From the NCBI GenBank assembly GCA_019058495.1, contig JAHPYV010000004.1, positions 1 through 35,936 on the forward strand: a stretch of DNA of 35,936 nt. Direction: 5' to 3'. Of the stretch, positions 1 through 35,936 are shown in pieces. Source of the stretch: Promethearchaeati archaeon (GTDB lineage: Archaea > Asgardarchaeota > Atabeyarchaeia > Atabeyarchaeales > Atabeyarchaeaceae). A program made the position numbers and the translations under genes. The number at the start of each line of letters is the position of its first letter. The stretch's first letter is position 1. Below the pieces are notes generated by a model that saw only the letters and a list, made by a program, of their open reading frames with translations, was not told where the DNA came from and searched no databases.

Positions 1-849
1 GGTCTGGCCAACTCCGACAAAAAGTATTGGTCGTTTCGTGACATATGTTATTGAGATAGCAGCGCCACCCTTGACATCTGCATCGACTTTTGTTAAGATA
101 GTTCCGTCAATCTGAACTTTCTCATTGAATTTCTCGGCTTGCTCCACTGCATCATTTCCAGCAAGAGCATCACCGATGAAAATTACCAGATTTGGTTTCA
201 CAACCCGATGTATCTTCTCCATCTCGTCAAGTAAATTCTTATTGGTTTGCATTCTCCCAGCAGTATCTATGAGTACAACGTTTATGTGTTGAGCTCTAGC
301 ATGCTCAGCAGCATCCCATGCAACCGATGCGGCGTCTGCACCATAGTCGTGCTTAATAACTCTTATACCTAGGGCCTGACCGTGCATCTCCAATTGCTCT
401 ATGCTACCTGCGCGAAATGTGTCCGCTGCTGCGAAAACACAGGTTAACCCCTTCTTCTTGAACATGTAAGCAAGTTTAGATAGAGTAACAGTCTTCCCTG
501 TTCCATTTATGCCAACGGCCATCATAATCAGTGGAATACCTTTTTTCTTGCTTTCATTTGCAAGTCTCATGATGTCAACTCTTCCACCTTGCTCAAGGAT
601 CTCAGCGATTGTATCGCTAAGCGCTTTGAGAACAACTTTCCTGACATTCTCTAGAAGCCCCACCTTACCTCCGAGCAACCTCTTTTTGACGTCTTCGCAA
701 ATAGCCTCAGCCACTCTAAAGGAGACATCATTTCCAACTAACACGACTTGGAGATCTTGGAGCGCATTATCTAGTCGTTTCTCAGTCAACTCTTTCTTTC
801 CTATTGAAGAAGCAAATCTTCCCAGTGCATCTTTCAATTTGTCAAACAT
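1..849 (-). CDS. ftsY: Signal recognition particle receptor FtsY (3' end outside window)
   Basis: SRP-receptor GTPase that docks the SRP-ribosome complex at the membrane. The frame opens at ATG 849 (MFDKLKDALG) and runs without a stop to base 1: 283 codons, with only the extreme C-terminus missing. The first ~95 residues form the N domain. The NG GTPase signatures follow in order: P-loop GINGTGKT (113-120), ADTFRAG, DTAGR (from D195), TKVDADVKGG (T253-D256, the guanine-specificity loop) and FVGVGQ near the edge. There is no acidic A-domain extension, as in many archaeal FtsY. It is the last gene of a minus-strand translation operon after prefoldin alpha and LX, a classic archaeal order. I chose the ATG because the N-domain begins at once. 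Confidence 0.97.
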   Translation of the reverse strand, partial: MFDKLKDALGRFASSIGKKELTEKRLDNALQDLQVVLVGNDVSFRVAEAICEDVKKRLLGGKVGLLENVRKVVLKALSDTIAEILEQGGRVDIMRLANESKKKGIPLIMMAVGINGTGKTVTLSKLAYMFKKKGLTCVFAAADTFRAGSIEQLEMHGQALGIRVIKHDYGADAASVAWDAAEHARAQHINVVLIDTAGRMQTNKNLLDEMEKIHRVVKPNLVIFIGDALAGNDAVEQAEKFNEKVQIDGTILTKVDADVKGGAAISITYVTKRPILFVGVGQT

Positions 850-1018
850 GTGATCTTACCTGCCTCTTAACATGACGACGCTCAGAGTATGGGCTGCTCG
901 ATTCCACGATCTCTGCTGTCGAGCAAGTCAGCGAACCGTCAAGCATCACACAAGAAATAGTCGAGATATTTTCCTATAGTAGTAGAGACTCTCTTCCCAA
1001 ATATGCTGACTGCTTATT

Positions 1019-1459
1019 CTATTTTCCTTGTTTCTTCCTATCTTTCAATATCTCCTGAGCAGTTTCGCCAAGCTGGGATCGCAAACTGTTTACTTTCTCA
1101 GCAATTTTGGCGTATTCGTCGCGCAGGCTTGTAAGAAGTTTCTGCATATTTGAAACCCTAGCTTCAAGATCGGCGCTTGCTTGTTCTACGGTTTTCTCGA
1201 CTGATATCCCGGCGCCGAGCCCTATCAGCACTTTGTTTGCATCACTAATGGTGCCTTTGATATAGATCTGAGCGCCGATAGGGATCAGAGCATCGTGTCC
1301 TTGCTCATTCTTCAGATTGCTCATAGTGACGCTTGCGTTTACGTGCTCCTGTATTTGAGCTGTGATTATCTCGATGCGGGACTGCATATCATTGAGTTGG
1401 TCTTCAAGGACTCTTTCCTCAGACAGCAGCTGTTGGTACTTAGATTCCGTCTCAGACAA
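1019..1459 (-). CDS. pfdA: Prefoldin alpha subunit
   Basis: Subunit of the hexameric prefoldin (GimC) chaperone, which holds unfolded proteins in coiled-coil tentacles. The frame shows N- and C-terminal heptad helices around a central beta-hairpin region with IPIGAQIYIKGTI and VLIGLGAGISVEKT, typical of PfdA. The frame also contains an upstream TTG at 1477, but that triplet lies inside the sequence TTGGAGGT, which is itself a strong SD. The TTG at 1459 lies 11 nt after this GGAGG and gives 146 aa (MSETESKYQQ), the usual family length, so I place the start there. It sits between the LX gene and ftsY, as in many archaea. Identity is secure; the start is moderately secure. Confidence 0.93.
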   Translation of the reverse strand: MSETESKYQQLLSEERVLEDQLNDMQSRIEIITAQIQEHVNASVTMSNLKNEQGHDALIPIGAQIYIKGTISDANKVLIGLGAGISVEKTVEQASADLEARVSNMQKLLTSLRDEYAKIAEKVNSLRSQLGETAQEILKDRKKQGK

Positions 1460-1560
1460 ATGAATACATACCTCCAAATTTGTTGACCGTTAGTAATTCC
1501 GAAAGAAACGTCTTTGGTCTTACTTTCTAACGCACGGGCGCGCTTCATGTCGATTTCTTT

Positions 1561-1755
1561 TCACTCTTCTGTCTTGATTTCTTCGAGCTTCTCGATCTTG
1601 ATCATCGGTCTCTTCACTTTGAATCTTCCACCCACTTCAGAGAGAACTTCCTCAATCACATCTTCCTTCTTTATTCCGCGCACTTGGGTAGAGAATCTCT
1701 GATGCGCTTTATTCTTTAGGTAGAAGCCAGATACTTGATAGGTCTTTACGCTCAT
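1561..1755 (-). CDS. rplX: 50S ribosomal protein eL20 (LX / L18a)
   Basis: Small large-subunit ribosomal protein, 64 aa. It begins MSVKTYQVSGFY and carries the family's basic segment KVKRPMIKIEKLEEI at the C-terminus; VRGIKKEDVIEEVLSEVGGR matches the LX core. The ATG at 1755 is preceded by a GGAGG about 10 nt upstream. It lies between aIF6 and prefoldin alpha, the conserved order in archaeal aIF6 operons. Residue identity and context agree, so the call is firm. The symbol follows archaeal LX usage (rpl20e and rpl18a are synonyms). Confidence 0.92.
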   Translation of the reverse strand: MSVKTYQVSGFYLKNKAHQRFSTQVRGIKKEDVIEEVLSEVGGRFKVKRPMIKIEKLEEIKTEE

Positions 1756-1882
1756 TTTCTTCTTCCTCCCGTCTATTCCAGCATTAGCGGATTGGAGGCA
1801 GAATGCTGTCTATGGTTAAAGGTTAGAGATGGAAGTAACATAATCTCTTTTTAAGTCTTATCGAAATCAGTCAGGTCCTTTC

Positions 1883-2551
1883 CTAGATCAGCCCCATGGA
1901 TTCCTCTATCCTGTCAAGTTCTGGACCGGTTGTCGCACTTCCGGCTACAGCACCTTTTGAATTCACTAGCAGTCCTGATTTGACGTAAGGGATCCCTCTA
2001 TTGACAGTGCCGACGCTGGTCGGCACACCCAGAACTTCCGCCAACAGGTCGAGTTCTTCATCACTTGCGCGTGGACTGACAAGGGCTCCTTTATTCGTTA
2101 CAACGGCTGATGAGCCTACAAGTCCAGATCCTCCGACTCTAGATGAAACGACTCTTACTTTCAGAATGGACTCAATGGATTTTCTAGTGACTTCTCTCAA
2201 TTTCGGGTGAACTATAGCACCATGGTCGTTGGCTAGAATTATGTTGCCCAAAGCTGTCAGATTTGTATTTAACCTTGATACTTTCGCTCCTAGCGAGTTC
2301 TGTATTAACTCGACTTCACTATCAGAGGCAAGGTAAGGAACGATCATTGCGTTGGAATTGCCAGCAATCAAGATACCAAGCAAAGTAGTCTGAAGTATCT
2401 TTGCTTCGACAGCCGTGACCCCCAGTGTTTGTTCGATTACTTTCTTCGTCCTTAGCGTAAGTCCAATAGGTACCAGTGCGTGGTTCTCTGTTGCCAAAGC
2501 GTGCACGCCGATGTTTGGATTACCCAAGAAGTCGATTAGATCAATAGGCAA
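1883..2551 (-). CDS. eif6: Translation initiation factor aIF6
   Basis: Anti-association factor that binds the 50S subunit and blocks premature joining to 30S. The 222-aa length is typical, and the protein shows the pseudo-repeat pattern of the pentein propeller: FLGNPNIGVHALATENHALVP at the start, then repeats around ALGNIILANDHGAIVHP, SSAVVTNKGALVSP and SGLLVNSKGAVAGS. The start is TTG 2551: an in-frame TGA lies immediately upstream, and GGTGA, complementary to the 16S 3' end, lies 8 nt before the TTG. It is cotranscribed with eL31 upstream and LX downstream. Confidence 0.95.
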   Translation of the reverse strand: MPIDLIDFLGNPNIGVHALATENHALVPIGLTLRTKKVIEQTLGVTAVEAKILQTTLLGILIAGNSNAMIVPYLASDSEVELIQNSLGAKVSRLNTNLTALGNIILANDHGAIVHPKLREVTRKSIESILKVRVVSSRVGGSGLVGSSAVVTNKGALVSPRASDEELDLLAEVLGVPTSVGTVNRGIPYVKSGLLVNSKGAVAGSATTGPELDRIEESMGLI

Positions 2552-2634
2552 TCACGTTTTCACCGCCAAAAGAAGAAGCAGACAGCAAATCACCGTTCAA
2601 TAAAAAGGAATATAGGAATTTGCAGTAAGAGGTT

Positions 2635-2997
2635 TCACTCAGCCGGATATAGTGTCACGTTTCCTTCATCATCTTTTGTGGCGCGAACCTTGACTTTTCT
2701 TGGCGGGTTTCTGATTCCATTTATCCAAATGGCCTCGTTGAGATCCTTAGTGATTAAAACTTTCTCAGCTTTCATGTGCCGAGTGAAGAAGGCTCTAATT
2801 AACCTGATCGCTTTGGTGCTTCTTTTGTAATATGGTGCGTAACGGGTTCTGGACAAAGGAACTGTGTAAACTCTCTCCTCTAGTTGGGAGGGTGGAGTAG
2901 CTTTGGTTTCTGTTTCTGCCGGTATCATGGATTTTTCTCTTGGCTCTTCCTTGGCTGCTTCTTTTTTTTCACTGTGGCTACCTTTTTCTTTTGACAT
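2635..2997 (-). CDS. rpl31e: 50S ribosomal protein eL31 with charged N-terminal extension
   Basis: Large-subunit protein near the exit tunnel. The conserved core begins near residue 41 (LEERVYTVPLSRTRYAPYYKR) and continues through KAIRLIRAFFTRHMKAEKVLI and NEAIWINGIRNPPRKVKV. The first ~40 residues are a Lys/Glu-rich low-complexity tail absent from the shorter archaeal homologues (usually ~80-95 aa). The ATG at 2997 follows an AAGGACGTGA-like SD. It lies immediately downstream of the intron-containing eL39 gene, in the usual eL39-eL31-aIF6 order. The tail could be a lineage-specific extension; an internal start would need another ATG/GTG/TTG just before the core, and none is clearly better. 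Confidence 0.93.
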   Translation of the reverse strand: MSKEKGSHSEKKEAAKEEPREKSMIPAETETKATPPSQLEERVYTVPLSRTRYAPYYKRSTKAIRLIRAFFTRHMKAEKVLITKDLNEAIWINGIRNPPRKVKVRATKDDEGNVTLYPAE

Positions 2998-3017
2998 CCA
3001 TTGTCACGTCCTTTTCC

Positions 3018-3226
3018 CTAAGGTTTAACGCTACTTGAGCGCCAGTTTCTTTTGCCAGGGTGCGTTCTGACTTTCCTGTTGGTCTTCACAACTTAGTGGT
3101 TCCCTCAAACGAGGACCCAGATGGCAGGAGCATCCGCTAAGGGAAAATCCACGTTGGGACAGACTTATTCTCCTTCAATGCATGTGCAAGTCTCAATTTC
3201 TTTCCAAGTGGTTTGTTTCGCGCCAT
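3018..3226 (-). CDS. rpl39e: 50S ribosomal protein eL39, gene split by a BHB intron
   Basis: Tiny basic ribosomal protein that lines the exit tunnel. Exon 1 (3226-3147) starts at ATG with [20 protein letters not shown] and reads to ...SVPTW plus AT of an Ile codon. Read straight through, the frame meets TAG three codons later. Exon 2 (3093-3018) supplies the rest in another frame: [18 protein letters not shown] and a short tail, ending in TAG. Removing 53 nt (3146-3094) joins AT to A (Ile27) and gives exactly 51 aa, the normal length, with the normal motif order [17 protein letters not shown]. A GAGGTGA SD lies about 10 nt before the ATG. The gene order eL39-eL31-aIF6 is conserved, so this is a functional spliced gene rather than a pseudogene. 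Confidence 0.95.
3094..3146 (-). other. 53-nt archaeal bulge-helix-bulge intron in the eL39 mRNA
   Basis: Read on the minus strand, the junctions form a strict hBHBh' motif. The outer exon helix is CAAC (3156-3153) with GTTG (3092-3089). The central 4-bp helix is GTGG (3152-3149) with CCAC (3099-3096). The intron helix is TTCCCTT with GAGGGAA, 7 bp with one G-U. The two opposed 3-nt bulges are ATT (3148-3146) and TAA (3095-3093). Canonical cleavage after the second bulge nucleotide (AT^T and TA^A) removes 53 nt and restores the eL39 frame. This is the substrate of the archaeal tRNA-splicing endonuclease. The intron length is not a multiple of three and carries stops, so unspliced mRNA cannot make eL39. 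It encodes no protein. Confidence 0.94.
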
Positions 3227-3317
3227 GTTAATCTTTCACCTCAGTCTTGGATTCTTCTTCTTTCAATGCAATGACAGATGTTTCCCAGCTCAACAGTCAG
3301 TGACTCTACAAGTAGCT

Positions 3318-3650
3318 CTACCTGAAGGATATTTTGGACTCTCTTTTCTTACTCTGTAACTTGACCAAGATGTCTTTCATTTGCTCATCTGTTATTGGAA
3401 CGGCTATCTTGCCAGACTGAGCTAACTGGATCAATTGTAACTCCAGTTGTTCAGCAAACTCTGGCTTGACCATCTTGATGTTCATCAAGCGGCTCCTAGC
3501 TTCATCCGTAAGGATCTGTCTAAGTGCGGCTTGTTTTTGGGATTCGAGCTCTCTGCGTGCCTCGTCTTGCCTGCGGGCTTCAGCAATTTGCTGCTGGAGT
3601 TGTTGCAATCTTCGCTTCTTTATATCTTCAAGATCTTCATCTTCAGCCAA
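3318..3650 (-). CDS. PDCD5-family DNA-binding protein
   Basis: Archaeal homologue of PDCD5/TFAR19, a small helical protein reported to bind nucleic acid and, in eukaryotes, chaperonin partners. The frame reads EDEDLEDIKKRRLQQLQQQI, then an Arg/Gln-rich helix, then RQILTDEARSRLMNIKMVKP and the C-terminal LAQSGKIAVPITDEQMKDIL, the family signature. The start is TTG 3650 (MAEDEDLEDIKK; 110 aa): GGAGGTG lies 8 nt upstream, and the longer in-frame extension to 3698 is unlike the family. It sits 71 nt after eS19 and before eL39, the conserved archaeal order. Confidence 0.92.
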   Translation of the reverse strand: MAEDEDLEDIKKRRLQQLQQQIAEARRQDEARRELESQKQAALRQILTDEARSRLMNIKMVKPEFAEQLELQLIQLAQSGKIAVPITDEQMKDILVKLQSKKRESKISFR

Positions 3651-3721
3651 ACAAGCCACCTCCAGAGACCAAGCCGTCCAGGAACAAGGTAATTTCACAC
3701 CATGCCGGTGCTGTTCTTGGA

Positions 3722-4183
3722 TTAGTACTTTCGCAGTTCTGGGATCGCTTCTTTCTGCACAGATGACCTCACCCTATGAGCGACCCTGTCGAGTAGAGAA
3801 ACTCCTTTAGCGGTAAGCTTTCTTCCTTCTGACTCTTTCTTTTCTACAAGACCTACTCCTTCCAGCTCCTGAAGTATCTTTCTGACTATTGACCCACTTC
3901 CACTTCTAGCTTGGATTGGAGCAGAGCCTCTATTCTTGCCACCGCCGTATTCAGCCCTCAGTCGTGATACTCCAATCGTATTCTTAACGTAGAGTTTTCG
4001 AAGTACTGAAGCACAGCGAGTATACCACCAATCGGGTTGAGTAGGCGTTCTTGACTTATGGACACCTGTCTTAACAAAGTCTGCCCATGGTGGAGACTTA
4101 ATAGTATCAGAGAAATTCTTTCTCAGCTCTTCTGTTAACGCCTTTATGAATTCGTTGACTGGTACCAAATTGACCGTTGACAC
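3722..4183 (-). CDS. rps19e: 30S ribosomal protein eS19
   Basis: Small-subunit protein of the 30S head, 153 aa. Motifs: PPWADFVKTGVHKSRTPTQP, WWYTRCASVLRKLY, IGVSRLRAEYGGGKNRGSAP and the C-terminal winged-helix segment IVRKILQELEGVGLVEKKES, followed by GRKLTAKGVSLLDRVA. The start is GTG 4183 with AGGTGA 7 nt upstream. A TATA-like palindrome (4317-4328) lies upstream with a leader of about 110 nt, so this gene probably starts the transcript running through PDCD5, eL39, eL31 and onward. Confidence 0.96.
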   Translation of the reverse strand: MSTVNLVPVNEFIKALTEELRKNFSDTIKSPPWADFVKTGVHKSRTPTQPDWWYTRCASVLRKLYVKNTIGVSRLRAEYGGGKNRGSAPIQARSGSGSIVRKILQELEGVGLVEKKESEGRKLTAKGVSLLDRVAHRVRSSVQKEAIPELRKY

Positions 4184-4316
4184 TTAACCATCACCTGAAC
4201 TCCTATTTAGATGGAGAACTACAATTCCAGTCTTACCCGCCGATAAACACTTCAGGATTTGCTGGTACAACAGAGAGTACCCGTTAGGAAAGTTTAAGGT
4301 AAGCAGTATTACGGCT

Positions 4317-4328
4317 GATTTATAAATC
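4317..4328 (-). promoter_or_regulatory. TATA box upstream of eS19
   Basis: The palindrome GATTTATAAATC is an archaeal TATA element in the 170-nt gap between rnp4 and eS19. Initiation about 25 nt downstream would give a leader of roughly 110 nt before the eS19 GTG. Assigned by sequence and position only. Confidence 0.5.
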
Positions 4329-4353
4329 TGCCGAATGGCTTCACCGTGTGAAA

Positions 4354-4713
4354 TCACTGAACTGGCACAAGAGGTGTTCTATTAACATTTCTGCGCGATA
4401 TTCTTCCACAATAGAGGCACCGAATCACAAGGTGTGCTTGCCTATTTGACCGAATCCGCACAGTGCAGTTGAGCCCAGGGGACAATAGGGTGTTACACCC
4501 TTTGCATATCCTCCACTTCCAGTTTGAGGGTATCCTAACTCTGCATCTTGTTCCTATGCGGATAGCAATCGAAACATATTCGCGAGAAAGATCAGGATCA
4601 GCGCGTAGTTTCTGTTCGGCTAGCGAGAACAAACGTTTGATCCTATCTTTCGCGATATTCCTAAACAGAAACTTGTTCCTCGAAAAGAATCTTGGTCGAC
4701 CCTTCTTCGACAT
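4354..4713 (-). CDS. rnp4: Ribonuclease P protein component 4 (Rpr2/Rpp21)
   Basis: Zinc-ribbon protein subunit of archaeal RNase P, which trims pre-tRNA 5' ends. The N-terminal helices (DRIKRLFSLAEQKLRADPDL, YVSIAIRIGTRCRVRIP) precede the ribbon: CKGC, then LLSPGLNC, then CLYCG, with four zinc cysteines and a basic RRNVNRTP tail. The frame is open to TTG 4794, but a TATA box at 4803-4813 would place the transcription start near 4780. I therefore prefer ATG 4713 (MSKKGRPRFFSRNKF, 119 aa), which fits family length. It heads the translation cluster and diverges from Nep1. Confidence 0.9.
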   Translation of the reverse strand: MSKKGRPRFFSRNKFLFRNIAKDRIKRLFSLAEQKLRADPDLSREYVSIAIRIGTRCRVRIPSNWKWRICKGCNTLLSPGLNCTVRIRSNRQAHLVIRCLYCGRISRRNVNRTPLVPVQ

Positions 4714-4802
4714 TATTCTCAGCACTTCGGGCACTTCATTTTCAATATACGTTCGAAACACAATGAGAACTGACGATCTGATCTGTGTTGGCAATAAGCC
4801 CT

Positions 4803-4813
4803 AATTTAAATAG
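4803..4813 (-). promoter_or_regulatory. TATA box for rnp4
   Basis: CTATTTAAATT on the minus strand matches the archaeal TATA consensus. It lies about 90 nt before the preferred rnp4 ATG, in the rnp4/nep1 divergent intergenic region. Confidence 0.5.
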
Positions 4814-4911
4814 TCTGCTTTCAACATATAACAATACGCTTCAGTATCATCCCCCATTGGCATCATCTCGATTAAGATTTAGCTGATTTAAGATCAACGG
4901 AAGGCACACAA

Positions 4912-5625
4912 ATGATTACGTTAATATTAGTTGAATCAGCACTCGAAGTAATCCCCTCTTCTCTTCGATCTGACCAAACTATTATCAGGCAGGCTAGAAG
5001 GAGGGGCATAAAACCAGACAGCATGCTTCTGGATGTCTCAATTCACCATCATCTGATGCGGAGCCTTCCTGAGCATATGCGACGGGGGCGACCGGACATA
5101 GTTCACATCACTCTTCTCTCAGTTCTCGGGTCGCCTCTTTGCAAAGAGAGCCTAATGCAGGTCTACGTCCATACAAGGGATGATTATGTTATAGGAGTCG
5201 ATTCCTCAACTCGCTTGCCCAGAGTCTACAGTCGGTTCACTGGCCTAATGAGCCAGTTATTTGGTGCCGGGAGAGTGCCTCCTTCATCAGATAAGCCTCT
5301 CCTGAAAATAGATAAGGAAACCCTGAGCAGCCTGATAAAAAGGTTGAACCCTTCAAGCATAACCCTATTCACTCGAACCGGGAAACCAACCACCATGGAG
5401 GAAACGATGCAAAACTTGTCAAGGCAAAGTAATCCAGCAATAATGATTGGGGGGTTTCCCCACGGACATGCTTCAGAAGTGCCCGCAAAATTAGCTAGCG
5501 AAAGCGTCTCCATTGACAAATCCATGCTGGAAGCGTGGGTTGTTGCTTCACGAGCTGTTTATGAGTATGAACGAGCTATCGGTCTACCTATCAAAAGGAT
5601 AACCAGAAACCCATTGAACGACTAG
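4912..5625 (+). CDS. nep1: Nep1/Emg1 16S rRNA pseudouridine N1-methyltransferase
   Basis: SPOUT-class enzyme that methylates a helix-35 pseudouridine of 16S rRNA and assists 30S assembly. The 237-aa protein opens with ITLILVESALEVIPSSL, followed by MLLDVSIHHHLM, the RGRPDIVHITLLSVLGSPLC segment, VYVHTRDDYVIGV and TRLPRVYSRFTGLMSQLF. The SAM-binding trefoil knot motif IMIGGFPHGH lies near residue 180. ATG 4912 is preceded by GGAAGG. It is divergent from rnp4, giving a ribosome and RNase P biogenesis neighbourhood. Confidence 0.95.
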   Translation: MITLILVESALEVIPSSLRSDQTIIRQARRRGIKPDSMLLDVSIHHHLMRSLPEHMRRGRPDIVHITLLSVLGSPLCKESLMQVYVHTRDDYVIGVDSSTRLPRVYSRFTGLMSQLFGAGRVPPSSDKPLLKIDKETLSSLIKRLNPSSITLFTRTGKPTTMEETMQNLSRQSNPAIMIGGFPHGHASEVPAKLASESVSIDKSMLEAWVVASRAVYEYERAIGLPIKRITRNPLND

Positions 5626-5659
5626 CTGGATACGTCGCTTCCAGTCAATAGAAAAGAAT

Positions 5660-5818
5660 TTACACCTTGGTTTCCGACGCAGGTGCTTTTAGGTGCTTAA
5701 TCCGAGCCCGTAACCGTATTTTCCTCTCTGCAGCCTTCTTGTCATACACATGTGCGTTAGACCTGTGTCTTAAGCTTCTTAGCTCTCTAAGGTTCTTCTT
5801 CATTTTCCGCTCAGTCAT
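5660..5818 (-). CDS. Small basic protein of unknown function (52 aa)
   Basis: A short frame from ATG 5818 to TAA 5660 gives 52 residues, very rich in Lys and Arg: MTERKMKKNLRELRSLRHRS, then a middle with HVYDKKAAERKIRLRARI, ending ASETKV. A perfect GGAGG lies 8 nt before the ATG, and a TATA-like element sits at 5910-5923, so it looks like a genuine single gene. The charge and predicted helix would suit RNA or ribosome binding, but I recognise no family. Its neighbours are Nep1 (convergent) and the MtrAH fusion (divergent). Confidence 0.65.
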   Translation of the reverse strand: MTERKMKKNLRELRSLRHRSNAHVYDKKAAERKIRLRARIKHLKAPASETKV

Positions 5819-5909
5819 ATTGAAGTCCTCCTTGTGATCTTCGTTTCTAATCTGATAACTGCCTTACGGCGTTCAATCTACAATACGAATTTAACTCAAT
5901 GAGGGCATG

Positions 5910-5923
5910 AATATATTTAATTA
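5910..5923 (-). promoter_or_regulatory. TATA box for the 52-aa basic protein
   Basis: ATAATTAAATATAT on the minus strand, about 95 nt upstream of the ATG at 5818. Initiation near 5888 would leave a leader of about 70 nt carrying the GGAGG SD. Confidence 0.45.
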
Positions 5924-6045
5924 TCTGGCTTACTGTTAAGCAGAAATGCGATGCAGAGTTCTGCTGTGGACGATATTGAGTTATTATAATTAAACTGAAT
6001 CTCTTAAAAACGCTTCTACGCTTTTCTCGGGGTTTGAATTCAATC

Positions 6046-7578
6046 ATGGGAGACAAAAGGGATTACCCTAAAGAGAAGGGATTGAAGTGGCCTCCTCTAG
6101 CAGGCGACTACGTCACTGGCAACTCAGATGCAATGGTAGCTGTAATGGCTTGCGGATCTTATGACCTCCCAAGAAAGTTGATGGAGCTTAAGGCACAAAA
6201 GATAGCTATTGCTGGATTCTGCGAAACCGAGAACGAGGGACTGGCAAAAATTATCCAAAACATAGTATCGAACCCTCATATCCGCTACATGATAGTTTGC
6301 GGTGAACGAGTAAGAGGTCATGAGCCGGGACAGACAATCATAGCACTTCATTCAAGAGGACTAGACGAGAAGTATACGGTGATAGGTAGTGAGGGAACGA
6401 TCCCAACGCTTCTGCCAACATATTTCAGGGGCGATGACCCGTCAAGGTATGTTATGCGATTCCAGCAGCAATTGATTTCAATTGCAGACATGACCGGTGA
6501 AACATCACCCGGAAAAATCGGACTGAAGGTCGACGAACTTTCTTTACATAATGCGTCGAATACTTTCGAATTGGAGCCTATTTACCCACCGCAGCCGAGA
6601 GCACTTTATGATTGGGATAAGGCGGTGTCATCTTACGTCAGGAAGACAAAAGATAAGATTAGGCAAAGGTCGGCGCTAGGTTCAATGCTCATGTACGGTA
6701 GAATCAGCCTCCAAGTTTACGACTTACGCGGGGTGAAGCTAGGTGGACGTAGAGCGGAACACCCGACAGTCATGGCAGGCACAATATTCTACACGAAAGA
6801 CAAGATTGTCACAGATCCCAAAAAAGGGGTCTTTGACAAGAAGGTCGCTGCAGAACTGATCGACAGGCAAGAGGAACTTTCTCTCAAGTACAAAATACCG
6901 GTCATCGTTCACATAGTTGGGCAGACAATCGAAGCGATTGAACAATACCTACTATTTACTGTGGATCGCACTGATTCGCCGGTCATTATCGACTCTAGCT
7001 CAATGGATGTCCGTGTTCACGGCATGAGTCTCGCCAAGGACATAGGAGTAGATGACAGAGCAATATACAACTCGGTGATTGCTGCTAATAATGAAGAACG
7101 AAACCACCTAAAGGAAATCGGTGGAGTTAAATACGCTATCTGCCTATCCTATGAGGAATCAGCTGAAGAGTCAATCAAGAAAGCGAAAGAACTTCTGAGC
7201 TTCTTTAAGCACGTCATCGAGAAACCTATCATCGATCCAGGAGTCCCGAGATTGGGAAGAGGAGCGCTAACCGCCCTTGAACGGGCATGGATCCTCAAGA
7301 ATCGACTCGGTTTACCCACCGCCATAGGTATTCATAACCTCCACTCATCCATAAAAGGTCACGAGGATGTCAAATTCGATTTTGACTACAGTCTTCCAAC
7401 CGTTTTTGGGGTTGACATTAACCTATATGGCCCGATCAAGAGCGCCGAGAAAATTATACCAGGCGTGGCTGCAGCAGAGATAGCCATTGCAGACGAGGTG
7501 CACAAGATCCTTGGCGTTCTCCCGCGCCAACCACACCCATACTATGACGTATTCGGCGAAGAAGAGGAAAATCGTTGA
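6046..7578 (+). CDS. MtrA-MtrH fusion: tetrahydromethanopterin:corrinoid methyltransferase
   Basis: One 510-aa chain carries two Mtr subunits. Residues ~15-175 match MtrA, the corrinoid carrier: WPPLAGDYVTGN, ACGSYDLPRKL, IAIAGFCETENEGLAKII and the signature MIVCGERVRGHEPGQ, whose His (~92) is the lower-axial cobalt ligand in MtrA. Residues ~214-505 match MtrH, the methyl-H4MPT-binding TIM barrel: RISLQVYDLRGVKLGGRRAEH, TVMAGTIFYTKDKIV, FDKKVAAELIDRQEELS, SPVIIDSSSMDVRVHG and LGLPTAIGIHNLHSS. No membrane anchor (the MtrA C-terminal helix) is present and no other Mtr subunit is nearby, so it is probably a soluble methyltransferase of the archaeal Wood-Ljungdahl branch. ATG 6046 was chosen; an in-frame TTG at 6034 is less likely. 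Confidence 0.9.
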   Translation: MGDKRDYPKEKGLKWPPLAGDYVTGNSDAMVAVMACGSYDLPRKLMELKAQKIAIAGFCETENEGLAKIIQNIVSNPHIRYMIVCGERVRGHEPGQTIIALHSRGLDEKYTVIGSEGTIPTLLPTYFRGDDPSRYVMRFQQQLISIADMTGETSPGKIGLKVDELSLHNASNTFELEPIYPPQPRALYDWDKAVSSYVRKTKDKIRQRSALGSMLMYGRISLQVYDLRGVKLGGRRAEHPTVMAGTIFYTKDKIVTDPKKGVFDKKVAAELIDRQEELSLKYKIPVIVHIVGQTIEAIEQYLLFTVDRTDSPVIIDSSSMDVRVHGMSLAKDIGVDDRAIYNSVIAANNEERNHLKEIGGVKYAICLSYEESAEESIKKAKELLSFFKHVIEKPIIDPGVPRLGRGALTALERAWILKNRLGLPTAIGIHNLHSSIKGHEDVKFDFDYSLPTVFGVDINLYGPIKSAEKIIPGVAAAEIAIADEVHKILGVLPRQPHPYYDVFGEEEENR

Positions 7579-7629
7579 CTGGTCTTACAGCCAGATAGCC
7601 ATAATACGACAGAAGCGGGGCGGTTAGTA

Positions 7630-8865
7630 ATGCATGGTCCATTCTTGACTCGAAGCAGAAATGTTGACACAGCATGGCGGTCAATGGTTGACACAGTTCT
7701 TGAGAAGGGTACAACAGTTTACACTGAGAAAAAGAAACAGAAGACACTAGAATGCCTCTGTGCAATGGCACATTTATCTGACTGGAGAACTGGTGAACTC
7801 ACTCCACGAAACTACGTTGGTCTCTCTCCCCAGGTAATCGAGCAACAATACTGGCCTCAATATGCCTCTTCTGAAAGAGGTGAACACACTTACACGTACG
7901 GCTGGTGCATGAAGAGGAGGTTTGGATTCAACCAAATCCATTATGTAGTCGATACGTTAAAGAAGGGGGAGAACACCGCTTTTGCTCAGTTCTGGAATCC
8001 CGTTGTAGATTCAAAAAGTGCTGATCCACCTTGCATAGATATAATAGCATTTCAGAGGTCAAAAGGAAAAGTAAACTTAGTTGAATATATCCGAAGCAAT
8101 GACATTGCGAGAGCTTGGCCGGAGGATGTCTCAGGAAGCTACGCAGTGTTTCTAACAGAAGTTGCAGCGAATTTTGGTGGGGCCTCAGCACGCGGAGACA
8201 TGTTGACCGCTATGGGTTCAGCGCACATATACGAAACTGCCATCGAAGAACTAAGGGAGCGTTCTCGATCGTCATATTCGTCATCCAACTCGAAACCTGT
8301 TGAGAACAATTCCACCCTCTTTGGCCCAGTGATTCGTACGATAGAAAACGGAGAGAAATGCTCTAATACCATGCTAAAGGCCGTCGAACAGCACTCGCGT
8401 AGGTTTGAGGAGGATCCTGTGACTCTGTACATGTGCCTCAAGGTGTACCCGACAAAGCAACAGGAAAAGAGAGCTGGTCAATTCTTCTCAAAGGACTTGG
8501 AAGGCATCGGGGAACTGGGGCGGGTACTAAAGCATTTTGAAGGTAGAAACGATGAAGGAGAATCAATAGCATTTGACCAAGTAGCGTGGGCAAAATCCAA
8601 GGTTGAATCTACCCCAGAGAGCAGAAGGATAGTAGTAACACCGAATAACCCATGGGAACGCCAGTACTCCATAAACCCAATCATAATACAGTTCCTAGTA
8701 AGAGAGAGGATCCTTCACACCGTCGCGCTGTACAGAGATGCCAATATTGAGAGTGCTGATGAAAACTTGGAATCGCTGCTGGCAATCGCGAGTGTAGTAA
8801 GGGGAAATAAAAGAAGCTTCAAGCTGGGTCCACTAGTTATGATCCTGGCGCCTGTTAAGTTCTAG
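7630..8865 (+). CDS. Thymidylate synthase with two tandem TS folds (second lacks catalytic Cys)
   Basis: Thymidylate synthase makes dTMP from dUMP using a methylene-pterin. Domain 1 (residues ~1-215) holds the ThyA core: the FAQFWNP loop, ADPPC with catalytic Cys135, RSND (R155, D158) and GSAHIYE. At 411 aa the protein is about twice archaeal ThyA length. Residues ~230-411 look like a second TS fold: STPESRRIVVTPNNPWER aligns with the TS segment SRRxxVxxWN, NPIIIQFLV replaces PPCHxxxQF (no Cys), and LYRDANIESADENL aligns with the RSxD helix. Domain 1 lacks the SRR pair that in TS homodimers comes from the partner subunit; domain 2 keeps it. It lies 51 nt after mtrAH, probably in the same operon. 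ATG 7630. Confidence 0.85.
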   Translation: MHGPFLTRSRNVDTAWRSMVDTVLEKGTTVYTEKKKQKTLECLCAMAHLSDWRTGELTPRNYVGLSPQVIEQQYWPQYASSERGEHTYTYGWCMKRRFGFNQIHYVVDTLKKGENTAFAQFWNPVVDSKSADPPCIDIIAFQRSKGKVNLVEYIRSNDIARAWPEDVSGSYAVFLTEVAANFGGASARGDMLTAMGSAHIYETAIEELRERSRSSYSSSNSKPVENNSTLFGPVIRTIENGEKCSNTMLKAVEQHSRRFEEDPVTLYMCLKVYPTKQQEKRAGQFFSKDLEGIGELGRVLKHFEGRNDEGESIAFDQVAWAKSKVESTPESRRIVVTPNNPWERQYSINPIIIQFLVRERILHTVALYRDANIESADENLESLLAIASVVRGNKRSFKLGPLVMILAPVKF

Positions 8866-8889
8866 CAACCACAGTTCATCAACAAAGAA

Positions 8890-10107
8890 TCAATTCCTCT
8901 TGCCCAGTTTCTCGTTTATATAGTCGCTTATTCTCTTGATTCCTTCTTCAATTCTTTTGTCTGGTTCAGATACGAAGGTCATTCTTTCATGGTTCTTACC
9001 ATTTTGACCAAATACAATACCCGAGATAACTATGACATTCTTCTTTAATCTCAGCTCGTCGGCAAACTCTTCTTCACTTAACCTTACCTCATCCAAGTAG
9101 GACTCAAAATTGGCAAAGTAATAAAATGCACCTTGAGGTCTTGTAATTCTGGCTTCAGGCAGATAATCTTGGATGTAGTTGCCCATTGAATCTGCTCTTT
9201 CCTTATAGGTCGGAATGACTTGCTCAGAGAGATACCTGTCTTTCGCGTTTTGGTCATCTAAGTAGCCTACCATTGCTATCTGGGCTAGAGTTTCCGGGCA
9301 GAGTGAGAGGTATTGGGCGTATTTCTCCATACCATCGATCGCTTCAATAGGTCCGTAGGAATATCCTAATCTAAGCCCAGGTATTGAAGCCTCTTTAGAG
9401 AAGCTACAAATGGTAATTGTGCGTTCCTCAGCACCTGGCAATGTACTGACCCATGTGTGGGTTCCTTCAAAAACCGTGTGCTTGTATGCATCGTCACAAA
9501 CAATCCAGAAATCATGATCGCATGCAAGATCAACGATTGCCTTTGCGATCTCGGGTCTGATCACACGTCCAGTCGGGTTGTCAGGTGAGAGCAGAACTAG
9601 AGCCTTTGTGTGTTTGCTAACCTTTTTCTTGAGAACTTCCATATCTGGCTGGAACCCATTTTCGACGTACACTGGCAAAGTGACTGCCTTGGCACCCATT
9701 ATTTTCAGAACCTCAGGATATCCAAGATATGTCGGATCGAATATTATGACTTCGTCGCCAGGATCAAGAAGAGCCTTAAGACCAGCAAAAATCCCTTCGG
9801 TTCCCCCATGAGTTATTATTATGTTGTCGGGTCCTTCCAACTCCACTTTCCCATATTTTTGTAAGTCCCTGACTATTGCTTCACGTAAATCGAGCGAGCC
9901 TCGAGTTCCACCGTATGAAACAGCCCTCCAAGGATCATTCAGAGCGTCTTTCATTTTTTGCACGAATTCAGGGGGTGGAGGGAGACTCGGCGCTCCTCCT
10001 CCAAAACTTATGATCTCTTTCTTGTCTTTAGCGAGCGCCAGCCACGCAGATGTTCGACGAATTGCTGATGTCTTGATATTCGCCAACTGCCTAGACATGC
10101 GGGGCAT
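8890..10107 (-). CDS. PLP-dependent class I/II aminotransferase
   Basis: Fold-type I aminotransferase of the aspartate/2-aminoadipate (LysN-like) group, 405 aa. PLP motifs: SYGGTRGSLDLREAI near 64, ITHGGTEGIFAGL, SPDNPTGRV with N177, VCDDAYKHTVF with D205 and Y208, and SFSKEASIPGLRLGY with the Schiff-base lysine K238. The C-terminal EARITRPQGAFYYFANF is typical. It is likely cytosolic; substrate cannot be told from sequence (aspartate, aromatic, branched-chain or 2-aminoadipate are all possible). ATG 10107 has GGAGG at 10118-10122. A TATA-like ATAAATATG lies at 10187-10197. It is a lone gene running away from the tRNA-argS unit. Confidence 0.93.
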   Translation of the reverse strand: MPRMSRQLANIKTSAIRRTSAWLALAKDKKEIISFGGGAPSLPPPPEFVQKMKDALNDPWRAVSYGGTRGSLDLREAIVRDLQKYGKVELEGPDNIIITHGGTEGIFAGLKALLDPGDEVIIFDPTYLGYPEVLKIMGAKAVTLPVYVENGFQPDMEVLKKKVSKHTKALVLLSPDNPTGRVIRPEIAKAIVDLACDHDFWIVCDDAYKHTVFEGTHTWVSTLPGAEERTITICSFSKEASIPGLRLGYSYGPIEAIDGMEKYAQYLSLCPETLAQIAMVGYLDDQNAKDRYLSEQVIPTYKERADSMGNYIQDYLPEARITRPQGAFYYFANFESYLDEVRLSEEEFADELRLKKNVIVISGIVFGQNGKNHERMTFVSEPDKRIEEGIKRISDYINEKLGKRN

Positions 10108-10292
10108 GCAAGATGTACCTCCACTCTACATTTTAAAAGAAGAATGACAATACCCTTAATCCTCAACCTCACCGTTCTATCTTCTACATATTTATCTCTT
10201 TTTCAAAAGAACTGACAAGTGCGAGGCTGCGATTACAGTAGGTAATCAATTCAACCGCGAATATTACAATCTGTAATTGCCCCTCGATGTAT

Positions 10293-10387
10293 TGGCGGGC
10301 CCGGAGGGATTTGAACCCACGACCCCCGGCTTTCCTCCTTGGGTAAGTTCGAAGGCCGGCGCCCTATCCTGACTAGGCCACGGGCCC
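10293..10387 (-). tRNA. tRNA-Arg (anticodon TCG) with 17-nt intron
   Basis: The minus strand folds as a cloverleaf: acceptor GGGCCCG with CGGGCCC, D-stem GCCT/GGGC, anticodon stem CCGGC/GCCGG, TTCAAAT T-loop, discriminator G and encoded CCA (10293-10295). The anticodon loop CTTCGA+A reads TCG at 10352-10350. An intron (10348-10332) follows position 37. The T-stem carries a T-T mismatch shared with the second tRNA-Arg in this window. Length is 95 nt with CCA and 78 nt after splicing. It lies downstream of argS. Confidence 0.95.
10332..10348 (-). other. BHB intron of tRNA-Arg(TCG), position 37/38
   Basis: Outer helix GGC/GCC, central helix CTTC/GAGG (one G-U), inner helix CTT/AAG with loop ACCC, and opposed 3-nt bulges GAA and AAA. 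Cleavage after the second bulge nucleotide removes 17 nt and leaves a 7-nt anticodon loop. Confidence 0.9.
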
Positions 10388-10503
10388 TACTAACTGTAAC
10401 ACAATTGGAGTTAGCTTGCTGGTTCAGTACTATTTGATCAAGTGGAACAGGAGCTTAATAACGTTCTCGCTTGTGGAGGTTGATGCACGAAGTTTTTGGC
10501 TTA

Positions 10504-12405
10504 TCACATTTGTTCTGGCACTTGTATTCCAAGTAGGTTCAAAACGTTTAGGAGCGTTTGTCTTGCTGCTAGCACAAGTGTGAGACGTGCTTTCTTCTCG
10601 TTATCAGCTGCAGTGAGCACAGGGCGTTTCTCATAGAACTTGTTGAATTTCACTGCTAGACTATACGCGTAGTTTGCCAACATGTTAGGTGCATGGGCGT
10701 CAGTGCACTCTATTAGTGTCTCGGGGAAGACCATAATCTCCTTGATCAGATCAAGTTCAACTTCATCGGAAAGTATGGTGAAATCCACCTCGCCCAAGTC
10801 TATTGTCTGAACTCCCCCTGCTTTTTGTAGAATGCTGTTTGCCCTCACTGCTGCGTACTGTATATATGGTCCCGTTTCACCATCGAAATCAGTTACCTTG
10901 TCATAGTCGAATATTATGGTCTGATCCAGTTTGAACTTCGTCAGCCAGTATCTTACAGCTCCGACTCCTATGATTTCGGCGATTTCTCTTTTCTTTAATT
11001 CTGGGAGACTTGGGTAGTTCTTGCTCGCCTGTTCATATGCCTGTAGTGCCGTTCTATTCACCACTGCATCGGCGTGAAAACCATACCAGTTGCCTAATCT
11101 CCCTGAGAACCTACCGCCTGCAACCTCAACATGTTTGTATGATAAGTGTATAGAATTCTCGAATTCTCTCCCATATCCGAGCAGCCTCAAACAGGATCGA
11201 ACGATCTGCTGGAGGTACGTCTGCTCATATCCTATCACATTTATTACCCTATCTGCATGGGCGAACTTCTCCCGCATCTTGCTTGCGAGAATAGGTGAAG
11301 TGCTCCAAAGCGCTCTGCCGCCTGGCTGAACATGGTGGACTCTGTACTTCATGCCAGTCTTTAGTAACCCGAATTTCCACATTTGATAGGCGATGTCGCT
11401 TGCGATATATGTTGGGACGCCACTTGATCGGACTATAACTTTGTCGCTGCTTTTCAAATCCTTAAAGTCTTCGAGGTGGCCAAGTTTTGCGACGAAGCAA
11501 CCCTTATACTCTCCTTCAGTTTCCACTCCGAAGTGCTCAGGCGTGCTCTTTAATTTCTCGAAGGCTTCACTCCACACATCAGCTTCCCCTATGTCACTCT
11601 CCCAGACTAGCAAGTCATAGAATACGTTCATTCGTGACGTTGTTTCAAGATTTGATTCGACGCATTTCTCAGACAAGATTCTAGCGAACTGCGATATCTC
11701 GCTCCTTTCATCATGCATATCTCTCATTATTTCCTCAATTTGCTTCTCGAGTTCAGGATTTCCTTGCAGTCTCGAATCAGCCATAGAGTAGACTAGTCCA
11801 TACCATAGGTCCAGTTTCATATCATTGTCTCTAGGAACATCAACGTGGACTCCATTCTTGAAGGCCCAGACAAGGACAGCAACCTGTCTACCCATATCGT
11901 CAATTAGGTTCTCGACTTCGACTTTCCATCCGCATGAAGCATACATTCTTGAAACGATATCACCCACGATAGAGTTTCTTAGGTGTCCGATATGTAGGGG
12001 TTTTGTCGGGTTTATGGATGTGTGCTCGACTAGTGCCTTTCTTCCTAGCCCCGAATTATTCCGCCCATACTTTTCCTTCTGTTTTACAACCTCTTCGATT
12101 ATTCTCTTCACCAGACTCGAAGTTTTCAAGAAGAAGTTTATATAACCTGGGGGTTTAACCTCAACGCGTTCTAAAAGCTCTTCCCCTGAGATTTCGATGT
12201 TCTCGCTAATCTTAAGAGCCACATCAATGGGCTTTAATTTAAGTCGCTTGGCGAGTCTCAAAGCTATTGTTGATGAAAAGTCACCCATCTTTGGTTCAGG
12301 TGGCTTCTCTATAGTCTCCTCCAGTGGAAAACCGACCGATAACTTCATCCTTGAAATTGCCTTTTCAAGGATGGCCTTAACTACCTCACTTAACTTAGGT
12401 AACAA
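10504..12405 (-). CDS. argS: Arginyl-tRNA synthetase
   Basis: Class I synthetase that charges tRNA-Arg, 633 aa. Domains in order: N-terminal Add1-like tRNA D-loop domain (~1-110); Rossmann catalytic core with EHTSINPTKPLHIGHLRNS (HIGH at 138-141), ENLIDDMGRQ and the loop EVAGGRFSGRLGNWYG, which stands for KMSKS in the relaxed archaeal SGRxG form; and the DALR helical anticodon-binding domain, with DGETGPYIQYAAVRANSIL and ending VLAARQTLLNVLNLLGIQVP. The start is TTG 12405 with GAGGTG 5 nt upstream. The gene is flanked on both sides by tRNA-Arg genes on the same strand, so the enzyme and two of its substrates form one locus. Confidence 0.96.
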   Translation of the reverse strand: MLPKLSEVVKAILEKAISRMKLSVGFPLEETIEKPPEPKMGDFSSTIALRLAKRLKLKPIDVALKISENIEISGEELLERVEVKPPGYINFFLKTSSLVKRIIEEVVKQKEKYGRNNSGLGRKALVEHTSINPTKPLHIGHLRNSIVGDIVSRMYASCGWKVEVENLIDDMGRQVAVLVWAFKNGVHVDVPRDNDMKLDLWYGLVYSMADSRLQGNPELEKQIEEIMRDMHDERSEISQFARILSEKCVESNLETTSRMNVFYDLLVWESDIGEADVWSEAFEKLKSTPEHFGVETEGEYKGCFVAKLGHLEDFKDLKSSDKVIVRSSGVPTYIASDIAYQMWKFGLLKTGMKYRVHHVQPGGRALWSTSPILASKMREKFAHADRVINVIGYEQTYLQQIVRSCLRLLGYGREFENSIHLSYKHVEVAGGRFSGRLGNWYGFHADAVVNRTALQAYEQASKNYPSLPELKKREIAEIIGVGAVRYWLTKFKLDQTIIFDYDKVTDFDGETGPYIQYAAVRANSILQKAGGVQTIDLGEVDFTILSDEVELDLIKEIMVFPETLIECTDAHAPNMLANYAYSLAVKFNKFYEKRPVLTAADNEKKARLTLVLAARQTLLNVLNLLGIQVPEQM

Positions 12406-12644
12406 CCTCGCACCTCACTTGAAAGCACCAGGGAATACGACCTACAAACTAACGGTAGCAGCAGTCTTTCAGGGATCATCGGATTTCCAAGTCATTGCCC
12501 TCATGCTTTTTTCCTTCGCATTTACTAAAGTGTCTAACCTAAAAACTCTATTGCTAAGTCGTTAATCAGAATATCTCCTGTGTGCAAACCATGGACGTTA
12601 GGTGAGGCAGTTGTCTGAAGCTAGACTGTTTTGCGGGTATTCTG

Positions 12645-12738
12645 TGGCGGGCCCGGAGGGATTTGAACCCACGACCATCGGCTATCTCCCAAGGAAAGGT
12701 CGGAGGCCGACGCCCTATCCTGACTAGGCCACGGGCCC
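12645..12738 (-). tRNA. tRNA-Arg (anticodon CCG) with 16-nt intron
   Basis: Cloverleaf with acceptor GGGCCCG/CGGGCCC, D-arm identical to that of the TCG isoacceptor, anticodon stem TCGGC/GCCGA, TTCAAAT T-loop, discriminator G and encoded CCA. The anticodon CCG is at 12703-12701. The spliced length is 78 nt with CCA. It shares a 32-nt exact block at its 3' end and most of its 5' half with tRNA-Arg(TCG), so the two are paralogous isoacceptors. It lies upstream of argS and at the edge of the accessory island. Confidence 0.95.
12684..12699 (-). other. BHB intron of tRNA-Arg(CCG), position 37/38
   Basis: Outer helix GGC/GCC, perfect central helix CTCC/GGAG, bulges GAC and ATA. The intron-side helix is weak (one C-G pair is clear), a relaxed motif. 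Removing 16 nt gives the loop CTCCGA+A. Confidence 0.85.
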
Positions 12739-13008
12739 AGCAACATACACGGAAGTTGACCGGCCATTTGCTTCTCTGACTATTGCTCCACAAACCAGCA
12801 AGACTGTCTTTTCCCGTCTTTTGGGCGGAAGTTGCGTTTTCTGGGCTTGGTTTTCGTTTCTAGCATTTAAATTTGGGTTTATCTTTTCGGTAATTCGGCT
12901 TCTTTGTTGCTTGGTTTATATTGCTTTCGGGTTGCGGTTTCTACTTGTGATTCTTTCGCTGTGATTCTTATTCGATAATCGGGCTTTATCTCCTTCGGTT
13001 TCAGATTT
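12739..13008 (-). other. Low-complexity, A-rich (minus strand) region without a supported gene
   Basis: The minus strand is purine-rich. In one frame it reads a Lys/Glu-rich tail without a start (ending near KEAELPKR) that is offset from the membrane-protein frame upstream. This could be a frameshifted continuation of that decayed gene or simple low-complexity sequence. No promoter, RNA or repeat is convincing. Confidence 0.35.
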
Positions 13009-13752
13009 TCACTTGCTTCTTGCTTGATTGCCGCCTTCTTTCTGCCCTGGTTTGTTTTGTCCCCCTTTCATTTTGCGGTTTCTGGTTCGTATTCGCGTTT
13101 TCGGGGTTTGTTTTTGCTTTTTGTTGAGAGGTTTCGCTTTGGCTAGGATGCGAGTTGCCGTGGGAATACTGTGGTTCTGGGTTGATGGGGCGGGTAGTGG
13201 AAGTTGATCGGGTTCTTGTTTTGGTAGGGGGAGCCTTACTATGAAGTATGTGCCAGCCCAGTAAAGACAGAAGAGTGCGAGCGCCAAGGCTTCGCCCATC
13301 GCGGTATTGGATGTTAATTGTATGTTGATGAGTCCTATCGCTAGTCCCCACTCTTGGATGGCGGCGATCTCGGTGAGTTGAGCCAAGGCTAGGAATAGGG
13401 AAGCAATGATCAAGCGGTTGCGGATCTCCTTGTGTTTCTGAAGTGTGATCCACTCATTTGTTCTCGATAGTAAGCTGTTGATGTAGACATCCACTACTGC
13501 GATGTACACTCTCTATCCGACTTTGAGTGGAACATAGTCGAGAGTTCCGGGGGTGTTGATCACCGCTATGAGTACCAGAGCAGCTAGAACGGGTTGTTCT
13601 CAGAGTAGTAGGGCGGGCAGTAGTGGGACGACAACGAGAGGGAAGAGAAACCCTATGAATGTGAATATTAGCAGGGGGGCTTTCTCGTGGCACTCGTCAA
13701 GATAGTAGCTTATCAGACTAATCTAGCTTCTCCGCTGGGCGGACGTCACCAT
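13009..13752 (-). pseudogene. Decayed multi-spanning membrane protein (three in-frame stops)
   Basis: A single frame from ATG 13752 reads through 248 codons but is broken by TAG (13725-13723), TGA (13602-13600) and TAG (13515-13513). Sequence on both sides of each stop still looks like one membrane protein. The hydrophobic segments are LLIFTFIGFLFPLVVVPLLP, PVLAALVLIAVINTPG, RLIIASLFLALAQLTEIAAI and GEALALALFCLYWAGTYFIV, followed by a Lys/Arg/Gln-rich cytoplasmic-type tail. The longest unbroken part (GTG 13509 to 13009, 166 aa) might still be made but lacks an SD. I recognise no family. It lies in the accessory island beside tRNA-Arg(CCG). Suppression of the stops is possible but unlikely, since TAG ends normal genes here. 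Confidence 0.55.
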
Positions 13753-13885
13753 TTTTGGCGCTACGGTCGGTCCTCACCCTAACAGGAACCCCCCGGACCT
13801 CTTGCCCCGTGCTTCTACGCACAGATACATCCTTCGCCGCTCCGACTTCGGCTTCGCTGGGGGCGACATCCGTAGAAAAGGACAC
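13718..13885 (-). CDS. Short ORF in frame after the AbrB-like stop codon, doubtful
   Basis: A 55-aa frame from GTG 13885 (MSFSTDVAPSEAEVGAAKDV ... RPAEKLD) continues in the same frame as the AbrB-like gene after its TAG, with only three codons between. It overlaps the start of the decayed membrane gene. The DNA is distinctly GC-rich. It could be a readthrough tail giving a 122-aa protein, a separate small gene, or chance. Confidence 0.25.
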   Translation of the reverse strand: MSFSTDVAPSEAEVGAAKDVSVRRSTGQEVRGVPVRVRTDRSAKNGDVRPAEKLD

Positions 13886-13894
13886 TTGTATCAG

Positions 13895-14083
13895 CTATAT
13901 CTGTTTCCTTGCTTCTGCGAGTGGCTTCACTACTATCACGAGTTTCCCCATTTTTGTTGTTTTGGCGTCCCATAGGAGTTTGTCGCCTTGCTTTAGGTTG
14001 TAGAGTTTAACTATGAAGCTTGGGACTGTAGTTCTGAAGCTATCTGTGTCTGGCCTTGCTTTTGTTAGGGTTGTTATCTGCAT
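13895..14083 (-). CDS. AbrB/SpoVT-like DNA-binding protein (possible antitoxin or regulator)
   Basis: A 62-aa protein from ATG 14083 resembling the swapped-hairpin AbrB fold of archaeal regulators and antitoxins: TDSFRTTVPSFIVKLYNLKQ, GDKLLWDAKTTKMGKLVIVV and a short KPLAEARKQI tail. The R-TTVP...IVK.Y.LK.GD pattern is the recognisable core. It is divergent from the LAGLIDADG gene across a 140-bp intergenic region holding four ATAGGTA repeats, which may be its operators. No toxin gene is evident next to it. Family call moderate, role inferred. Confidence 0.6.
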   Translation of the reverse strand: MQITTLTKARPDTDSFRTTVPSFIVKLYNLKQGDKLLWDAKTTKMGKLVIVVKPLAEARKQI

Positions 14084-14120
14084 GGATTCTTTCTACACCT
14101 CTAATCATTGTCGGCTATCT

Positions 14121-14214
14121 ATAGGTAGATTAGTATATAGTCTATTCGGTTCATTTATACCTAAAGACTTGAATATCCCCAATAGGTAGGTATATAATAG
14201 GTATAGTATAGGTA
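14121..14214. repeat. Four ATAGGTA heptamers in a divergent promoter region
   Basis: ATAGGTA occurs at 14121-14127, 14182-14188, 14197-14203 and 14208-14214, with an inverted TACCTA near 14158-14163. The last three are 15 and 11 bp apart start to start, about one to one and a half helical turns, in AT-rich DNA between the AbrB-like gene and the LAGLIDADG gene. The spacing fits operator sites, possibly overlapping the TATA element; iterons are an alternative. Confidence 0.6.
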
Positions 14215-14223
14215 TAATACCAC

Positions 14224-15453
14224 GTGCAGATGACTATGGCGAATCCATTGATGAACATTAATGCTTCAACGCCGCAGGAACGCAGCTACCTCCTAGGATT
14301 ATTCTTAACAGATGGTTACCTTGATGAAGGAAGAAAGGGATCGCACGAACAAGTCACATACGCACTTCAGGGGAACGAGGGGGAGATAGCGAACAGGGTT
14401 ACTACCTTTTTAGAGCGCTGTTGCTTGAAACCCCGCACATACCACTACGGAAACATGATAGCGGTCACTGCGAGTTGCACTAACCTCAGCGAGTTCCTTC
14501 CAGATAAAGAAACTCTCTTGAAGGACTGTGACGCGCGGCGAAGGTTCTTCGAGAGAAACGATCTGCTTTTCAACTTGGGGAACCGCGTTGCCTTCTGCGG
14601 TGGCCTCATAGATGGAGATGGCTCGTGTAGGGCACGTTTACAGAATCAGAAAGGCGGAGGATCGCGTTGTCTTGGAACGCTTGTTGTGAATTGGTCTTTA
14701 TACCAAGTCAAGTATCCTTATCTGCTCGACTTCTTTCACGAGTTTGTTGATTCCCTCGCCCCGAATTCTACGTGTTTTGTTCGCAGGAAGGTGAGGCAGA
14801 AGAAAGGAGAGGAGGAGCCGACGAAGACGACGGGAAAGATAGTGTTTGGCGCATACGTTAATCGTGCGGGGAGGGAGGCACTGTTACGGGCTGGAATCGC
14901 GGGTTGGTCTTGGAAGGTTAGCAAGTGCATGGATTCAGTTTTTGCTTTGATTCAGGAGAGAGAAAAGGAGAGAGTGAAGAGGGTGAAGAGTGTCATGAGT
15001 GAGGGAGGGATGAAGCTTGTAGATGTCGCTAAGATGCTGGGTATGTCAAGCACAACTTTGCGAGACTGGCATAAGTGTGGTAAGATTCACGCCAACCTAG
15101 TTTGTGTCGGGGGAGTTCAGGCAGGAAGACGCAAGTTCTTTGTAATACCGAAGGTTGAGGTTGAGAACCTAAAAAGAAGAAAGGAGGAACTTTTGCAGGA
15201 AATGAAGAGAACAGAGAGAACTAAGAGCGAGGGAGTGAAGATCGCAGACGCAGCTAAGATGGTTGGCATTCCCCACCCCACGCTATATGACTGGTGTCGA
15301 AACGGGAAGCTTCACGCCACAATGGTGTATGACGTATGCCATAGATACTTTGTGATACCCAGAGACGAGATTAGGCGACTCAAAGGTATGAAGGAACTTT
15401 CAGACTTGGACTGCTCAGATAAGGTGGAAACAAAAAGTGACCCTCTCATATAA
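14224..15453 (+). CDS. LAGLIDADG endonuclease-like protein with two C-terminal helix-turn-helix units
   Basis: A 409-aa protein. The N-terminal ~250 residues hold two LAGLIDADG helices: YLLGLFLTDGYLDEG (D30) and FCGGLIDGDGSCRARL (near 125-140, acidic D130/D132), as in monomeric homing endonucleases. Then come two repeated MerR/excisionase-like units: residues ~262-320 (VDVAKMLGMSSTTLRDWHKC ... FFVIPKVEVENLKRR) and ~336-388 (ADAAKMVGIPHPTLYDWCRN ... YFVIPRDEIRRLK). It is not inside an intron or intein of a recognisable host gene. GTG 14224 was taken; ATG 14230 and 14236 are equally possible. It may cleave DNA, act as a DNA-binding regulator, or be a mobile-island remnant. Confidence 0.8.
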   Translation: MQMTMANPLMNINASTPQERSYLLGLFLTDGYLDEGRKGSHEQVTYALQGNEGEIANRVTTFLERCCLKPRTYHYGNMIAVTASCTNLSEFLPDKETLLKDCDARRRFFERNDLLFNLGNRVAFCGGLIDGDGSCRARLQNQKGGGSRCLGTLVVNWSLYQVKYPYLLDFFHEFVDSLAPNSTCFVRRKVRQKKGEEEPTKTTGKIVFGAYVNRAGREALLRAGIAGWSWKVSKCMDSVFALIQEREKERVKRVKSVMSEGGMKLVDVAKMLGMSSTTLRDWHKCGKIHANLVCVGGVQAGRRKFFVIPKVEVENLKRRKEELLQEMKRTERTKSEGVKIADAAKMVGIPHPTLYDWCRNGKLHATMVYDVCHRYFVIPRDEIRRLKGMKELSDLDCSDKVETKSDPLI

Positions 15454-15482
15454 TTGAGCGCACGCGCCAAAAGCCCATATTC

Positions 15483-15767
15483 GTGCACACATCTCCTTTG
15501 TATGAAGACTCACTTCATATTAGAGAGATCAATGATAAGATCCTTCAAATACTTCACAACGCCAAGAAGGAAATCAGAATTGCTTCACCATTCATTAATA
15601 TGCTCTACGAGAAAATAATCAAACGAGAGCAACTATTCGACGAATTCAACGCCAGTATACAGACTTCAGACAAGGATGCAGTTACAAAAGCAATAAAGTT
15701 CTTCGACAACTTGTATGACTTCGAAAAGAAAGGGTCCCAGCAATCGGTTGAAAGCGAGAGAAGTTGA
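15483..15767 (+). pseudogene. Phospholipase-D-like domain fragment
   Basis: GTG 15483 opens a 94-aa frame. Residues ~15-47 (IREINDKILQILHNAKKEIR, then IASPFINMLYEKII) resemble the first strand-helix of PLD-like nuclease/transferase domains. The catalytic HxK motif never appears and the protein ends in an unrelated charged tail, so it looks truncated. It lies 29 nt after the LAGLIDADG gene at the end of the island. Weak family call. Confidence 0.4.
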
Positions 15768-15827
15768 TTTGAGAAACCATTTCTGGGAGAGAGGGCACGT
15801 CTACTGCCAGGGTGGTTCTGAATCCCA

Positions 15828-16319
15828 TCATTCGTCGGCGAGCCACCATGCTTGCCTCTTTTCCTCCCGTTTTCCTCTTATGAACTTTAGGAAGGGCTTG
15901 TCAAACTTCTCCTCGTACCTTTTTTCTATTTTCTTAGTTCGCTCTAGTATCATTCTTCTTTTTAGATTCACCACTTTTTCTAACTCTTTTGTTGTGGCAC
16001 TTTTGTTCTCAAGGATATAGCTGATTATCTGTCTGTCCATATCATCCAAAGCAATGACTTCCAACAAAGCTGGCAGTTGGATCTCAATGCTTTTCCTGCT
16101 GAAGCTTTTTATTGCGAGTTCGAGGGCAGAAATTCTAGCTTTGAGTTCATTTATCTCATTAATTGAAGTTTCGACTTGGACCGCCGAAGATCCTTGTTTG
16201 AGCTTGTCACCTATAGCTTGTCTGATGTACTCAGATCTGTATCTTGACCCAACTTTTTCTTCCAGTTGTCTGAGTAGCTCCTTGGGAATTCTTATGGTGA
16301 CTGTAGTCTGTTCACTCAT
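15828..16319 (-). CDS. Ribbon-helix-helix (CopG-like) regulator with C-terminal helical domain
   Basis: ATG 16319 gives 163 aa: MSEQTTVTIRIPKELLRQLE followed by SRYRSEYIRQAIGDKL is a classic RHH DNA-binding arm and helix pair. A coiled segment (NEINELKARISALELAI) follows, then a putative winged-helix region, DDMDRQIISYILENKSATTK plus LEKVVNLKRRMILERTKKIE. Two DNA-binding modules on one chain would suit a dimeric repressor. The frame extends to TTG 16346 without homology. It borders the accessory island and diverges from the M24 gene, so regulation of either neighbour is conceivable. Confidence 0.75.
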   Translation of the reverse strand: MSEQTTVTIRIPKELLRQLEEKVGSRYRSEYIRQAIGDKLKQGSSAVQVETSINEINELKARISALELAIKSFSRKSIEIQLPALLEVIALDDMDRQIISYILENKSATTKELEKVVNLKRRMILERTKKIEKRYEEKFDKPFLKFIRGKREEKRQAWWLADE

Positions 16320-16483
16320 ATGCCGCCCTCGATCTTCCGCCCTCAATGGACTCTATAACATCGTTCGATTACTTATTATTGTGACCCATTGACATGAAAG
16401 ATGCTGTTATGGTTTTTGGTCAGCATTTCCATAAAGTATTTGAACAACGCAAGTTCTCTTAGATAAAGCGAGTAGATCTTACC

Positions 16484-17623
16484 ATGATCCGTGAGTTCCC
16501 TAGCAGGATGGAGAAGTTACGCAAGATAATGGGAAGAAAAGAACTCAATGCGTTACTTCTCGTAAACCCGAGGAACGTCTATTACGTCTCAGGATTCTCG
16601 CCGATGAGTGGACAACTACCTGTATCAGTGTTCGTACCCTACGAGGGGGAACCATGCATAATTCTGCCATCAATAGAATTGGATCACATGCGGGAAAAAT
16701 CATGGATAACTAAGGTGAAGTCTTACTCTCCTTATTCATCCCCTTCTAGGGGCGACGCCGAGAAATCATCTGGCTCAAAAGCATTCATGGCTGAAGTCAA
16801 GAGCCTTATCGAAGGCAGCAACCTTTCCTCCGCTACAATCGGCATTGAGTTCTCACACGTAACGGTTAGCTCATTTGAAGCACTCAAGGGGCACCTTGAG
16901 AAAACAGGATTCAAGGATGTTTCAGACGATATTCTTGAAGTCCGGTCGGTAAAGGATTATGAAGAAGTGGAGACGCTTCGCGATTCGCTGGAGATAACGG
17001 AGAGAGGAATCCGGACAGCCATCGAGCTAATTCAACCAGGAATAACCGAACTAGAGGTCGCTGCGGAAGTTGAGCGAACTATGAGGAAAGCTGGATCCAG
17101 GCGCACTGTATTCGATAGTGTCATCGCTTCAGGACCGAGAAGTGGCCAGAAACTTGCTTCAGCGGAACAGAAGAATATAGATCTGAACGAATTTGTTGCG
17201 ATAGATGTCTCTGCTATCTACAATGAGTACTGTTCAGAAGTTGCTAGGACAATATACACTGGGAAGCCTGGAGAAAAACACAGGAAAGTTTTTGAGCTCT
17301 CTATGAGAACCTTGACCAAAGCAATCGAACAGATAAAACCTGGAATAACGTCCGAAGAGATAGTTATCCCAGCTAAAAACTTCGTAAAGGATTTATCGGT
17401 CGAGGAGAATATCGAAGTCTCGGGTCACGGGATCGGGTTGGAACTTTATGAATACCCCAAGATACTTGAAGACGAAATTCGGCTGATCAAACCTGGTATG
17501 GTAGTATGCGTGAAAGTTGAAACCTCACTTCGGGAAGTTGGAGGACTCAGAATAGAGGAAACAGTACTTGTCACAGACGATGGCCAAGAGGTACTCAACA
17601 AGCTTCCAATTGAAACAGTCTAG
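16484..17623 (+). CDS. M24 (Xaa-Pro aminopeptidase-like) family protein with altered active site
   Basis: Pita-bread-fold protein of the creatinase/aminopeptidase P family, 379 aa. The N-terminal creatinase-like domain (~1-155) includes ALLLVNPRNVYYVSGFSP. The C-terminal domain (~160-379) keeps metal-ligand candidates D241 (AIDVSA), H315 (SGHGIGLELYEYP), E346 and E358 (RIEETVLV). The second Asp of the family is Glu here (E252 in YCSEVARTI), the proton-shuttling His of the SGPxxxxPH segment is missing (SGPRSGQKLAS), and the second His of GHGIGLxxHE is Tyr. It is either a diverged metallopeptidase or a non-peptidase relative. It lies upstream of the secreted subtilase. ATG 16484. Confidence 0.85.
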   Translation: MIREFPSRMEKLRKIMGRKELNALLLVNPRNVYYVSGFSPMSGQLPVSVFVPYEGEPCIILPSIELDHMREKSWITKVKSYSPYSSPSRGDAEKSSGSKAFMAEVKSLIEGSNLSSATIGIEFSHVTVSSFEALKGHLEKTGFKDVSDDILEVRSVKDYEEVETLRDSLEITERGIRTAIELIQPGITELEVAAEVERTMRKAGSRRTVFDSVIASGPRSGQKLASAEQKNIDLNEFVAIDVSAIYNEYCSEVARTIYTGKPGEKHRKVFELSMRTLTKAIEQIKPGITSEEIVIPAKNFVKDLSVEENIEVSGHGIGLELYEYPKILEDEIRLIKPGMVVCVKVETSLREVGGLRIEETVLVTDDGQEVLNKLPIETV

Positions 17624-17693
17624 ATTGATCTTTATGTCGAAGAGCTTCATAGCTGGGGAACTATTGTTGTCTCCTCTTGCCGCATTACAAAAC

Positions 17694-17703
17694 TTTTAAT
17701 TAG
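17694..17703 (+). promoter_or_regulatory. TATA box for the subtilase gene
   Basis: TTTTAATTAG, about 65 nt upstream of the TTG start. Initiation near 17727 leaves a leader containing the SD at 17748-17755. Confidence 0.4.
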
Positions 17704-17761
17704 GTAATTGGCTGATTTGTGTAAGACATATTGTGGATGCGTGGACTGAGAGGAGATTATT

Positions 17762-20700
17762 TTGAAAGACAGGGAGAACTTCCGTTACGCTGTTCGTCTG
17801 ATAGCCGTTTTCATCCTGATTTCGATCTTTGTCACGCCTTCAATCTTAACGAAATCACCCACTTTGATCTCCAACCGTGAATCATCTGCACTCACAGTTA
17901 GTTCTGGAGCACAGCCAATAAAAGTAGATCCTCAACTCACGGAGTTAATCAATAACCAGAAAACCGGCGACGTGAAAGTAATTGTTGTCTTCAGAGACGA
18001 AGCTGGCGTCAAGTCCATTGAGGAAGCAAATGGAATTGGCGGCTGTTTTAGACTTATTACTACATTTACGATAATACCGGCCGCCTTAATTGAGGGTTCA
18101 TTAAACAGCGTCAGCGAACTCTTCTCAAATAACCAGATCCGCAGTCTATATCTCAACAAGGAAAGCAGTATAAACTATACTCTGACCACTGCGGTTTGGA
18201 AATCACCAGCCAGCGACATCAATGTAACCCCATCAAGTATCGGTGACGGCTCTGGCGTTACAGTAGCTGTCTGCGACAGCGGTATTGATACGACTCATCC
18301 TGATCTTGCTGGCAAGGTCGTCGCAAATGAATCATTCGTAAACACCATCTATGGTTACCTCGACAACGAGACACAGACTACAGATAATTTGGGACATGGA
18401 ACATACGTCGCCGGGATCATTGGAGGGACTGGAACCGTACAACCGCAATACAAAGGTATTGCTAGCGGAGTAACATTGATCAATGCTAAGTGCATTGACC
18501 AGTTCGGTAGAGGGTTTACCGCTGGAATAATCATGGCCATACAATGGGCGAACGCTACAGGCGCAGATGTGATCAACCTATCTCTTGGAGGAGGATCGGC
18601 TGATCCAGAGGATCCAATAAGCCTTGCCGTGGACGCCGCCGTCAGAAGTGGTGTAGTTGTAGTATCCGCGGCAGGCAACGCGGGGCCGTACTACTCCAGT
18701 GGAAGTGTTCCAGGAGCAGCGCTACTCGGTATGTCTGTAGGAGCAGCTAATACGACTGCCTCACCCACTTCAATAGCTTCTTTTAGCAGTAGAGGACCCA
18801 CAATTGATGGTCGACCATATCCTGACGTATTGGCCCCAGGTGTCGACATCATCTCTGCTTTGGCGAGCGGATCAGCCATCGCTGACTACGCTGACAGATT
18901 GGGTCTATCGTCTGGATATTACGTTGCACTCAGCGGCACGAGTGCAGCCACTCCTATTGTTTCAGGAGCGGTAGCCCTACTGCTCAGCGCAATTGGCCTA
19001 CGTCAACTTAACAGGTCAACGGTGCCACAGACATCTCTTGTTGAAATAGCTTCGACAATAAAAATCGCGTTAATGCACACAGCTAGCAGCATAGGTGCTG
19101 ACGTCAACACTCAAGGTTCAGGAATGATAGATGTCTATTCTGCATACGAGTACCTTCATAGTTTTGGTGCCAGGCTTAATTATCCAATCGTCCAAGTGTC
19201 TCCCAGCGCTCTAGTTAACCCACCTTACCAAATAGGTTTCCTTGGCGACTCAATGGCGCCAACTATATCAATATGGACCGCTTCCAAGACAAACCTGACT
19301 GTAGTCAGCAGTGGTAATGCGACAGCTTTCATGGAATTCAGTAACCTGAATTTCACAAATATTGTCGGTCAGACCTCTCTTGAAGTGAACATAACAATAC
19401 CCGTAAACGCTGAGTTAGGAAGATACACAGCCCAGATCGGGTTCATGAATGGAACCTCGTTGCTAATTGGCGAGAATGTATCCGTTAGTTTCACCGTCAA
19501 GAACCCGACTGGTCGTATATACATTGACTTGTTCCATACCTACTCAAGTTTCTCAACAGAGTCTACTCTATACAAATACGGATTGATGTCGACTGATCTA
19601 GGATGCAGCATTTATGAAAGCAACAACCCAATAACATACTCTAAGATTAGTCAGTACGATATTCTAGTCTTAACAGACCCTGTAATAATGTTCAGTACGG
19701 AAGAGGTGAACGCGATACACAGGTTCATTGAAAACAACGGTTCACTCCTCGTACTCGGAACCAACTATCCTAGTATCGCATCTGAAGCGGTTAATGCAAT
19801 AACGGCACAGTACGGAATCCAGTACACGAAAAACTTCACAGCAAACTACTCAGATTTAGTATTCGCTCAGCTTATCACTTCAGATATAAACATAACAAAT
19901 CTTGTTTCTCATCCAGTGACAACGGGAGTGGACAGCTATTTGTTTGGCTATGGCTCCACTCTCTCAGTCGGCAATCCAGCGATTTCACTGGCATTCACAC
20001 CGGCAGACTTTGGCGATTTACCAGTTCTTGCTGCGTACGCGTCGGACAAAGGTGGCAGAATAGTTGCTACGGGAAGCCTGCTATTCGCCACTGATGACAG
20101 TCTGCTCGATTCGTCGTATCCGGGCAACGTGAGACTTGCTCAGAACATCATTCGCTGGTTGCTTGCAGGGAGGAATGTCTCCGCTGAGGTAGTAGCGAAT
20201 GAGACTCGTGTAAAACCATATGAGGAGTTCCAGATCGGGATTGAAGTGACAAACAGAACCAATGGCGCACTGCTAGCGGCAAACGTAAGCTGTACGGCCA
20301 GTAACGGCACATCGTATCCGATAAAACTCGGAAATTACACTAATAGAATCTATTACAATACCTCAATCGCATTCCAAACTGAAGGGTTCTACACTATTGA
20401 CATCAAAGCCAACTTTACTGGAGGAAATACTGAGAGAACATTTCTAATTGAAGTCGTGAACACCGCACCAGAGATTACAAGCGTTTCGACAATAACCTAC
20501 CAAAACCCATCGATTTCCTATCTGTTACCCACATACTATGAAAGCTTTCTTCCAGAAGGCACTCCAATAATATCACGGTACGGAGACTACGTAAACATAA
20601 CAATCAGGTTGGGTTTCGCCCTATCATCTAATTCAAATGTAACTGTATACTTGACAAGATCCCCCACTTTCTATATTCCCAATAATAATCCTCTGACATA

Positions 20701-21484
20701 TGTAACTCTGAATGCTACCGTTAAATTGAATGCCACAGCATATCTTGCCCAATTCAAGCCAACACGGGGCAATGGATCTGATGTCTACCAGTATTGGATT
20801 TCAGTCAATAATGATGGTTTCACTTCGACCTTCAGCGGGGTTAATGCGATAATGGTTGCAAGCATAGACCCAGAGATAAGTAATAGCACCACGACCATCA
20901 ATTCACGACCACTTTCCGACCTAAGGCAGCCACAGGGTAATGCGCTGCGGTTATACCCGATGACAGTGAGCATGGGAGACACGATATCAATCGTAGTCAA
21001 CGGGTCTGATTTTGAAGAACCAATAAGCAAGATGCGAGCATGGGCGGTACTGCTTGATCCAAGTTTATACATAGTTCCGGGCATTGTGGATGCGGAACTT
21101 GTTGTGTCAGCGATTTCATTCAACAGTGCAACATCTACATTCCAGGGAAATCTAACAATCCCAGCGAGTGGGACTGCTTACATGCCGGGTTCGCAGACTG
21201 GCCTGAGCTTAGCGAACAGACTCTTTTACATCATGATTGTGCTTGCAGACTCTGATGGTGCATACTCGACAGACTTCGCTGGAGTCTACATTACACCAAG
21301 AACTCAGCCAATACCAGCAGAACTGATATTCCTAATCCTGGGAGCCGCAATAGCAATTCCAGTAATTATAATAATACTGATTGAGAAGAGAACTAAGAAG
21401 AGAGTGGCGGAAGGTCCTCAGCCAACGTATTACCCCAATCCTCCAAGTCAGGATAATCCTCTCAACGTCTACTTCCAGCAGTGA
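17762..21484 (+). CDS. Secreted, membrane-anchored subtilisin-like serine protease
   Basis: A 1240-aa S8 protease. The N-terminal hydrophobic helix (VRLIAVFILISIFV) is a signal peptide or anchor. Residues ~70-135 (VKVIVVFRDEAGVKS ...) are an I9 inhibitor-type prodomain. The catalytic domain has D172 (AVCDSGID), H212 (GHGTYVAG), oxyanion N306 (SAAGNAG) and S394 (SGTSAATP). Next comes a GATase/ThuA-like segment (YDILVLTDPVIMF, NNGSLLVLGTNYPS), then beta-rich repeats with many Asn-X-Ser/Thr sequons. The C-terminus has one TM helix (LIFLILGAAIAIPVIIIILI) and a basic, Pro/Tyr-rich tail, so the protein should face the outside. TTG 17762 follows GAGAGGAGA. Peptide products could feed the amino-acid catabolic genes downstream. 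Confidence 0.93.
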   Translation: MKDRENFRYAVRLIAVFILISIFVTPSILTKSPTLISNRESSALTVSSGAQPIKVDPQLTELINNQKTGDVKVIVVFRDEAGVKSIEEANGIGGCFRLITTFTIIPAALIEGSLNSVSELFSNNQIRSLYLNKESSINYTLTTAVWKSPASDINVTPSSIGDGSGVTVAVCDSGIDTTHPDLAGKVVANESFVNTIYGYLDNETQTTDNLGHGTYVAGIIGGTGTVQPQYKGIASGVTLINAKCIDQFGRGFTAGIIMAIQWANATGADVINLSLGGGSADPEDPISLAVDAAVRSGVVVVSAAGNAGPYYSSGSVPGAALLGMSVGAANTTASPTSIASFSSRGPTIDGRPYPDVLAPGVDIISALASGSAIADYADRLGLSSGYYVALSGTSAATPIVSGAVALLLSAIGLRQLNRSTVPQTSLVEIASTIKIALMHTASSIGADVNTQGSGMIDVYSAYEYLHSFGARLNYPIVQVSPSALVNPPYQIGFLGDSMAPTISIWTASKTNLTVVSSGNATAFMEFSNLNFTNIVGQTSLEVNITIPVNAELGRYTAQIGFMNGTSLLIGENVSVSFTVKNPTGRIYIDLFHTYSSFSTESTLYKYGLMSTDLGCSIYESNNPITYSKISQYDILVLTDPVIMFSTEEVNAIHRFIENNGSLLVLGTNYPSIASEAVNAITAQYGIQYTKNFTANYSDLVFAQLITSDINITNLVSHPVTTGVDSYLFGYGSTLSVGNPAISLAFTPADFGDLPVLAAYASDKGGRIVATGSLLFATDDSLLDSSYPGNVRLAQNIIRWLLAGRNVSAEVVANETRVKPYEEFQIGIEVTNRTNGALLAANVSCTASNGTSYPIKLGNYTNRIYYNTSIAFQTEGFYTIDIKANFTGGNTERTFLIEVVNTAPEITSVSTITYQNPSISYLLPTYYESFLPEGTPIISRYGDYVNITIRLGFALSSNSNVTVYLTRSPTFYIPNNNPLTYVTLNATVKLNATAYLAQFKPTRGNGSDVYQYWISVNNDGFTSTFSGVNAIMVASIDPEISNSTTTINSRPLSDLRQPQGNALRLYPMTVSMGDTISIVVNGSDFEEPISKMRAWAVLLDPSLYIVPGIVDAELVVSAISFNSATSTFQGNLTIPASGTAYMPGSQTGLSLANRLFYIMIVLADSDGAYSTDFAGVYITPRTQPIPAELIFLILGAAIAIPVIIIILIEKRTKKRVAEGPQPTYYPNPPSQDNPLNVYFQQ

Positions 21485-22359
21485 AGTTTCGCAACATTCG
21501 ATCCGTTCTTTACTCCTAGGTCCTCCGCGACTGAGCTGCATTTTGCCCTAAGCAAGTAGGCTATACACTTTCCGTCTATTCTTTCCTCGGTGATTGTCTC
21601 ATAATTTCCCATTCCCTTAGATACAATCAGATCAGATTCTCCCAGATGTCTCTTTAATTCTTCAGATGATTCGGAAAGTACGAGGCCTACCGAGTCCGTT
21701 CCTGTAGTTATCACGTCATCAGCCACTTTTGGAATTCCAGCTAGCACCGCATCCCCCATTATAGCATCATTAAGTACTGGCCCTGACTTTACAGCGACTA
21801 CAATGCTTGGACCTAGCTTCTTGATCTGCTCCACGAGAAGAGCGTCTACAAAGATCTCTCCTGCGTTGTCAGCGAGAAAGAGTATCTTTTTTGATTTCCT
21901 AGCCCTGTGATAGATCTCTTCAATATTGTCTATTTCTAATTCCTCTTCAGCTCTTGTCAATAGAGTTGGAAAGTTCTCCAGTTTTTGATCATGCTCGAGC
22001 ATATCAAACTCAATAGCGTTTGCAACTATGGCGGCGAGACAAGCTTTTCTAAATCTCTTATACTCGTTCTGCTCTTTTTCCAAGGTTCTTCTTATCTTCG
22101 GGAGTAACTTTGAGGCATAATCATTGGATAGTGCTTTCTTTTCTTTGTAAGGATCTGGGCAGCCTGTCTCGTCTCTTATAATACGGTCTCTTGTAGTTCC
22201 AAGAATCGCCGAAACTGCGTCTTCCGAGAAATTGTCTGAAAGAAACTCGAGTAACTTCTTTGTAGTTCGCATCTTAACCGTATCTTCCGACGTAGCAAGT
22301 TCTAGTTCTCTGATCCCACGATGCAAGATGCAGACAGCGCATATTCTCTTGACTTTCAA
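21469..22359 (-). CDS. DUF89 (ARMT1-like) metal-dependent phosphatase
   Basis: Member of the DUF89 family of damage-control phosphatases. Motifs: KVKRICAVCILHRGIRELEL at the start, DYASKLLPKIRRTLEKEQ and KACLAAIVANAIEFDML in the helical half, and the active-site segments LFLADNAGEIFVDALL, VKSGPVLNDAIMGDA and DLIVSKGMGNYETI, which hold the Asp/Asn metal ligands. About 296 aa from TTG 22359, where KVKR..C.CIL begins as in relatives; the frame also opens at TTG 22374. Its stop overlaps the subtilase stop by 16 bp (convergent). It follows tpiA on the same strand. Confidence 0.9.
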   Translation of the reverse strand: MKVKRICAVCILHRGIRELELATSEDTVKMRTTKKLLEFLSDNFSEDAVSAILGTTRDRIIRDETGCPDPYKEKKALSNDYASKLLPKIRRTLEKEQNEYKRFRKACLAAIVANAIEFDMLEHDQKLENFPTLLTRAEEELEIDNIEEIYHRARKSKKILFLADNAGEIFVDALLVEQIKKLGPSIVVAVKSGPVLNDAIMGDAVLAGIPKVADDVITTGTDSVGLVLSESSEELKRHLGESDLIVSKGMGNYETITEERIDGKCIAYLLRAKCSSVAEDLGVKNGSNVAKLHCWK

Positions 22360-22447
22360 GTGAATTTCCCACAAACAACTGATAATCCTTTCAACAGTAA
22401 CAGCAAACAGGAGTATAAATGATCAATTGCGCCCGGAGTGTCTCATC

Positions 22448-23155
<708 letters not shown>

Positions 23156-23197
23156 TTAAGTTCCAGCATGCATTTGCTCACATGCAGGGGTGGTTAC

Positions 23198-23671
23198 CTA
23201 GACCAGTAGAAGATTCTTGAAGAGCTTCGACCTCAGAATGCCTGAATCGGAAAGCAGCTTTTCTTTGTTGATACTGACTTTCACGAATTCCTCTTGCGAA
23301 GGGCTCCTGTAAAATCTCCTATATGAGTTTATAAGTTCGTCCAAAACCCTAATCCTTGATAGCTGCAGCCAGGCTTTCTCTGAGATCCGTATTATTGCAT
23401 CGGGTCTGAGGCTCCTCTCTTCGCTTATGGTTGGATTTTCCAGTCCCTTTTTCACAAATCTAACCAAGCTGTTGCCGATGCTTAGTTGGATATCGAGATC
23501 AGGTAGTAAATGTAAGCCAGGTTTGACTTCATTCAAATCCGTTAATCTCCTAAACCATTCAAGAGGAGTCACTTCTTCCAGTATCTCTTCCTGAACTTTC
23601 TCTGGCGCTTCTTCTACAACTTCTTCCGTTTCTTCCTTAGATTTCTTCTTTCTCCCTCTTAGAGGACTCAT
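23198..23671 (-). CDS. Hypothetical protein with acidic N-terminus
   Basis: A 157-aa protein I do not recognise. Residues 1-35 are a Lys then Glu-rich low-complexity stretch (MSPLRGRKKKSKEETEEVVE ...). The rest is a compact domain with VKPGLHLLPDLDIQLSIGN, SLRPDAIIRISEKAWLQLSR and a closing VSINKEKLLSDSGILRSKLF. The SCP2 fold is a weak possibility (the PDAIIRIS strand and following helix), not established. ATG 23671 has a TATA-like element at 23734-23742. It is 64 nt upstream of tpiA and may share its transcript. Confidence 0.7.
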   Translation of the reverse strand: MSPLRGRKKKSKEETEEVVEEAPEKVQEEILEEVTPLEWFRRLTDLNEVKPGLHLLPDLDIQLSIGNSLVRFVKKGLENPTISEERSLRPDAIIRISEKAWLQLSRIRVLDELINSYRRFYRSPSQEEFVKVSINKEKLLSDSGILRSKLFKNLLLV

Positions 23672-23733
23672 CTACAACCAGATCCCCGGTGTATTCTACT
23701 GGATTGCTTTCATCTTATCAGATACCTACTTGA

Positions 23734-23742
23734 GTATATATG
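23734..23742 (-). promoter_or_regulatory. TATA box upstream of the 23671 gene
   Basis: CATATATAC on the minus strand. Initiation about 25 nt downstream leaves a leader of about 40 nt before ATG 23671. Possibly the promoter for the hypothetical-tpiA-DUF89 series. Confidence 0.45.
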
Positions 23743-23786
23743 AGTAGTAGCGGCTGATAACCTTAAGGTTATGGACAGGGGTTGTC

Positions 23787-24890
23787 TTAGCTAAGAAGCT
23801 TGAATTTTGGTTTGAGGTCCTGAATTACCTTCTGTAGCCCTGTGTACTCAACTTCCTCCATTCCGAGTCTGCCTGGCTCAAAGGGTCCATGTCTCCTCAT
23901 GTAATCCGCTATTTCGTTCGCCAGCGATCTCGCCCTGTCAAATGCGACGTCGTCGAAGAGGTCGGCTGGACCGACTAGACTAGCCTCATTTACCTGGAAT
24001 CCGAGCGCTACCATTCGTGGCGGTCCATCGAATCTCGTGCATTTCGCGTCCTTCAACCCAACTGGCATTATGGGCCCATGGTGACTTCCTCGCATCCACC
24101 CTGTTACGAGGTGTGGAAACGAAAATGCTTCCAGTATCTCTCCGACTGCTGGAAGACCATGCTGTGCTCTGACAAGAGCAACTGGGTCGTCTTTGCCAAC
24201 ATATTTCCCTGCAATGAGTGACAACCTTGTTGTGCTGACCGAAGCAGCTACGAGGTTATCAATGGCTCTGTAGATTTTCCTAATAATGTAGCGGCCCGTT
24301 GTTCCGATCAGTGCCAGTAGGTCGTAGTTCTCTTTTGGAGTCGTTAGTGTGATTACCTTGTTCTCCCTTACGTCCATTATTTCAAACTTGAATCCCTCAT
24401 GCATTCCTGGATCGATTATTAGGCCAGCCGTACAGAATGGATCTGCGAATATTCTGAATAATGGAAGGTTAAATGCCCCTGGAGCGGTTTTGTCAGCGAG
24501 GAGCGCCACGAGTGGTTCGCTCACTCTCTCCTCGAATTCTATTTCAGCAACTCCAGGGCCCATTCCTTTCACATTGCCTGAGAACGTGTCTTTGAGGAGA
24601 TCCTGTCCTGCAGCGTAGAGCTTTAGCCGCTTAGAGACATCCGCCGCTTCTTTGAAGGTGTTCCAAGCAAGCTCATGTATTTCAGAACTATCTTCACCTT
24701 TCCTATGTCCCATAATTAGTTCAAGGTCGTCGCCACAATGGGTGACTCGGTAATCAATAATCACCTCATCCTTCTTGGCCTTCTCCAAAGCCTTAGATGC
24801 ACAATCCAAGCAGTCTTCATGCACAATATGATGTCCGGCTAATGAGCCGATGTCAGCCTTAATTATCGATACCGTAGTCTTCTCAACCAA
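23787..24890 (-). CDS. fbp: Fructose-1,6-bisphosphate aldolase/phosphatase
   Basis: Bifunctional archaeal gluconeogenic enzyme (type V FBPase) that condenses triose phosphates to FBP and then dephosphorylates it. 367 aa with the family start TVSIIKADIGSLAGHH. Metal sites: D13, H20, D53-D54 (HCGDDLELIMGH) and the K133-A136 loop of ADKTAPGAFNLPLFR. The residues matching the known Tyr-Lys-Tyr catalytic set are Y230 and K233 (AGKYVGKDDP) and Y349 (VEYTGLQ). GSHHGPIMPV lies between. TTG 24890 has GGAGGA 10 nt upstream and a TATA box at 24944-24953. Confidence 0.96.
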   Translation of the reverse strand: MVEKTTVSIIKADIGSLAGHHIVHEDCLDCASKALEKAKKDEVIIDYRVTHCGDDLELIMGHRKGEDSSEIHELAWNTFKEAADVSKRLKLYAAGQDLLKDTFSGNVKGMGPGVAEIEFEERVSEPLVALLADKTAPGAFNLPLFRIFADPFCTAGLIIDPGMHEGFKFEIMDVRENKVITLTTPKENYDLLALIGTTGRYIIRKIYRAIDNLVAASVSTTRLSLIAGKYVGKDDPVALVRAQHGLPAVGEILEAFSFPHLVTGWMRGSHHGPIMPVGLKDAKCTRFDGPPRMVALGFQVNEASLVGPADLFDDVAFDRARSLANEIADYMRRHGPFEPGRLGMEEVEYTGLQKVIQDLKPKFKLLS

Positions 24891-24943
24891 TCTTCCATTC
24901 TCCTCCAGCGCTCTTTAACCTCGATTTACCTCGTAGATTCTAG

Positions 24944-24953
24944 ATTTATATAA
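24944..24953 (-). promoter_or_regulatory. TATA box for FBP aldolase/phosphatase
   Basis: TTATATAAAT on the minus strand is a near-perfect archaeal TATA box. Initiation near 24922 leaves a ~30-nt leader carrying GGAGGA. Confidence 0.6.
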
Positions 24954-25100
24954 TGTTTTCTGACTGTAAAACACCACAACTGGACAACGAGTGAATTCAA
25001 ATCAAGCCCGCGAAGACTTGACTAGGTTATGAGAGGAGAATTTCGAGGTGGAAAACGTCGTCTGCAAGCTCCGTTTCGTTCGGGTACTTGGGGTTAGCAG

Positions 25101-26888
25101 TCAAGCCACATAATAATATTCTCCTTTAGCCTTTTGTTCTACATCAAGTCGGGAGTTTTCTTTATTAACTCTCGGCCTGCCGGTGTGAATATCACGCCTA
25201 TATGTTATGCCAAGTCTGCGGAGAAAGGAATTCATTCCAGTTCTCAGATCGGTTGGACTTAGAGCCTCGCCTTTCCTACTAGGTTCACCGGCGAAAACCA
25301 TCAACCGATCACTTATCCAGTCAACGATCATTATGTCATGCTCTACTACGAAGGCGGCAACCCCTCGTTTTTCCACTGTTCTTCTAATCATTCTTGCTAC
25401 TGCAAGCCTTGACTCAGCGTCAATGTAAGCACTGGGTTCGTCGAGAAGGTATATGTCAGCCTCTCTTGATAGGCAAGCTGCTATCGCTACTTTCTGCAGT
25501 TCCCCACCTGAAAGTTCCTTAATTGGTCGGTCAAGGAGAGGTCTAAGTTCAAGTGGGCTGATTATCTCGGAATCATACGCCCCTGCGCTGAAGTTCTTCC
25601 CAGCTGCATCTCTCAGTAACTCGGTAACAGTCCCATCGAAATCTGCGCTCAGGTACTGCGGCTTGTACGAAACTTTCATTTTCTTATCAGGTGGGTTGCC
25701 CTCATCCGGTTCGATTATACTTGCCAGCAGCTTCACAAAAGTTGTTTTACCAATGCCGTTGGGGCCTAAGATCCCAATCGTTTCACTTTTCCTTATCTCG
25801 CCGCCATCCACTGATAGAGTGAAGCCTCCTAGTTTCTTCTCCATTGGCTCAAATTTCAGAATCATTTCCTCGACTGTAATCGTTGTTGGCGGAGACGGAC
25901 GGACATCAAATCTAACGGACTCAGTTCTGAATCTGACGTTCTCATCCGCGATGTACCCATCAAGATAAGCGTTAATGCCTTCGCGTACTCCATACGGATG
26001 TGAGATTACCCCAAATGCTCCTGCATCTCCGTAGAAAATGCAAACGTAGTCTGAGAGAAGGTCTAGCATCGCCAAGTCATGTTCGACTGTAACAACCATT
26101 TTGCCTGCGTTGGCTAGCTCTCGAATGGATTTGGCCACGACTATTCGCTCCTTTACATCAAGGTAACTGCTTGGTTCATCAAACAGATACACATCAGCAT
26201 CCCTTTCGATCGTCGCTGCCACCGCCACTCGCTGAAGCTCTCCCCCAGAGAGGACGCCAACATCTCTCTCCAAGACTCCTGTCAACTCCAAGTCCTTGAC
26301 TAGCCTGGTAGTTACGTTCCTCTCATCCACCTTGTGAAGAAGGTCTTTAACCTCACCCTTAACTGCGATTGGTAACTTCGTTATGTACTGAGGTTTATGA
26401 ACAATCTTCAGTTTCTTTCCTTCCATCTTCTCAAAATAAGCCTGTAGTTCAGAGCCACGGTAAAACCTCACTATCTCGGTCCAATCGGGCGGATTATCGT
26501 ACCTACCCAGGTTCAGTTTTATCTCTCCAGCTAGGATCTTTAGAGCTGTAGTCTTGCCAGCTCCATTGGGACCGACAAGTCCAGTGACTTTCCCTGGGCG
26601 GGGAATTGGTAGACGATAAAGCTCAAACGTATTGGGTCCGTACCGGTGAGTCAACTCTCCTCCGACTGCCTCAGGAGTGTTTACTACTCTAAGTGCACCA
26701 AAAGGGCACTTCTTGACACAGATGCCCTCACCTGAGCACAGATTCTCTGCAACATAAGGAAGCCCATCATCAGGGTTAATGACGATGGTCTCGTCTCCAG
26801 CTCTAACACGAGGACAGTACTTAATGCAAGGTTTGCCACAGTCCTTCGGTTTGCATCTGTCCCTAAGAAGTATAACCACTCTAACCAT
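25101..26888 (-). CDS. abce1: Ribosome-recycling ATPase ABCE1 (Rli1)
   Basis: Splits ribosomes after termination together with aRF1/Pelota. 595 aa. The N-terminal Fe-S domain (1-75) carries two 4Fe-4S sets: RCKPKDCGKPCIKYCP and NLCSGEGICVKKCPFGAL. ABC1: VGPNGAGKTTALK, LSGGELQRVAVA and YLFDEPSSYLD. ABC2: LGPNGIGKTTFVK, LSGGELQKVAIA and YLLDEPSAYID. A helix-loop-helix follows the first domain. ATG 26888 has a TATA box at 26927-26936. It is one of the most conserved archaeal genes, and all catalytic motifs are intact. Confidence 0.97.
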   Translation of the reverse strand: MVRVVILLRDRCKPKDCGKPCIKYCPRVRAGDETIVINPDDGLPYVAENLCSGEGICVKKCPFGALRVVNTPEAVGGELTHRYGPNTFELYRLPIPRPGKVTGLVGPNGAGKTTALKILAGEIKLNLGRYDNPPDWTEIVRFYRGSELQAYFEKMEGKKLKIVHKPQYITKLPIAVKGEVKDLLHKVDERNVTTRLVKDLELTGVLERDVGVLSGGELQRVAVAATIERDADVYLFDEPSSYLDVKERIVVAKSIRELANAGKMVVTVEHDLAMLDLLSDYVCIFYGDAGAFGVISHPYGVREGINAYLDGYIADENVRFRTESVRFDVRPSPPTTITVEEMILKFEPMEKKLGGFTLSVDGGEIRKSETIGILGPNGIGKTTFVKLLASIIEPDEGNPPDKKMKVSYKPQYLSADFDGTVTELLRDAAGKNFSAGAYDSEIISPLELRPLLDRPIKELSGGELQKVAIAACLSREADIYLLDEPSAYIDAESRLAVARMIRRTVEKRGVAAFVVEHDIMIVDWISDRLMVFAGEPSRKGEALSPTDLRTGMNSFLRRLGITYRRDIHTGRPRVNKENSRLDVEQKAKGEYYYVA

Positions 26889-26926
26889 GACTGAAGCCCC
26901 ACATCAAATTACTGTTCAAGAAGACG

Positions 26927-26936
26927 TAATTTATAT
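26927..26936 (-). promoter_or_regulatory. TATA box for ABCE1
   Basis: ATATAAATTA on the minus strand, placing transcription start about 15-20 nt before the ATG. Confidence 0.5.
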
Positions 26937-27163
26937 CAGGTTCGAATAGGTGTACCTTGAAGCGAGCATCAATTACCACTAAAGGATCATCTTTCAGATT
27001 TCCTTGCTTCTTCTCTCAATGTTATTCAGCAAGCTTCTTAAATAAATCGATAGGGATGAAGCCTCCAATATCCTGACATTCCACGCATACCTTATTAAAA
27101 GATTAAAAGGGAAGAAGGTGTTACTTCCGACTATCAGCTAATTCGTTGAACTTGGTGATACTG

Positions 27164-28108
27164 ATGTCAGCACCCAATTACATAATCTTATGCCACGGTG
27201 GAGCTGGTGAAGTAAGGTCAGGAAAAGAGAAGATCGTGGAAGAAGGAGTAAGAGAAGCAGTCATCAAAGGATTTTCAAAACTGAAGTCAAATGGAAGCGC
27301 TCTCGATGCTGTCGAGGAATGTGTGAAGACCATGGAAGATAATCCCAACTTCAATGCAGGCACTGGATCTGTCTTAACGATGAAAGGCACCATCGAGATG
27401 GATGCCTCAATTTCAGATGGCAGAACATTGAACTCAGGTGCCGTTGCAATGATCTCTAACATACGACACCCAGTATCATTAGCCAGGATGGTCATGGAGA
27501 AGACGGATCATGTGCTAGTAGTCGGGGAATCAGCGGAGAAGATAGCCGGAATATTCGGATTAGAGACATGCGACCCAAAGACACCTGAGCGAGTCGAGAT
27601 GTGGAGACAAGCAAAGAAGAGATTCGAGAAGGGTGAACTGAACTATCTACCTAAGACGATGAGCCTGATCAAGCTATTCCCTGACCTTACCGAGACTGTT
27701 GGTGCAGTAGCAGTGGACATTAACGGTGACTGCGCCGCCGCCACATCAACTGGAGGATTAATGCTTAAACTTCCAGGCAGACTAGGAGACACACCAATCA
27801 TAGGCGCAGGAAACTACGCGGATGGCAAGTCAGCGGTCAGTTGTACTGGCATCGGGGAAGTCGCAATCAGACTGTGTTTAGCCAAGACTGCTTGCGAATA
27901 CATCGAAGCAGGGCAACCTGCTCACGAGTCAGCCAATCATTGCATAGACCTAGTAAAAACTAAACAGCGTGGGCTACATATGGGAGTAGTAACAGTCGAC
28001 AAGAACTGCAATTATGGTCTCGCCCACAATACTAAGAACCTTGTTTGGGCTCTACAAACTAAAGAAATGAGCGCGCCAATGTCAGGAATGAAGTATCCTC
28101 CTAAGTAG
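27164..28108 (+). CDS. Plant-type L-asparaginase / isoaspartyl peptidase
   Basis: N-terminal-nucleophile hydrolase that cleaves L-Asn or isoaspartyl dipeptides after autoprocessing. Motifs: IILCHGGAGEVRSGKEKI at the N-terminus, NFNAGTGSVLTMKGTIEMDA, and the self-cleavage site LTETVGAVAVDINGDCAAAT, where the Thr of TVGAVA (T178 with this start) becomes the new N-terminus. STGGLMLKLPGRLGDTPIIG completes the substrate pocket. ATG 27164 has GGTGAT just upstream; the in-frame TTG 27146 would add six residues. The gene is convergent with PGI/PMI and fits an amino-acid-degrading lifestyle. Confidence 0.94.
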   Translation: MSAPNYIILCHGGAGEVRSGKEKIVEEGVREAVIKGFSKLKSNGSALDAVEECVKTMEDNPNFNAGTGSVLTMKGTIEMDASISDGRTLNSGAVAMISNIRHPVSLARMVMEKTDHVLVVGESAEKIAGIFGLETCDPKTPERVEMWRQAKKRFEKGELNYLPKTMSLIKLFPDLTETVGAVAVDINGDCAAATSTGGLMLKLPGRLGDTPIIGAGNYADGKSAVSCTGIGEVAIRLCLAKTACEYIEAGQPAHESANHCIDLVKTKQRGLHMGVVTVDKNCNYGLAHNTKNLVWALQTKEMSAPMSGMKYPPK

Positions 28109-28175
28109 GAAGAGTACTAAGAAACATCCAGGAGACCCTGAGATTTTCACTTTCTTTTGCTAATCCATTTGTCAT

Positions 28176-29318
28176 TTACTTATTCTTCATCTTCTTCACC
28201 TTGTTCTCAAGGTAGTTGGTTATGCTCAAATTGCCTGTGATTTCGATTTTCAGTCTCTCAATTACTTTGACAGGAGTAGGGTCGACTCCTCTCAATACCG
28301 CTGCATATAGACTCGCAAAGTCACCTAAACATAGTGCTGAGAACATCTTTGCCAGAGGAGTTTCCCCACTCGCTTTTATCTCAGTGATTTTGCCCACACT
28401 GCCTTGAAGAACAGTCCTTTCAGTTGATTCAATTCTGTTCCAGATCTCTTCTGGTTCCTGAGGATCCCTTATAATCACAGCGCAGAACTTCGAAGAAGTC
28501 TCTTTGTCTCCATCCCAACCAACCACGTCATTGTGGTCTCCTTCCGGCAACATCGACCAAAAGGCGGGAATCTTTGAGTTCTCGTTGAGTTGGGTCTTTA
28601 TTCTCTGGGCAACGGGAACATATCTTCCCCAACCATAAACCACGGGGATATAACCTGACAGCTCAAAAGCTATTTGTTTCGCTCTATTATTGTCAAAAGT
28701 GCTCTCAGGTCTTAATTCATTTCTTAGCCCTCGAAGGACTTCTATTACCTCATTTTTCTCGTGTGGATCCACTTCTATTCCGACTCTTCCAATAAGAGAT
28801 AATAGTGGCATAAAGAGATATGGTAATGCTCCTCTGGGTGGCAAACCAGAAGGAACCTTTACACAAGGAACGTTCAGTTCATCAGAGTACTCAGCCAACT
28901 TTCCTCCAGATGCTACTGAAACAACATTACATTCTCTCTCAACTGCTTCAACGAAAGCGGAAAGAGTCTCCTCGGTGTTTCCAGAGTAACTCACGGCTAC
29001 AACAAATGAGTACCTATCGACGAAGCTGGGTAAATGGTAATCCTGGGAGAGCATTATCGGGATCCTTGAGCGGTCAGCAGCCCAGGCTTTGATCAAGCTT
29101 CCTCCTATCGATGAACCTCCCATCCCTATGAAGACGATGTTCCTTGGAACTGGTGATATCCGTTTTAGGGCCTCCAAGTCCTCTGCTATCTCAAATGCCT
29201 CTAAGCAAGACTCAGGATAACTAAGCATTATTCCCCGCATCTTGGATGCGTCGACTTTTGCTATGTAGCTCAGGTCGTCAAGCAATGCCTTCGTTACTTG
29301 TGGGCTTGATGTTGACAA
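28176..29318 (-). CDS. Bifunctional phosphoglucose/phosphomannose isomerase
   Basis: SIS-fold isomerase of the archaeal PGI/PMI family, interconverting glucose-6-P or mannose-6-P with fructose-6-P. 380 aa. The first SIS domain has VFIGMGGSSIGGSLIKAW and VVAVSYSGNTEETLSAFVEA. The central loop VPSGLPPRGALPYLF matches the family's PRxAL. The second half has QLNENSKIPAFWSMLPEGDH and HNDVVGW, the catalytic Glu/His region. The start is TTG 29318 with GGAG 9 nt upstream. A TATA box lies at 29403-29412. It completes the sugar-phosphate set with FBPA/P and TPI. Confidence 0.94.
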   Translation of the reverse strand: MSTSSPQVTKALLDDLSYIAKVDASKMRGIMLSYPESCLEAFEIAEDLEALKRISPVPRNIVFIGMGGSSIGGSLIKAWAADRSRIPIMLSQDYHLPSFVDRYSFVVAVSYSGNTEETLSAFVEAVERECNVVSVASGGKLAEYSDELNVPCVKVPSGLPPRGALPYLFMPLLSLIGRVGIEVDPHEKNEVIEVLRGLRNELRPESTFDNNRAKQIAFELSGYIPVVYGWGRYVPVAQRIKTQLNENSKIPAFWSMLPEGDHNDVVGWDGDKETSSKFCAVIIRDPQEPEEIWNRIESTERTVLQGSVGKITEIKASGETPLAKMFSALCLGDFASLYAAVLRGVDPTPVKVIERLKIEITGNLSITNYLENKVKKMKNK

Positions 29319-29402
29319 GCTACATTACTCCATAGGAGAATTCCATGACCAATAGAAAAGCTACATCTGCAATAGAGATCTGTAGAATTATAGGGTGTTC
29401 CT

Positions 29403-29412
29403 CATATAAAAA
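29403..29412 (-). promoter_or_regulatory. TATA box for PGI/PMI
   Basis: TTTTTATATG on the minus strand, 85 nt upstream of the TTG start. Initiation near 29380 would leave a leader of about 60 nt. Confidence 0.45.
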
Positions 29413-29533
29413 TGAATGGAAGAAGGAGACCCAACAGGAATGAGAGACAGAAACAGAAAGTGGTTACCATTTCAAAAAAGGAAATTGCAGGCGCGCGGTA
29501 TTCGTTGTATTGTATTGGTAAATCTGTTCCAGG

Positions 29534-29854
29534 TCAATGCGTCCCAATCTGCTTATCAAATGATGACTGTATTATTTTCGGGCAACATATCCCATTAGCA
29601 AAGCTTCTTCCAGAACATTCAGGAATGAATATTACATGTGGATCAATCACGCATTTTGATCTAACTCCTTCATTATAGAATGGGCAATCGCGCGCTACTG
29701 AAGTGAACACCTCTCTGACCGCTCTTGCGCGATCTTCAATATTAAGAGGATCAATGCCTGCAAATAGAATCGGGTCACCGACTTTTTTCTTGTGGCATAT
29801 ATCGCAGTCAGTAACTTCACTCATCTCTCGTATCACTCTCGAACAAGACTTCAT
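29534..29854 (-). CDS. Cys-rich orphan, probable metal-binding protein
   Basis: A 106-aa protein with about nine cysteines: TDCDICHKKKVGDPILF (CxxC), RDCPFYNEGVRSKCVIDPHV and IPECSGRSFANGICCPKII. The pattern suggests one or two zinc or Fe-S sites. I do not recognise the family. ATG 29854 is used; ATG 29824 (MSEVTDCD) is an alternative. A TATA element at 29888-29898 on this strand supports the minus frame over the overlapping plus frame (29412-29678). It is upstream of and codirectional with PGI/PMI. Confidence 0.6.
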   Translation of the reverse strand: MKSCSRVIREMSEVTDCDICHKKKVGDPILFAGIDPLNIEDRARAVREVFTSVARDCPFYNEGVRSKCVIDPHVIFIPECSGRSFANGICCPKIIQSSFDKQIGTH

Positions 29855-29887
29855 CCAGTCTCGGACCGTGAGTCTGTCACATCATTC

Positions 29888-29898
29888 GATATTTAAAG
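29888..29898 (-). promoter_or_regulatory. TATA box for the Cys-rich orphan
   Basis: CTTTAAATATC on the minus strand, about 35 nt before ATG 29854; initiation near 29868 gives a short leader. The rest of the 29855-30146 gap shows nothing else I can support. Confidence 0.45.
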
Positions 29899-30146
29899 TC
29901 ACCATGATGTCGTCAGTGCAGGCGAATTCTTCCTTGGGGCCGATCAGCGTACCTCTCACTTGTAAGCAGATCTTAAGCTGTAATTGACGATACCTTAGCC
30001 TGAGGGCCACGGGAAGCGATGCTCACGAGAGAAGTTGATTGAGTGTATACAAAGATTTGATGGAGGAGCCTCAAAAGACGTCGTTGATAACCAAGAGGTG
30101 GCGAGACAAAGGTCGAATGTTAACATGTTTCAAAGCCCATTTAATT

Positions 30147-31046
30147 CTAAGGTTGGAAAAGCTTGTGCAGGAAAATCTTTCCTTTCCCTAGGGTTCCACC
30201 ATAGTTTGACGCCGTGATATTTAACACTCCCGGCACCTTTGTGGCATTCTCTACACCGAGTTTCATTGCTCTGACCACGTTCTCTAACTTCAGCCCGCTC
30301 ACAATGACCTCGTAAACGCATTTCACGTCCGCAGAAATCTTACTCCCTTCGTTTCGCGCTAGGCTCGGGCAGTATTCATCGTTGGTTGTCGCTACAGCAT
30401 CCTTGTACTTTTTCCCTCCAACCTTGGTTCCGGAAGCAGCGAATTTACTGACTGTATATGGAACAGATCTAGTGCTTTCGACTGCTCGCTCAGCGGCTTC
30501 TAATGCTGCCTCATCCGATTTCGCCAAAATGAGAAACATGCCACCAGAGATACCTTTCGCAATTCCGAATCTTTTCTCAATGTAGAAATATCCATCCATC
30601 TTTGGTATTCTAAAAACCTCTCTTCCAAAGGCAGTGACTTCGTCTTCAAATCCATCTCCAAACGTCTGTATCATTGTGCCTCTGATGTCCACAAATTCTT
30701 CAGCCATTTCCTGTGGCAAAACATCGAACACACTAGTTTTAGGGTACGGCATAACTCCTTTCCTTATTCTAACAATTAACCATTCTCTTAGCGGCTCGAA
30801 CTTCCTATCGATAAATTGAATTATGAAGCCAGGTCTGCCGTCGGGAGTCTCGTCAGATCCAGCTTCAGTCTCTATAGACGCTTCCGAAGGGGGTATAGTG
30901 GCTGACCTGCCAAGTCCTTTGGCTTCCATAGCTGATTCTAAGGCCCATTTTCTGTTCACAGAAGTTACAAGTATTCTTGCGACACGTGCCGTAAAGGTTT
31001 CACAGAAAGTATCGTCAACTGATACTTCGTTGACCCTGAAATCCAT
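30147..31046 (-). CDS. ftr: Formylmethanofuran:tetrahydromethanopterin formyltransferase
   Basis: Transfers formyl between methanofuran and H4MPT in the archaeal C1 pathway. 299 aa, very close to family length. Motifs in order: NEVSVDDTFCETFTARVARI, KWALESAMEAKGLGRSATI, SDETPDGRPGFIIQFID, FGDGFEDEVTAFGREVFRIP, GIAKGISGGMFLILAKSDEA, AASGTKVGGKKYKDAVATTN, DEYCPSLA and the C-terminal NITASNYGGTLGKGKIFLH. These match Ftr, not the folate-linked formiminotransferase that histidine-pathway neighbours might suggest. ATG 31046. A TATA-like stretch lies at 31107-31118. It is divergent from the GS-like gene. Confidence 0.95.
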   Translation of the reverse strand: MDFRVNEVSVDDTFCETFTARVARILVTSVNRKWALESAMEAKGLGRSATIPPSEASIETEAGSDETPDGRPGFIIQFIDRKFEPLREWLIVRIRKGVMPYPKTSVFDVLPQEMAEEFVDIRGTMIQTFGDGFEDEVTAFGREVFRIPKMDGYFYIEKRFGIAKGISGGMFLILAKSDEAALEAAERAVESTRSVPYTVSKFAASGTKVGGKKYKDAVATTNDEYCPSLARNEGSKISADVKCVYEVIVSGLKLENVVRAMKLGVENATKVPGVLNITASNYGGTLGKGKIFLHKLFQP

Positions 31047-31106
31047 GTTGTTATCTCACAATCCTTTTAGAAGATCCGATCATCATTAGATATACGTCTC
31101 ATTGTC

Positions 31107-31118
31107 AAAAATATATAG
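31107..31118 (-). promoter_or_regulatory. TATA box for ftr
   Basis: CTATATATTTTT on the minus strand, about 65 nt upstream of the ftr ATG, in the divergent region shared with the GS-like gene. Confidence 0.5.
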
Positions 31119-31154
31119 AACTTACTCTCAGGTGTCCGCGAACAAAAGAAAACC

Positions 31155-31163
31155 ATATAAAAA
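31155..31163 (+). promoter_or_regulatory. TATA box for the GS-like gene
   Basis: ATATAAAAA about 35 nt before ATG 31193. Initiation near 31187 leaves almost no leader, although GAGGGATT stands just before the ATG. Confidence 0.5.
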
Positions 31164-31192
31164 GGAGAAGCGATGTTCTCAGAGGGATTACA

Positions 31193-32521
31193 ATGAACAT
31201 ATTAGAAGTTACAAAGATAGCTAAAGAACAAAATGTGAAAGAGATAGCGCTGCAGTTTACAGATTTATCCGGTATCCTACATTCTCTTTGGGTACCCTGT
31301 GAGCTTTTTCCAAAAGTAGCTGAGGATGGCGTACATACAGATGGTTCATCCGTCGACATGGTAGACATAAGCGAAAGTGACCTGAAGGTGGTGCCAGTTG
31401 TAAGTTCATTCTCTTTGCTGCCACCCAGTCTTTTCCCTCAGAGGGTTGCAAGAGTCATGTGTGACTTATACGAGCCAGAATCGAACAGACCTTTTGAGAT
31501 TGACCCACGATTCGTACTAAAGAAGGTCATGGGCGACTCCGAGAAAATTCTTGGAAACTCTATCAAATATAACGCGTGTAGCGAAATAGAATATTTCTTA
31601 TTCAAGAAAGGCGAAGACGGCACCATAAAACGGCAAGATGAAGGAGGGTACCTTGCTAGTCCCCCAGCAGATCTTGGAATTGATGTGAGACTTGAGATCA
31701 CTCAGGGTCTAAGAAGCATAGGCATATTGGTTGAGAAACACCATCACGAGGTTCCTCCTGGGAAATACGAGTTGAACCTAGCCTATACCGATGCATTGAG
31801 AATGGCTGACATCACATATTTGGTTAAGTTGATTGTAAAAATGACTGCAGCTAGGAGCGGGCTAGCTGCGTCTTTCATGCCGAAGCCTTTTCATGATGGA
31901 TATGGGTGTGGACTGCACACTCACGTTAGTCTTACAGATAGTAAAAAGCCCCAGAATCTGTTCTATGATCCAAAAGGGAGTTACGGTCTGAGCGAAATAG
32001 CCTTAAACTTCATCGCGGGAATTCTAACCCATGCAAAGGGTTTGGTAGCCTTGACTAGCTCCTCAGTCAACTCGTACAAAAGGCTAGTGCCCGGTTGGGA
32101 AGCTCCAGTCTACATTTCATGGGCTAAGTATAATCGATCAGTTCTTGTCCGTGTTCCACCAGGAAAAGATATGAGCACTAGGGTCGAGTATAGACCCACG
32201 GATGGATCATGCAACTTTTACGTTGCGTTTGCTGGTATTCTAGCCGCTGGAATGGATGGCATCAAAAGGAAAATCGAGCTTCCCGAGCCTGTAGAAGAAG
32301 ACATCTATGAAATGAGCGACAAACAAAGGACCGAAAGAGGAATAGACGTGCTTCCGGGGAATCTGGGTGATGCCCTTACCGAGTTCTCTAGAGACAAGTA
32401 CATGCAAGATGCATTAGGTCACGCGTTCTGTGACAAGTTCCTCCAACTGAAGACCAAAGAGTGGAGAACCTTCAATTTCACCGTGCATGAATGGGAGAGA
32501 AAGAAGTACTTGGATGTCTAG
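31193..32521 (+). CDS. Glutamine synthetase-like gamma-glutamyl ligase
   Basis: A type I glutamine-synthetase fold protein, 442 aa. Conserved elements: DGSSVDM, CSEIEYFLF, HHHEVPPGKYELNL, FMPKPFHDGYGCGLHTHVSL, NSYKRLVPGWEAP, YNRSVLVRVPP and RVEYRPTDGSCNFYVAFAGI. ATP and metal ligands appear kept. Several substrate-site blocks differ from true GlnA: GQHE is GKYE, NGSGMH is YGCGLH, and PDPxxNPYL is TDGSCNFYV. No adenylylation loop is evident. It may be an ordinary divergent GlnA or a ligase for another amine. It is 25 nt upstream of hutI, probably one operon, which suggests a role in handling nitrogen from histidine. Confidence 0.88.
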   Translation: MNILEVTKIAKEQNVKEIALQFTDLSGILHSLWVPCELFPKVAEDGVHTDGSSVDMVDISESDLKVVPVVSSFSLLPPSLFPQRVARVMCDLYEPESNRPFEIDPRFVLKKVMGDSEKILGNSIKYNACSEIEYFLFKKGEDGTIKRQDEGGYLASPPADLGIDVRLEITQGLRSIGILVEKHHHEVPPGKYELNLAYTDALRMADITYLVKLIVKMTAARSGLAASFMPKPFHDGYGCGLHTHVSLTDSKKPQNLFYDPKGSYGLSEIALNFIAGILTHAKGLVALTSSSVNSYKRLVPGWEAPVYISWAKYNRSVLVRVPPGKDMSTRVEYRPTDGSCNFYVAFAGILAAGMDGIKRKIELPEPVEEDIYEMSDKQRTERGIDVLPGNLGDALTEFSRDKYMQDALGHAFCDKFLQLKTKEWRTFNFTVHEWERKKYLDV

Positions 32522-32546
32522 CCGCGAGTGAGGAAGGTGCTAAGAC

Positions 32547-33818
32547 ATGGTCACGAAAGCTGATTTCGTAATAGTCAACGCAGATGAATTGGCAACTCTG
32601 AAGGGAAAAAGCGACAGGCCTCAAATCAGGAAGGAAATGAGTGAACTTGGCATAGTAAAGGACGGCGCGGTCGCAGTTAAAGACGGAAAAATAGTGGCTG
32701 TAGGTACTACGAAGGAAGTTTTGGATAAGCTCGACAAAGGATTCGAAGTCATAGATGCAAGTGGTAAACTTGTTACGCCTGGTCTTGTCGATCCCCATGT
32801 TCACTTAGTCTTCGCTGGCTCAAGAGAAAAGGAACTTGAGCAAATGGCTGTTGAAGGCGTTCCATACTTGGAAATCAAGGCCAAAGGTGGGGGAATGCCA
32901 ACAACTCTCAAGAAGACAGGTGAAGCATCGATACAAGAACTCCTCAGACGAACCACCAAGATACTGGACACGATGCTGATTCATGGTACGACAACAATAG
33001 AAGCCAAAAGCGGGTATGAAATGACGTTCCAAGGCGAAATCAGACAAATGGAAATAATCAGAGCCCTCAGCAAGACGCATCCAATCGACATAGTTCCAAC
33101 CTTCATGGCTCAAGGAATTCCCTTCGAATACGAAAACAAAGTTGATCAACTGACAGACGAAATAGTCAAGAAATGGATTCCAGAAGTTGTGAGGAGAGAA
33201 TTAGGTGAGTATTGTGATGTGTTCTGCGAGAAAGGTTACTTCAACGTAGAACAGTCAAAGCGGATACTTGAGACAGGCAGAAAATACGGTCTGAAACTGA
33301 GAATTCACGCTGACTGGCTTGCCCATAGTGGTGGAGCAAAACTAGGCGCAGAGTTAGGAGTTGTTTCTGCTGACCACTTAATCTACACACTGCCAGAGGA
33401 AATCGAAGTCCTTGTGAAAAGGGGCGCAATTGGAACTTTCTTGCCGACCACTCCATTCTGCTATCTGGGGACCTATGCAAAGGCGAGAGAAATCATTAAC
33501 AGGGGACTTCCTGTGGCCTTAGGAACCGATTATAGCGCAGCAGATATGTGCGAATCAATGCAAATGATGATGACCATTGCAATTCTGCAGATGAAAATGA
33601 CCACAGAAGAGGCCCTTGTAGCATCAACAATCAATGCTGCTCACTCAATAGAGAGAGCTCAAGAAATAGGAAGCCTAGAAGAAGGAAAGAAAGCAGACAT
33701 AGCTATTTTTGCTGCTCCTAACCACAAATACTTCGCTTATCACTACGGTATCAACTTGGCCGAAAAGGTCTTCAAAAAAGGAAGGTTGGTCGCAGAAAAT
33801 GGAAGAAGGGTGAAGTGA
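32547..33818 (+). CDS. hutI: Imidazolonepropionase
   Basis: Amidohydrolase that opens the imidazolone ring in histidine degradation, giving N-formimino-glutamate. 423 aa. Motifs: TPGLVDPHVHLVFAGSREKE with metal ligands H84 and H86, GTTTIEAKSGYEM, FMAQGIPFEY, LRIHADWLAHSGGAKLGAEL, VSADHLIY and LGTDYSAADM, then the family end EEALVASTINAAHSIERAQ and GSLEEGKKADIAIF. ATG 32547 follows GAAGGTG. It sits just after the GS-like gene and is convergent with hutH. hutU is not in this window. Confidence 0.96.
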   Translation: MVTKADFVIVNADELATLKGKSDRPQIRKEMSELGIVKDGAVAVKDGKIVAVGTTKEVLDKLDKGFEVIDASGKLVTPGLVDPHVHLVFAGSREKELEQMAVEGVPYLEIKAKGGGMPTTLKKTGEASIQELLRRTTKILDTMLIHGTTTIEAKSGYEMTFQGEIRQMEIIRALSKTHPIDIVPTFMAQGIPFEYENKVDQLTDEIVKKWIPEVVRRELGEYCDVFCEKGYFNVEQSKRILETGRKYGLKLRIHADWLAHSGGAKLGAELGVVSADHLIYTLPEEIEVLVKRGAIGTFLPTTPFCYLGTYAKAREIINRGLPVALGTDYSAADMCESMQMMMTIAILQMKMTTEEALVASTINAAHSIERAQEIGSLEEGKKADIAIFAAPNHKYFAYHYGINLAEKVFKKGRLVAENGRRVK

Positions 33819-33861
33819 AGATTCTAGTTGCTGGCTATCTTAGACACCTGTACAGACTTCA

Positions 33862-35400
33862 CTAGTTGAGCTTGCCTATTATCTTCTCAACATTGTCTAC
33901 TATCTCGCCTTTATGAATGATTCCAGCCACAGCTTCGATCAGAGGCGCTAGCTCAGCATCCTCATCCAAACTTGGTGCGACTTTTCTGATTGTGCGATAA
34001 GCTTCTGCCGTTCCTCGACCAGCCTTCTCCACGTCTCTGAACTCAAGACCCTGCGCTGCGCATAAGAGTTCAATTCCGACTATGTATTCAGCGTTTCTCA
34101 GAGTCTCTTTGGCTTTTCTGGCTGCTGTGAGACCCATACTAACATGATCCTCTTGATTCGCGCTTGTCGGAATAGAATTCACGCTGGACGGGTTGGAGAG
34201 ACATCTGTTTTCAGCGGTCAAGGACGCTGCAGTGCACTGAGCGATCATGAATCCACTGCTCACACCTTCTTCACTCTTTTTCTTAACCAAGAATGCCGGA
34301 AGCCCTCCACTCAATTTCTCATCAGTAAGCCGAGCCACCCTTCGCTCGCATATGTTGCCAATATTGCACAGTGAAATAGCTAATAGATCCATTGCGATTG
34401 CCAAGGGTTGACCATGAAAGTTACCACCAGACAGTATGTCCCCGTCCTCAGCGAAGATCAATGGATTGTCAGTTGCTGAGTTGATTTCAATCTCAACGAC
34501 TTTTCTTACGTACTCAATCGCATCCTTGGATGCTCCTATTACCTGAGGAGAACACCTGAGTGAGTACGCATCCTGAACTCTCTTGTGATTCGACTCTGAC
34601 ACTATTTGACTGCCTTCAACGATCTTCAAGACGTTCTCAGCGACAGCGATCTGTCCCTTATGTGGTCTGACCATGTGGATTCTCTTGTCAAAAGCATCCA
34701 CTCTGCCATTCAGTGCCTCTAGAGACAAGGCCGTTGCTATCTGGGAAGCTTTTGACAAATTCTCAGAATCATAGACAGTGAGCGCTCCGATGGCCGTTAT
34801 CAACTGCGATCCGTTGATAAGCGCTAGTCCCTCCTTTGAACCGAGTTTGGCGGGCTTGAGATGTGCTATCTTCAGGGCCTCGTCAGACCGCATAACTTTG
34901 CCTTTGAACTGAACCTTTCCCTCTCCAATCAATGCGAGTGCCACATGTGCTAGGGGGGCGAGATCGCCACTGGCTCCAACTGAGCCCTTTCCAGGAACTA
35001 TTGGATGGATGCGCTCATTCAACATATTGACAAGAAGTTCAAGAGTTTCGCTAGAAATGCCTGAATGTCCTCCTGACAAAGTATTGGCGCGGAGAAGCAT
35101 CAACGCTCTAACAGTCTCAGTATCAAGCGGCTCGCCAACGGCTGCAGAGTGACTAAGAATAAGGTTCCTCTGCAGTTTCTCCAAGTCTTTCTTTGAGATA
35201 GTTTTATCACTTAGCGCGCCGAAACCCGTATTGACTCCGTAAACAACCTTTCCATCAGAAATCGCCTTGTCAATGGTCGTCCGCGCTTCCTTGACTCTTT
35301 TCAAAACTTCAGAGGAAAGCTCAACATTGGTGAAATTCCGGGCGACGTCAACGACGTCCTCTATTGCTAGTCCACACGGCGTAAGCGACAATGCATTCAT
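33862..35400 (-). CDS. hutH: Histidine ammonia-lyase
   Basis: Deaminates histidine to urocanate. 512 aa. Y54 (VVYGVNTGFGALSD) is the active-site Tyr, and GKGSVGASGDLAPLAHVALA holds the A143-S144-G145 triad that self-cyclises to the MIO cofactor. Also present: NLILSHSAAVGEPL, LRANTLSGGHSGIS, KEGLALINGSQL, DAYSLRCSPQVIGA, TDNPLIFAEDGDILSGGNFH and QEDHVSMGLTAARKA. ATG 35400; a TATA-like element lies at 35539-35549. Convergent with hutI, so the pathway's first and third enzymes are adjacent but separately transcribed. Confidence 0.97.
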   Translation of the reverse strand: MNALSLTPCGLAIEDVVDVARNFTNVELSSEVLKRVKEARTTIDKAISDGKVVYGVNTGFGALSDKTISKKDLEKLQRNLILSHSAAVGEPLDTETVRALMLLRANTLSGGHSGISSETLELLVNMLNERIHPIVPGKGSVGASGDLAPLAHVALALIGEGKVQFKGKVMRSDEALKIAHLKPAKLGSKEGLALINGSQLITAIGALTVYDSENLSKASQIATALSLEALNGRVDAFDKRIHMVRPHKGQIAVAENVLKIVEGSQIVSESNHKRVQDAYSLRCSPQVIGASKDAIEYVRKVVEIEINSATDNPLIFAEDGDILSGGNFHGQPLAIAMDLLAISLCNIGNICERRVARLTDEKLSGGLPAFLVKKKSEEGVSSGFMIAQCTAASLTAENRCLSNPSSVNSIPTSANQEDHVSMGLTAARKAKETLRNAEYIVGIELLCAAQGLEFRDVEKAGRGTAEAYRTIRKVAPSLDEDAELAPLIEAVAGIIHKGEIVDNVEKIIGKLN

Positions 35401-35538
35401 TCAACGCATTCCTCCTTCATTTGTCTGTGAGCTGCAACAGAAATAACATGTTTCCCTGGTCAACTATCGCTACGAGAAGCTTGAAATCTCAACATGCAAT
35501 CAAGCAACAAAATAACTATCCTACTAAACAGTAGCCAT

Positions 35539-35549
35539 TGATATTTAAG
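35539..35549 (-). promoter_or_regulatory. TATA-like element upstream of hutH
   Basis: CTTAAATATCA on the minus strand, about 140 nt before the hutH ATG. A closer element is not obvious, so the assignment is tentative. Confidence 0.35.
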
Positions 35550-35584
35550 AAATAGCTTTCAGCCAAGTCAAGTTGTTAAGTTCT

Positions 35585-35936
35585 TTAGCCAGTGAACCAG
35601 CTTGTAAATAGAAAAGGCACCAAGAACAGCAAGATCCAAGAGATTAGTATGAATATGGCTGAAGTCCTGAATAGTCCTTTCTTCGTACTGTCATCTATTA
35701 ACCCCATCTGCTTTTCCAGGTGGATAGTTCCAAATGCCGACCTCACTGTGGCGATCACTATAATTGCGAAGGGCACCCATAGTAAGTCAATCAATGTTGT
35801 CAGCAGAGCTAATGAAGCAGTAATGGCTCCTGTCAATCCGCTAAACAAATAGTACAAATAGTAGTCTGCTACGATGAACCCAGCTGTCTCCCAGATCGGC
35901 CCTACCACTGCTGCGAGCGTCAGTCTGATCTTCTCC
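35585..35936 (-). CDS. Membrane protein of unknown function (5' end outside window)
   Basis: The frame stays open to the window edge (EKIRLTLAAVVGPIWE ...), so the true start probably lies beyond 35936; GTG 35908 would be a minimal start. At least three hydrophobic helices are visible: YLYYLFSGLTGAITASLALL, LIDLLWVPFAIIVIATV and LFRTSAIFILISWILLFLVP. A short charged loop (HLEKQMGLIDDSTKK) separates the last two. No family recognised. It is upstream of and codirectional with hutH. Confidence 0.6.
   Translation of the reverse strand, partial: EKIRLTLAAVVGPIWETAGFIVADYYLYYLFSGLTGAITASLALLTTLIDLLWVPFAIIVIATVRSAFGTIHLEKQMGLIDDSTKKGLFRTSAIFILISWILLFLVPFLFTSWFTG

Follow-up and report, generated by a model that had tools for sequence, protein, structure and literature searches.

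An interrupted eL39 gene

The question raised by this locus is how an intact ribosomal protein eL39 can be made from a gene (rpl39e) that lies in two pieces. The gene is found in Promethearchaeati archaeon (assembly GCA_019058495.1, contig JAHPYV010000004.1). Positions 1–35,936 of the forward strand were analysed, and this whole stretch of 35,936 nucleotides is called the window here. The two pieces of eL39 are separated by a 53-nt insert (Table 1), and the unspliced reading frame meets a stop after 29 amino acids. The gene order around it (eS19, PDCD5, eL39, eL31, aIF6, eL20/L18a, prefoldin alpha) is the usual archaeal one. We conclude that eL39 very probably carries a genuine archaeal pre-mRNA intron of the bulge-helix-bulge (BHB) type, removed by the tRNA-splicing endonuclease EndA and sealed by the ligase RtcB. 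The basis for this reading is the split gene, a strict BHB at the junction, the same signal and site in two species, the lack of an intact copy and the presence of the enzymes.

Table 1. Positions of the eL39 pieces, the elements of the splice signal, the neighbouring genes and two cbf5 introns (window coordinates unless a contig is named).
Feature	Position	Strand	Details
eL39 exon 1	3147..3226	-	80 nt; ATG to AT of the split Ile codon; PF00832 positions 1-19, E 1e-4
eL39 BHB intron (predicted), TTTCCCTTAGCGGATGCTCCTGCCATCTGGGTCCTCGTTTGAGGGAACCACTA	3094..3146	-	53 nt; signal conserved in L036 4397-4448
eL39 exon 2	3018..3093	-	76 nt; starts with A of the split Ile codon, ends with stop TAG; PF00832 positions 20-42, E 8.5e-5
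Outer helix, 5' arm CAAC	3153..3156	-	pairs with GTTG 3092-3089; 4 Watson-Crick pairs
Central 4-bp helix, 5' arm GTGG	3149..3152	-	pairs with CCAC 3099-3096; 4 Watson-Crick pairs
5' bulge ATT	3146..3148	-	predicted cut AT|T by the canonical BHB rule
Inner helix, 5' arm TTCCCTT	3139..3145	-	pairs with GAGGGAA 3106-3100; 6 Watson-Crick pairs and 1 G-U
Inner helix, 3' arm GAGGGAA	3100..3106	-	local fold and pairing
Central helix, 3' arm CCAC	3096..3099	-	local fold and pairing
3' bulge TAA	3093..3095	-	predicted cut TA|A by the canonical BHB rule
Outer helix, 3' arm GTTG	3089..3092	-	pairing
aIF6 gene	1883..2551	-	same cluster as eL39; PF01912 E 6.1e-67
eL31 gene	2635..2997	-	immediately downstream of eL39; PF01198 E 1.1e-14
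PDCD5-type DNA-binding protein gene	3318..3698	-	upstream of eL39; PF01984 E 6.8e-29
eS19 gene	3722..4183	-	upstream of eL39; PF01090 E 1e-50
cbf5 intron, window genome	L089 1461-1501 (contig C270)		strict BHB
cbf5 intron, GB_154	L090	-	strict BHB

A strict hBHBh' motif spans the junctions, with a 4-bp central helix, two 3-nt bulges, and outer and inner helices. An α2β2 tRNA-splicing endonuclease would cut the pre-mRNA at the two symmetric bulges, after which RtcB would join the exons, restoring an AUA isoleucine codon and an eL39 of 51 amino acids; the excised 53 nt may be closed by it into a circle as well. The predicted spliced junction reads CCAACGTGGAT|AGTTGTGAAG, and that of the intron circle CCACTA|TTTCCC. 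An earlier note on this DNA had described two eL39 halves 53 nt apart with an hBHBh' at their junctions, and the coordinates, sequence, helices and bulges all agree with that description. Its proposal that canonical cleavage yields an intact 51-residue protein with AT|A at the junction also holds, as the BHB-predicted excision restores exactly that protein. The note named a second intact rpl39e as an observation that would refute a BHB intron. When the window genome (284 contigs, 94% complete) was searched with the PF00832 profile, the only matches over the cut-off were the two halves, and the intron itself is supported by the gene anatomy, this missing copy, a splice signal shared with another species, and the endonuclease and ligase that the genomes encode. 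A group I or group II intron was ruled out, as 53 nt is too short for a self-splicing catalytic core and the locus has no Rfam match.

The rpl39e of related genomes, which the note had suggested searching for BHB motifs, carries such an intron in one relative. It lies at the same site and in the same phase, is 52 nt long and occupies positions 4397–4448 of L036, a contig of the metagenome-assembled genome (MAG) GB_154, which is filed as Ca. Njordarchaeum guaymaensis. That genome likewise contains no further eL39.

To place the cut site, every excision of 0–100 nt within the gene (12,883 in all) was scored with an eL39 HMM built from Asgard relatives, and the BHB was not used. The highest score belonged to the BHB-predicted excision, whose product matches the profile across its full length (93.7 bits, compared with 55.1 unspliced). 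A neighbour displaced by 1 nt (+1 nt) tied with it and encodes the identical protein. The BHB-predicted excision was also the best in the second species (97.5 vs 55.2 bits unspliced).

We also estimated how often such a signal would arise by chance. With the exons fixed, 40 of 300,000 shuffles of the intron gave a 4-bp central and a 7-bp inner helix at the junction. The analytic probability of all 15 BHB pairs ranges from 1e-9 (as observed) to 1e-7 (G-U pairs allowed everywhere). Pairing alone is not rare at the scale of a genome, since 33 comparable motifs flanked on each side by an open frame occur in 1.05 Mb of the window genome. The case thus rests on position, restoration of the protein and conservation; what makes the motif significant is that it falls precisely where a conserved gene is split and that the second species keeps it. 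A blind scan for strict BHB motifs over about 1.28 Mb of the same genome returned 870 candidates. Among these, cbf5 came first in a combined ranking of pairing and flanking open-frame length, and eL39 was ninth by pairing score. The other high-scoring candidates, whose translations were inspected by eye, restored no recognisable protein, save one match resembling an RNA gene.

Splicing enzymes and cbf5 introns

A BHB intron requires a suitable EndA architecture and RtcB in its host, and both intron-bearing genomes provide them. Each contains exactly two strong members of the EndA family (PF01974) and one RtcB. The closest match of the catalytic subunit is the tRNA-splicing endonuclease 3p1z/3ajv (3.6e-46), which we take to be chains of the Aeropyrum pernix enzyme, and the Tyr, His and Lys positions are kept. 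The second subunit lacks the catalytic His. Judged by these residues, it is apparently inactive, and the enzyme apparently of the α2β2 type. Two EndA copies are the rule among the Asgard genomes searched. The two-subunit type has been tied to broad BHB specificity and to crenarchaeal cbf5 splicing (PMC2738675).

The Rfam tRNA model found only 13 tRNA genes in the 94% complete window genome. Most of them exceed the length of a tRNA that lacks an intron, and both of those within the window measure 94–95 nt. It is probable that many tRNAs of this genome carry more than one intron, or introns of a non-canonical or split-gene kind. One tRNA-like sequence (L156 4297–4325, contig C86) has a 29-nt BHB-flanked insert in an apparent T-loop, with GGTTCAAA|TCCTGCCGCC left after its removal; ARAGORN called no tRNA there, whether the insert was present or removed.

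The cbf5 gene is interrupted by BHB introns of 17–41 nt in 14 Asgard genomes, in each case between G and AT (G|AT) of the codon for the catalytic Asp. The set comprises the window genome, GB_154 and a further twelve genomes belonging to four families (L186–L197), the last traced from partial matches in a search of 57 genomes. The base at which the intron lies is exactly that of the crenarchaeal cbf5 intron, as given in PMC2738675. In the twelve further genomes the introns measure 17–35 nt and occupy the same base; their central helices vary between families with the pairing kept, and in one of the twelve (G013) the inner helix is not continuous. The MAG G051 (L187, L198) contains two cbf5 genes, only one of which has an intron (17 nt), and it is either a mixed bin or a case of paralogy. 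We found no report of cbf5 introns or of BHB motifs in Asgard archaea in the literature searched. The cbf5 intron, present in the window genome and widely in Asgard, had been missed by the earlier note. The occurrence of cbf5 BHB introns in the same genomes strengthens the case for pre-mRNA BHB splicing in these organisms.

The probable eL39 intron in two species

Between the two species the outer helix, the central helix and the bulges of the eL39 BHB are identical, and the intron-side BHB bases agree at 18 of 21 positions. The core pairs are invariant, which is conservation with almost no covariation. In the intron loop, 17 of 36 columns match, no better than in shuffled loops (median 16), and outside the splice signal the intron is, by this comparison, randomised. 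Retention of the motif in the relative points to selection on the splice signal, although the eL39 intron is carried by these two species only.

When the 79 nt around the intron were folded, the minimum-free-energy structure was exactly the BHB in both species, unprompted. The 217-nt whole-transcript fold showed no stable overall structure (z 0.57), the BHB being seen in local and constrained folds. In the whole-ORF fold of the window sequence, the mean pair probability of the BHB was 0.40 at 37 °C and 0.13 at 70 °C, so it is partly populated, which counts against the intron; in the second species the values were 0.91 and 0.76. The competition with other folds in the window species would suit a real intron whose splicing is deliberately inefficient and which limits the supply of eL39 or serves as a readout of tRNA-splicing capacity. 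For the cbf5 intron, negative regulation has been proposed (PMC2738675), and the products of both interrupted genes work either in the ribosome or on the modification of rRNA. However, almost complete formation of the BHB is predicted in the second species, and retention by drift explains the intron equally well. We consider such regulation unlikely; it would add to the intron reading rather than oppose it. The earlier note's two wider proposals, that splicing is essential for ribosome assembly here and that it could couple ribosome supply to tRNA processing, reach further than the data; in yeast, eL39 is dispensable.

A stem-forming insert could also be passed over by the ribosome. Translational bypassing is known from phage T4 gene 60, whose gap is about as long as the eL39 insert, and the stem-loop would then be the bypass signal. 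This is disfavoured because the take-off and landing codons differ: take-off would be at ATT, whereas the frame would resume directly after a stop triplet, TAA. Moreover, what is conserved is the exact BHB, its central helix of 4 bp and its two bulges of 3 nt included, for which bypassing has no need, and cbf5 in these genomes shows this architecture at an established splice site. Bypassing of the 53 nt is therefore very improbable.

We give equally little credence to a decaying gene, in which an insertion would have broken an eL39 that was no longer needed. The frame is interrupted, and loss of so small a protein is conceivable. However, the exons are identical between the species at 70 of 80 and 67 of 76 positions, with most of the variation at third codon positions, the ends of the insert agree to the base around a randomised loop, and neither genome has another copy. 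The evidence for the intron comes from two fragmented MAGs, one of which (GB_154) appears mixed, but an assembly or binning artefact is scarcely credible when two diverged sequences from separate MAGs share site, phase and signal, differ in length and loop and both lie in an ordinary archaeal ribosomal gene order. It is because of this two-species pattern that both the pseudogene and the artefact are disfavoured.

The identity of the second species needs some care. The estimated contamination of GB_154 is 12%, and conflicting placements have been reported for GB154 (PMC10989867). Its identity to the window genome is 89% for RpoB, 78% and 79% for EndA α and β, 80–84% for Cbf5, 88–93% for the eL39 exons and 72% for aIF6, the lowest value being that of the Rpp21-type RNase P protein (57%). 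Comparison of the window genome with the GTDB genus-mates of GB_154 gave mostly 25–50% identity (54–66% for eL39). We do not place the relative with the intron in 'Njordarchaeia' without qualification, as the GB_154 genes are near those of the window genome, unlike those of the genus-mates. From these identities, L036 looks like a second species of the window lineage within a mixed or misfiled bin, and we assert no name for it. If the GB_154 bin is mixed, this could account for the disagreement over where Njordarchaeota belong.

An eL39 match was obtained in 213 of the 228 Asgard genomes searched. Among the matches listed, the gene is split only in the window genome and in one genome with the match values of GB_154, taken to be GB_154; the remaining listed matches cover the full or nearly full profile length in one frame. 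Since eL39 lies in one piece in the listed matches of the other Asgard genomes, a gain within this lineage is the likeliest origin of the intron.

Significance and comparison with known systems

The eL39 gene looks to be the second with an archaeal pre-mRNA intron, after cbf5, with no earlier case in the literature searched. That literature covered few subscription journals and contained no report of an intron in eL39/L39e, consistent with the earlier note's statement that none had been described in rpl39e. It seems likely that a second archaeal protein-coding gene, that of a ribosomal tunnel protein, depends on pre-mRNA splicing by EndA and RtcB, and that, together with the Asgard cbf5 introns, tRNA-type mRNA splicing is an established Asgard feature and not a crenarchaeal curiosity. 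If true, such splicing would be established in the closest archaeal relatives of eukaryotes. The cbf5 intron has for two decades stood alone as the accepted BHB intron of an archaeal coding sequence, and eL39 would show that gain is possible in other genes. The cbf5 introns at the crenarchaeal site across several Asgard families bear on the age of archaeal pre-mRNA splicing. Archaeal gene annotation is unreliable at BHB-split loci, and the two-subunit EndA could be tested in a simple way with the eL39 pre-mRNA as its substrate.

Among known systems, a 2020 study gave cbf5 as the only further BHB intron known in archaea (PMC7714728). The crenarchaeal cbf5 intron (Watanabe 2002; Yokobori 2009, PMC2738675) measures 16–44 nt and its motif is frequently relaxed, whereas the eL39 intron lies in another gene and in an Asgard lineage, measures 52–53 nt and has a strict motif, its splicing being predicted here from the sequence. 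The BHB introns of archaeal tRNAs and rRNAs share its cleavage motif and presumably its EndA/RtcB pathway; unlike them, the eL39 intron lies in an mRNA with a protein product and has no homing endonuclease. The transcript of HVO_1309 in Haloferax is similar in that a BHB in an mRNA is processed by EndA, but there the BHB is in the 5' UTR (PMC7714728), whereas that of eL39 interrupts the coding sequence.

Follow-up and report, generated by a model that had tools for sequence, protein, structure and literature searches.

Two thymidylate synthases (TS) are established, ThyA and ThyX, and in TS, as in SAM-dependent C5 methyltransferases, a cysteine adduct at C6 of the nucleotide activates C5. In solved TS structures, the phosphate of dUMP is bound by two arginines of the subunit itself together with two arginines from the partner subunit (PMC6479881). 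A fusion of MtrA and MtrH, that is, of a corrinoid carrier and a pterin methyltransferase, has been described in Asgard archaea; its authors regarded the destination of the methyl group as uncertain and put forward coenzyme M (PMC11291895), and a similar proposal was made for the MtrAH of Sif- and Jordarchaeia (PMC9723677). Thymidylate synthase goes unmentioned in the main text of both papers, and the main text of a survey of Asgard ThyA and ThyX (PMC9931769) contains neither ‘tandem’ nor any word beginning with ‘fus’. Across the open-licence literature, we found no paper linking TS to a corrinoid or to MtrH, and nothing relevant on TS pseudodimers. Here we describe a tandem TS gene that directly follows an MtrA-MtrH fusion gene in a 35,936-nucleotide stretch of DNA, the whole of which is referred to as the window.

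Two thymidylate synthase domains in one chain

A preliminary description of this DNA had read the open reading frame at 7630..8865 of the forward strand as a tandem of two TS domains, and profile and fold evidence bear this out. The frame is intact, runs from an ATG start to a TAG stop, encodes 411 amino acids and has 13 full-length homologues. With a score of 60.3 bits against PF00303 (cut-off 24.3), the protein falls within the ThyA superfamily; PF00303 was the sole domain found, and the PF02511 domain that marks ThyX is missing. Against TIGR03283, the equivalog model for methanogen TS, it scores 92.8 bits, below the curated cut-off of 174.55, and domain 1 (D1) by itself matches the same model with an E-value of 7e-23. 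When residues 225-411 were searched alone, as had been recommended, they matched TIGR03284 (E 1.3e-4) and two more TS models (E 2e-4 and 8e-4). Within its own genome, the gene is the sole PF00303 or tandem-TS-like match.

The chain comprises a catalytic TS domain, D1 (residues 2-211, 7633..8262), a serine-rich interdomain linker (residues ~212-229, 8263..8316) and a non-catalytic TS domain with an Arg pair, domain 2 (D2; residues 228-411, 8311..8862), all on the forward strand. The AF2 model of the full chain has a mean pLDDT of 85.6 and a pTM of 0.90, with confidence lowest at residues 211-230 (pLDDT ~58-60). Such a pTM for a single chain indicates that D1 and D2 are predicted to hold a defined mutual placement. 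D1, taken here as residues 2-220, aligns with solved TS-fold enzymes at VIA-align Z-scores of 19-22; a phage dCMP hydroxylase (9iqu, Z 22.0) ranks first, followed by MilA (Z 20.8) and TS (Z 19.6), so that the cytosine-type enzymes come ahead of TS by about 1 to 2.5 Z units.

D2, whose failure to fold as a TS would have undermined the original proposal, was modelled on its own with a pLDDT of 85.2 and a pTM of 0.85, and Foldseek matched it to TS and TS relatives, the top match being TS 7ta9_B (E 1.2e-8), with modest query TM-scores of ~0.45-0.6. D2 sequences from 11 of the 14 family members match PF00303 (best E 1.2e-4), a profile search of the PDB with D2 ranks TS top, and hhalign relates D2 to single-domain Asgard TS with a probability of 95. 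Direct comparison of D2 with D1 by hhalign gave no significant match, the single-domain TS profile being matched by each. In an alignment of the whole-chain profile with ordinary TS, D2 covers the DQ...SRR segment and D1 the segment from Cys to HxY.

Active-site residues are divided between the two domains

The claim that D1 keeps the catalytic cysteine and an RSxD motif (here RSND) and has lost the Arg pair, while D2 lacks the cysteine and keeps SRR (331-333), holds in 14/14 full-length members, every one of them from Asgard archaea; this is a count of non-independent events that corresponds to five to seven independent lineages at family level. In D1, Cys135 (8032..8034), the catalytic nucleophile equivalent to E. 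coli Cys146, is invariant in all 14 sequences, as are the nucleotide/cofactor motif R155-S156-N157-D158 (8092..8103; E. coli 166-169) and the ribose-binding His and Tyr of S197-A198-H199-I200-Y201 (8218..8232; E. coli His207/Tyr209). Ordinary TS has an Arg126-Arg127 pair, which is deleted here between T116 and A117 (7975..7980), leaving a gap in 14/14. D2 carries S331-R332-R333 (8620..8628), invariant in 14/14 and containing the two arginines that, in a TS dimer, extend into the active site of the opposite subunit. In place of the catalytic Cys it has Ile351 (8680..8682), preceded by an invariant N349-P350; across the family this residue is hydrophobic and never Cys. All of these features lie on the forward strand, and the invariant positions in the alignment include C135, R155, S156, N157, D158, R161, D166, S197, A198, H199, Y201, S331, R332 and R333.

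Mapped onto E. coli ThyA, D1 keeps Cys146, Arg166, Ser167, Asp169, His207 and Tyr209 in 14/14, the residues characteristic of the superfamily. The classical homodimer arrangement, with Cys and Arg126-Arg127 in one domain, is found in none of the 14, RR being deleted from D1 and Cys lost from D2. Mapping of N-terminal residues (Arg21, Glu58, Trp80) was unreliable, and these were left out of the comparison.

Since the pair supplied by the partner in solved TS is the one moved to D2, D1 and D2 jointly hold the needs of a single active site. The split is seen without exception in 13 relatives diverged to about 38-66% identity, and therefore is not a matter of chance. The proposed complementarity of the two halves is thus invariant over 14 sequences and, taken with TS folds in both halves and a full-chain pTM of 0.90, it supports the proposal of one predicted site per chain. 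We consider it very probable that the active site is split over two specialised TS domains; the earlier observation is confirmed and is stronger than first stated.

An MtrA-MtrH fusion gene accompanies the tandem synthase

Upstream of the tandem TS gene, and absent from the preliminary description, lies a gene for an MtrA-MtrH fusion (6034..7578, forward strand; start TTG 6034 or ATG 6046), separated from it by 51 bp. Its product scores 120.3 bits against PF04208 and 189.5 bits against PF02007, both above cut-off. The corrinoid site of MtrA is built from Asp17, Glu54, Gly57, Asn64 and His84, of which His84 is the cobalt ligand (PMC4915002), and equivalents of all five are retained in 13/13 fusions. 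In the window, these include His96 of the MtrA part (6319..6321), equivalent to His84, and Glu66 (6229..6231), equivalent to the Glu54 that holds His84, both on the forward strand.

The 13 further full-length relatives of the tandem TS were found among 227 genomes of the same phylum (families f12, f13, f20, f23, f26 and f27). An alignment scan of genome contigs identified 12 loci, all from Asgard archaea (Njord-, Jord-, Frey-, Sigyn-, Sif- and Borrarchaea), which overlap these 13 relatives and add no extra evidence. A back-translated single-protein search of GTDB 220 genomes gave zero matches, and a phage collection and viral contigs yielded ordinary single TS-type matches only. The fusion lies directly upstream of the tandem TS on the same strand at all loci with upstream sequence (clustering of the window with L032-L043), at gaps of -14 to 51 bp. 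These loci fall into five distinct neighbourhood types, and MtrAH with the tandem TS is the sole pair common to all of them. Thirteen genomes carry the fusion at full length and in one more (G159) a stop divides it, and these are exactly the 14 tandem-TS genomes of the 227; the other 213 have neither the fusion nor the tandem TS and, among the matches listed, carry MtrH-type proteins only. The genomes are metagenome bins with an estimated contamination of 2-12%. In the split case (G159:C357:1394-2870), the interruption falls between the two parts, leaving separate MtrA and MtrH reading frames upstream of the tandem TS.

The flanks of single-domain TS genes, covering at most ~1.5 kb, gave no significant MtrAH match. 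In many genomes of family f28 (G187, G193, G199, G205, G206, G211, G217), one contig carries both an MtrH gene and, ~18-20 kb away, the gene for a single-domain TS, a linkage that may be mere conserved synteny.

The locus in a Njordarchaeum bin with 12% contamination (G165:C182, L032) is collinear with the window over ~15 kb, its TS pair sharing 66-70% protein identity with that of the window, and that of G159 is collinear with a contig from Freyarchaeota that has the same prefix in its isolate name. We considered whether the isolated occurrences in G165 and G159 show that the pair moves together, and set them aside as possible misbinned contigs. A 409-residue protein with LAGLIDADG-like and helix-turn-helix matches (14224-15453) has no counterpart in the otherwise collinear L032. 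Elsewhere, the window encodes at 17762-21484 a 1240-residue protein that combines a subtilase domain with an IFT52 GIFT-like one (E 3.8e-11), and at 31193-35400 genes for a glutamine synthetase, an aromatic amino acid lyase and an amidohydrolase resembling imidazolonepropionase are grouped, a cluster that suggests histidine degradation.

Gene content and the supply of dTMP

ThyX is absent from 12 of the 14 tandem-TS genomes, being full in G159 and partial in G165. A second PF00303 gene above cut-off is absent from 13 of them (G078 has one, and G165 a sub-threshold fragment), and so, in 13/14, is thymidine kinase; a bin completeness of 70-100% bounds these claims of absence. Given that another TS, ThyX or thymidine kinase is mostly lacking, the tandem TS is most likely the main or sole route to dTMP in these organisms. 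The DCD family (dCTP deaminase/dUTPase) is found in all 14, so a supply of dUMP probably exists. DHFR (PF00186), sought as a test for dihydro-pterin production, is absent from 29/29 Asgard genomes; because these include genomes with ordinary TS, its absence is uninformative on that point.

A corrinoid methyl group as a possible source of the thymine methyl

In the reading we prefer, with a probability of about one in two, the tandem TS is a single-chain pseudodimer with one composite site that serves as the main route to dTMP and takes its methyl group from a methyl-corrinoid on MtrAH. D1 would contribute Cys135 as nucleophile together with the residues that bind the nucleotide, and D2, pared down from a TS domain to a scaffold, would supply Arg332-Arg333, giving one composite active site per chain, a geometry suggested by the pattern of residues. 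MtrH would take the methyl group of methyl-tetrahydromethanopterin or methyl-tetrahydrofolate and pass it to the corrinoid carried by MtrA. Attack of Cys135 on C6 of the nucleotide would render C5 nucleophilic, and C5 would in turn attack CH3-Co(III), taking the methyl directly, so that a methylene intermediate, a pterin hydride and a dihydro-pterin would all be dispensable. The erased second half-site may form the docking face for MtrAH. To our knowledge, polar methyl transfer from a corrinoid to nucleotide C5 has no enzyme precedent.

Gene coupling and residue changes put corrinoid methyl donation to the tandem TS at even odds, and we suggest, with slightly less than even confidence, that this would be a third type of thymidylate synthesis, in which a pseudodimer uses a ready-made methyl group from MtrAH and not methylene plus hydride. 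The adjacency of MtrAH and TS falls short of proving direct methyl transfer, and two features count against the preferred reading: Asp169 is retained, and Asp at position 177 predicts dCMP as the substrate in a classical TS.

It is also conceivable, if on balance doubtful, that the enzyme is a pseudodimer of conventional chemistry, with methylene-H4MPT or methylene-H4F giving both carbon and hydride, and that MtrAH is co-regulated with it while its methyl goes elsewhere. D1 is nearest to TIGR03283 and single-domain Asgard TS, and the equivalent of Asp169, a folate-contact residue, is kept; coenzyme M and the Wood-Ljungdahl pathway have been proposed as destinations of the MtrAH methyl (PMC9723677, PMC11291895). 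A loose pathway link is, however, a poor explanation for strict one-to-one co-occurrence and adjacency across five neighbourhood types. Conventional chemistry also sits poorly with changes in the folate pocket, which in E. coli TS is lined by Leu172 and Phe176. The first is Arg161 in the window (8110..8112, forward strand), Arg in 14/14 tandem enzymes and Gly in 16/16 single-domain Asgard TS, and the second is Asp or Glu in tandem enzymes and Ala in their single-domain relatives, while nucleotide positions are retained. With the neighbouring Asn177 equivalent, Asp166 (8125..8127, forward strand; Asp in 14/14 tandem and Asn in 16/16 single-domain enzymes), all three positions are charged throughout the tandem family, against Gly, Ala and Asn in the single-domain relatives.

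Asp166, a change at the pyrimidine-specificity position that the preliminary description did not include, departs from dUMP-specific TS and agrees with the dCMP/CMP (hydroxy)methylases, and although we favour dUMP as the substrate, dCMP is also allowed. Exchange of Asn177 for Asp shifts TS preference from dUMP to dCMP according to work cited in PMC8670742, Asp at this position marks MilA, BcmA and T4 dCMP hydroxymethylase (PMC5175136), and 9iqu and MilA outrank TS among the structural matches of D1. The tandem TS might therefore methylate dCMP, possibly again with the MtrAH methyl, and 5-methyl-dCMP or its triphosphate might be deaminated to a thymine nucleotide or serve DNA modification. We regard this as improbable, since PF00383 deaminases are missing from 10 of the 14 genomes, several of them 95-99% complete, since dTMP would still be required where another TS or thymidine kinase is mostly missing, and since the reading would require a DCD-family enzyme that acts on 5-methyl-dCTP.

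The composite site could instead form between chains in a domain-swapped dimer, an arrangement with which the ~18-residue linker is compatible and on which a model of one chain is silent; the single-chain pTM of 0.90 indicates a confident intramolecular arrangement and makes swapping quite unlikely. That the tandem TS makes no thymine nucleotides and instead accepts methyl groups from MtrAH or acts as its regulator, a reading left room by the lack of a known activity for any member, is scarcely credible given the invariance of Cys and the nucleotide-binding residues in 14/14 and the lack of another TS or ThyX in most of the genomes.

As an architecture, a naturally occurring single-chain TS whose site is shared between two specialised domains would be new. 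Should MtrAH feed the tandem TS, as in our preferred reading, there would be a B12-dependent route to the DNA letter T in the phylum of archaea nearest to eukaryotes, and an acceptor could be named for the methyl group of the Asgard MtrAH fusion. The coupling to MtrAH makes corrinoid-dependent thymidylate synthesis a concrete and testable hypothesis.

Comparison with known systems

The tandem TS resembles E. coli ThyA (PF00303) in fold, in its catalytic Cys and in its equivalents of Arg166-Ser167-x-Asp169, His207 and Tyr209. Unlike homodimeric ThyA, it joins two unequal domains in one chain with one predicted composite site, and it has Asp for Asn177, Arg for Leu172 and an Arg pair that comes from D2. 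The closest sequence relatives of both domains are methanogen-type TS (TIGR03283) and single-domain Asgard TS, which have similarly short N- and C-termini. Single-domain Asgard TS, in contrast, carry Cys and the Arg pair on one chain and keep Asn177, and their genomes lack the MtrAH fusion. ThyX, the flavin-dependent TS, offers an alternative route to dTMP through an unrelated fold, and its PF02511 domain is missing here.

With T4 dCMP hydroxymethylase and MilA the tandem TS shares Asp at 177, and the fold of D1 is best matched by MilA and phage AfhB; T4 dCMP hydroxymethylase, MilA and AfhB are, however, non-tandem, and the dCMP deaminase family is mostly missing from tandem-TS genomes. The upstream gene is of the same kind as the Asgard MtrA-MtrH fusion described in PMC11291895, where a link to TS is unreported.
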